NCBI GenBank assembly: GCA_002069125.1
Contig: MVZN01000029.1
Span: 1-33,861, forward strand
Direction of reading: 5' to 3'
Length of the DNA: 33,861 bases
DNA from: Spirochaetes bacterium ADurb.BinA120
GTDB lineage: Bacteria > Spirochaetota > UBA4802 > UBA5368
Shown here in pieces: positions 1-33,861 of the stretch. The notes below the pieces were generated by a model, which was not told where the DNA came from, made no database searches, and saw nothing but the letters and a program-made list of their open reading frames with translations. The position numbers and the translations under genes were made by a program. Within the stretch, counting starts at the first letter, position 1, and every line of letters starts with the position of its first letter.

Positions 1-34
1 TTCAACTTTCAACTTTGAACTTTTGACTTTCGAC
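1..34. repeat. AACTTTN heptamer tandem repeat, copy 1
   Basis: The window opens with imperfect tandem heptamers of the form AACTTTC, AACTTTG, AACTTTT, GACTTTC, ending in GAC. A shorter version of the same block recurs at 98-125. The two copies flank a GC-rich double hairpin. This looks like a dispersed intergenic repeat rather than coding sequence. Its left limit is cut by the window edge. Confidence 0.6.
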
Positions 35-40
35 TGTTAT

Positions 41-80
41 CCCCCGGCGCTCTGCGCCACCCCCGGAGGGGGTTTATGTT
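41..80 (+). terminator. GC-rich double hairpin, possible terminator
   Basis: Two adjacent stems are visible: GGCGC/GCGCC (46-50 with 54-58), then ACCCCC-GGA-GGGGGT (59-64 with 68-73). The second is followed by TTTATGTT. This could terminate a plus-strand gene lying left of the window. The T-run is short, and the hairpin may instead belong to the repeat unit that surrounds it. Confidence 0.35.
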
Positions 81-97
81 AATGCCGATGGCCGAGC

Positions 98-125
98 TTT
101 CAACTTTCAACTTTGAACTTTCGAC
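98..125. repeat. AACTTTN heptamer tandem repeat, copy 2
   Basis: This is a direct repeat of the block at 1-34. It shares TTCAACTTTCAACTTTGAAC and the terminal TTTCGAC but lacks one heptamer. The change in heptamer number between copies is what slippage would produce. A further 9-bp inverted pair, GCATGGAGC (146-154) and GCTCCATGC (172-180), lies between this repeat and murB. Confidence 0.6.
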
Positions 126-223
126 AGCTCATAAAACCCAGCCGGGCATGGAGCGCCATAGCACGCATGGGGCTCCATGCGAATCCTATTTCCCCGCGCT
201 GAAAAAGAAAGGACAGATTCTCT

Positions 224-252
224 TTGACAAAAGCCGCCCATTTACCGATTGT
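224..252 (+). promoter_or_regulatory. possible murB promoter
   Basis: A consensus -35 TTGACA (224-229) is followed 17 nt later by a weak -10, GATTGT (247-252). If used, transcription would begin within a few bases of the murB ATG at 261, giving an almost leaderless message. That would agree with the lack of a Shine-Dalgarno sequence there. The -10 match is only 3 of 6. Confidence 0.3.
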
Positions 253-260
253 GTTTCGGT

Positions 261-1184
261 ATGAAAACCCGAATCTCGGCGGATATTATAAGGCGCTTCG
301 AGCCATTGGGCGAGGTCTTTATCGACGAGCCGCTTGCCAGACACACCACGTTCAGGACCGGCGGCCCGGCCGACGTTATGGTAATACCCTCCGGGGTGGG
401 GGAGCTCGCCGAGCTCGTCCGTATATGCACGGAGCACGGCCTTCCGCGCACCGTTATCGGCGGAGGATCCAACCTGCTGGTTGGAGACCGGGGAATTCGA
501 GGCGTAACGGTGTGCGTATCGGCGGACTCGCTTGGAAAGTCGGGGCTTTCGATAGAGGGTGATTCGGTCCTCTCATCGGCCTCTCTTTGCAAAAAAGAAT
601 TTGTTACGGCCTGTGCCGGGGAGGGCCTGGCCGGAATGGAGTTTATGGCCGGGATTCCCGGCTGCATGGGCGGCGGCATCATCATGAACGCCGGGACCGT
701 GGACGGAAATTTTGCGGATATTCTGAATAGAATCGAGTATGTAAACGCCGCCGGCGAAGTGAAACGGCTCGAGGTGACCCCCTCCATGGCGCGCTACCGG
801 CGCCTCGACGTGGAGGAGGGCGCGGTAATAACGGCCGGATGGTTCAGGCTGCGCCGAGCGGACGACCCGGATGCGCTAAGGCAACGTATAAGGGAAATTC
901 TCGACGAGAGGGCGAAAAAGCACCCGCTCGACTACCCGTCCGCAGGCTCGGTGTTTAAAAATCCCGACGGTCGCTTCTCATGGAAGCTTATAAACGACGC
1001 AGGGCTCAAGGGGCGGCGCGTGGGCGGGGCCATGGTATCGGAGCTGCACACGAATTTTATCATCAACGCGGGAGGGGCCAGCTCTGCGGACGTACGAGGG
1101 CTTATTGAAATAATCCGCGAAAAGGTGTATACTATATATGGAGTGACGCTCGAGCCGGAGGTCAGGCTGATCGGAGAGTTCTGA
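261..1184 (+). CDS. murB: UDP-N-acetylenolpyruvoylglucosamine reductase MurB
   Basis: MurB is the cytoplasmic FAD enzyme that reduces UDP-GlcNAc-enolpyruvate to UDP-MurNAc with NADPH in peptidoglycan precursor synthesis. Visible family motifs are the N-terminal N/H-T-T-F-R-T-GG-like block (HTTFRTGG), the FAD-binding IGGGSNLL, GMEFMAGIPG, the catalytic-region AGSVFKNP, and the C-terminal NAGGAS segment. About 307 residues matches bacterial MurB. The frame is closed by a stop at 225-227, so only TTG 249 or ATG 261 can start it. ATG is preferred and leaves a natural N-terminus. No Shine-Dalgarno is seen. The exonuclease gene follows on the same strand 75 bp downstream, so the two may be cotranscribed. 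Confidence 0.95.
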   Translation: MKTRISADIIRRFEPLGEVFIDEPLARHTTFRTGGPADVMVIPSGVGELAELVRICTEHGLPRTVIGGGSNLLVGDRGIRGVTVCVSADSLGKSGLSIEGDSVLSSASLCKKEFVTACAGEGLAGMEFMAGIPGCMGGGIIMNAGTVDGNFADILNRIEYVNAAGEVKRLEVTPSMARYRRLDVEEGAVITAGWFRLRRADDPDALRQRIREILDERAKKHPLDYPSAGSVFKNPDGRFSWKLINDAGLKGRRVGGAMVSELHTNFIINAGGASSADVRGLIEIIREKVYTIYGVTLEPEVRLIGEF

Positions 1185-1259
1185 TCGAGCCGCGTGGTTT
1201 CGGCGCGCGTCCCGCAGGCGAAGCACCGGGCGAAGCTCCTTGAAAGGAATCCGTTCTTT

Positions 1260-2075
1260 ATGGTCAACGAATACACGATGCTCAGCGAGGCGGTCTTCTG
1301 CACGCTGGACTTCGAGACAACCGGCGTGAATCCGGCGCTGGATCGCATAGTCGAAATCGGCATGGTCCGCTTCACGCTCGACGAAACGCTCGACACCTTC
1401 TCCACCCTCATCGATCCGGACCAGGAGATACCCGAGAGCGCCACCGAAATCCATGGCATAACCAACGATATGGTGTGCGGGGCGCCGCGCATGGACGCGG
1501 TATTGCCGGAGCTTAAGACCTTCATGGGGGACGCGACGCTGGTAATACAGAACCCGCGCTTCGACCTTACATTCCTCGAGGTCGCCTTTAAAAGGACCGA
1601 GCTCGGCGTTCCGCCGCTTTCGGCCTACGACACCGTGCGCCTGTCGCGCAAGACCTTTGTAAATTTTCCCAACTACCGGCTGGAAACGCTCTGCGCCAGG
1701 CTCGATATCGAGAGTACGGGCCATCATCGCGCGCTTGCCGACGCACGCTCGTGCATGGAGGTGTTCCGTAGGATAGTGCGCTTTCACGACGCGGACGGGA
1801 GCTGGACCATGAAAGACCTTACCCGCCTGCATGGGGACGCCATGCAGCCCCAGCTCTCGCGCAAGCAGAAGCGCCGAATGAACCTGGGCAACGACATCTA
1901 CATCGGAGACGTCGTAAAGATCCGATATATGGACGAGAGCGGGCGCGTTACCACGAGGCGCATCCTCCCCAAGGAGGTCGTCCGCCAGGGGAACAGGACC
2001 TATATTCACGCGTTCTGTTACATGCGAAACGAGGACCGCTATTTCAATACGCGGAGGATACTCAAGGTTTACTGA
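1260..2075 (+). CDS. DnaQ-like DEDDh exonuclease with C-terminal WYL-like domain
   Basis: This is a 3'-5' exonuclease of the DNA polymerase III epsilon type, followed by an extra domain. The DEDDh residues are all visible: D17 and E19 in LDFETTG, D102 in PRFDLTFLE, and H156 and D161 in HHRALADA. Residues 1-175 make up the nuclease. After a basic linker (around 198-208), residues 212-271 form a beta-rich tail with the pattern RRILPKEVV...YIHAFCYMRNEDRYFNTRRI, which resembles a WYL domain. WYL domains usually sense ligands or nucleic acid. The ATG at 1260 is chosen because AAAGGA lies 11 nt upstream; a GTG at 1194 is possible but has no ribosome site. The nuclease call is firm. The WYL assignment is by eye. 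Confidence 0.85.
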   Translation: MVNEYTMLSEAVFCTLDFETTGVNPALDRIVEIGMVRFTLDETLDTFSTLIDPDQEIPESATEIHGITNDMVCGAPRMDAVLPELKTFMGDATLVIQNPRFDLTFLEVAFKRTELGVPPLSAYDTVRLSRKTFVNFPNYRLETLCARLDIESTGHHRALADARSCMEVFRRIVRFHDADGSWTMKDLTRLHGDAMQPQLSRKQKRRMNLGNDIYIGDVVKIRYMDESGRVTTRRILPKEVVRQGNRTYIHAFCYMRNEDRYFNTRRILKVY

Positions 2076-2083
2076 GTGCAGTT

Positions 2084-2377
2084 TCAGTGTTCAGAGCAGT
2101 AGAGGTGCTTGAGGGTGCCGAGGAGCTCGGAGATCCTGGGGTCGCTGATCGAGTAAAACATAAAATTGGCTTCCTTGCGCCGGTTTACCATGTATATCTT
2201 CCGGAGCACGGTGAGGTGCTGGGAGATGTTGGAGATGGACGATCCAAATTCCTTCTCTATCTCGCCAACGGTCTTTTCTCCGTCCATGAGAAAACAGAGG
2301 ATCTTGAGACGGATGGGATGGGCGATCGATTTGAGGATCTCGCTTGTCTGATTTACCTGGTCATCCGAGAAAAGCAC
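2084..2377 (-). CDS. ArsR-family winged-helix repressor
   Basis: This is a small winged-helix DNA-binding protein of the ArsR/SmtB class. The signature is AHPIRLKILCFL, then TVGEIEKEFGSSISNISQHLTVLR, in which the second helix is the recognition helix, followed by a beta-wing with basic residues (VNRRKEANFMFYSI). The classical ELCVC metal site is absent. The only cysteines are one in helix 2 and one in the C-terminal LYCSEH, so it may sense something other than arsenite or be redox-responsive. A GTG start at 2377 is chosen because AGGAGG lies 8 nt upstream, giving 97 residues. The longer frame to 2446 would begin inside the likely promoter. It is convergent with the exonuclease gene (8-bp gap) and divergent from the PLP decarboxylase gene. 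Confidence 0.85.
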   Translation of the reverse strand: MLFSDDQVNQTSEILKSIAHPIRLKILCFLMDGEKTVGEIEKEFGSSISNISQHLTVLRKIYMVNRRKEANFMFYSISDPRISELLGTLKHLYCSEH

Positions 2378-2416
2378 AATTCGGCCCTCCTGACTCCAAT
2401 TGTTTAAGTATTCCAC

Positions 2417-2446
2417 TATCCAATAAAAAAGTAAATTAGCTGTCAA
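2417..2446 (-). promoter_or_regulatory. possible arsR-type gene promoter
   Basis: Reading the minus strand, a perfect TTGACA (2446-2441) is followed after 18 nt by TGGATA (2422-2417), a poor -10. The -35 is strong and the AT content is locally high. A partial dyad TATT-N9-AATA surrounds the -10, where an ArsR protein could bind. Confidence 0.3.
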
Positions 2447-2479
2447 TCCTTTTTCATATCCCTTCGCGCCATTCGATCA

Positions 2480-2541
2480 CCGGATTTCCGAGGAGTATGC
2501 GAGTATGTACGGATGAGAGAACCAAAGGGCCGGAAATCCGG
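2480..2541. other. divergent intergenic region with 11-bp inverted repeat
   Basis: The 420 bp between the ArsR gene and the PLP decarboxylase gene holds no convincing gene. It contains a perfect 11-bp inverted repeat, CCGGATTTCCG (2480-2490) and CGGAAATCCGG (2531-2541), with 40 nt between the arms. This could be a paired operator or a cruciform-forming element. No regulator can be assigned from sequence. Confidence 0.4.
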
Positions 2542-2704
2542 ATTTTCGGACGAGTCCTCCCTGGAGGCGCGCTTATGGAGGGCCCTTTTTTGGAATGTTT
2601 TCGGTGTATTTGCTACATTTTGGATTAACGCGCGCAAGGGTGTCGCGCCGTGTTTCCCGCCGCCGTCGCCGGGCCGGAATACAGGCGCGCCATTGTAAAA
2701 GTAC

Positions 2705-2732
2705 TTGCAAAAATGAATTTGATCAATTTTAT
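2705..2732 (+). promoter_or_regulatory. possible promoter of PLP decarboxylase gene
   Basis: TTGCAA (2705-2710), 16 nt, then TTTTAT (2727-2732), each matching 4 of 6 consensus bases, sit in a locally AT-rich stretch about 65 bp before the ATG at 2798. Confidence 0.3.
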
Positions 2733-2797
2733 GGGCGGGGGCCGTGCGGCGAAAGGGCCTTCCCATTTCCAGACTCCCTGGCAGGCGTTCGGACACC

Positions 2798-4516
2798 ATG
2801 AAGCTCTTCGAAGCGATTGAGGAAAAACGAACGACAGAGGTTCGGGCCGACCTCGAGCATCTGCGCAAGCTGTTTATCATGCCGGATTCCCCGGACAAGT
2901 TCCTGGAATTCGGTCACGAACTCCTCGACCTCATCCACACATTCTTCAAATCCAAGGGCGGAATTCACAGCGAGATATCGCTTCCCGAGCTTGCAAAAAT
3001 CTTTTCGGTGATGGAGATACCGCGCCATCCAAGCCTTCTTAAAGATATCCTGGGCGAGATCAAGTCCAAGGTCATCGCCCATTCGGTGAAGGTGGGAAAC
3101 CCCTATTACATCGGGCACATGACAAGCGCCATCCCCTATTTCATGATCCTTCTGGAGATGATTATAGCGGCCCTCAACCAGAACCAGGTGAAAATCGAGA
3201 CCGCCAAGGCCTCCACCTTCCTGGAGCGGGAGCTCATCGCCTGGATACACCGGCTCATCTTCGACCGTTCGCCGAACTTCTACCGCACGCATGTGCAGAA
3301 CCACCGCATAGCGCTGGGAAACGTGACGCTCGACGGCACCATGGCCAACCTTACCGCGCTAATGGTGGCTCGCAACAAGGCCTTCCCGGCCAGCGGGCGC
3401 TTCCCCGGTATCCGCAAGGCCGGCATCTACGACGCGTACCGGTATTATAACTGCGAAAGGGCCGTTATCCTGGTGTCGGCGCGCGGGCACTATTCAATCG
3501 AAAAGATCGCGCGTATCCTCGGGTTGGGAAACCACAACGTGATCAAGATTCCGGTCGATGCGGGAAACCGGATCGATATCGCGCGCCTTCGCCAGGTCTG
3601 CGCGCGAATCAGGGAGCGGAACGAGCGGCCCGGCGAAAAGACGAAGATCGTCGCGATAATCGGGATTGCCGGAACGACCGAAACAGGCAATATCGACGAT
3701 CTCGTCGAGCTTAGGCGCATCGCCGACGAGAACGGCACCTACTTCCATGTCGACGCGGCATGGGGAGGGGCGCTGCTTATCGTCGACAAGTATCGCCACC
3801 TTTTCAAGGGCATCGATCGCGCCGATTCGGTGACCTTCGACGCGCACAAGCTGATGTACTCGCCGCTCTCGATGGGAATGGTGCTCTTTCGAAACGAAAC
3901 GGCTCTAAACTACATCAAGCACGCCTCCAATTACATTATACGCCCCGACTCCGTCGACCAGGGGCGTTTTACCGTGGAGGGCTCACGTCCGTTCTCCTGC
4001 CTGAAGCCCTGGGTCACCTTTAAGATCTTCGGCAAGGAGGGTTTTCGCATACTGTTCGACCACGCCTTCGAGATAACCGGCGCGCTAAGGGACATCATTA
4101 CGCGTCACCCCGACTTCGAGGCGATGAATGTTCCGGAGATTTTCATATTCAATTACCGCTACGTGCCCAGGGGCATACGGCCCCGCCTCGACGCGCTCAT
4201 GCGGGATATCGACTCCGAGGCCGATCCCTACCGCGTAACCAAGCTCCTCAAGCGCCTCAGGCGCATAAACGAGGCCCTGAACGACCTGAATATCGAGCTC
4301 CACAGGGCCATCCGCCAGGAGGACAACAGCTTCGTGTCGCGCACCATGATGGAATCCACTCGCTACAATCCGCAGAAGATCGTGGTGCTCCGCGCGGTCA
4401 CCATCAACCCCCTCACCACGCCCGAGATACTGAACGAGATCGTCGAAGAACAGAGCGCCCTCGGCGCGCGGATATACAAATCGGAGTTCGCCGATATCCT
4501 TGAAAAACTACAGTAG
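2798..4516 (+). CDS. panP: group II PLP-dependent decarboxylase, PanP-like (aspartate 1-decarboxylase)
   Basis: This is a fold-type I pyridoxal-phosphate decarboxylase of the glutamate/aspartate decarboxylase group. The cofactor lysine is K351 in FDAHKLMYSP, and the Asp that pairs with the pyridine nitrogen is D319 in HVDAAWGG. The segment GHMTSAIPYF, followed by ALNQNQVKIETAKASTFLER, matches my memory of PanP, the alternative aspartate decarboxylase that makes beta-alanine when PanD is absent. A panB gene lies 13 kb away at 17242. At 572 residues it is close to the PanP family size. The ATG at 2798 is used; a GTG at 2744 would add 18 residues of unlikely composition. The C-terminal 100 residues carry charged helices. 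Decarboxylase is firm; aspartate as substrate is inferred, with glutamate or tyrosine as alternatives. Confidence 0.8.
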   Translation: MKLFEAIEEKRTTEVRADLEHLRKLFIMPDSPDKFLEFGHELLDLIHTFFKSKGGIHSEISLPELAKIFSVMEIPRHPSLLKDILGEIKSKVIAHSVKVGNPYYIGHMTSAIPYFMILLEMIIAALNQNQVKIETAKASTFLERELIAWIHRLIFDRSPNFYRTHVQNHRIALGNVTLDGTMANLTALMVARNKAFPASGRFPGIRKAGIYDAYRYYNCERAVILVSARGHYSIEKIARILGLGNHNVIKIPVDAGNRIDIARLRQVCARIRERNERPGEKTKIVAIIGIAGTTETGNIDDLVELRRIADENGTYFHVDAAWGGALLIVDKYRHLFKGIDRADSVTFDAHKLMYSPLSMGMVLFRNETALNYIKHASNYIIRPDSVDQGRFTVEGSRPFSCLKPWVTFKIFGKEGFRILFDHAFEITGALRDIITRHPDFEAMNVPEIFIFNYRYVPRGIRPRLDALMRDIDSEADPYRVTKLLKRLRRINEALNDLNIELHRAIRQEDNSFVSRTMMESTRYNPQKIVVLRAVTINPLTTPEILNEIVEEQSALGARIYKSEFADILEKLQ

Positions 4517-5531
4517 CATCGCCCCGTTTGCCCTCCCGCTTGTGTCCTTTGCCGCCGCGGCGTGCATTCTCCTGATTCCCTCAACGGCTTCCGCGGCCGA
4601 AAGAGAACGAAAAACCTACGCGCTCCTCGGGGGCGGCGCTCTTTGTTCCGTGGACGACGGCGGACTTACGCCCCTTCCAATCGGTCCGGGGGTGACCCGG
4701 TATGTCGTGGAGAATGGGGCGGTATTCTACGTGCGCGCCGAAGAGGGGCGGGTACTTGCCGGCCGCTGGTCCCCCGGCGCCGCATCCCCGGCGGAGCTCC
4801 CGCTGGATGTGGCGGGCGGAGAGCCGACTCGGCTGCGCGGTTCGGGCCACACGATATACGCCCTGTATGCCTCGGAGAAGAACGGCGCGGGGACCCTGTA
4901 TGCGGGCGACATCAACAGCGGCGAAGTGCGTGAAGCGCCCGGAGTGTACGATTTCACCCTCTACGACGGCCGGCCGGTCCTCCTGGAGCGCGGGGGCGAT
5001 GGCCTTCGCTGCGCCATAGGGGATACAAAAATACCGCTCCTTCCGGGGATCGGGGCAAAATTTGGCGACTGCGCGGATGGCCGGCTTTTCATCATATCGG
5101 ACGGGGAGCATACCGAGATAATCGATGCCGTCGCGGCCAGGGCCGTTTACCGGTACTCCGAGACCGCCGCCTATCGCGCGCCGACCACTCATAATCTCGA
5201 GCTGGAGGCCGTCGATGATACGATAGGGCCCCCATCCGGCCGGATGATTTTTTACCGGGTGATGATAAACGGCAGGGATGCAGGCCGCACGGACACCGGC
5301 CCCGCCGAAACGCGCCGCGTGTTCAGGCAATCCGTTGCGGCCGGGGAGTACATGGTGCTTGCGCCCGAGCGCTGGGAGCTCAATCTAAAAAGGGAGCGCT
5401 ACGAGAGGGCGAACAACATCCTTCAGCCGGAGCCCATGCGGCTATTTGTCCCGGAGGGGATCGTTCTGAAGGTGTCTATCAGTTTCGACGGGCGCTCGTA
5501 CAGGGTGAGCGCGTCGCCGGTTGTCGACTAA
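4500..5531 (+). CDS. exported protein of unknown function, possible beta-propeller
   Basis: I do not recognise the family. The protein has a clear Sec signal peptide (residues 1 to about 33: Lys near the start, hydrophobic run, cleavage near STASAAE). The mature part is beta-rich, with repeating short blocks such as YALLGGGALCSV, ARGRVLAGRW-like and TLYAGDINSGEV, as in degenerate propeller blades. The last 90 residues contain a PEGIVLKVSISFDGR segment typical of a beta-sandwich. The start is TTG at 4500, inside the end of the decarboxylase gene (17-bp overlap), which implies translational coupling. GGAG lies 13 nt upstream. No enzyme motif is visible. The overlap suggests a shared operon but not a shared pathway. 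Confidence 0.65.
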   Translation: MKNYSSIAPFALPLVSFAAAACILLIPSTASAAERERKTYALLGGGALCSVDDGGLTPLPIGPGVTRYVVENGAVFYVRAEEGRVLAGRWSPGAASPAELPLDVAGGEPTRLRGSGHTIYALYASEKNGAGTLYAGDINSGEVREAPGVYDFTLYDGRPVLLERGGDGLRCAIGDTKIPLLPGIGAKFGDCADGRLFIISDGEHTEIIDAVAARAVYRYSETAAYRAPTTHNLELEAVDDTIGPPSGRMIFYRVMINGRDAGRTDTGPAETRRVFRQSVAAGEYMVLAPERWELNLKRERYERANNILQPEPMRLFVPEGIVLKVSISFDGRSYRVSASPVVD

Positions 5532-5656
5532 TTCCCGCCCCGGACCTCCACGCATTATGGAGCGGTGCGACGCTTCTCGAAGCGGAAGTCCGGGAATCCT
5601 CGACCGGCGGATGGGGATGTGCGGAGGCTCGCGCTCCATCGGCATGCTGAAAAACG

Positions 5657-5688
5657 AAAGAGGCGATGATCGCTATCATCGCCTCTTT
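5657..5688 (-). terminator. rho-independent terminator, 14-bp stem
   Basis: A perfect inverted repeat, AAAGAGGCGATGAT, loop CGCT, ATCATCGCCTCTTT, lies between convergent genes. On the minus strand it is followed by CGTTTTTC, so it best terminates the minus-strand gene that ends at 5711. It may also stop transcripts coming from 5531. Confidence 0.85.
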
Positions 5689-5710
5689 GGAATATGGCCC
5701 TGTCGGACAT

Positions 5711-6568
5711 CTATTTAAAATCGTTCAACTGCTCGGTCTTCTTCTCGTCGGTTTCGACGATCTCCTGGATGTGCTTGTACTCCGGCGAATCCACGCCATA
5801 TTGCATTTCGGTCGCCTTGAGCATGTTGCGGTTTTTAAGCTGCTTGTACTTAAGCGCCTCCTCTTCGGACCCGAGGCGGAACTTGCCCACCATGTTTTCC
5901 ATGAAGCCGTAGCAACTGGTGAGATAGCGGTACGCCCACACGTCCTTGCTGTTCGCCTCGGTGAGGGAAATATAGCGCTCGAGGATGGGAATGCAGGGCT
6001 TCAGGTTCTGTACGTCATACTGGCAGGACACGTATACCTGGTATAGCCTCGACTGAAAGTTTACGAACTTCTGGTCCTTGCGCACCTCGGTGAACTGGAC
6101 CTCGTCGAGCTTGTTGATTGACCTGGTAAAGAAGGTGACCGCCTTCATCTTGGCGTCGTAGCGAAGCTTCGCTATCTGCCTTGCCTCCTGGTTTTTACGG
6201 TCGATCTCCTGCCAGTACCAGCGCTCGTTAAGGTTCTTCTTGTCCTTGTTGGCGGCGGTGAGCTTGGCGACCTCGTTTTCCATGTCTTCGAGGATGTCGA
6301 GGCCCGTTGAATATTCATCTATGGCCACTTTTAAAAGGTTCTCCGCGTATTCGCGGCTTAGCTTCTGGAGGTCGCGCATGGCCTGTACGTATGGTTTGAA
6401 GTCCTTTACGCGCCAGCCGCCGATGTCCTCGACCGGCTGTGCCGATTCCTTCTTGCCCTCCGCAGGGGCCTTGGGGGCCTCCTGGGCATATAGCGGCATA
6501 AACGCGGCAATGAAGGCCAGGATAGCCGTTCCGGTTATCAGCCTCATGGATGTAATTGCTCGTCTCAT
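5711..6568 (-). CDS. exported helical (TPR-like) protein of unknown function
   Basis: The family is not recognised. A signal peptide spans residues 1 to about 30 (MRRAITSMRLITG, then a hydrophobic run ending LYAQ/EAPK). The rest is strongly helical and charged. Aromatic and alanine spacing in segments such as AVTFFTRSINKL and CIPILERYISLTEANS, then WAYRYLTSCYGF, resembles TPR helices. The ATG at 6568 is chosen over longer frames because GAGG lies 6 nt before it and the signal peptide begins there. It is the last gene of the minus-strand envelope cluster, 84 bp after the SpoIID fusion gene. A scaffold or periplasmic adaptor role is plausible but unproven. Confidence 0.65.
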   Translation of the reverse strand: MRRAITSMRLITGTAILAFIAAFMPLYAQEAPKAPAEGKKESAQPVEDIGGWRVKDFKPYVQAMRDLQKLSREYAENLLKVAIDEYSTGLDILEDMENEVAKLTAANKDKKNLNERWYWQEIDRKNQEARQIAKLRYDAKMKAVTFFTRSINKLDEVQFTEVRKDQKFVNFQSRLYQVYVSCQYDVQNLKPCIPILERYISLTEANSKDVWAYRYLTSCYGFMENMVGKFRLGSEEEALKYKQLKNRNMLKATEMQYGVDSPEYKHIQEIVETDEKKTEQLNDFK

Positions 6569-6651
6569 AAAGAACCTCTTTATCCGGTGAATGATATATG
6601 CGTGCGCATGGACGTATATATGGAATATATCGGTCCGCCGCGGGATAAAAT

Positions 6652-8661
6652 TCATTTTTTTTCGGATAAAGCGCCTTTCGTCCGCCCGAGGATGCCGAGA
6701 GCCGCCTGTGCGGCCCTCGCGCCCGTGCCGCCCCTTAGTGCCACGAATACGGCCCGGTCGCCCGCGCCCCCCAGAAAGAGCCCGTAGCCGGCCAGCCTGT
6801 TGCTTCCGGAGAGCACCGTCGCCGTTTTGCCCCACGGGGCCGCATTGGCATCGGCCGGGCGTTTTGCCATATCGTTCCCGGCGGTCCCCGATATCATGGT
6901 CTGGAACAGCGCACGGGCGATGATGTCCCGCCGCTCGCCGGAAAGGCGAAGGGCGGGATTAGGGGGGGCGTCCGGGTATACGAGGCGCGCGAGCGCGATC
7001 GCGTCGCGCACCGAAAATCTCACCCGGTAATCGAGCCCGGCGAGAAGCCTGGCGAATTCGTCGGGCCCCGAGACGGGCGGAAGCTCCACGCGGATTCCCG
7101 CCTTAACAAGGGAGGCGCAAAAGCGGCGGAGGGAGGCCATGCCGATCTCGGAATGGAGCGATGCGAAGAAGAGATTGCAGGAATTGGCCAGCGCCCCTTC
7201 CATGCCGGTTTCTCCGTGGCCCTCGGGAGTCCAACACCGCTCCGGAAGCGGAGGGCCTGCGCGCCCGGCGCAGCGGTATCGGTATGCGTCGAATAGGTCG
7301 GGCCGCTCCACGGCGCAGTGGAGCGCGACGAAGAGCTTGAAGATCGACCCGGCCGGAAGCTTTCGGTGTTCGAAGGCCGGGTGGCTTGCCTCCGTTATCG
7401 CTCCGCTTGCCGTGTCGAACAGCACATACGAGACCTCCGGCGGCGAAACGCTCACCCGTGCGTCCCCGCGCTCGAAGCGGATGCCCGGGTAATAGTGGGC
7501 AAGTATCTCGTATCGCGAAAATCCGAGCCGCGCGAGCTCCAGGGCCCCGTGCTGGCAGAGCCCCGCCCCGTGGCCGCTGCCGCGCCCGGTGAAGACAAAG
7601 GCCTTTTCGTTCGCTTCGGAGGAGGTCTCGACTATGTAATCGTTGCTTTTTAGAAAGTTCCACCCCTTGCGGCGGTTAACGCGCAGCCGGAAATCCTCAG
7701 CGGCGAAGCTGTAGAGCGAGCCCCCGTAACGGATGTCCACCCGGCGCGAAGGCTCGTCGATTTGGAGCGTAACTCCGGCTTTTTGTGTAGTGTCGCGGAT
7801 GGACAGGATGGGAGGAAGCTCCGCGGCCCCTATCCTGGCCCTCCAGTCCCCCGGCCCGCAGAGGGCCGTTGCGGTCTCGACGAGACGGTCGCTCACTCCG
7901 CCGCAGGAGGCCCCGGCGCGGCCGAAGACGCGTTCGCCCAGGGTGCGGCCCCCGCATACGGCGTGGAAGTGCGCGCCGCACGGAAGAGAACCGGGATCGA
8001 TGCGCCATGCATGCGCGTGGGCGTCTGCGGGGCCGGCGAGCCCGCGGTATACGACACAGTGGGCAAGGTCGCACGCGTCGAAGCCTTCGTGGGCGCGTCG
8101 TGGGCCCTTTAGCCTAACGGCGATGAGAAGGGCGAGCGCGTCAAGCGCCTCCTCCGAATGTGGGGGCACGGGGCCATATTCGGCGCGGGCCGCGTCGAGC
8201 GCATAGCGCGACAGGCTCTCCGTAACGACGAGTTCGATTTTACCCGCCCCGGCCCGGATGGTTAGAGGGAGGGGGTAGCGCCGGAGTTCGTTGCCCACCC
8301 GGGCCTCGAACGAGCGGTCCGGGCCGCAGGTGTACATCACGAGCGAGAACTGTCCTTTGAAATCGCCGATATCGGTCGAAAGGCCCCATCCCCCCGGCAA
8401 GGGCTCTATGCGTGCCTCTCTTATCGGCGGGCCAATGCTGCCTCGAGGCTCTTCGACGCGGGCGCCCTCCGGAAAGCTCAGGCGCACCGGGTCAATCTTT
8501 CCCTCCTGTAGTAGGCGCAGGGGTTTGGAGAGGATGTTTACGCGAATGAGGCGATCCGCGGCAAGCTCTCCGGCGGATATGCGGCAGGGGCTTTTGGGGG
8601 CCGCAAGTGCGATGAGAAAAAACGCCGCGAACGCGGCCATTCCCCTTTTTTTTATTGACAT
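6652..8661 (-). CDS. SpoIID-like glycan hydrolase fused to SxxK transpeptidase-like domain
   Basis: This exported protein of 669 residues joins two wall-active folds. Residues 1 to about 25 form a signal peptide or anchor. Residues about 140-400 match SpoIID/LytB: a candidate catalytic E148 in VVTESLSRYAL, a cysteine/histidine stretch (DACDLAHCVVYRG), and the hallmark GRGSGHGAGLCQHGALELA (H364) followed by EILAHYYPGI. SpoIID proteins are lytic transglycosylases acting on denuded glycan strands. From about 410 onward it resembles penicillin-interacting enzymes: S439-I-F-K442, S494-C-N496, and K612-T-A where KTG is expected. The third motif is therefore altered, and activity is uncertain. Start: ATG 8661 gives the signal peptide; ATG 8703 lies within the palindrome. 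It sits 222 bp downstream of the macroglobulin gene. Confidence 0.8.
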   Translation of the reverse strand: MSIKKRGMAAFAAFFLIALAAPKSPCRISAGELAADRLIRVNILSKPLRLLQEGKIDPVRLSFPEGARVEEPRGSIGPPIREARIEPLPGGWGLSTDIGDFKGQFSLVMYTCGPDRSFEARVGNELRRYPLPLTIRAGAGKIELVVTESLSRYALDAARAEYGPVPPHSEEALDALALLIAVRLKGPRRAHEGFDACDLAHCVVYRGLAGPADAHAHAWRIDPGSLPCGAHFHAVCGGRTLGERVFGRAGASCGGVSDRLVETATALCGPGDWRARIGAAELPPILSIRDTTQKAGVTLQIDEPSRRVDIRYGGSLYSFAAEDFRLRVNRRKGWNFLKSNDYIVETSSEANEKAFVFTGRGSGHGAGLCQHGALELARLGFSRYEILAHYYPGIRFERGDARVSVSPPEVSYVLFDTASGAITEASHPAFEHRKLPAGSIFKLFVALHCAVERPDLFDAYRYRCAGRAGPPLPERCWTPEGHGETGMEGALANSCNLFFASLHSEIGMASLRRFCASLVKAGIRVELPPVSGPDEFARLLAGLDYRVRFSVRDAIALARLVYPDAPPNPALRLSGERRDIIARALFQTMISGTAGNDMAKRPADANAAPWGKTATVLSGSNRLAGYGLFLGGAGDRAVFVALRGGTGARAAQAALGILGRTKGALSEKK

Positions 8662-8683
8662 TGGGGCGGAACGTCGGTATATT
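8655..8683 (+). promoter_or_regulatory. near-consensus sigma70-type promoter for the 35-codon gene
   Basis: TTGACA (8655-8660), exactly 17 nt, then TATATT (8678-8683) form an almost ideal housekeeping promoter on the plus strand. It points into the gap between the SpoIID fusion gene and the macroglobulin gene, against both of them. The -10 lies inside the 38-bp palindrome, so a bound repressor would block it. Confidence 0.75.
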
Positions 8684-8712
8684 ATGAGTGAGCGCTCACT
8701 CATAATATACCG
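8675..8712. promoter_or_regulatory. 38-bp perfect palindrome, TetR-type operator
   Basis: The two 19-nt arms (8675-8693 and 8694-8712) are perfect reverse complements, with no loop. The core TGAGTGAGCGCTCACTCA has the TGAnTGA-N4-TCAnTCA layout of several TetR-family operators, for example that of Bacillus FadR. It covers the plus-strand -10 and the 5' region of the minus-strand SpoIID fusion gene, so one protein could control both directions. No TetR gene is in the window, so the regulator must be encoded elsewhere. Confidence 0.75.
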
Positions 8713-8765
8713 GGACGGAAAATCCCCCGGGGGGTGGGCCGGAATTATTATACCGGAGGCGTGTT

Positions 8766-8873
8766 ATGTTTACCAGAATCGCGTATGTCATTTTTTCGTT
8801 TCTGTATCAAATCATCATCATCCCTTACTACAAGGCAAGGGGCCTGGAGGCCGCGGCGGAGTGCCGCGCTTGA
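8766..8873 (+). CDS. 35-residue single-pass membrane peptide
   Basis: A short frame starts at ATG 8766 with GGAGG (8755-8759) ideally spaced at 6 nt, and ends at TGA 8871-8873. The peptide has a hydrophobic stretch at about residues 5-22 (IAYVIFSFLYQIIIIPYY) followed by a basic/acidic tail, as in small membrane proteins. It has its own strong promoter, operator and terminator, which argues for a real gene despite its size. The family is not recognised. It could instead be the relic of a longer gene. It lies inside the envelope cluster in the opposite orientation, so its function may be linked to that cluster or to envelope stress. Confidence 0.55.
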   Translation: MFTRIAYVIFSFLYQIIIIPYYKARGLEAAAECRA

Positions 8874-8890
8874 GCGGCACTCCTATTTCT
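8858..8890 (+). terminator. terminator of the small membrane peptide gene
   Basis: A perfect 10-bp stem, GGAGTGCCGC (8858-8867) and GCGGCACTCC (8874-8883), with loop GCTTGA that includes the stop codon, is followed by TATTTCTT. On the plus strand this is a good intrinsic terminator. On the minus strand it falls just after the macroglobulin stop but lacks a T-run, so macroglobulin transcripts may read through toward the SpoIID fusion gene. Confidence 0.7.
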
Positions 8891-11800
8891 TCTCCACCGT
8901 GAATCGCGCCGGAACCGCCCATCCCTGTATGGAGGGCTCGTACATGCATTCCACGCGGGATGGTTTTACGAGGAAATTCCCGGGAAGCTCCGCGCGCATA
9001 ATGTAGCCTATCTCGCAGGTTTCCCCCTTGCGTACGCGTGTAAAGAAGAACACCATTCGATTATCCCGCCGCTCGACGTGGGAGTATGGGCCGTAGTCGC
9101 CGTAGGCGTCGTTCATAACGACCTCGAAACCCGCCGGGAGGTAGTCCTCCAGCACCAGGTATTCGAAGTCGTCCTGTGCGCGGAAGCGAAGCTTTACCAG
9201 TATCTCGTCCCCCACGCGGACCGGCGCGCTCTTGGAGATGGCCTGCGGCACCATGTACTCGTTGTTGTTGACGTCCCGTACGCGGGTGACCGCGTGAAAG
9301 CTGCGCGAAAGCCCTATGCCGTTTTCGAGCGCGCGGATGCCGCGCTCCTCGGACTTAAAGAGCGACATGAGTCCGGAGCTCTTGAAATACAGGTTGCCCC
9401 GGAGCGTAATGTCGAAACTCACCTCGCTTCCGGCGCTTCCATCGGCCGTTAGGGTGTACGCCCTGGCCGCATCCGCCGGAGATAGGCTGACGCGCCGCGT
9501 TAGCGCCGAGAGCTCCTTCATGGAAGAGGTGTCGTAGTCGATCGAGGCGGCCGGCTTTCCGTCGAGCGAAAAGGACGCCCTGCCTCTCTCCGCGCCGCCG
9601 AAGCCCGAGACCTCCAGATGGCGGCACGAGGCCAGTATGACGGCCGCGGTCTCCTTGGTCGAGTTCCAGCGGTCGTCCATTCCGCGCCTGGAGAGCGAGC
9701 TTAGTATCTGCGACGGAATCGGCGAGCGGTCCCCCGCGATTACGAGCGTTTCGAGCACCTGCGCGGTAAGCTCCACGCTTCCGCCCTGCCAGCCCCAGGC
9801 GTGCGATGGCTGGGCCTCCCAGTATATGCCGCGGCCGTCGCGCTTCTGCATATTTCGTAGCGCGTCTATCGCGCGCGGCAGGGTCGATTCGATGCGTTCC
9901 TTTTCGTGGGCCGGAAGGTTCCGTATATTTCGGCCCAGAGCGGCTGCGCGCACAAGGTACGCGAGCGTGTAGGCAGTGGGGTTTCGGCGCCCCGATATGT
10001 CCCTGAAGGCGGGGTCGCTCCATCTCCCATGGAGCGCGTAGACGTACAGAAGGTGCGCGGCGGCGTCGTGGTCGTCGCCGGCCGCCGCGAGCATCCGTCC
10101 GACGGCCTCCAGGCCGTTCTCCACGCGATTGGCGTCTACCGTTCGGCCGAGCCGTCGGGCAGTGTGAAGCGCGTAAAGCGCGTAGCAGGTAAGGAACTCG
10201 TTTCCGCGGTCGCCGCTCCACCATCCCCAGCTTCCGTCGTCGTTCTGCGAGCGCTGTACGTTCTCGAGGCCCGTGGCCGTCAATTCCTCCACCTTGAGGC
10301 CGCTTAAAAGCCCATCCATGCCCTTTTTGGCGAGGAGCGTCTTAAGGGTGAGCAGCGGCAGGAAACGGCTGATGTTCTGCTCCACGCAGCCGTATGGATA
10401 TTCCGCAAGGTACTTCGAAGCCTTGACGAGGCGCGTAATCGGCCCGGGATTCAGCGATATGACCATCTCGGATGGAACGAAATCGAAGTCATCGGCCTGG
10501 GGGGGAGGCTTAAGAGCTACGGTCCTGTTTTCGGCCATGTCGCCCGCGCCGTAGAGCGAGTAGGGCACGCCCCGGCTCTGGATCGGTATGGTGAGCGCGA
10601 GAGCGTCGCGTGCGGCGGCGTCGGAGGTGGCCGTAAAGAGAAGCTTAATTCTGTCGCCGCCCTCGGGCGCTTTTATCGTATAATAGGCGCGCGCCGAGCC
10701 GAACGCGGGCAGGCTGATGCGCACCGACTCGTCCGGCCGCACCGTCGAGCCGTCGGCCTTAAGTTCGGTGGCCACATCCGGAAGCCCGCGCGTAGTGTTG
10801 CTGTTTACTATTCCGACCAGGCCTACGGTGTCGCCCTCCACCATAAAGCGGGGCTTGCCGAGGCGCGCGATGAGGTCCTGGGTAACCAGGAGTTCGGCGG
10901 TGCGTTCGCCGACGCGTCCGGCCGGGTCGTGTCCGCGCGCCGTCAGCCGCCAGGTGGTCAGGTTGTCGGGAAGGTCGAAGCTCACCTCGGCCCGCCCGTC
11001 GTAGCCCGTGCGTATATTCGCCTTCCAGAAGGCGGTGTCCTCGAATTTCTCGCGCACCTTCACCTTGCCGTCCTTGGCGGCGCCGGCAAGCATGGTGATG
11101 GGATACGAGTAATTGGTGAGCACCCAGTTCGAGATCTTCGCGTAGAAAAAGTCGAGCATTTTGGGGGTGTGGTCTCTACGTATGGAGTAGATCGCCTCGT
11201 CCACCACGCCGAGGGAGAGGTCGGCCCGAAGAGGCCTGCCGTTTTCGTCGTCCACTTTAAGGCGCACGGTCGCCTTTTCCCCGGGCATGTATTTCTCCTT
11301 CGCCGGGGCTATGCTTATCATGATACGCGTATCGGCGTCGGGAAGCGTCACCCCGGCCGTGCCTGTAAAGAGAGCGCGTCCCCGCTGCATGGTGGCGGTG
11401 ATGAAGCAGTTGGGCGCGTATTCCTCCTTAATGAGCATTTTTACCGGCATGACGTTTCCGTTCATCCGCACCACCCTCTTTTCGTAGACGTCGCGCCCCT
11501 CCACGGTAAGGCAAACATAGGCGTCCGGAAACCGGCTTTTTAGAAGGCAGGTGACCTCGCCCGGCCTGTCGAGCGTGGACCTGTCGACGGAGAGCTCGAG
11601 ATTTTTGAAGCGCGAGTCCACGCGCGCGCCGAGAGAGCTGTACACCCACACCACGCGCGAAGCGGTGATCAGATTCTCTTTGCGGTCGCTCGCGGTGGCG
11701 AGTATGTCGAATTCGCCATAGAGATCGAACTTCTTTGGAAGCTCGAGCCGGTAGAAGCCCTTTGCGTCCGTATTGAATTTGCGCTCGAACACTGGCGCCT

Positions 11801-14255
11801 TGTCGTGCACGTAAACGCGCTGCCAGGGCTTCCAGATGTAGCGAAGCACCTTGAGCTCGACAGGCGCGCTTACTGGCGTGCCGTCGTGGGCGATCGTCCT
11901 TATCTCCACAATTTTTCTTTCGTCGTCCGCAAAGAAGGCCTGCGTCGGGTTGATCTTGATATAGAAGTCCCCGCGCCCCACCTTTACGCTTGCGCGGGAG
12001 GTGATGCTGACGTTCGTCCTGTCCACTATGGTGGCTTCCAGCGTTATCTCGCGATCGTACGGAAAGCTTCCGCAGGAGAGCCTGAGCGCGGCCACGCCGT
12101 TGTCGTCCAGGTAGCGTTCGCCCTCCAGCTTTATCCGATTGTAGGTTTCGCCAGGGCCGTAATCCTCCTCCCACCAATAGGTGGTGTCGGTGTCGCGCAG
12201 GCGGTTCTCGTAAAAGCGGTATTTGATTAGCGCGCCCTTGAGCGGAGCTCCGAAGAAGTATTTGGCGTCGACACGGAATTCCGCCGTGTCGCCGTTGATA
12301 AAGTATGGACGGGCGGGGGTGATGTCGATCCGGAATTCGGGCTTTCGGTATTGTTCCACGTAAAAGCTCCCCATGCCGTACATCCTGTCGGCCGATTCGC
12401 CGGCCTGTATCCGGTATTCGCCCAGACGCGCTTTGTCATCGAGCTTTATGGAACCGCTCGCGGTGCCCCACTCGTCGAGCCTTGCGCTTCCGCTTTGTAC
12501 GGTCTCGTCGAATTGCGCGTTTCGGATCTCGTAACGAACCGGCGTCGACGCGAGCATGGAGAAGCGCTTCTCCCGCTTTTTGGCGATTATCTTATAGTGC
12601 ACAGTATCGCCCGCGCGGTATACGGGACGGTCGGTATAGATAAAGAACTTCGTTTCCTCCCTGGCGAAGGAATAGGGTGAGCCGGTGCTGGCGAAGGCGT
12701 AGCTGTTGTCGGGGGCCACCGCCAGCACGGAGAGGTGCTGGTCGCTCTTGAGCTTATGATGGTATACGCCCGAGGCGTCGGTCTTTCCGCGGTGCACTAT
12801 CCTGACCGGCAGGTCCTCCAGGCGCTCCGGCGGCTTCGTAGCCTCGCGGCGTTCGCGCTCCTCCCTCTTCACCGGGGTGTTGTCGAACACCGTGATCGAC
12901 GCGTTGGCCACGGGGTCGTTCGTCACGAGGCTTGTGACATAGGCGAATATGGATTCGCGCGAGCGTTTGACCACAAGCCCGGTCGAGGTTACGGTGAAGA
13001 ACTTGCGGTCGACGGCGCGCCCGGCGCCGGACACCTCCACGCAGTATGCCCCGGCGGGCAGCGGTTCGCTTAAGTCCATGGACTGGTAGCGCCACTCGTA
13101 GGGCTGGAAGTCCTCGATCGGAAACTCCCACTCGCGCAGGCTCGCCAGTTTGGCCGCGCGGACGTCGAGCGTATTGGCGTCGACGCGGCCGGACAGCACC
13201 ACGCCCATGGGGACCCGGTAGATCCGGGCCCGCAGTTTTTCGAGGCGGATGGCCTTTATGTTTAATTCGACCTTCATCCCGGGCGCGAAGGTATAGCGAT
13301 AGGCGTACACCTGAACCTGGGGCTCCTTGGGCCTCACGGTAAAATCGAAGCCCTTTATCTCCATGCCCTCCTTGACGGCGATCGGCGGGGTGTTATAGGC
13401 GTAGAAGCCCTCGTGCGAAAGCGAAACCGAGTAGGTGCCCGGTTTGATGTCGTCTATCCGGTAGCTTCCGTCGTGATACGAGACCGCGCCGTGGACTACC
13501 CTTCCCTTAAGGGTGATATTCATGTTAACGGCCGGACTGTCCACGTCCTGAATTTTAATGACGCCGGAGAGGGAGGCCGGGCGGAAGAGCATCATAGGAA
13601 GATCGAAGCGCTCGCCGCTTTTAAGGCGCTGGATTACGGCTGTTTCGGCGATGTAGCCGGTTTTGGAAAACGCTATCGAGTACGAACCCTCGGCCAGGCG
13701 GGCGAAGTAGTACCTGCCCGATGAATCACTCGTTCCAATGATGGGGCGGCGTTCGGTTTCGGCGTATTCGCCTTCATTCTCCGCGGAGAGCCTGACCTCC
13801 ACGCCGGACAGGGGCTTTCCGGACGAATCGCGGACAACGCCCTGAAGCAGGGCCTCGCGCTTAAGCTCGATCGAATATCTGCCCGAGGCGATCGACTCGG
13901 TCGTGACATACGGCACGTATCCGTCGGCGCTCACCTCAATGCGGTAGCGGACGTGTTTTATGAAATCGTCTATCCGAAACCTTCCGCTCGAATCCGTCTC
14001 GAGACGGTAGTAGCCCATGCCCATGTTAACGTTCTTTATCTCGACGGTCGCGCCGCGGATTCCCTTTCGCGTCGCGGCGTCCACTACCGTTCCCTCTATC
14101 ACCTCGACGCGGGAAAGCTCGGCCGAATCGGCCTTTTTGTAAACTGTCCTGCCGTCGGGCAATACCTCGCGGCCGGTCGTGGCGCACGCAAGCGCGCCCG
14201 CGAGCAGTATTACAAGCGTGGAGATGGATGAAGCCTTTTTCATTCTGGAACGCAT
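8883..14255 (-). CDS. bacterial alpha-2-macroglobulin lipoprotein (YfaS/MagD-like)
   Basis: This giant periplasmic protease trap has 1790 residues. It starts with a lipoprotein-type signal (ALAC, Cys24). Three carboxypeptidase-regulatory-like beta-sandwiches follow at about 52-118, 136-205 and 228-288 (for example GTVVDAATRKGIRGATVEI and GVVRDSSGKPLSGVEVRL), then macroglobulin domains including the classic YTDRPVYRAGDTVHYK at about residue 540. The thioester is intact: C1290-V-E-Q in YPYGCVEQNISRFLPLL, with the alpha-toroid thioester domain after it. Family proteins snare proteases by cleavage of a bait region and covalent capture. Start: ATG 14255 with GGAG 9 nt upstream. It lies 34 bp after the AMMECR1-like gene. 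The N-terminal sandwiches are additional to the usual MG domains. Confidence 0.93.
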   Translation of the reverse strand: MRSRMKKASSISTLVILLAGALACATTGREVLPDGRTVYKKADSAELSRVEVIEGTVVDAATRKGIRGATVEIKNVNMGMGYYRLETDSSGRFRIDDFIKHVRYRIEVSADGYVPYVTTESIASGRYSIELKREALLQGVVRDSSGKPLSGVEVRLSAENEGEYAETERRPIIGTSDSSGRYYFARLAEGSYSIAFSKTGYIAETAVIQRLKSGERFDLPMMLFRPASLSGVIKIQDVDSPAVNMNITLKGRVVHGAVSYHDGSYRIDDIKPGTYSVSLSHEGFYAYNTPPIAVKEGMEIKGFDFTVRPKEPQVQVYAYRYTFAPGMKVELNIKAIRLEKLRARIYRVPMGVVLSGRVDANTLDVRAAKLASLREWEFPIEDFQPYEWRYQSMDLSEPLPAGAYCVEVSGAGRAVDRKFFTVTSTGLVVKRSRESIFAYVTSLVTNDPVANASITVFDNTPVKREERERREATKPPERLEDLPVRIVHRGKTDASGVYHHKLKSDQHLSVLAVAPDNSYAFASTGSPYSFAREETKFFIYTDRPVYRAGDTVHYKIIAKKREKRFSMLASTPVRYEIRNAQFDETVQSGSARLDEWGTASGSIKLDDKARLGEYRIQAGESADRMYGMGSFYVEQYRKPEFRIDITPARPYFINGDTAEFRVDAKYFFGAPLKGALIKYRFYENRLRDTDTTYWWEEDYGPGETYNRIKLEGERYLDDNGVAALRLSCGSFPYDREITLEATIVDRTNVSITSRASVKVGRGDFYIKINPTQAFFADDERKIVEIRTIAHDGTPVSAPVELKVLRYIWKPWQRVYVHDKAPVFERKFNTDAKGFYRLELPKKFDLYGEFDILATASDRKENLITASRVVWVYSSLGARVDSRFKNLELSVDRSTLDRPGEVTCLLKSRFPDAYVCLTVEGRDVYEKRVVRMNGNVMPVKMLIKEEYAPNCFITATMQRGRALFTGTAGVTLPDADTRIMISIAPAKEKYMPGEKATVRLKVDDENGRPLRADLSLGVVDEAIYSIRRDHTPKMLDFFYAKISNWVLTNYSYPITMLAGAAKDGKVKVREKFEDTAFWKANIRTGYDGRAEVSFDLPDNLTTWRLTARGHDPAGRVGERTAELLVTQDLIARLGKPRFMVEGDTVGLVGIVNSNTTRGLPDVATELKADGSTVRPDESVRISLPAFGSARAYYTIKAPEGGDRIKLLFTATSDAAARDALALTIPIQSRGVPYSLYGAGDMAENRTVALKPPPQADDFDFVPSEMVISLNPGPITRLVKASKYLAEYPYGCVEQNISRFLPLLTLKTLLAKKGMDGLLSGLKVEELTATGLENVQRSQNDDGSWGWWSGDRGNEFLTCYALYALHTARRLGRTVDANRVENGLEAVGRMLAAAGDDHDAAAHLLYVYALHGRWSDPAFRDISGRRNPTAYTLAYLVRAAALGRNIRNLPAHEKERIESTLPRAIDALRNMQKRDGRGIYWEAQPSHAWGWQGGSVELTAQVLETLVIAGDRSPIPSQILSSLSRRGMDDRWNSTKETAAVILASCRHLEVSGFGGAERGRASFSLDGKPAASIDYDTSSMKELSALTRRVSLSPADAARAYTLTADGSAGSEVSFDITLRGNLYFKSSGLMSLFKSEERGIRALENGIGLSRSFHAVTRVRDVNNNEYMVPQAISKSAPVRVGDEILVKLRFRAQDDFEYLVLEDYLPAGFEVVMNDAYGDYGPYSHVERRDNRMVFFFTRVRKGETCEIGYIMRAELPGNFLVKPSRVECMYEPSIQGWAVPARFTVEKK

Positions 14256-14289
14256 TGCCGTATTCTCCGGGAAATGATATTGCGCGTCT

Positions 14290-14877
14290 TCAGCGTATGG
14301 TCAGCGCACGGAATATTTCGCACTGGACTATCGTTCTCGATCCAAGCAATCTATTGAGTCGGTCCCAGCTTTTTATTTCGGATGGGACCAGCACCAGCCT
14401 CTCGCCGGATTCGAACTGTATCATGAGCCCGTGGCGGGAAAAATCAACCCGATTTATATCCTCCACGGATACCGGCTCGTCCGCCACGGTGAGGATTATC
14501 GCGGTGTCCTCGAGCTCCGCAATGTCGAGCGGACTGTGGCGCGGGTCGGCATAGAGGGCGCCGCCGATGTATTCCTTAAGCGTCAGCACGGCGTCGTCCG
14601 AAACGTGGTGGAAGGCGCCGAAACATCCTCTCACCCTCGAGCCCTTCTGGAAAGTGACAAAAAGCCCCAGCTTTCCGTAATAACGGGGAATGCCGGCAGG
14701 AGCCGGGCGTTTGCATTCGGATCCGGTAAGACTTGCATGTGTGACGCAGCGCATCCACTCGCGTAGTTCGATCCCTCCGGGCCCGCGGGCATAATCCGCC
14801 CATTCGCGGAGCGGGTCGTCGGCCGGCGCCTGCCGGAGCGCGAGGAGGGCCAGGGCGATGATCAGGGGGCGCGTCAT
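14290..14877 (-). CDS. exported AMMECR1-like protein
   Basis: The protein has 195 residues, with an apparent signal peptide (MTRPLIIALALLALRQAPADD). The body matches the AMMECR1 fold: GLFVTFQKGSRVRGCFGAF corresponds to the conserved FVT...LRGCIG block, and ADPRHSPLDIAELEDTAIIL to the DpRF.P....EL.dl segment. AMMECR1 proteins are normally cytoplasmic and of unclear biochemical role, so export would be unusual. Its start overlaps the VanW-like stop by 4 bp (ATGA), which implies tight coupling. The family call rests on those two motifs. Export is inferred from the N-terminus alone. Confidence 0.7.
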   Translation of the reverse strand: MTRPLIIALALLALRQAPADDPLREWADYARGPGGIELREWMRCVTHASLTGSECKRPAPAGIPRYYGKLGLFVTFQKGSRVRGCFGAFHHVSDDAVLTLKEYIGGALYADPRHSPLDIAELEDTAIILTVADEPVSVEDINRVDFSRHGLMIQFESGERLVLVPSEIKSWDRLNRLLGSRTIVQCEIFRALTIR

Positions 14878-15581
14878 TTAAGGTACACCGCCGGATAGTA
14901 GTCGCGGTAGAGCAGAAATGATTCGACGAATCTATCGCCGGAGTATTTGTTTCTGTAAACGTTTACGGTTATCCCGCCCCGAATCCGGCGGCCGTCATCC
15001 TCGACCGGATGCTCCGACTCCTCCTCCTCCGCGACAAGCTCGTACCGAAACGGCGGAGGGCTTTCGGCCCGAATTCGTATCGCGAGGCTCTTCCCGTCCA
15101 TTGTAGCGTCTATAAAAAGCCTCTGCTCGTATGGGTTGCGCATGCGGAGGTCCTTTTTCCCGTATTTAATCGTGGCATCCAGTCCGGGCGGGACGTATGT
15201 CACCGGCTGATAGTGGCGATGGCGCTCGGTGATCGAGCAGCCCGCGGCGAGGAGGGCATTGAAAAGCGTCGAGGAGACCTGGCAAAGTCCGCCGCCGGGC
15301 TCGTGACGGACCTCGTCGCGGTACAGCACGGCGCCGCTCCTGTAGCCGTTCCGTATCGAGCCCTCGCCAACGGTTTCGTTGAACGAAAGGATCGATTTAG
15401 GCGGGATGACGCGGCCGTTGAGCTTCGAGCAGGCCAGGCGAATATTATGCCGCACGGCCTCGTCCTGGTCCTCTATGGAGGTGGCGAACGATGCGATGAC
15501 CTCGGGTTGGCCGTCCCCGGCGTAAGCGTAAAGCCCGGGGATAAGGAAAAGCGCCATGACCGGAAATAGTTTCGAGAGCAT
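14874..15581 (-). CDS. VanW-family exported protein
   Basis: VanW-family proteins occur in vancomycin-resistance loci and widely in other bacteria; their biochemical role is unknown. Recognisable motifs are SILSFNETVGEGSIRNGY, then EPGGGLCQVSSTLFNALL (C100), and a beta-strand segment with MRNPYEQRLFI. The N-terminus MLSKLFPVMALFLIPGLYAYAGDG is a signal peptide. ATG 15581 is chosen because GGAGG lies 9 nt upstream; a frame open to 15719 is rejected. It is the first gene of the minus-strand envelope cluster. The conserved Cys-His pattern (GGGLCQ...RHRHY) suggests a catalytic or metal-binding site. Confidence 0.88.
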   Translation of the reverse strand: MLSKLFPVMALFLIPGLYAYAGDGQPEVIASFATSIEDQDEAVRHNIRLACSKLNGRVIPPKSILSFNETVGEGSIRNGYRSGAVLYRDEVRHEPGGGLCQVSSTLFNALLAAGCSITERHRHYQPVTYVPPGLDATIKYGKKDLRMRNPYEQRLFIDATMDGKSLAIRIRAESPPPFRYELVAEEEESEHPVEDDGRRIRGGITVNVYRNKYSGDRFVESFLLYRDYYPAVYLK

Positions 15582-15635
15582 TGGGCCGTTCCTCCGACGG
15601 AATGGGAGCGCTTGGTCGTCCGCTCCAGCGTATCC

Positions 15636-15664
15636 AGAGTAGTTACCTCGCCCGGATGGGTCAA
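15636..15664 (-). promoter_or_regulatory. possible promoter of the envelope cluster
   Basis: On the minus strand, TTGACC (15664-15659), 17 nt, then TACTCT (15641-15636), precede the VanW-like start by about 55 bp. The -35 is good and the -10 weak. The rest of the 394-bp gap to the plus-strand loader gene holds several GAGGAC/GTCCTC half-sites near 15690-15740 but no gene. Confidence 0.35.
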
Positions 15665-15865
15665 CCATAAAGCGGTGATTGGGGGAGGCGAGGACGCTCT
15701 TGGGGAATGTCCTCACCACTCGGAGGAAGAGGGTCCTCAGGTATTAAGCTAATTTCGGGGATTCTGCCCTCTTTTGCCCAGGCTTAATGGCGGTTGCGCA
15801 ACCCTCTGCCTGCCGGGGGAAGTTTTGGTCTTCGTTGGCCGGTCTGTGAGTCTTGGGATTTGCGG

Positions 15866-15893
15866 TAGACCAAGGCGATTTAGCCGCTATATT
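15866..15893 (+). promoter_or_regulatory. possible promoter of the dnaC-folK-panB run
   Basis: TAGACC (15866-15871), 16 nt, then TATATT (15888-15893), lie about 80 bp before the ATG at 15976. A perfect GGAGG at 15903-15907 lies too far upstream to serve that ATG and could instead serve a short leader frame. Confidence 0.35.
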
Positions 15894-15975
15894 TGATTGA
15901 CAGGAGGCCTTTCGCGCCACAAGCTTTCGATGCGCCCGCGAATGCCGGCGCGAACATCCTTCTGGGGGCGCGACA

Positions 15976-16797
15976 ATGGCGACAGAAAGCAGACAGCGGC
16001 AGAAACCGGCATCGGAACGTTTCTGCACCTACTGCGAACATACGGGCATCGTTCACGAACCGGGCTTCGAGGTGATGGGAGAGGTCCCGCTCTCGCCCTG
16101 TCCCAGGTGCGTCATTCCCTCCTGCAAATGCGGCGGCGAGTCCCCCTATTTTTATTACGACAACGGGGAGATCCGCGACTGCGCCTGCCGTTCCGTTCGC
16201 GCGAGGATAGACCGCATCAACGCCATCTACGCCCGCTCCGGGATCGACAAAAAATACCGCTGGCGCTTTTTCGACTCCTACGACTCCATCCACAAGCTGG
16301 CTTCCGACGCCAAGAACACGGCCTACGACCTTGTAAAAAAATTTCCAAACGTAAAAAAGGGGCTCTTCCTGTGGGGCAACCCGGGAACCGGGAAGACATT
16401 GCTCTCGTCGATCATACTCACCGAGCTCATCCTGCGCCACGCCGTGGAGGGCCGCTTCATTAAGATCTCGCGGACATTCTTCAACCGGCTGCGCGCCACC
16501 TTCAACGCGGAGTCCGAGACCTACGGTGAGGCGAACAGGATAGAGCGGGAGCTTGCCGAGGTCGACGTGCTGGTGGTGGACGACTTCGGCGTCCAGCGCG
16601 ATTCCCCATGGGAGGCCGAAACGCTCTACAACCTGGTGGACGCGCGCTATGAGGCCGAAAAGTTCACAATCTTCACCTCGAACAACAATCCCTTCAAAAC
16701 GCTCAAGGAACTATCGGGCGGAAGGATACTCTCGCGCCTAAAGGAGATGTGTTCCATAGTCGAGGTGTCCGGCCCCGATTATCGCGACAGGCTCTAG
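15976..16797 (+). CDS. DnaC/DnaI-like AAA+ helicase-loader ATPase with zinc-binding N-terminus
   Basis: This AAA+ ATPase is of the DnaC/IstB group. Motifs: Walker A GNPGTGKT (K140), Walker B VLVVDDFG (D202, D203), sensor 1 FTIFTSNN, and an arginine-finger-like GRILSRLKEM. The first 72 residues contain cysteines C17xxC20, C42xxC45, C50xC52 and C69xC71, a likely zinc-binding domain as in the N-terminal part of Bacillus DnaI. A host helicase loader is favoured over an IstB transposition helper because no transposase is nearby and the gene is tightly linked to folK (2-bp gap). A GGGGG stretch serves as a weak ribosome site. Confidence 0.82.
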   Translation: MATESRQRQKPASERFCTYCEHTGIVHEPGFEVMGEVPLSPCPRCVIPSCKCGGESPYFYYDNGEIRDCACRSVRARIDRINAIYARSGIDKKYRWRFFDSYDSIHKLASDAKNTAYDLVKKFPNVKKGLFLWGNPGTGKTLLSSIILTELILRHAVEGRFIKISRTFFNRLRATFNAESETYGEANRIERELAEVDVLVVDDFGVQRDSPWEAETLYNLVDARYEAEKFTIFTSNNNPFKTLKELSGGRILSRLKEMCSIVEVSGPDYRDRL

Positions 16798-16799
16798 GC

Positions 16800-17270
16800 A
16801 TGGCCGCCGCGTTCATTGGTCTCGGCGCAAATTTAGGCGACCGCAAAGGGAACATCGCCCGCGCCAAAAGGATGCTTAAAGAGCTTCCCGGTGTCGATAT
16901 TCTGCGCGAGAGCTCCATCGAGGAAACAAAAGCCGTGGATGTGACCGATCAGCCTGATTTTCTTAACCAGATCGTAATGGTAAGGACGGACATCCCTCCG
17001 CTGGAGCTTTTAAGGAGCATGCTCGATATCGAATCCGCCATGGGTCGCGTCCGCACCCTTCACAGGGGCCCGCGCGTAATTGATCTTGACCTCCTCCTCT
17101 ATGGGGGCGAGACTATGGACACCGTTGAGTTAAGGCTCCCGCATCCGGAGATTGTCCGGCGGCCATTTGTGCTTAAGCAGTTGCTGGAAATAAGCCCGGG
17201 GCTCAGGGAGCCCGCCACGGGAAAGCCCTACAGGGAGGTGTATGATGCAGCGCTTGAAAAACATCAATGA
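16800..17270 (+). CDS. folK: 2-amino-4-hydroxy-6-hydroxymethyldihydropteridine pyrophosphokinase FolK
   Basis: HPPK transfers pyrophosphate from ATP to 6-hydroxymethyl-7,8-dihydropterin in folate synthesis. The signature is complete: FIGLGANLGDRKGNI at the start, SMGRVRTLHRGPRVIDLDLLLYG in the middle (the two metal-binding Asp residues are in DLDLL), and LPHPEIVRRPFVLKQLLEI near the end. At 156 residues it has the usual size. The ATG at 16800 starts two bases after the loader stop, and the 3' end overlaps panB by 29 bp. FolK and PanB are both vitamin-pathway enzymes; PanB uses the folate coenzyme, so the pairing is sensible. Confidence 0.95.
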   Translation: MAAAFIGLGANLGDRKGNIARAKRMLKELPGVDILRESSIEETKAVDVTDQPDFLNQIVMVRTDIPPLELLRSMLDIESAMGRVRTLHRGPRVIDLDLLLYGGETMDTVELRLPHPEIVRRPFVLKQLLEISPGLREPATGKPYREVYDAALEKHQ

Positions 17271-18048
17271 TTTCCAGAAATTCAAAAACGAAAAGCAGCC
17301 CATCTCCATGATCACCTGCTACGACTTCGCCTTCGCCCGGCTGGCGGAACAGGCGGGGATCGATTGCCTCCTGGTGGGCGATTCGCTGGGCAACGTGGTG
17401 GCGGGCTATGGGACGACCATACCCGTTACCCTCGACCAGATGATCTATCACGCCGAGATCGTGCGCCGCGGCGCGCCGAACACATTTCTGGTGTGCGACC
17501 TGCCTTTTATGAGCTATCACGTCTCTATCGAGGATACCATGCGCAACTGCGGCAGGGTGATGAAGGAAACCGGATCCAACGCACTCAAGCTCGAGGGGGG
17601 GCGCGATTTTCGGAATGTGGTGGAGGCTCTCGTCAAGGCCTCCATTCCGGTGATGGGTCATCTTGGCCTTACGCCGCAGTCAGTGCACAAGTTAGGCGGT
17701 TTTACCGTACAGGGGCGCGATGAGGACAAGCGGCGCATAATGTTGGAAGACGCGAAAATGCTGGAGGATGCCGGGGCCTTCTCGCTTGTGCTCGAGATGG
17801 TTCCGGAGGCGCTGGCCCGGGAGATCTCCGAGAGCCTGACGATCCCCACCATAGGAATCGGCGCGGGGCGCTATACGGACGGGCAGGTGCTCGTGATAAA
17901 CGACCTCCTGGGGACGGACGAAAGGTACAATCCCAAGTATCTAAAAAAGTATGCGAACCTCGCCAAGATCGTGAAGGATGCGATAACGCGCTACGACGCC
18001 GAAGTCAAGGAGGGGAAATTCCCCGGCGAGGAGAATACCTTCAAGTAG
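17242..18048 (+). CDS. panB: 3-methyl-2-oxobutanoate hydroxymethyltransferase PanB
   Basis: PanB makes ketopantoate from 2-oxoisovalerate and methylenetetrahydrofolate, the first committed step to pantothenate. Conserved blocks are visible: MITCYDFAFARLAEQ, VGDSLGNVVAGYGTT with the metal-site Asp, NALKLEGG, GHLGLTPQSVHKLGG, VLEMVPEALA with the catalytic-region Glu, and TIGIGAG. At 268 residues it matches the family. Two adjacent ATGs occur (17242 and 17245). GGAGG at 17234-17238 is better spaced for 17245, so the true protein may lack one Met. It overlaps folK. Together with the PanP-like decarboxylase at 2798 it could feed both precursors of pantothenate; panC is not in the window. Confidence 0.96.
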   Translation: MMQRLKNINDFQKFKNEKQPISMITCYDFAFARLAEQAGIDCLLVGDSLGNVVAGYGTTIPVTLDQMIYHAEIVRRGAPNTFLVCDLPFMSYHVSIEDTMRNCGRVMKETGSNALKLEGGRDFRNVVEALVKASIPVMGHLGLTPQSVHKLGGFTVQGRDEDKRRIMLEDAKMLEDAGAFSLVLEMVPEALAREISESLTIPTIGIGAGRYTDGQVLVINDLLGTDERYNPKYLKKYANLAKIVKDAITRYDAEVKEGKFPGEENTFK

Positions 18049-18104
18049 CCTGCGGCTCCAGGGGCATGGAAGGTATATGTGCCCGGGCTTCTTACACGGC
18101 CAAC

Positions 18105-18605
18105 TCACAGATTGTGGAGCCGCACCCGCTCGGCGAAGGACTCAATAGAGGCCGTGTGCTTCTTCGCCCTGTACAGCATTGTGGAGACGGCGAGCAGAAA
18201 AAGGTCGCGCGCCATGACGGCCGGTCCGATTTGCTCGTCAAATCCAAGGCGGGCGAGCCCCAGGCATCCGCAGTCGAATCTTAAGCCCCGCGCGTAATTG
18301 TACGCTACGGCGGCCATGAACACGGCCAACATTGCGGAGACTATTAAGGCCGCCGGCCGTATCCGGTACCCGGCCGCCAGGAGGCCGCCGGACAGTATCT
18401 CCACCGGGGGGATGGTCAGCGCCGCCAGGGGAACGAGCTCGCCGGGCAGCAGGCCGTACATCCCCACCGTTTTTCCGAAGGCGGCCGGATCCAGCATCTT
18501 TTCGGCGCCGGAGACGACGAACAGCAGGCCGAGGGCGATCCGGAAAAACGCCGTCACTCCGTTTCCGTAGACCATTCCCTTAAACATGTTCATCATGGAA
18601 TTCAT
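18105..18605 (-). CDS. MauE/DoxX-family redox-associated membrane protein
   Basis: This 166-residue protein has four predicted membrane segments (about 16-33, 50-70, 78-98 and 120-138) and the family pattern VVSGAEKMLDPAAF. After the third segment comes FDCGCLG, a Cys-x-Cys pair common in MauE/DoxX-type proteins thought to relay electrons to periplasmic thiol proteins. The ATG at 18605 overlaps the rhodanese-like stop (ATGA), so it is translationally coupled as the last gene of the operon. The longer frame to 18662 is rejected because it lies inside the upstream gene. Confidence 0.82.
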   Translation of the reverse strand: MNSMMNMFKGMVYGNGVTAFFRIALGLLFVVSGAEKMLDPAAFGKTVGMYGLLPGELVPLAALTIPPVEILSGGLLAAGYRIRPAALIVSAMLAVFMAAVAYNYARGLRFDCGCLGLARLGFDEQIGPAVMARDLFLLAVSTMLYRAKKHTASIESFAERVRLHNL

Positions 18606-19108
18606 TGTCCTTCCAGCGGCTCGCCGGAGTCGCGCCTCACCGGAAAGCCCATGGCCTCCCATTCGGCGATTCCGCCGGAGAGTATGTATGCTCTGCGGGT
18701 ATGGCCCGCCTCCACGAGGGCGCGCGCCAGAATCTCGTCGATGTCGGGCCTCTCTCCGTCACCGTAGACTACAGGCTCCACTTCGCGCTCAAAAAGCACA
18801 AGACGCTCCTGCAGGGTTCTCCGGGACAGGGGTTCGGGCCGGGCGGGGAGGTTCACCGCGCCCGGAATGGCGCACTCCTTGAACTCCGGGCCGGTCCGTG
18901 CGTCGATAAAGAGGGCGCCCCGGTCGAGTTTCGCCTTGGCCTGGACGGCGCCTATATGGACGATCGCATCGCGCGAGACCGCCGCGGCGGGCTCCAGGCG
19001 GTAGCCGCGCGGATGGAGCAGGCCGGAAAGCAAGCCGAGCGCGCAGGCTATTCCGATTATTACCGCGGCCTCGCGGGCGGGCTTTTTAAATCCGGAGAGT
19101 TCGATCAT
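18602..19108 (-). CDS. membrane-anchored rhodanese-like protein lacking the catalytic Cys
   Basis: One N-terminal membrane helix (about residues 14-31) anchors a rhodanese-type domain. The domain shows ALFIDARTGPEFKECAIPGAVNLP, the rhodanese DaR...ey..gHIpGA pattern, and ILSGGIAEWEAMGFPV, the C-terminal GG...W...G.P signature. The active-site loop, normally VVYCxxGxRS, reads VVYGDGERPD, so the sulfur-carrying Cys is replaced by Gly. Sulfurtransferase activity is therefore unlikely; ligand or partner binding is possible. It sits 2 bp after the metallophosphoesterase-like gene and overlaps the MauE gene. Its export topology places the domain in the periplasm, beside other probable periplasmic proteins. 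Confidence 0.82.
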   Translation of the reverse strand: MIELSGFKKPAREAAVIIGIACALGLLSGLLHPRGYRLEPAAAVSRDAIVHIGAVQAKAKLDRGALFIDARTGPEFKECAIPGAVNLPARPEPLSRRTLQERLVLFEREVEPVVYGDGERPDIDEILARALVEAGHTRRAYILSGGIAEWEAMGFPVRRDSGEPLEGQ

Positions 19109-19110
19109 CT

Positions 19111-20031
19111 TTATTGGGCCTTTGGGTAACTGTTTTTAAGCTCCGAATTATAGCGCTCTATAATGCCTCGTATGCGCGGATCGTCCGCAGGCCTGCTCTC
19201 GTCGGGCCTGCGAAAGGAGTTGCCTGTCACGCGCGGACCGTCGGCTGAAAGCGTAAGTTCGAGAATTCCTATATGAGCCCCGTTCGCGCCCGCCTGCACC
19301 ACCACGGCCTTACGGCCCCTATACGGGGGCTTAACGAGGGTCTGCGAGTGTCCTCCGACGATGACGTCGATCCCTGTGAGGTCTTTTTCGAGCTCCCTGT
19401 CGGCCTCGAAGCCGGAGTGGGACAGCAGAACCACAAGCGCCGCCCCGCGCTTTCTGAGCAGGGCGGCCTCCTCCGCGGCGGCCTCGGCGGCATTGAGCAC
19501 GCGGAGGCCCTCCGTCAGTCTTCTGGGATAATACCTGAAGGCCTCCGGCGCGATGACGGCCGTAACGCCGATTTTTACGCCGCCGCGCTCCAGGAGAAGG
19601 CTTTTTGGGAAAGGCCGTGTCCAGGCGCTTCCCTTTCTCAACTCGAGATTCGCGCAGACCATGGGCAGGCCCTTGGCGTGCGCCGTGAGGAAGTCCGCCC
19701 CGCAGGAGAATTCCTGATCGCCAGGGACCATCGCGTCGTAGCCTATCAAGCGGCAGGCCTCGAGAACGTACCGCGAAAGTACCCGGTCTTCGTCTACCGT
19801 GAGAAAATCTCCGGCGTCGAAAAGGACTACGTTCGGAAATGTATTGCGGATGTCTTGAATTTCCGTGGCGCGTTTCACGAGGCCGCCCCTTGGGTCCGTG
19901 GGGCAGCGGCAATAGTCGAGATTGCCGTTGAGGGAGTTGGTGTAGACGATGCTAAGGCGCGTCTCCCCCGCGCCGGAGGTCGGCGCGGCCGTAATGGCCG
20001 CCGCCGCGAGCAGAAGGCGGAACAGGCGCAT
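19111..20031 (-). CDS. UshA-like metallophosphoesterase with altered metal site and CRC motif
   Basis: This is an exported protein (signal peptide 1 to about 22) with the fold of the 5'-nucleotidase N-terminal domain. The usual TND.HG metal motif reads TNSLNG (S33, N35), and GNHEF reads GDQEF (D105, Q106), so three or four canonical ligands are changed. DAGDF (D72, D75), LLSHSGFEAD and VIVGGHSQT are retained. Immediately after the first motif comes C41-R-C43-P...RGGLVKRA. I recall a C-x-C or C-x-Sec at this place in UshA-like proteins found near redox genes. It lacks the C-terminal nucleotide-binding domain of true UshA. It starts one base after the HD-GYP stop. A redox or sulfur-related role is inferred from the neighbours. 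Confidence 0.75.
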   Translation of the reverse strand: MRLFRLLLAAAAITAAPTSGAGETRLSIVYTNSLNGNLDYCRCPTDPRGGLVKRATEIQDIRNTFPNVVLFDAGDFLTVDEDRVLSRYVLEACRLIGYDAMVPGDQEFSCGADFLTAHAKGLPMVCANLELRKGSAWTRPFPKSLLLERGGVKIGVTAVIAPEAFRYYPRRLTEGLRVLNAAEAAAEEAALLRKRGAALVVLLSHSGFEADRELEKDLTGIDVIVGGHSQTLVKPPYRGRKAVVVQAGANGAHIGILELTLSADGPRVTGNSFRRPDESRPADDPRIRGIIERYNSELKNSYPKAQ

Positions 20032-20032
20032 T

Positions 20033-22075
20033 TCATCCCACTCCGGTCTTGAAAGAGTCCTTGTCTACCTTCTCGTAAATCCGATGGCGGATGAATAGGT
20101 CGACCAGTTCGGCGTCGAGCTTGTTGTTGCCGGCGTCTTCCTTGAGAATGCCAAGCGTCTTTTCCAGGGGCACCGATTTCTTATACGGACGATCCGTCGC
20201 CGCCAGCGCGTCGTATACGTCCGCGATCGCCATCATGCGCGCCTGTATAGGTATCCTATCGTTGCCGGCAATACCGTCGGGGTATCCGGTGCCGTCGGGT
20301 TTCTCGTGGTGTTTCAGCGCTATTTCGGGGATGTTTCGGTATTCGGGCGGCCACGGGATCCTGCTTACGAAATTGTAGGTATGCACGACATGGCTTTCTA
20401 TCTCCTTGCGCTCCGAGGGGTTCAGGCTTCCTCGACGTATCTCCAGGTTTATTTTTTCGCTCTCGGTGATGACCGGCATGGGCTTTCCGTCGGGGTACAG
20501 GCATCCGGAAGATTCGAGCTCCTCGAGTATCTCCCGGATTACGTCCTCCGGGTCCTTTCCGGTGACGCTGGGTTCGTTCAGCGCGGAGAGCGTCTCCTTC
20601 ATCTCCCGGATGCGCCCCAGGCGGGATTCGCGCTCGGCCCGGATTTTGTCGAACTCGTCCGATACCGCCGCGCCCTCGCGCGCCCTTCGGAGCAGATCGT
20701 TCTCCTCCATGAAGAAACGGAGTTCGACGCAGCGGTACAGATAGTCGAACCGGAGCATGAGGTTTTCGAATTCCTTTGGGAAGAGCTTCTTGGATTTCTG
20801 GAATATGGCCAGGTCGATGTACACCTTGCCGAAATCGTGGAGGAGCGCCGCGTACTCAAGCTCCTTAATTGCCATGTCGGAGAAGCGCATGTCCTTGAAT
20901 ACGCCGTCCTCCTCCTTGTTTACGGCAAGCGCCATCTGCTTGCAGAGTTCGGCGACCCGGAATGAATGGCCGGAGGTCGCTATATCGCGCGATTCAATAG
21001 CGGTAACGGACGCCTTGACGAATTCCTCGAACTGCTCCTGTATCTGCTTCATCATGCGGTTGTTCTCGATGGCGATCGCCGCCTGCCCGGCCACGGCCTC
21101 CATGAGCGATTCGTAGCGCGAGGCGAAGGGCACTACTTTCCCCTCGAAGTCCCCGGGCGTGGAGAGGACGATTTCGAAGGCCTCGTTTCCGGTGACTTTC
21201 CCGGTCCCGGTGTCGTCCTCCTTGCTGTTTATAAGCTGGATGACGCCTATGATCTCGTCCAGGTGGTTTCGCATTGGGACCACGAGCATCGATTTGGAGC
21301 GGTAGTTGTGCTCGCGATCGAATGAGGAGTTGAACGCGACCGGGTCGGATTTCGAGAGCCTGTAAACGTCCGGGATGTTGAGGATCGTTCCCGTGACGGC
21401 CACGTATCCCGCGATGGAGTTCTTGTTAAGCGGCATCACGAATTCCTCGTAGGGGAGCTCCTTCGAAAAGGTGTGCGAGTACTTGAACCGGAGCTGTTTC
21501 CCTCCCTCCTTAAGCTCCTCGACGATATAGATGCTGCCGGCATCGGCCCCGGTTATCTTTTTGCTCAGCATGAGAATTAGCCGGAAGAGGTGGTCGGGGT
21601 CCTTTTCTATGGAGAGGGCGCGTCCGATATTGATGAGGTCCTCCTGGTCGTGTTTCATGTCCAGCAGGGTGTTTTTGTAATTGTTACGTTCGTCGGCAAG
21701 CCTCTTCTCGCGCTCCATGGCGCTGAAGGCCCTTTTCAGATGGAAGGAGAGCTCCCGTTCCGAAAGCCTGGACGAGGTTATATGCGTTACGTTGGCCAGC
21801 AGGGGCGAATCGGCGAGCGAACCGTCCGTCCCGGCGCCTGTGACTATCGTCCTGAAGCTCATGGAGTCCACGGGCCGCTTTTCGTGGATGGAGGCCATTC
21901 GCGCGAATTCCTCCGCGGTCAGGATGACCACCGACAGGACCGTGTTCCGTCCGGAACCGCGCATCTCGTCCATGCTCCTCTCTATGTCGGAGCACGCCAC
22001 CGCGGTATGCGGAAAACTGAAACCGGAGGGAAGGTCGGTCGTGGTTTTTTCCGAGTATATTATGCGCTTTTCCAT
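20033..22075 (-). CDS. GAF and HD-GYP domain protein, probable c-di-GMP phosphodiesterase
   Basis: This is a cytoplasmic signalling protein of 680 residues. Residues about 15-115 look like a degenerate receiver-type domain, 120-145 a coiled coil, about 145-340 a GAF domain (GSIYIVEE, SMLVVPMRN, GVIQLINSK), then a helical linker. The HD-GYP domain has H413-D414 (LLHDFGKV), a later metal-site His in VVHTYNF, H589-H590-E591, and DGTGYPDG with ADVYDALAATDRPY. About 175 residues separate HD from HHE, against roughly 60 in standard proteins, so about 110 residues of charged helix are inserted. Motifs for c-di-GMP hydrolysis are present. It lies 110 bp after the glycosyltransferase gene and heads the run of MPE, rhodanese and MauE genes. 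Confidence 0.88.
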   Translation of the reverse strand: MEKRIIYSEKTTTDLPSGFSFPHTAVACSDIERSMDEMRGSGRNTVLSVVILTAEEFARMASIHEKRPVDSMSFRTIVTGAGTDGSLADSPLLANVTHITSSRLSERELSFHLKRAFSAMEREKRLADERNNYKNTLLDMKHDQEDLINIGRALSIEKDPDHLFRLILMLSKKITGADAGSIYIVEELKEGGKQLRFKYSHTFSKELPYEEFVMPLNKNSIAGYVAVTGTILNIPDVYRLSKSDPVAFNSSFDREHNYRSKSMLVVPMRNHLDEIIGVIQLINSKEDDTGTGKVTGNEAFEIVLSTPGDFEGKVVPFASRYESLMEAVAGQAAIAIENNRMMKQIQEQFEEFVKASVTAIESRDIATSGHSFRVAELCKQMALAVNKEEDGVFKDMRFSDMAIKELEYAALLHDFGKVYIDLAIFQKSKKLFPKEFENLMLRFDYLYRCVELRFFMEENDLLRRAREGAAVSDEFDKIRAERESRLGRIREMKETLSALNEPSVTGKDPEDVIREILEELESSGCLYPDGKPMPVITESEKINLEIRRGSLNPSERKEIESHVVHTYNFVSRIPWPPEYRNIPEIALKHHEKPDGTGYPDGIAGNDRIPIQARMMAIADVYDALAATDRPYKKSVPLEKTLGILKEDAGNNKLDAELVDLFIRHRIYEKVDKDSFKTGVG

Positions 22076-22185
22076 GGCTTACAGCCTATGGAGGGCGTTC
22101 AGCCGCAAACGCCCCCGCACTCCTTGGACAAGGGTGCCATCATCGCTTGCGCCCGTAAAGTAAAAATAATCCCTCCGCCGGAAAT

Positions 22186-23457
22186 TTACCCTATATGCTG
22201 CAGGTCATTCGGTTCGGCCCGTTTTTCGTCCCAGCGTTTCAAGAGATATGGTTTCATCGACTCGAAGACCTCCGCCTGCCGCTCGACCACCTTCTCGGCC
22301 TGGATCGAATTCATGTCCCAGGTGTCGTTTACAAAGCCCGCCACGCGGCCATAGTAAAGGGGGACCATGAGATTGATGAGGCGGACGCGGTTGACCTTCC
22401 AGTTATGATAGGTCGCCGCGAGCTCGTACAGGGCCTTCACCCAGGTCTCTATCGGAAAGCCGAAGTCACGCTTCTCCGCGTTACAGGCCTCTCCGAGCGA
22501 AAGGAAAACCTCGCGCGAGAAAATCTCCTCGTACAGGCGCGCGAACTGGTTAAAGCCTATCTTGTATTCCTGGACCAGCCGGTCGAGGTTGATGTTTACG
22601 GCCTCGGGCTCCCTCGGCGTGCCGTCGCCGAAGAGCGGCACGGGCCGGCTGCCCTCGACGTTTCGCCAGAAAGGCTCATAGTGCTCCATGAGGTTAAAGA
22701 GGGTCCCTACCACCTGCACGAACATGGGGCCCAGGGAGGCGGCCGGGTCCTTGGCGTCGTGGACCTTGACACCAAGGTGGGCCTGGCAGATGTTCACGTT
22801 GCGCGCGATTGCGTTTATGGTCATCCAGATGTCGATGCCGAATTTGGCGATGTCGGTGGACCATACCGGTTTTTCCAGATAGAATTTGGCGAGTTCTTTG
22901 GAGATGGTAAAGTCTCCGCCTATGGGCTGGCGGATGCGCTTCCCATACACGGCGCGCGTGAGGTTGTAGACGATGTTGTTGGTGATGGTGCCGTCGTATT
23001 TGTGCCTTGTGTACACCGGCGCGACGAACTCGAAGCCGCCATGGAGCACCGGTTCGATGAGAAGCTCTACCCAGTCGGGCGAAATGCTGCGCAGGTCCGA
23101 ATCGACCACCATGCACGATTTGACGTCCAGCATCACCGCGGCCTCGAATACCGCGCGAAACGCGCTTCCTTTTCCGGAAATGCCGCGGTAGATCTGCACA
23201 ATGCGCTCCTGCCAGGGCTTTAGCTCCACGTCCTTGGATAAGGCCCGCGTGTCGTCGGTGGAGCCTCCGTCCGAGATGAATATTACGGAATGCGCGTCGC
23301 GGTAGTAGCGATCGAGGCCGTCGCTTACGGTTTCTACTACGTGTTGAATGGTCCGCTCGTTGTTGTAACAGGGAATTCCGACCAGAATGTCGGCCTTCCC
23401 GATCTCCTCGAGCCTCTTTATGGTCTGCGGCCTGAGGGCGGTTGAGTAGTTCATCAT
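22186..23457 (-). CDS. GT-A fold glycosyltransferase (GT2/GT81-like)
   Basis: This is a nucleotide-sugar-dependent glycosyltransferase. The N-terminal ILVGIPCYNNERTIQHVV and FISDGGSTDDT are classic GT2 nucleotide-binding blocks, and V-V-D119-S-D121 is the metal-binding DxD. The central region GKGSAFRAVFEAA and PIGGDFTISKELA, with a long C-terminal helical half (about 270-423), resembles glucosyl-3-phosphoglycerate synthase and mannosylglycerate synthase types rather than polymerising enzymes. No membrane segment is seen. The start at 23457 has AAGGA 5 nt upstream. A promoter lies about 190 bp upstream. The acceptor cannot be told from sequence; compatible-solute or lipid glycosylation is possible. 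Confidence 0.85.
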   Translation of the reverse strand: MMNYSTALRPQTIKRLEEIGKADILVGIPCYNNERTIQHVVETVSDGLDRYYRDAHSVIFISDGGSTDDTRALSKDVELKPWQERIVQIYRGISGKGSAFRAVFEAAVMLDVKSCMVVDSDLRSISPDWVELLIEPVLHGGFEFVAPVYTRHKYDGTITNNIVYNLTRAVYGKRIRQPIGGDFTISKELAKFYLEKPVWSTDIAKFGIDIWMTINAIARNVNICQAHLGVKVHDAKDPAASLGPMFVQVVGTLFNLMEHYEPFWRNVEGSRPVPLFGDGTPREPEAVNINLDRLVQEYKIGFNQFARLYEEIFSREVFLSLGEACNAEKRDFGFPIETWVKALYELAATYHNWKVNRVRLINLMVPLYYGRVAGFVNDTWDMNSIQAEKVVERQAEVFESMKPYLLKRWDEKRAEPNDLQHIG

Positions 23458-23481
23458 TATCTTCCTTTACATGTCATCCGA

Positions 23482-23577
23482 TTAGTCGCGGAACTTGCAG
23501 GAATGTCGCGAGGTGGCCGCTCTCAGGCGCGGCAGTCTATACCTCCAAACAAGGGGTCGCGACACCATGTCCTCCAT
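23482..23577 (-). CDS. possible 31-residue leader peptide upstream of the glycosyltransferase gene
   Basis: Within the untranslated leader, a frame runs from ATG 23577 to TAA 23484-23482. It encodes an arginine-rich peptide (MEDMVSRPLVWRYRLPRLRA, then 11 more residues). It has no good Shine-Dalgarno, so it is weak evidence for a gene. The same leader holds an 8-bp inverted repeat TGTCGCGA/TCGCGACA. Confidence 0.2.
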   Translation of the reverse strand: MEDMVSRPLVWRYRLPRLRAATSRHSCKFRD

Positions 23578-23646
23578 CTTCGAGAACAAAAACGGCGCAT
23601 CCCGGAGCTCGCGGCCCGCAATGACATCCAGCAAGGCAATGACGCC

Positions 23647-23675
23647 ATTATAATCACTTCAAGTTAACATGTAAA
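23647..23675 (-). promoter_or_regulatory. strong promoter for the glycosyltransferase operon
   Basis: Reading the minus strand: TTTACA (23675-23670), exactly 17 nt, then a perfect TATAAT (23652-23647). Transcription would start near 23640, leaving a leader of about 180 nt before the glycosyltransferase ATG at 23457. It probably also drives the HD-GYP, MPE, rhodanese and MauE genes. Confidence 0.75.
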
Positions 23676-23738
23676 GCCTGCAGCCGCCACAATTTTTTCC
23701 GGCCTGGCGGGTAGAGGGGGGCTTCGGGTGACAGGATG

Positions 23739-23767
23739 AAAAAAAACATCCCTGCAGGGCAGGGATG
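23739..23767 (-). terminator. orphan minus-strand intrinsic terminator
   Basis: The stem GCAGGGATG/CATCCCTGC with a 3-nt loop is followed on the minus strand by eight Ts. This is a textbook terminator, yet no protein gene on that strand ends here. It would end a transcript starting near 23960. Confidence 0.75.
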
Positions 23768-23781
23768 AGTGTCCAAGAGGT

Positions 23782-23822
23782 CTCCTATTTTGGGGACGTA
23801 AATCCGGGATCCAAAATGGAGG
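23782..23822. repeat. imperfect inverted repeat, possible IS remnant
   Basis: CTCCTATTTTGG (23782-23793) and CCAAAATGGAGG (23811-23822) form an inverted pair with a 7-bp perfect core. The sequence resembles ends of IS3-type elements only loosely. No transposase reading frame is present, so at most this is a relic. Confidence 0.3.
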
Positions 23823-23972
23823 ATTGGCAATTATGGAAGTATCACACCTCGCAAAATATCATCAAAACGGCCGGAGCCTTTCTCTAAATTGCTTCGTAAT
23901 GACTAGTTAAAATTTATCATCTATAATGCTTGTTGGCAACAAAATTAATATAAAGGCACAAATTTTTATTAT

Positions 23973-23990
23973 AAACCAACCGGTCGGTTT
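23973..23990. promoter_or_regulatory. orphan TetR-type operator
   Basis: AAACCAACCGGTCGGTTT is an 18-bp palindrome with one mismatched pair. It is of the ACCnACCGGTnGGT class seen in front of many TetR-family regulators. A minus-strand TATAAT (23973-23968) abuts it, so the operator fills the promoter spacer. No TetR gene, and no protein gene of any size, adjoins it, so it may control a noncoding transcript or be a leftover of a lost operon. Confidence 0.6.
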
Positions 23991-24105
23991 GGCGTCTGTT
24001 TTGGGCCTTTATAAGTTTGAAGACCATTCAGCAGTTCAATTTCAGGCAAATTAAATCAGTTTTCGATTGATGAGTAATCCAAGGGGTCCGGTAAGAGTGA
24101 CTTTT

Positions 24106-24222
24106 AGGAACCTCTAAATTAACATTGAAGTTCCTATGAATCGTAACTGGTGGCATACTAAGGACTTAGGTTTTCCCGCCCGCCGAAGGCGGGCGGGAAA
24201 ACCTAATTATTAGAGGATGCCT
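24106..24222. repeat. MITE-like element with internal 19-bp hairpin
   Basis: Short inverted ends (AGGAACCTCTAA at 24106-24117, TTAGAGGATGCCT at 24210-24222) enclose a perfect 19-bp stem, TTAGGTTTTCCCGCCCGCC (24166-24184), loop GAA, and its complement (24188-24206). Further degenerate copies of the end sequence occur at 24279-24310 and 24329-24342. The element is GC-rich only in the hairpin, within AT-rich flanks. No coding capacity is present. It fits a non-autonomous mobile repeat or REP-type element. Confidence 0.55.
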
Positions 24223-24375
24223 GTAATTGATTCATCTAAAATTCATAGAAAAGCTCATTATTCCTTTCACCGAGTGGACTTAGAGGCTCCCCCAAAAGCA
24301 ACTTTTAGGCAGCCCCAAACCTGCTTATTAGAGCTTGCCTTAAAATTATATCGAATTGATTTATATTTGAAAATG

Positions 24376-24404
24376 TTGACAATTGGGTGACGTTTTGGTA
24401 TCTT
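24376..24404 (+). promoter_or_regulatory. promoter of the toxin-antitoxin pair
   Basis: TTGACA (24376-24381), 17 nt, then TATCTT (24399-24404), lie 20 bp before the antitoxin ATG. The -35 is perfect and the -10 matches 4 of 6. Autorepression by the antitoxin-toxin complex would be expected here. Confidence 0.65.
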
Positions 24405-24423
24405 TGGTGAAGAGAGGTGTTTT

Positions 24424-24705
24424 ATGAAATTCGTTACCGTACGCGATCTGAGAACCAAACCGGCAACTATATGGAAAAATCTCGAAGAGGAGAGAGAACT
24501 GATAATCACCAACAATGGGAAACCTATCGCCTTGCTTACGCCGCTTTCGGATGAAAACTTAGAAGAGTCGGTGAGGGCAAACAGAAGGGCCCGTGCAGCC
24601 GAGGCCCTGCGTAAAATGCGCAAACAGGCCGCGGCTACCGGCGTCGCCCGCATGACAATAGATGAGATTGTAGACGAAGTGCGGGCATACCGCAGGGGTA
24701 GATGA
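24424..24705 (+). CDS. Phd/YefM-type antitoxin
   Basis: This 93-residue protein starts MKFVTVRDLRTKPATIWKNL, then LIITNNGKPIALLTPL, the usual Phd/YefM DNA-binding domain (short strand-helix-strand layout with NGKPIA). The C-terminal half (about 50-93) is a charged helix with many Arg and Ala residues that would wrap the toxin. AGAGG lies 6 nt before the ATG, and a good promoter precedes it. The stop overlaps the toxin start (ATGA), the usual toxin-antitoxin arrangement. It lies beside AT-rich repeat debris, consistent with horizontal acquisition. Confidence 0.88.
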   Translation: MKFVTVRDLRTKPATIWKNLEEERELIITNNGKPIALLTPLSDENLEESVRANRRARAAEALRKMRKQAAATGVARMTIDEIVDEVRAYRRGR

Positions 24706-25097
24706 AGATAGTACTGGATACTAACGTGCTTGTAGCGGGCGTGATCAATCCTCACGGTATTCCCGCCGATATTCTGAGCCTGATACTTAATGAAGAAATC
24801 ACCTTGTGCTACGATGACAGGATTATAAGCGAGTACCGAGGCGTGTTGAAGCGGGATAAATTCAAGTTTGATCCCGCGGAGGTAGACGCCGTATTGATGC
24901 AAATAGAGGACCTGGGGGAGCGTATTGACGCAAAACCGCTTACTGTCGTGACAGGCGATCCCGACGATATCATGTTCTATGAAGTGCTGGAATCTACCGG
25001 TGCGGATTTTCTCGTGACTGGAAACACGAAGCACTTCGCGAAGATAAAGGATAAACGGATAGTCACGCCGGCAGTTTTCATGGAGAAATACTTTTAA
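24702..25097 (+). CDS. PIN-domain toxin (probable ribonuclease)
   Basis: This 131-residue PIN-domain protein is of the COG1569 type. Acidic metal-binding residues are placed as expected: D6 in IVLDTNVLVAG, Glu in ISEYRGVL, and the later Asp pair in VTGDPDDIMFYEVL, followed by GADFLVTGNTKHF. PIN toxins cut RNA when released from their antitoxin. The gene overlaps the antitoxin gene by 4 bp. Nothing looks broken. The next 190 bp before fliK hold no gene. Confidence 0.9.
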   Translation: MKIVLDTNVLVAGVINPHGIPADILSLILNEEITLCYDDRIISEYRGVLKRDKFKFDPAEVDAVLMQIEDLGERIDAKPLTVVTGDPDDIMFYEVLESTGADFLVTGNTKHFAKIKDKRIVTPAVFMEKYF

Positions 25098-25287
25098 TGA
25101 GGAATGGCCAAATCCACCACTTCCCCATAGTGCATTTTCATTAAAAAGTCCGTCCCCGCCCTCGGCCGCAATACCCGGTTTTTCATTAATTTTCCATTCA
25201 GTTTATATATCCCCCAAACGATATTAATACAGTAATACCGGATCGGGCGAACCATCGTAAGCACGAACGCCAATTGGGGAAGGAAGC

Positions 25288-26727
25288 ATGCAGCAATCCA
25301 TACAGACGAGAATTCCCGATAATCCCGCACCCTACGGGCCGGCGGACCTCCTGCGCCGCAGGGCACCGGAAGAGCCCACGATTCGTTTTGAGGATGTTCT
25401 GGGCCGGGAGCTCTTAGGGCAGGGCGGGAAAACCCCCATTATGGCCGCGGGCCCCGAGGTTGAGGCCCGCGTGGAGCCCGTCGCCCGCCAGGGCGACGGT
25501 ATGCGCGTCGACAGTGAAGGGCCCGCCGGGCGCGGGGAGCGCAATGAAGATCAAAAACCGGTATCGGAGCGTGAAGTGAGCGGTCATGACCCCGTTTCCG
25601 CCTCCAAAAACCGGCCGGATGAGGAAAAACAGGCGCATGGGGATGCCGTTCGCCGGAATCATGCAGATGAAAAGAACGGAAACACACAGGGTAAAGATAC
25701 CGATCAAAACAAGGCCGCCCTCGCGGAGCCGGGAAAACCCGCCGATACCCCCTTTCGAAAGGCATCGGCCCGAAAAAGCCTTCCTCCGCAAGAGGATGGG
25801 GCTCTATCCCTCCTCCTGCGACGCGTCGAGCTTCTTCAGTCCATGCTGGCCTCCTCCGGCATGGCGACGAGGGAGCTACGCGAGATCCGGTCGGCGCTTG
25901 GCGAGTTAAGCCTTGCCGCACGCGAAAAAGGCCGACGATTCGATCGTTCAATGCTCGAGGCGTTGGGGCGGCGGTTGCGCGAGCTCGCCAAAAAGATCGA
26001 TGCGCATAAATCGAATACGGCCGGAATCAAGCTCGAATCGTTTCGCGACGGGCTTATGGGCCTTTCGGAGACGGTTTTCCGCCTCGCGCGAAAAACCGAC
26101 AGAAAGACCATGCAGGGCCGGATGGAAGAGGGCGGCCAGCCCAACGCCCGCGGCGCGGCCTTCGATAGGCTTCCGCCCGCAAATGCCGCGGGAATCAAGG
26201 ACAGGCACGACGCGTTTTCATCGAAAGACGGAAATACGGCGCCGTTCGGTCTGCATTCCGGAAAGGCGACGTTCTCGCATGAAAAAATATCCCAGTCCCC
26301 GGCGCAGCCGATGAGGAACCCATTGTTTGAGGAACAGCTCCAGTCGCTGGTCCGAAACGCCCGCGTGGTTGTCCAGGACGCGAAAAACGGCAGTTTCCAG
26401 ATGCGAATGTATCCGGAATCGCTGGGCAGGGTGAACGTGCACCTGGGGCTTGACCAGGGAACCATTACTGGGCGCTTTCTGGTAGAGACGGCCGAGGCGA
26501 GGCAGGCGCTACTCGAACAACTGGCCGATGTCCGCGACCGCCTGGCCGAATCGGGGATAAGCGTGGGCGAGTTTCAGGTGAACGTCCGCGGCGATGAGCG
26601 CCATGCCCGGCAGAGCGAACGCGACGTCCCGCTTGTGCCGCTTGCCGGTCCGGCTGTCGAAGCGGGAGGCGTTTACGAACAACAGGGCATTCTACTTCAT
26701 GACGGATATATAGACGTAACGATTTAG
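25288..26727 (+). CDS. fliK: flagellar hook-length control protein FliK
   Basis: FliK measures hook length and switches the export apparatus to filament substrates. At 479 residues it has the usual poorly conserved, polar N-terminal two thirds (rich in Asp, Lys, Asn, Gln and Pro). The conserved C-terminal domain at about 345-440 contains FQMRMYPESLGRVNVHLGL, then TGRFLVETAEARQALLEQL and LRDRLAESGI-like sequence. The ATG at 25288 has AAGGA just upstream. flgD follows with a 12-bp gap and flgE after that, the standard hook-gene order. The repeated GLxxLSETVFRLARKT-type helices in the middle may be the ruler part. Confidence 0.88.
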   Translation: MQQSIQTRIPDNPAPYGPADLLRRRAPEEPTIRFEDVLGRELLGQGGKTPIMAAGPEVEARVEPVARQGDGMRVDSEGPAGRGERNEDQKPVSEREVSGHDPVSASKNRPDEEKQAHGDAVRRNHADEKNGNTQGKDTDQNKAALAEPGKPADTPFRKASARKSLPPQEDGALSLLLRRVELLQSMLASSGMATRELREIRSALGELSLAAREKGRRFDRSMLEALGRRLRELAKKIDAHKSNTAGIKLESFRDGLMGLSETVFRLARKTDRKTMQGRMEEGGQPNARGAAFDRLPPANAAGIKDRHDAFSSKDGNTAPFGLHSGKATFSHEKISQSPAQPMRNPLFEEQLQSLVRNARVVVQDAKNGSFQMRMYPESLGRVNVHLGLDQGTITGRFLVETAEARQALLEQLADVRDRLAESGISVGEFQVNVRGDERHARQSERDVPLVPLAGPAVEAGGVYEQQGILLHDGYIDVTI

Positions 26728-26739
26728 GAGATGGAACGC

Positions 26740-27351
26740 ATGGATATTCCCAACACCATGTCGCGCGAGGAGCTCGCAAGGACGAAGCAACAGGCGGACG
26801 CCGTCAACGCGAAGCTCAAGCGCAAAGACGGAAGCCAGAAGGGCGATATGGGCAAGGACGCCTTCCTGAAACTGCTCATCACCGAATTGAAGCACCAGGA
26901 CCCCACCCAGCCGATGCAGGACCGCGAATTCATCTCGCAGATGGCGCAGTTCTCGGCGCTCGAGCAGATGACGAACGTGAGCAAGTCCATGGAGTCCCTT
27001 AATAGGAGCGCCCGTTCGAACGAGGCCTATTCGCTTTTGGGCAAACGGGTCGAGGCGTTCAACCCCGCCAACGGCAGGGCCGTGGAGGGCGAGGTGTCGA
27101 GGATTTTTTACAGGGAAAACGATATACGGCTTATGGTAAACGGCGCGGAGCTCGGGCTTTCGGATATCCACGCGGTGCTTCCTCCCGAGGAGAAGCTCGC
27201 GCCGGTTGAAGATCGACGCAGCGCGCCCGTGCCCGCGTTTCGCAACATCGAACCGGCCCCAGAGGCCTCTCCGAGGATGGCGCTCGAATCGAATATCGGG
27301 TTCGCCGTAAAGGCGTACGGACACAATGAGCCGCGGTCGGACGGGCGGTAA
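26740..27351 (+). CDS. flgD: flagellar hook-capping protein FlgD
   Basis: FlgD caps the growing hook and is needed for FlgE assembly. Its conserved core is present: MGKDAFLKLLITELKHQDPTQ, then PMQDREFISQMAQFSALEQM, followed by a short beta domain with SLLGKRVEAFNP. TAGGAG at 26725-26730 fits the ATG at 26740 with 9-nt spacing and abuts an ATG at 26731, so 26740 is preferred (203 residues). The C-terminal 50 residues are Pro- and Glu-rich and low in complexity, an extension beyond the core that may not be structured. It lies between fliK and flgE. Confidence 0.9.
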   Translation: MDIPNTMSREELARTKQQADAVNAKLKRKDGSQKGDMGKDAFLKLLITELKHQDPTQPMQDREFISQMAQFSALEQMTNVSKSMESLNRSARSNEAYSLLGKRVEAFNPANGRAVEGEVSRIFYRENDIRLMVNGAELGLSDIHAVLPPEEKLAPVEDRRSAPVPAFRNIEPAPEASPRMALESNIGFAVKAYGHNEPRSDGR

Positions 27352-27378
27352 CAACTTTTATTCAGGAGTATACGCGTT

Positions 27379-28752
27379 ATGATGCGATCACTGTTTTCCG
27401 GGGTATCGGGTCTCAAGAACCATCAGACGAGGATGGACGTCATAGGCCATAACATCTCGAACGTCAATACCTACGGGTACAAGACGAGCCGGGTGACCTT
27501 CCAGGATATGCTGTCGCAGACGCTTTCCGGCGCGGCGAAGCCGGAGGAGAACAAGGGGGGCGTCAATCCGCGGCAGGTCGGCCTTGGCATGACCATCGCC
27601 TCTATCGACAGGATATTCACGCAGGGCAGCCTGCAGACGACCGGAAACCAGACGGATCTCGCAATCTCGGGCGACGGGTTCTTCGTTGTCGCCGAGGGCG
27701 ACAAGAATTACTACACCCGCGCCGGTAACTTCGCGCTGGACCGCGACGGCATGCTCGTCAATCCCGCCAACGGCCTCCGCGTCCAGGGCTGGATGGCGAC
27801 CACGAACGAAAGGGGCGAGAAGGTGGCCAACCCGTCCGGCACGCCAGAGGACATCATCATCCCCATATACGGAAAGGTGGACGCGCGCGAGACGAGCTAT
27901 GTGAAGTACAAATGCAACCTCGATTCGAAGATGCCCGTCGTTCCGCCCAACGCGACCGGAAACATGCGCGCCTCGGCCGGAGTGACCACCAATATCGACG
28001 TATATGACAAGCTCGGCAACAACCATCGAATGACCATGACCTTCTGGCGGACCGGCACCAACCAGTGGACCGCCTCCGCGGCGATCACCGACAGCCTGGG
28101 CCAGATGACGCTCGACGTTCCGGCCGGCGCGAACCAGCCCAACCAGGCGAACCCGTCGAGCAGGATAAACCTGCGCTTTACGCCCGAGGGGAGGCTGGTC
28201 TCGGTTGCGGACGACTCAAGCCCGGATGAACTCAACCAGGGAGACCTCGTAGTCAACGCCTCGTACCGCATGGCGGGCGACCCCACGGTGCGTACAATAA
28301 AGCTCGACCTCGGGAAGGCCGGCCTCCTGGAGGGCGTAACCCAGTTCTCTTCGCAGTCCACGACCAAGGCCGTGGAACAGGACGGCTACACGATGGGCTA
28401 TATGGAGTCGTTCAACATCGACGACTCGGGCGTCATAACCGGAGTGTATTCCAACGGCACCAAGCAGACCGTGGGCCAGGTCGCAATGGCGGTGTTCAAC
28501 AATCCAATGGGGCTCACCGCTGTCGGCGAGAACCTCTTCGAGGTCTCCAATAACTCGGGGCTTGCAAACGTGGGGGCCGCATCCCAGGGAGGCCGCGGGA
28601 AGATGGTGGCGGGGACGCTCGAGATGTCGAACGTGGACCTCTCCGATCAGTTTACCGACATGATCATCACACAGCGCGGGTTCCAGGCCAACTCACGCAC
28701 CATTACGACCTCGGACCAGATGCTGCAGGAGTTAATTAACCTCAAGCGCTGA
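27379..28752 (+). CDS. flgE: flagellar hook protein FlgE with spirochaete-type crosslink residues
   Basis: FlgE builds the hook; in spirochaetes the hook lies in the periplasm and its subunits are covalently joined. Motifs: N-terminal MMRSLFSGVSGLKNHQTRMD and GHNISNVNTYGYK, the central TQGSLQTTGN and AISGDGFFVV, and C-terminal DMIITQRGFQANSRTITTSD with QELINLKR. K166 and C179-N180 (VKYKCNLDS) sit one residue from the T. denticola K165, C178 and N179 that form the lysinoalanine link, so the crosslink chemistry is probably present. AGGAG lies 10 nt before the ATG. At 457 residues the length is normal. A strong terminator follows, ending this flagellar run; flbD and mot genes do not follow. Confidence 0.95.
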   Translation: MMRSLFSGVSGLKNHQTRMDVIGHNISNVNTYGYKTSRVTFQDMLSQTLSGAAKPEENKGGVNPRQVGLGMTIASIDRIFTQGSLQTTGNQTDLAISGDGFFVVAEGDKNYYTRAGNFALDRDGMLVNPANGLRVQGWMATTNERGEKVANPSGTPEDIIIPIYGKVDARETSYVKYKCNLDSKMPVVPPNATGNMRASAGVTTNIDVYDKLGNNHRMTMTFWRTGTNQWTASAAITDSLGQMTLDVPAGANQPNQANPSSRINLRFTPEGRLVSVADDSSPDELNQGDLVVNASYRMAGDPTVRTIKLDLGKAGLLEGVTQFSSQSTTKAVEQDGYTMGYMESFNIDDSGVITGVYSNGTKQTVGQVAMAVFNNPMGLTAVGENLFEVSNNSGLANVGAASQGGRGKMVAGTLEMSNVDLSDQFTDMIITQRGFQANSRTITTSDQMLQELINLKR

Positions 28753-28797
28753 CGGCCCGCACTCGCCACGGTCGTTTAATGCCGTAATTATACCATG

Positions 28798-28827
28798 ATT
28801 TCCCCGCCGCCGGCGGGGAAATTCTTT
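28798..28827 (+). terminator. terminator after flgE
   Basis: The 11-bp stem ATTTCCCCGCC, loop GCC, GGCGGGGAAAT, is followed by TCTTT. It sits 46 bp after the flgE stop and separates the hook genes from the SpoIIE phosphatase gene. Confidence 0.75.
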
Positions 28828-28911
28828 ACGCGAGTCTGCGATCATTTTCTGTTATTCGGCTGAATTTGACGCTAAACTTGTAAGTATACTGTGCCTATCG
28901 AGGAGTGGTCC

Positions 28912-31437
28912 ATGGAATTCAGCCCCGTCTATATCATCCCGCCGGCCCTAAGCCTCGTAACGGGGCTCACACTTGCCGGAATCTCGGTCTTCAAGGGCGC
29001 CTTTAAAACCGAAAACGTGCTGTTCTCGCTGGTGTGCGTCTGGCTGGTCCTGTTGTCCCCGGTCTATATATCCCATCACCTAATCTCCGATACCTCGGTC
29101 ATACTTATAATCGAACGCTCATTCCATGTCTTTTACGTGTTCATAGTACCCATCACCATCATGTTTTTTCACCGGGTTCTGGGCATCGTCCGCCCGCGGG
29201 TCGAGAAGGCGGCCTTCGTCGCAAGCGCGCTCGTCGCCGCCTTTGTGCCCACTCGGCTGTATATGGACGGCCTCTACTCGTTTCACTGGGGATATATCGC
29301 GAAGGGCGGCCCGATGCTGTCCGTTTTCGGCGCGCTTGGGCTGGGCGCAACCGTCTACGGGGGCTTTATCTGCGTGCGCCGGATATCGCGGGAGGAAAAC
29401 CCCATAATCAGGACAAAGATACGCTACATTCTCTTCTCCATCACCATAGTGGGCATCCTTACGCTTCTCAATATCCCGGCGATAAACGGCGTTGACCTCT
29501 ATCCGGCGGGGAATTTCATGTTCGTTCCGCTGGCCATAATGGGCTTCGGCGTGCTCCGTTACCGCCTGCTCGACGTAAAGAGCATCGTCCATCTGACCGT
29601 GCTGTGGGCGGCGCTCTCCTCCGCCATTGTGGTTCCGAACATCATCCTCTTCAACGCGATCAGGGACAAGCTCGCCGGAATGGAGGACCGATGGGTCTTC
29701 GCCGTTCTGGCCGCGTGGGTCCCGGCGAACTATTTCTACTTCCGCCTCATCCAGCCGGTTATTAACCGGGCTTTCAACCGGCAGCGCCTGGACCTTCGCA
29801 AGCTCGGGGTCCAGTTCGTCGGCGAGATAGCCTATCTTAAAAATATCGACCAGCTCATCGGCGAATTTGAAGAGGTGCTTTCCCAGGGACTTGGCATAAA
29901 ATACGTAGACGTGTATCTTAAAGGCGGCGAGGCGGGCGTATACGGCAATATCCGAGGAGAAACCGTATTGATAGACGCGGACGTAGAGGAATGGTTTATC
30001 GGAGCGAACCATCTGGCGGAACGCAACATGGTGGCCGGAAACCCCTATTACGATGCGATACGCGAACGGTTCCTGGCGCTATACGAACGCTTCGACTGCG
30101 TGTATATCGTGCCCCTGGTCGAGGCCGGCGCGGGAACGGTCGGGCTCGTACTCATGGGGGAGAAGGCCAATCTGCGGCAGCTATCGGCCCATGAGGTCGC
30201 CTTCATCAACAACATCCGTTCCGCGGCCACCATCGCCGTGGTCAATTCGCTCATGTTCAAGAACCTGAACGATATGAAGGAAAATCTGCAAAGGATCGTC
30301 GAGGATCGGACGAAGGAGCTTAGCACCAAGAACAGCCAGATGACCTTCGAGCTTCGCGTGGCGAAGAACGTGCAGAAGCTCATACTGAGCCCGGCGCTGC
30401 CGTCGGGCGAACATCTTCGGGTTGCGGCGCGCGTCAACCCGCTCATGGAGGTAAGCGGCGATTTCTACGACGCGGTGGAGCTCTCCCCGCGTAAAACGGC
30501 GCTCATGGTCATCGATGTCTCCGGCCACGGTGTGCCCTCGGCCCTTCTTACGGCCATGATTAAGGCCGAGATAGGCGCCCTGCTCAAACGACGGGACGTT
30601 AGCGCCGGCGAGGTGGCCAACGCCATCAATAGGACGCTTTCGCCGACGCTTCTCGAGACCGATATGTATTTTACGATGTTCCTGGGGATTATAGACACCG
30701 CCATCATGAGCATGGAATACACCAACTGCGGCCATACCATGCCAATCGTGATAGCGCCGGACGGTGAGGTCCGCATGCTCCCCGGATCGGGCTTTATGGT
30801 GGGGGCGTCCGAGGATACGCGCTACGAGAGCCATACGGTTTCGATCGAGGAATCGGAGCGCCTTGTGCTCTACACCGACGGGATTACGGAGGCGCGTAAT
30901 GACGACGGCGAGTTCTTCGGTGAAAAGCGGCTTATCGGGGTACTGCGTGAAACCATGTCCCTCGCTCCGAGCGAACAGCTCGATGCCGTAATAAAGGCCG
31001 TTGCTTCGTTCCAGGGAAACGCATCCGGCCGCTCGCGCGACGACGTGACCCTGCTTATAGCCTCCATGGGTCGGCCGATGAAGACGGAGACGGGCATTCG
31101 CGACGCCGTGGACCTCTTCAACCGCCGAAAGTACGAGCGCGCGGCGGAGGCGGCCCGCCCGCTTGTTCCCTCCTCGCTTGTCGCCAGCCAGGCCATGGCG
31201 GCCGGCCGCATCTTCGCGAAGGTCGGCGAGAACGAGCGCGCCCTCTCGTTTATCGACCGCGCGCTTGAGCTCGAGCCGGACAACTCCGCCTACCGGTACC
31301 GCCGGGCGGTCCTGCTCCTTTCGTGCGGCCGGGGCGTCGACGCGGCCCTCGAGATGAGGCGGGTCCGCGAGATCGATCCCGCCTTCGGCGACCCGGAATC
31401 GGTCCAGGAGCGCATTGGCATTCCCGATCCAAACTGA
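28912..31437 (+). CDS. membrane PP2C-type (SpoIIE) phosphatase with GAF and TPR domains
   Basis: This 841-residue sensor-effector has seven or eight membrane segments in residues 1 to about 260. This is the 7TM arrangement often found in front of histidine kinases. A GAF-like domain (about 290-460), a coiled coil (about 455-495), a SpoIIE/RsbU-type phosphatase (about 500-715) and a TPR tail (about 720-830) follow. Phosphatase acidic residues are intact: D517 in VSGDFYD, D535 in VIDVSGHGVPSALLTAM, and D710-D711 in SRDDVTLL. Such proteins dephosphorylate anti-sigma-factor antagonists in partner-switching. AGGAG lies 6 nt before ATG 28912; GTG 28891 is rejected. No partner STAS or anti-sigma gene is nearby. 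Confidence 0.9.
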   Translation: MEFSPVYIIPPALSLVTGLTLAGISVFKGAFKTENVLFSLVCVWLVLLSPVYISHHLISDTSVILIIERSFHVFYVFIVPITIMFFHRVLGIVRPRVEKAAFVASALVAAFVPTRLYMDGLYSFHWGYIAKGGPMLSVFGALGLGATVYGGFICVRRISREENPIIRTKIRYILFSITIVGILTLLNIPAINGVDLYPAGNFMFVPLAIMGFGVLRYRLLDVKSIVHLTVLWAALSSAIVVPNIILFNAIRDKLAGMEDRWVFAVLAAWVPANYFYFRLIQPVINRAFNRQRLDLRKLGVQFVGEIAYLKNIDQLIGEFEEVLSQGLGIKYVDVYLKGGEAGVYGNIRGETVLIDADVEEWFIGANHLAERNMVAGNPYYDAIRERFLALYERFDCVYIVPLVEAGAGTVGLVLMGEKANLRQLSAHEVAFINNIRSAATIAVVNSLMFKNLNDMKENLQRIVEDRTKELSTKNSQMTFELRVAKNVQKLILSPALPSGEHLRVAARVNPLMEVSGDFYDAVELSPRKTALMVIDVSGHGVPSALLTAMIKAEIGALLKRRDVSAGEVANAINRTLSPTLLETDMYFTMFLGIIDTAIMSMEYTNCGHTMPIVIAPDGEVRMLPGSGFMVGASEDTRYESHTVSIEESERLVLYTDGITEARNDDGEFFGEKRLIGVLRETMSLAPSEQLDAVIKAVASFQGNASGRSRDDVTLLIASMGRPMKTETGIRDAVDLFNRRKYERAAEAARPLVPSSLVASQAMAAGRIFAKVGENERALSFIDRALELEPDNSAYRYRRAVLLLSCGRGVDAALEMRRVREIDPAFGDPESVQERIGIPDPN

Positions 31438-31495
31438 GGCTTGAGGGCCCCTTTACGTTTCCAAAACATTTGAGTTGTTGCGTATCCGACAAAAA

Positions 31496-31530
31496 TGTCA
31501 CGAGAAGGCCGCAGGCCGACGTGGCGATCT
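31496..31530. repeat. palindromic dispersed repeat, copy 1
   Basis: TGTCACGAG, a GC-rich internal dyad (AAGGCC/GGCC), then CGTGGCGATCT. The ends match the TGTCAttGCGAG...CGTGGCaATCT pattern that I recall from small palindromic repeats scattered in several bacterial phyla. An oppositely oriented copy lies 43 bp away. Confidence 0.55.
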
Positions 31531-31572
31531 GAAGAGGCAACAAGTTACAGGCAAAAAACCAGATACCGTATG

Positions 31573-31611
31573 AGATTGCCACGCCCCGATAAGGCCGGGG
31601 CTCGCATGACA
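31573..31611. repeat. palindromic dispersed repeat, copy 2 (inverted)
   Basis: AGATTGCCACG, a hairpin GCCCCG/CGGGGC, then CTCGCATGACA. This is the same unit as at 31496-31530 but reversed, so the pair forms a 116-bp inverted structure between the phosphatase gene and padR. No open reading frame is in it. Confidence 0.6.
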
Positions 31612-31671
31612 CTCAGTAAAGCAACAAGTATATTAAAAAAAGCTTGACCGAGGCGGTACTCATACTCCATT

Positions 31672-31700
31672 GTGATATATATCAAATCGATATATATCAC
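31672..31700. promoter_or_regulatory. operator in front of padR
   Basis: The perfect 12-bp inverted repeat GTGATATATATC, spacer AAATC, GATATATATCAC, ends 8 bp before the padR ATG. Position and AT-rich alternation suit autoregulation by the PadR protein. A TTGACC at 31644-31649 could be the -35; no convincing -10 is at the standard distance. Confidence 0.7.
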
Positions 31701-31708
31701 GGAGCTAT

Positions 31709-32326
31709 ATGCAGGAAAACATACTTCTGGGATTTCTGATGCTCGGTCCCATGACAGGCTACGAGGTCAAAAAGGCAATGGGGGGGAGTACGAGGTTTTT
31801 CTTCAACACCAGCCTGGGGAGCATCTATCCGGCGTTTAGAAGGCTTGAGGAGAGCGGGATGGTCAGGCTGGATCAGCGCCTGGAGAAGGGAAGGTCTAAA
31901 AAGATTTACAGTATCACTCCCCGGGGCCGAAGGAAGTTTTTGGCCTGGCTCGAAAAATCGCCTAAACTCGCCAACGTGCGCGAGGAGTCCCTTTTAAAGA
32001 TGTTTTTCTACGAACATGCCGATGGGCCCACCCGCATAAGGCACACCAGGGACTACATTGCCGCTATAGAGGGGAGGCTTTCCGAGCTCCTTTCGCTACA
32101 GGACATACTGAAGGGGGTGCTTGATGAAGACTTCAGAATGAGTACGCTCGATTTTGGCATCGAGTTTTATCGTTTCCAGCTTAATTGGTACACTAAGTTT
32201 TTAGAAAATCTCGAAAAGGGCGGGGCGCACTCCGGCAAGCCTGAGCTCTCGCCACGCGGACCAAGACAAAGAGGCGCTCGAAAGAAATCTACGGAGGTGA
32301 AGACCAATGAAAATATCGGTTATTAG
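31709..32326 (+). CDS. PadR-family transcriptional regulator
   Basis: This winged-helix regulator has 205 residues. Residues 1-85 match PadR: ILLGFLMLGPMTGYEVKKAM, then FNTSLGSIYPAFRRLEESGMV and the wing with KKIYSITPRGRRKFLAWL. Residues about 95-175 form the long-helical C-terminal dimerisation part typical of the larger PadR subgroup. The tail (about 180-205) is basic and may be disordered. GGAG lies 4 nt before the ATG. A perfect inverted repeat lies just upstream, and the 3' end overlaps the flavoprotein gene by 20 bp, so the pair is probably an autoregulated operon in which the flavoprotein is the target. The inducer is unknown. Confidence 0.92.
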   Translation: MQENILLGFLMLGPMTGYEVKKAMGGSTRFFFNTSLGSIYPAFRRLEESGMVRLDQRLEKGRSKKIYSITPRGRRKFLAWLEKSPKLANVREESLLKMFFYEHADGPTRIRHTRDYIAAIEGRLSELLSLQDILKGVLDEDFRMSTLDFGIEFYRFQLNWYTKFLENLEKGGAHSGKPELSPRGPRQRGARKKSTEVKTNENIGY

Positions 32327-33683
32327 CGGAAGTCCAAAGGGCGATTTAAGCGTGACGCTGCAGTACGTAAAATACATCCAGAAAAAATTCCCTTTGCACG
32401 AATTCAGCGTCCACCATGTCGGGCGTTTTGTAAACCGTATCGAAAAGGACCGCGCATATTTCGATTCGATAATCGACGATGTCCGCGCTTCGGATGCCGT
32501 TCTGTGGGCCGTACCGCTCTACGTTTTTCTGGTCCCCTCGCAGTGCAAGCGTTTCATCGAGCTGGTGTGGGAACGCGGCGCGAAGGAGGCATTCGAAGGC
32601 AAATATGCAGCTGTAATTACGACCTCTATTCACTTCTTCGACCACACGGCTCATAACTATCTGCGCGCAATTTCCGAGGACCTGGGGATGAAGTTCGCCG
32701 GTGCCTTTTCGCCAGACATGTTCGATATAATGAAGGAGGACGAGCGCGCCCGCCTGCTCCTGTTCGCGGAGGAGATGCTTGAAATTATAGAGAAGCGCCG
32801 GCCGGTAACGCGCGAGTTCGCCCCGCTAATTGCCGGCGGCTTCGACTACGAACCATCCCCGGCGCAGGCCTCGGTGGACCCGGCCGGAAAAAAAGTGCTG
32901 GTGCTCGCGGACGGGGCGAAGCAGGGCAATCTGGGGGCGATGATACGGCGCTTTGCCGGTTCATTTGCGGCCGGCGTGGAGGTGGCTGATATCGCGGAGC
33001 TCGACATGCGCGGGGGATGCCTGGGATGCATTAAATGCGGTTTCGACAACATCTGCGCGTATGAGGGCTCGGACGGGTACATCGATTTTTATAAAGAAAA
33101 AGTCAAAAAGGCGGACATGGTGGTTTTCTGCGGAGAGATCCGAGACCGCTATCTCTCGGCGCGCTGGAAGCGGTTTTTCGACAGGGGATTTTTCAATACG
33201 CACATGCCCATGCTTTCCGGAAAGCAGATGGCATTCATAATCTCCGGGCCGCTCCGTCAGATTCCCAATCTACGGGAGATACTCACGGCATTTGCCGAAT
33301 GGCAGAATGCCAACATAGTCGACTTCGTTACCGACGAGGACGCCGATTCGCGGGCGATCGACGCGCAGCTTTCCGCGCTTGCGGAGAGGCTGGTCGGCGC
33401 AGCGAGGCGCGGCTATGTAAGGCCGGCGGGCTTTTTAGGCGTGGGAGGGAGGAAGATCTTTCGCGACGATATATGGGGCCGTTTGCGCTTCGTCTTTCAG
33501 GCCGATCACAGATACTACGAGGCTAACGGCCTGTACGACTTTCCGCAATACGACGAAAAGGCCATCGCCATGAACAAAACCATGATGGATCTCACCTCGA
33601 ACCCCGAAATGAAGGAGAAGATCCGAAAAACCATGCGCGAGAACATGGTCGCCCCCCTCAGGCATATAGTCGAAACGCACTGA
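32307..33683 (+). CDS. tandem flavodoxin-fold iron-sulfur flavoprotein (NADPH-dependent FMN reductase family)
   Basis: This is a 458-residue protein with two flavodoxin-like halves. Half one (1 to about 180) begins MKISVISGSPKGDLSVT, the FMN phosphate loop type, with WAVPLYVFLVPSQCKRFIE as the ring-contact segment. Half two (about 197-385) begins KKVLVLADGAKQGNLGAMI and carries C238-x2-C241-x2-C244-x5-C250, the compact motif of iron-sulfur flavoproteins (CX2CX2CX4-7C), which bind a 4Fe-4S cluster. Half one lacks this motif. Such proteins move electrons between ferredoxin, NAD(P)H and small substrates. GGAGGTGA lies 6 nt before the ATG, within the padR gene. The substrate cannot be inferred; detoxification of quinones or nitro compounds is possible. 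Confidence 0.82.
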   Translation: MKISVISGSPKGDLSVTLQYVKYIQKKFPLHEFSVHHVGRFVNRIEKDRAYFDSIIDDVRASDAVLWAVPLYVFLVPSQCKRFIELVWERGAKEAFEGKYAAVITTSIHFFDHTAHNYLRAISEDLGMKFAGAFSPDMFDIMKEDERARLLLFAEEMLEIIEKRRPVTREFAPLIAGGFDYEPSPAQASVDPAGKKVLVLADGAKQGNLGAMIRRFAGSFAAGVEVADIAELDMRGGCLGCIKCGFDNICAYEGSDGYIDFYKEKVKKADMVVFCGEIRDRYLSARWKRFFDRGFFNTHMPMLSGKQMAFIISGPLRQIPNLREILTAFAEWQNANIVDFVTDEDADSRAIDAQLSALAERLVGAARRGYVRPAGFLGVGGRKIFRDDIWGRLRFVFQADHRYYEANGLYDFPQYDEKAIAMNKTMMDLTSNPEMKEKIRKTMRENMVAPLRHIVETH

Positions 33684-33713
33684 TGCCGGCGTGTCCGGTT
33701 CCAGTTTTCCGGG

Positions 33714-33861
33714 TCAAATGGCGAGGTTGTCGGCCACGAGCTCCGATAGAGACCTCACCTCCACATCGAGGCCGTACCCATCCTTGATGGTGTTTAACTG
33801 GAGTATGCAGTTCTCGCAGGCCGACACGACTATTTTCGCGCCGGTAGCGTCGATCTGGTCC
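33714..33861 (-). CDS. 3' end of a CCG-domain (heterodisulfide-reductase-like) protein, partial
   Basis: The minus strand carries the last 48 codons of a gene whose 5' part lies beyond the window; the stop is TGA at 33716-33714. The visible sequence KIVVSACENCILQLNTIK, then VEVRSLSELVADNLAI, matches the C-terminal part of the CCG (cysteine-rich) domain in HdrB/GlpC/DsrK-type iron-sulfur electron-transfer proteins, with the ACENC cysteine pair. It converges on the flavoprotein gene with a 30-bp gap. The subfamily cannot be decided from this piece. Confidence 0.75.
   Translation of the reverse strand, partial: DQIDATGAKIVVSACENCILQLNTIKDGYGLDVEVRSLSELVADNLAI

Follow-up and report, generated by a model that had tools for sequence, protein, structure and literature searches.

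The locus and its genes

The window analysed here is the whole of contig 29 (33,861 nt) in a 3.5-Mb genome of 216 contigs from Spirochaetes bacterium ADurb.BinA120. Its open reading frames and their Pfam matches give a minus-strand order of VanW, AMMECR1, macroglobulin and a SpoIID::SxxK fusion. The cluster begins with a secreted VanW-domain protein (14874..15719, minus; PF04294, 8.9e-43), whose place is conserved by synteny, followed by a secreted AMMECR1-domain protein of 195 aa (14290..14877, minus; PF01871, 1e-16), the two genes overlapping by 4 nt. The AMMECR1 gene lies directly upstream of the macroglobulin, also by synteny, and most loci have VanW and AMMECR1 genes ahead of the macroglobulin. 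Both can be noted as constant neighbours of this macroglobulin class (the window and L033-L054); AMMECR1 domains are otherwise known from cytoplasmic proteins. DUF2135 and DUF2138 were not found among the window genes scanned, DUF1175 has zero matches in the window's genome, and the genes flanking the macroglobulin include no class A penicillin-binding protein (PBP).

The macroglobulin itself (8883..14255, minus) is a secreted alpha-2-macroglobulin of 1790 aa with three CarboxypepD_reg domains followed in the Pfam assignment by MG2, BRD, A2M, TED and bMG10. It carries a lipobox and, judging from its sequence, is probably lipid-anchored. An intact thioester, CVEQ, had been read from the letters at residue 1290, and the cysteine does fall exactly there (residues 1290-1293, 10377-10388, minus). 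The CXEQ thioester of type I A2M is thus present in the window and is likewise kept in the window-class loci that were read.

The fusion gene (6652..8703, minus) encodes 683 aa as annotated. Its true start is likely M15 (8661), 14 codons past the annotated one, as this residue opens a Sec-type signal and the codons before it fall within a 36-bp perfect palindrome (8677..8712). This palindrome, read from the sequence, is a candidate operator, and a pattern search of the genome gave a single occurrence of its core. Between the macroglobulin and the fusion lies a genus-specific hydrophobic ORF of 35 aa, MFTRIAYVIFSFLYQIIIIPYYKARGLEAAAECRA (8766..8873, plus), with GGAGG just 5' of it, which is retained at full length and 69-74% identity in four other species of the genus (kept in 5/5 species). 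The stretch 8655-8883 on the plus strand looks like a complete small gene, with TTGACA-17-TATATT (11/12), the palindrome, the GGAGG, the 35-aa ORF and a terminator-like stem. The stem-loop past the macroglobulin stop was considered as a macroglobulin terminator and rejected, as its T-rich tail is on the plus strand only.

A fusion of two wall-enzyme folds

The original prediction held that the last gene joins a SpoIID lytic domain to a transpeptidase-like domain with SxxK, SxN and KTA motifs, and profiles, structure prediction and structural alignment all bear this out. Single-sequence NCBIfam matches are SpoIID_LytB (1.5e-16) and pbp2_mrdA (1e-8), and the fusion family profile matches solved SpoIID (E 2.9e-10) and PBP (E 2.4e-13) chains through separate halves. 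An AlphaFold2 model built on an 18-row alignment of natural homologues has a mean pLDDT of 82 and a pTM of 0.82. The catalytic motifs of both halves are retained in 18-22 orthologues; across 18 of these, every complete row has the same G375/G377/H378/G381/G386, S453, K456, SCN and KT-T. This conservation, together with the synteny, excludes chance. A frameshift artefact as the source of the fusion was ruled out by about 20 uninterrupted orthologues.

The SpoIID half (residues about 140-414; 7462..8286, minus) matches Clostridioides difficile SpoIID 5i1t by Foldseek with a probability of 1.00 and a TM score of 0.60 by target length, and can be profile-aligned with 5i1t/5txu and with 4rwr. In the profile alignment E175 corresponds to the catalytic glutamate and H205, C211, H215 and C216 to the zinc-site residues, within the E101/H134/C140/H145/C146 region of the C. 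difficile enzyme; among 18 orthologues E175, C211 and C216 are invariant and H205 and H215 mostly kept. The motif GSGHGAGLCQHGA (residues 375-387) is also conserved. These residues suggest that the half is probably a zinc-dependent lytic transglycosylase. By curated models it is a distant member (TIGR02669 at 61.2 bits against a cut-off of 83.3, and no PF08486 match in the fusion), so that it is described here by fold and residues only. Known SpoIID enzymes cut the denuded glycan strands produced by amidases (PMC6221140).

The second half (residues about 419-683; 6655..7449, minus) is a PBP2-derived SxxK domain. The check proposed for it, a structural match to the PBP fold, gave a clear answer, with a VIA-align Z of 25.2 to Acinetobacter baumannii PBP2 and an rmsd of 3.0 over 248 residues. 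The motifs are SIFK (453-456), SCN (508-510) and KTAT (626-629), and C478, C490-W491, GHG and SCN make up a PBP2-type signature. The third residue of the KTG motif is A, S or G across orthologues, A or S in most, and one sub-branch of fusions retains KTGT. The PF00905 score is 14.9 bits for the window fusion against a cut-off of 22.1 and 40.6 bits for an orthologous fusion in another genome (G017). In PBPs generally, SxxK domains acylate on D-Ala-D-Ala.

Linkage to the macroglobulin

The fusion is present in 25 genomes of the order, in a few of them as pieces at contig ends only. A neighbourhood survey, proposed as a check of recurrent linkage, found it on the same strand as a macroglobulin, directly after it or one gene further, in 22/25 genomes, which rules out chance adjacency. 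In 12 genomes the two frames overlap or are no more than 6 nt apart, as judged by a mechanical choice of starts. The three exceptions have their macroglobulin elsewhere (G006, G008) or on another contig (G023); downstream of two window-class macroglobulins (G014, G035), in turn, no fusion is found. In the genus of the window, a gap of 137-179 nt and the short ORF on the opposite strand separate the two genes, so that in this genus macroglobulin and fusion may not share a transcript. Some loci have a gene of about 480-520 aa directly 3' of the macroglobulin (L036 14648-16126, L047 6448-7893, L132 7237-8802); it stands between macroglobulin and fusion in L036 and L047, and no fusion was found in L132.

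Most of the contigs compared are metagenome-assembled, and the named relatives are metagenome-assembled genomes of uncultured Spirochaetes, in line with the spirochaete origin given in the original prediction. Among 84,980 species genomes scanned, only Spirochaetes had the full fusion; the scan relied on two short patterns taken from the fusion alignment, so distant forms may be missed.

Two classes of macroglobulin

A second type of macroglobulin in the same order adjoins PBP1c genes. In a 28-row tree the pbpC-linked macroglobulins and Escherichia coli YfhM fall on one side, and the window-type, the spirochaete mag-type and Citrobacter YfaS on the other, the split having support of 100/98. 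This places the window protein in the yfa/mag-type class, as originally proposed, and the class of the macroglobulin matches that of its partner when tree and neighbours are compared. The original prediction had also taken the PbpC link of the other class as pointing the same way. As a parallel pairing of a macroglobulin with a wall enzyme this stands, but since the pbpC-linked macroglobulins form a separate branch, theirs is a parallel arrangement and not the same system. In two loci a macroglobulin, a pbpC-like class A PBP and a SpoIID gene are clustered (L058 in G085, 1878-8899; L135, 10128-13634); in L058, where unknown bases interrupt the class A PBP gene, the protein is pieced together from two frames, and in L135 the SpoIID gene is convergent.

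The published division of macroglobulins into type I and type II rests on the thioester (PMC5764988). CXEQ is missing from several pbpC-linked macroglobulins and present in all the complete spirochaete mag-type ones that were read, and a thioester-based division consequently agrees with neither the partner nor the macroglobulin tree.

Split operons in other spirochaetes

In at least six genomes of other spirochaetes, mag-like operons carry the parts of the fusion as separate genes. They encode DUF1175 (PF06672, 1e-59), a macroglobulin and DUF2135, together with SxxK and SpoIID proteins that each stand alone (PF00905, 5.6e-20, and PF08486, 2.8e-18, respectively) and an HExxH-like protein of 217-245 aa. 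The SxxK half of the fusion matches the lone SxxK family with P 99.7%, and the SpoIID half matches the lone SpoIID family with P 100% and E 3e-49. GCVEQ is retained in all complete split-operon macroglobulins read. The HExxH family leans towards M1-type gluzincins (E 3e-4), with the first histidine lost in two genomes. The parts can also be joined differently, as in a Brevinematales genome where HExxH is fused ahead of SpoIID and the SxxK gene stands apart. The outlying branch of the SxxK tree also includes lone SxxK proteins, about 260-275 aa long, that have no macroglobulin nearby (L062, L063, L064); queuosine-type genes and an MCE-like protein adjoin those of L062 and L063, and a small HExxH protein is also close to that of L062.

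YfaQ as a relative in reversed order

The original prediction saw the fusion as a domain-permuted version of E. coli YfaQ (DUF2300). The reversal is real, as the parts of YfaQ run SxxK-SpoIID-HExxH and those of the window protein SpoIID-SxxK; the C-terminal HExxH stretch of YfaQ had no place in that earlier account. The YfaQ profile used here consists of two sequences, that of E. coli and one divergent Citrobacter copy from a plasmid search, which is 51% identical and sits in an intact cluster of DUF2138-DUF1175-A2M-DUF2300-DUF2135; no YfaQ homologues were found in viral contigs. In E. coli K-12 the neighbouring yfaS carries a pseudogene annotation.

The SxxK part of YfaQ matches the window family with P 95% and E 2e-8 by hhalign, against P 34% and E 4e-4 for ordinary PBP2, a lean and not a proof, as the compared profiles differ in depth. 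In a 53-row SxxK tree, ordinary PBP2, FtsI and class A sequences lie on one side (98/97) and the fused, split and lone domains and YfaQ on the other. There YfaQ joins the fusions at 98/99, a placement of moderate weight given its very long branch. Forcing YfaQ to group with the ordinary PBPs was rejected (p-AU 0.016); a single clade of fusions that excludes YfaQ was not rejected by the AU test. The SpoIID part of YfaQ (PF08486, 7e-6) matches the split SpoIID family with P 94.5%; its direct match to the SpoIID half of the fusion is weak (P 7%), and the link to the window therefore runs through the split spirochaete genes. Profile comparison of the YfaQ C-terminus with the split HExxH family likewise gave a weak match (P 17%, E 0.0015).

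Kinship with YfaQ thus stands for the SxxK domain through hhalign, tree and AU test, and does not extend to formal membership of the family. PF10062 (DUF2300) had no match above cut-off in 118 genomes, those with the fusion included, and the window fusion as a DUF2300 member by model was rejected on that ground. The further proposal that DUF2300 is itself a wall-remodelling enzyme does not follow, because the key motifs of YfaQ are degenerate: the E. coli and Citrobacter copies have SLWK/SVWK, SCG and KTW and lack GHGxGxxQ. Residues 519-540 of YfaQ (L102) read HEYLHLAF-GYP-GLDE-YIE, a gluzincin-like stretch that is the best-kept catalytic-looking one in a protein whose wall-enzyme motifs are degenerate.

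A SpoIID/transpeptidase architecture for YfaQ is already published. A 2025 study (PMC12282094) describes an N-terminal transpeptidase-like and a C-terminal SpoIID-like part, a predicted Sec export, wider cells upon deletion and a phenoprint that ties the gene to mepS, mepK and nlpI. The word macroglobulin is absent from its main text, and neither the split genes nor the HExxH part is mentioned in the text available. In the open-licence literature the term DUF2300 was not found, and SpoIID and macroglobulin occur together only in a single, unrelated study of proteomics.

A probable wall partner for a protease trap

Why macroglobulins stand next to wall enzymes in bacteria has been a question ever since the YfhM-PbpC pairing was noticed. 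We consider it rather probable that the locus is a yfa/mag-class macroglobulin system which has as its wall partner a fusion with a new domain order and which serves in wall repair. This reading is computational, being built on export signals, domain folds, catalytic residues and linkage, and activity, interaction and localisation are predictions throughout. On entry of proteases and wall-damaging enzymes into the periplasm, the macroglobulin would be cleaved and trap the protease, and the fusion partner would meanwhile act on the damaged wall. If the known chemistry of the two folds applies, the SpoIID half would clear away denuded strands, and the peptides that remain would be closed or trimmed by the SxxK half. 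Such a role extends to the window pair the repair hypothesis put forward for A2M-PBP1c or YfhM-PbpC (PMC5764988 and PMC4498604); in the other macroglobulin branch, the YfhM-PbpC pair would serve the same end in parallel.

An unlikely alternative, though the most serious one, is that the SxxK domain is a sensor like BlaR1 or MecR1, whose binding of wall peptides or beta-lactams would act as a switch for the SpoIID half or for the macroglobulin. A domain that lacks the usual N-terminal parts of PBPs, with KTG altered to KTA or KTS in most fusions, would suit a sensor, as would YfaQ, which retains SxxK and loses SxN and KTG. Yet SxxK, SCN and KT-T are present in all complete fusions, one sub-branch has an unaltered KTGT, the closest fold is PBP2, and the family profile leans to PBP2 over BlaR1 (E 0.23 for the latter). 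Less probable still is an assembly aid, by which the partner would open and reseal the wall locally for the placement or passage of a macroglobulin of about 200 kDa and have no role in repair. A cutter and a cross-linker in a single chain would fit local opening and closing, and so would a fusion directly after the macroglobulin with frames that often overlap; the genes, however, lie apart in three genomes, and pbpC-class macroglobulins, which are about as large or larger, do without such a partner. That the fusion is an ordinary wall-turnover enzyme, beside the macroglobulin by accident, is very improbable, for the 3/25 unlinked fusion genes and the two window-class macroglobulins that lack a fusion are set against a linkage that spans several families of the order, and against the split or otherwise joined forms that other spirochaetes and Enterobacteria have next to macroglobulins of this class.

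The split and variously fused genes are independent genomic evidence that YfaS-type macroglobulins have a wall partner of their own, and they point to the domains worth testing. On balance we also lean slightly towards the view that the two macroglobulin branches are set by their wall enzyme and not by the thioester, one having pbpC and the other an SxxK and SpoIID toolkit with or without HExxH. The toolkit would have been joined as SpoIID-SxxK in the window, as SxxK-SpoIID-HExxH in YfaQ and as HExxH-SpoIID in Brevinematales, and the enterobacterial YfaS line would have lost its thioester afterwards.

Comparison with known systems

Taken singly, the two halves of the fusion have well-known counterparts. 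C. difficile SpoIID shares the fold and catalytic residues of the first half and is a separate protein with a role in sporulation; PBP2-type transpeptidases share those of the second and are separate proteins with a role in elongation.

Among macroglobulin systems, YfhM-PbpC (type I A2M with PBP1c) likewise sets a thioester macroglobulin beside an SxxK wall enzyme. Its macroglobulin, however, is of the other branch (100/98), and its enzyme is a class A PBP with a glycosyltransferase and no SpoIID part. The Mag complex of Pseudomonas (magABCDEF) resembles the window in combining a macroglobulin with periplasmic partners in one operon, whereas MagD has no thioester and the window locus has none of the DUF genes of the mag operon. 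The split mag-like operons (L056, L059, L061, L071, L216, L219) come closer, with a thioester macroglobulin of the same class near an SxxK gene and SpoIID adjoining in most; unlike the window fusion, SxxK and SpoIID are separate genes there, and the operons carry DUF1175, DUF2135 and usually an HExxH-type gene.

YfaQ is, like the window fusion, a partner of a YfaS/mag-class macroglobulin with an SxxK domain of the same branch and a SpoIID part. It differs in its reversed order, its degenerate SxN, KTG and GHGxGxxQ motifs and its extra C-terminal HExxH. The neighbours in yfaA-yfaT-yfaS-yfaQ-yfaP are DUF2138, DUF1175 and DUF2135 in place of VanW and AMMECR1, and the YfaQ-linked macroglobulin (Citrobacter copy) lacks the CXEQ that the window protein has as CVEQ. 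As the parts of the fusion match those of YfaQ in reversed order, the role of this E. coli protein of unknown function, with its cell-width phenotype, beside the macroglobulin is now testable, and YfaQ gains a concrete three-part reading.
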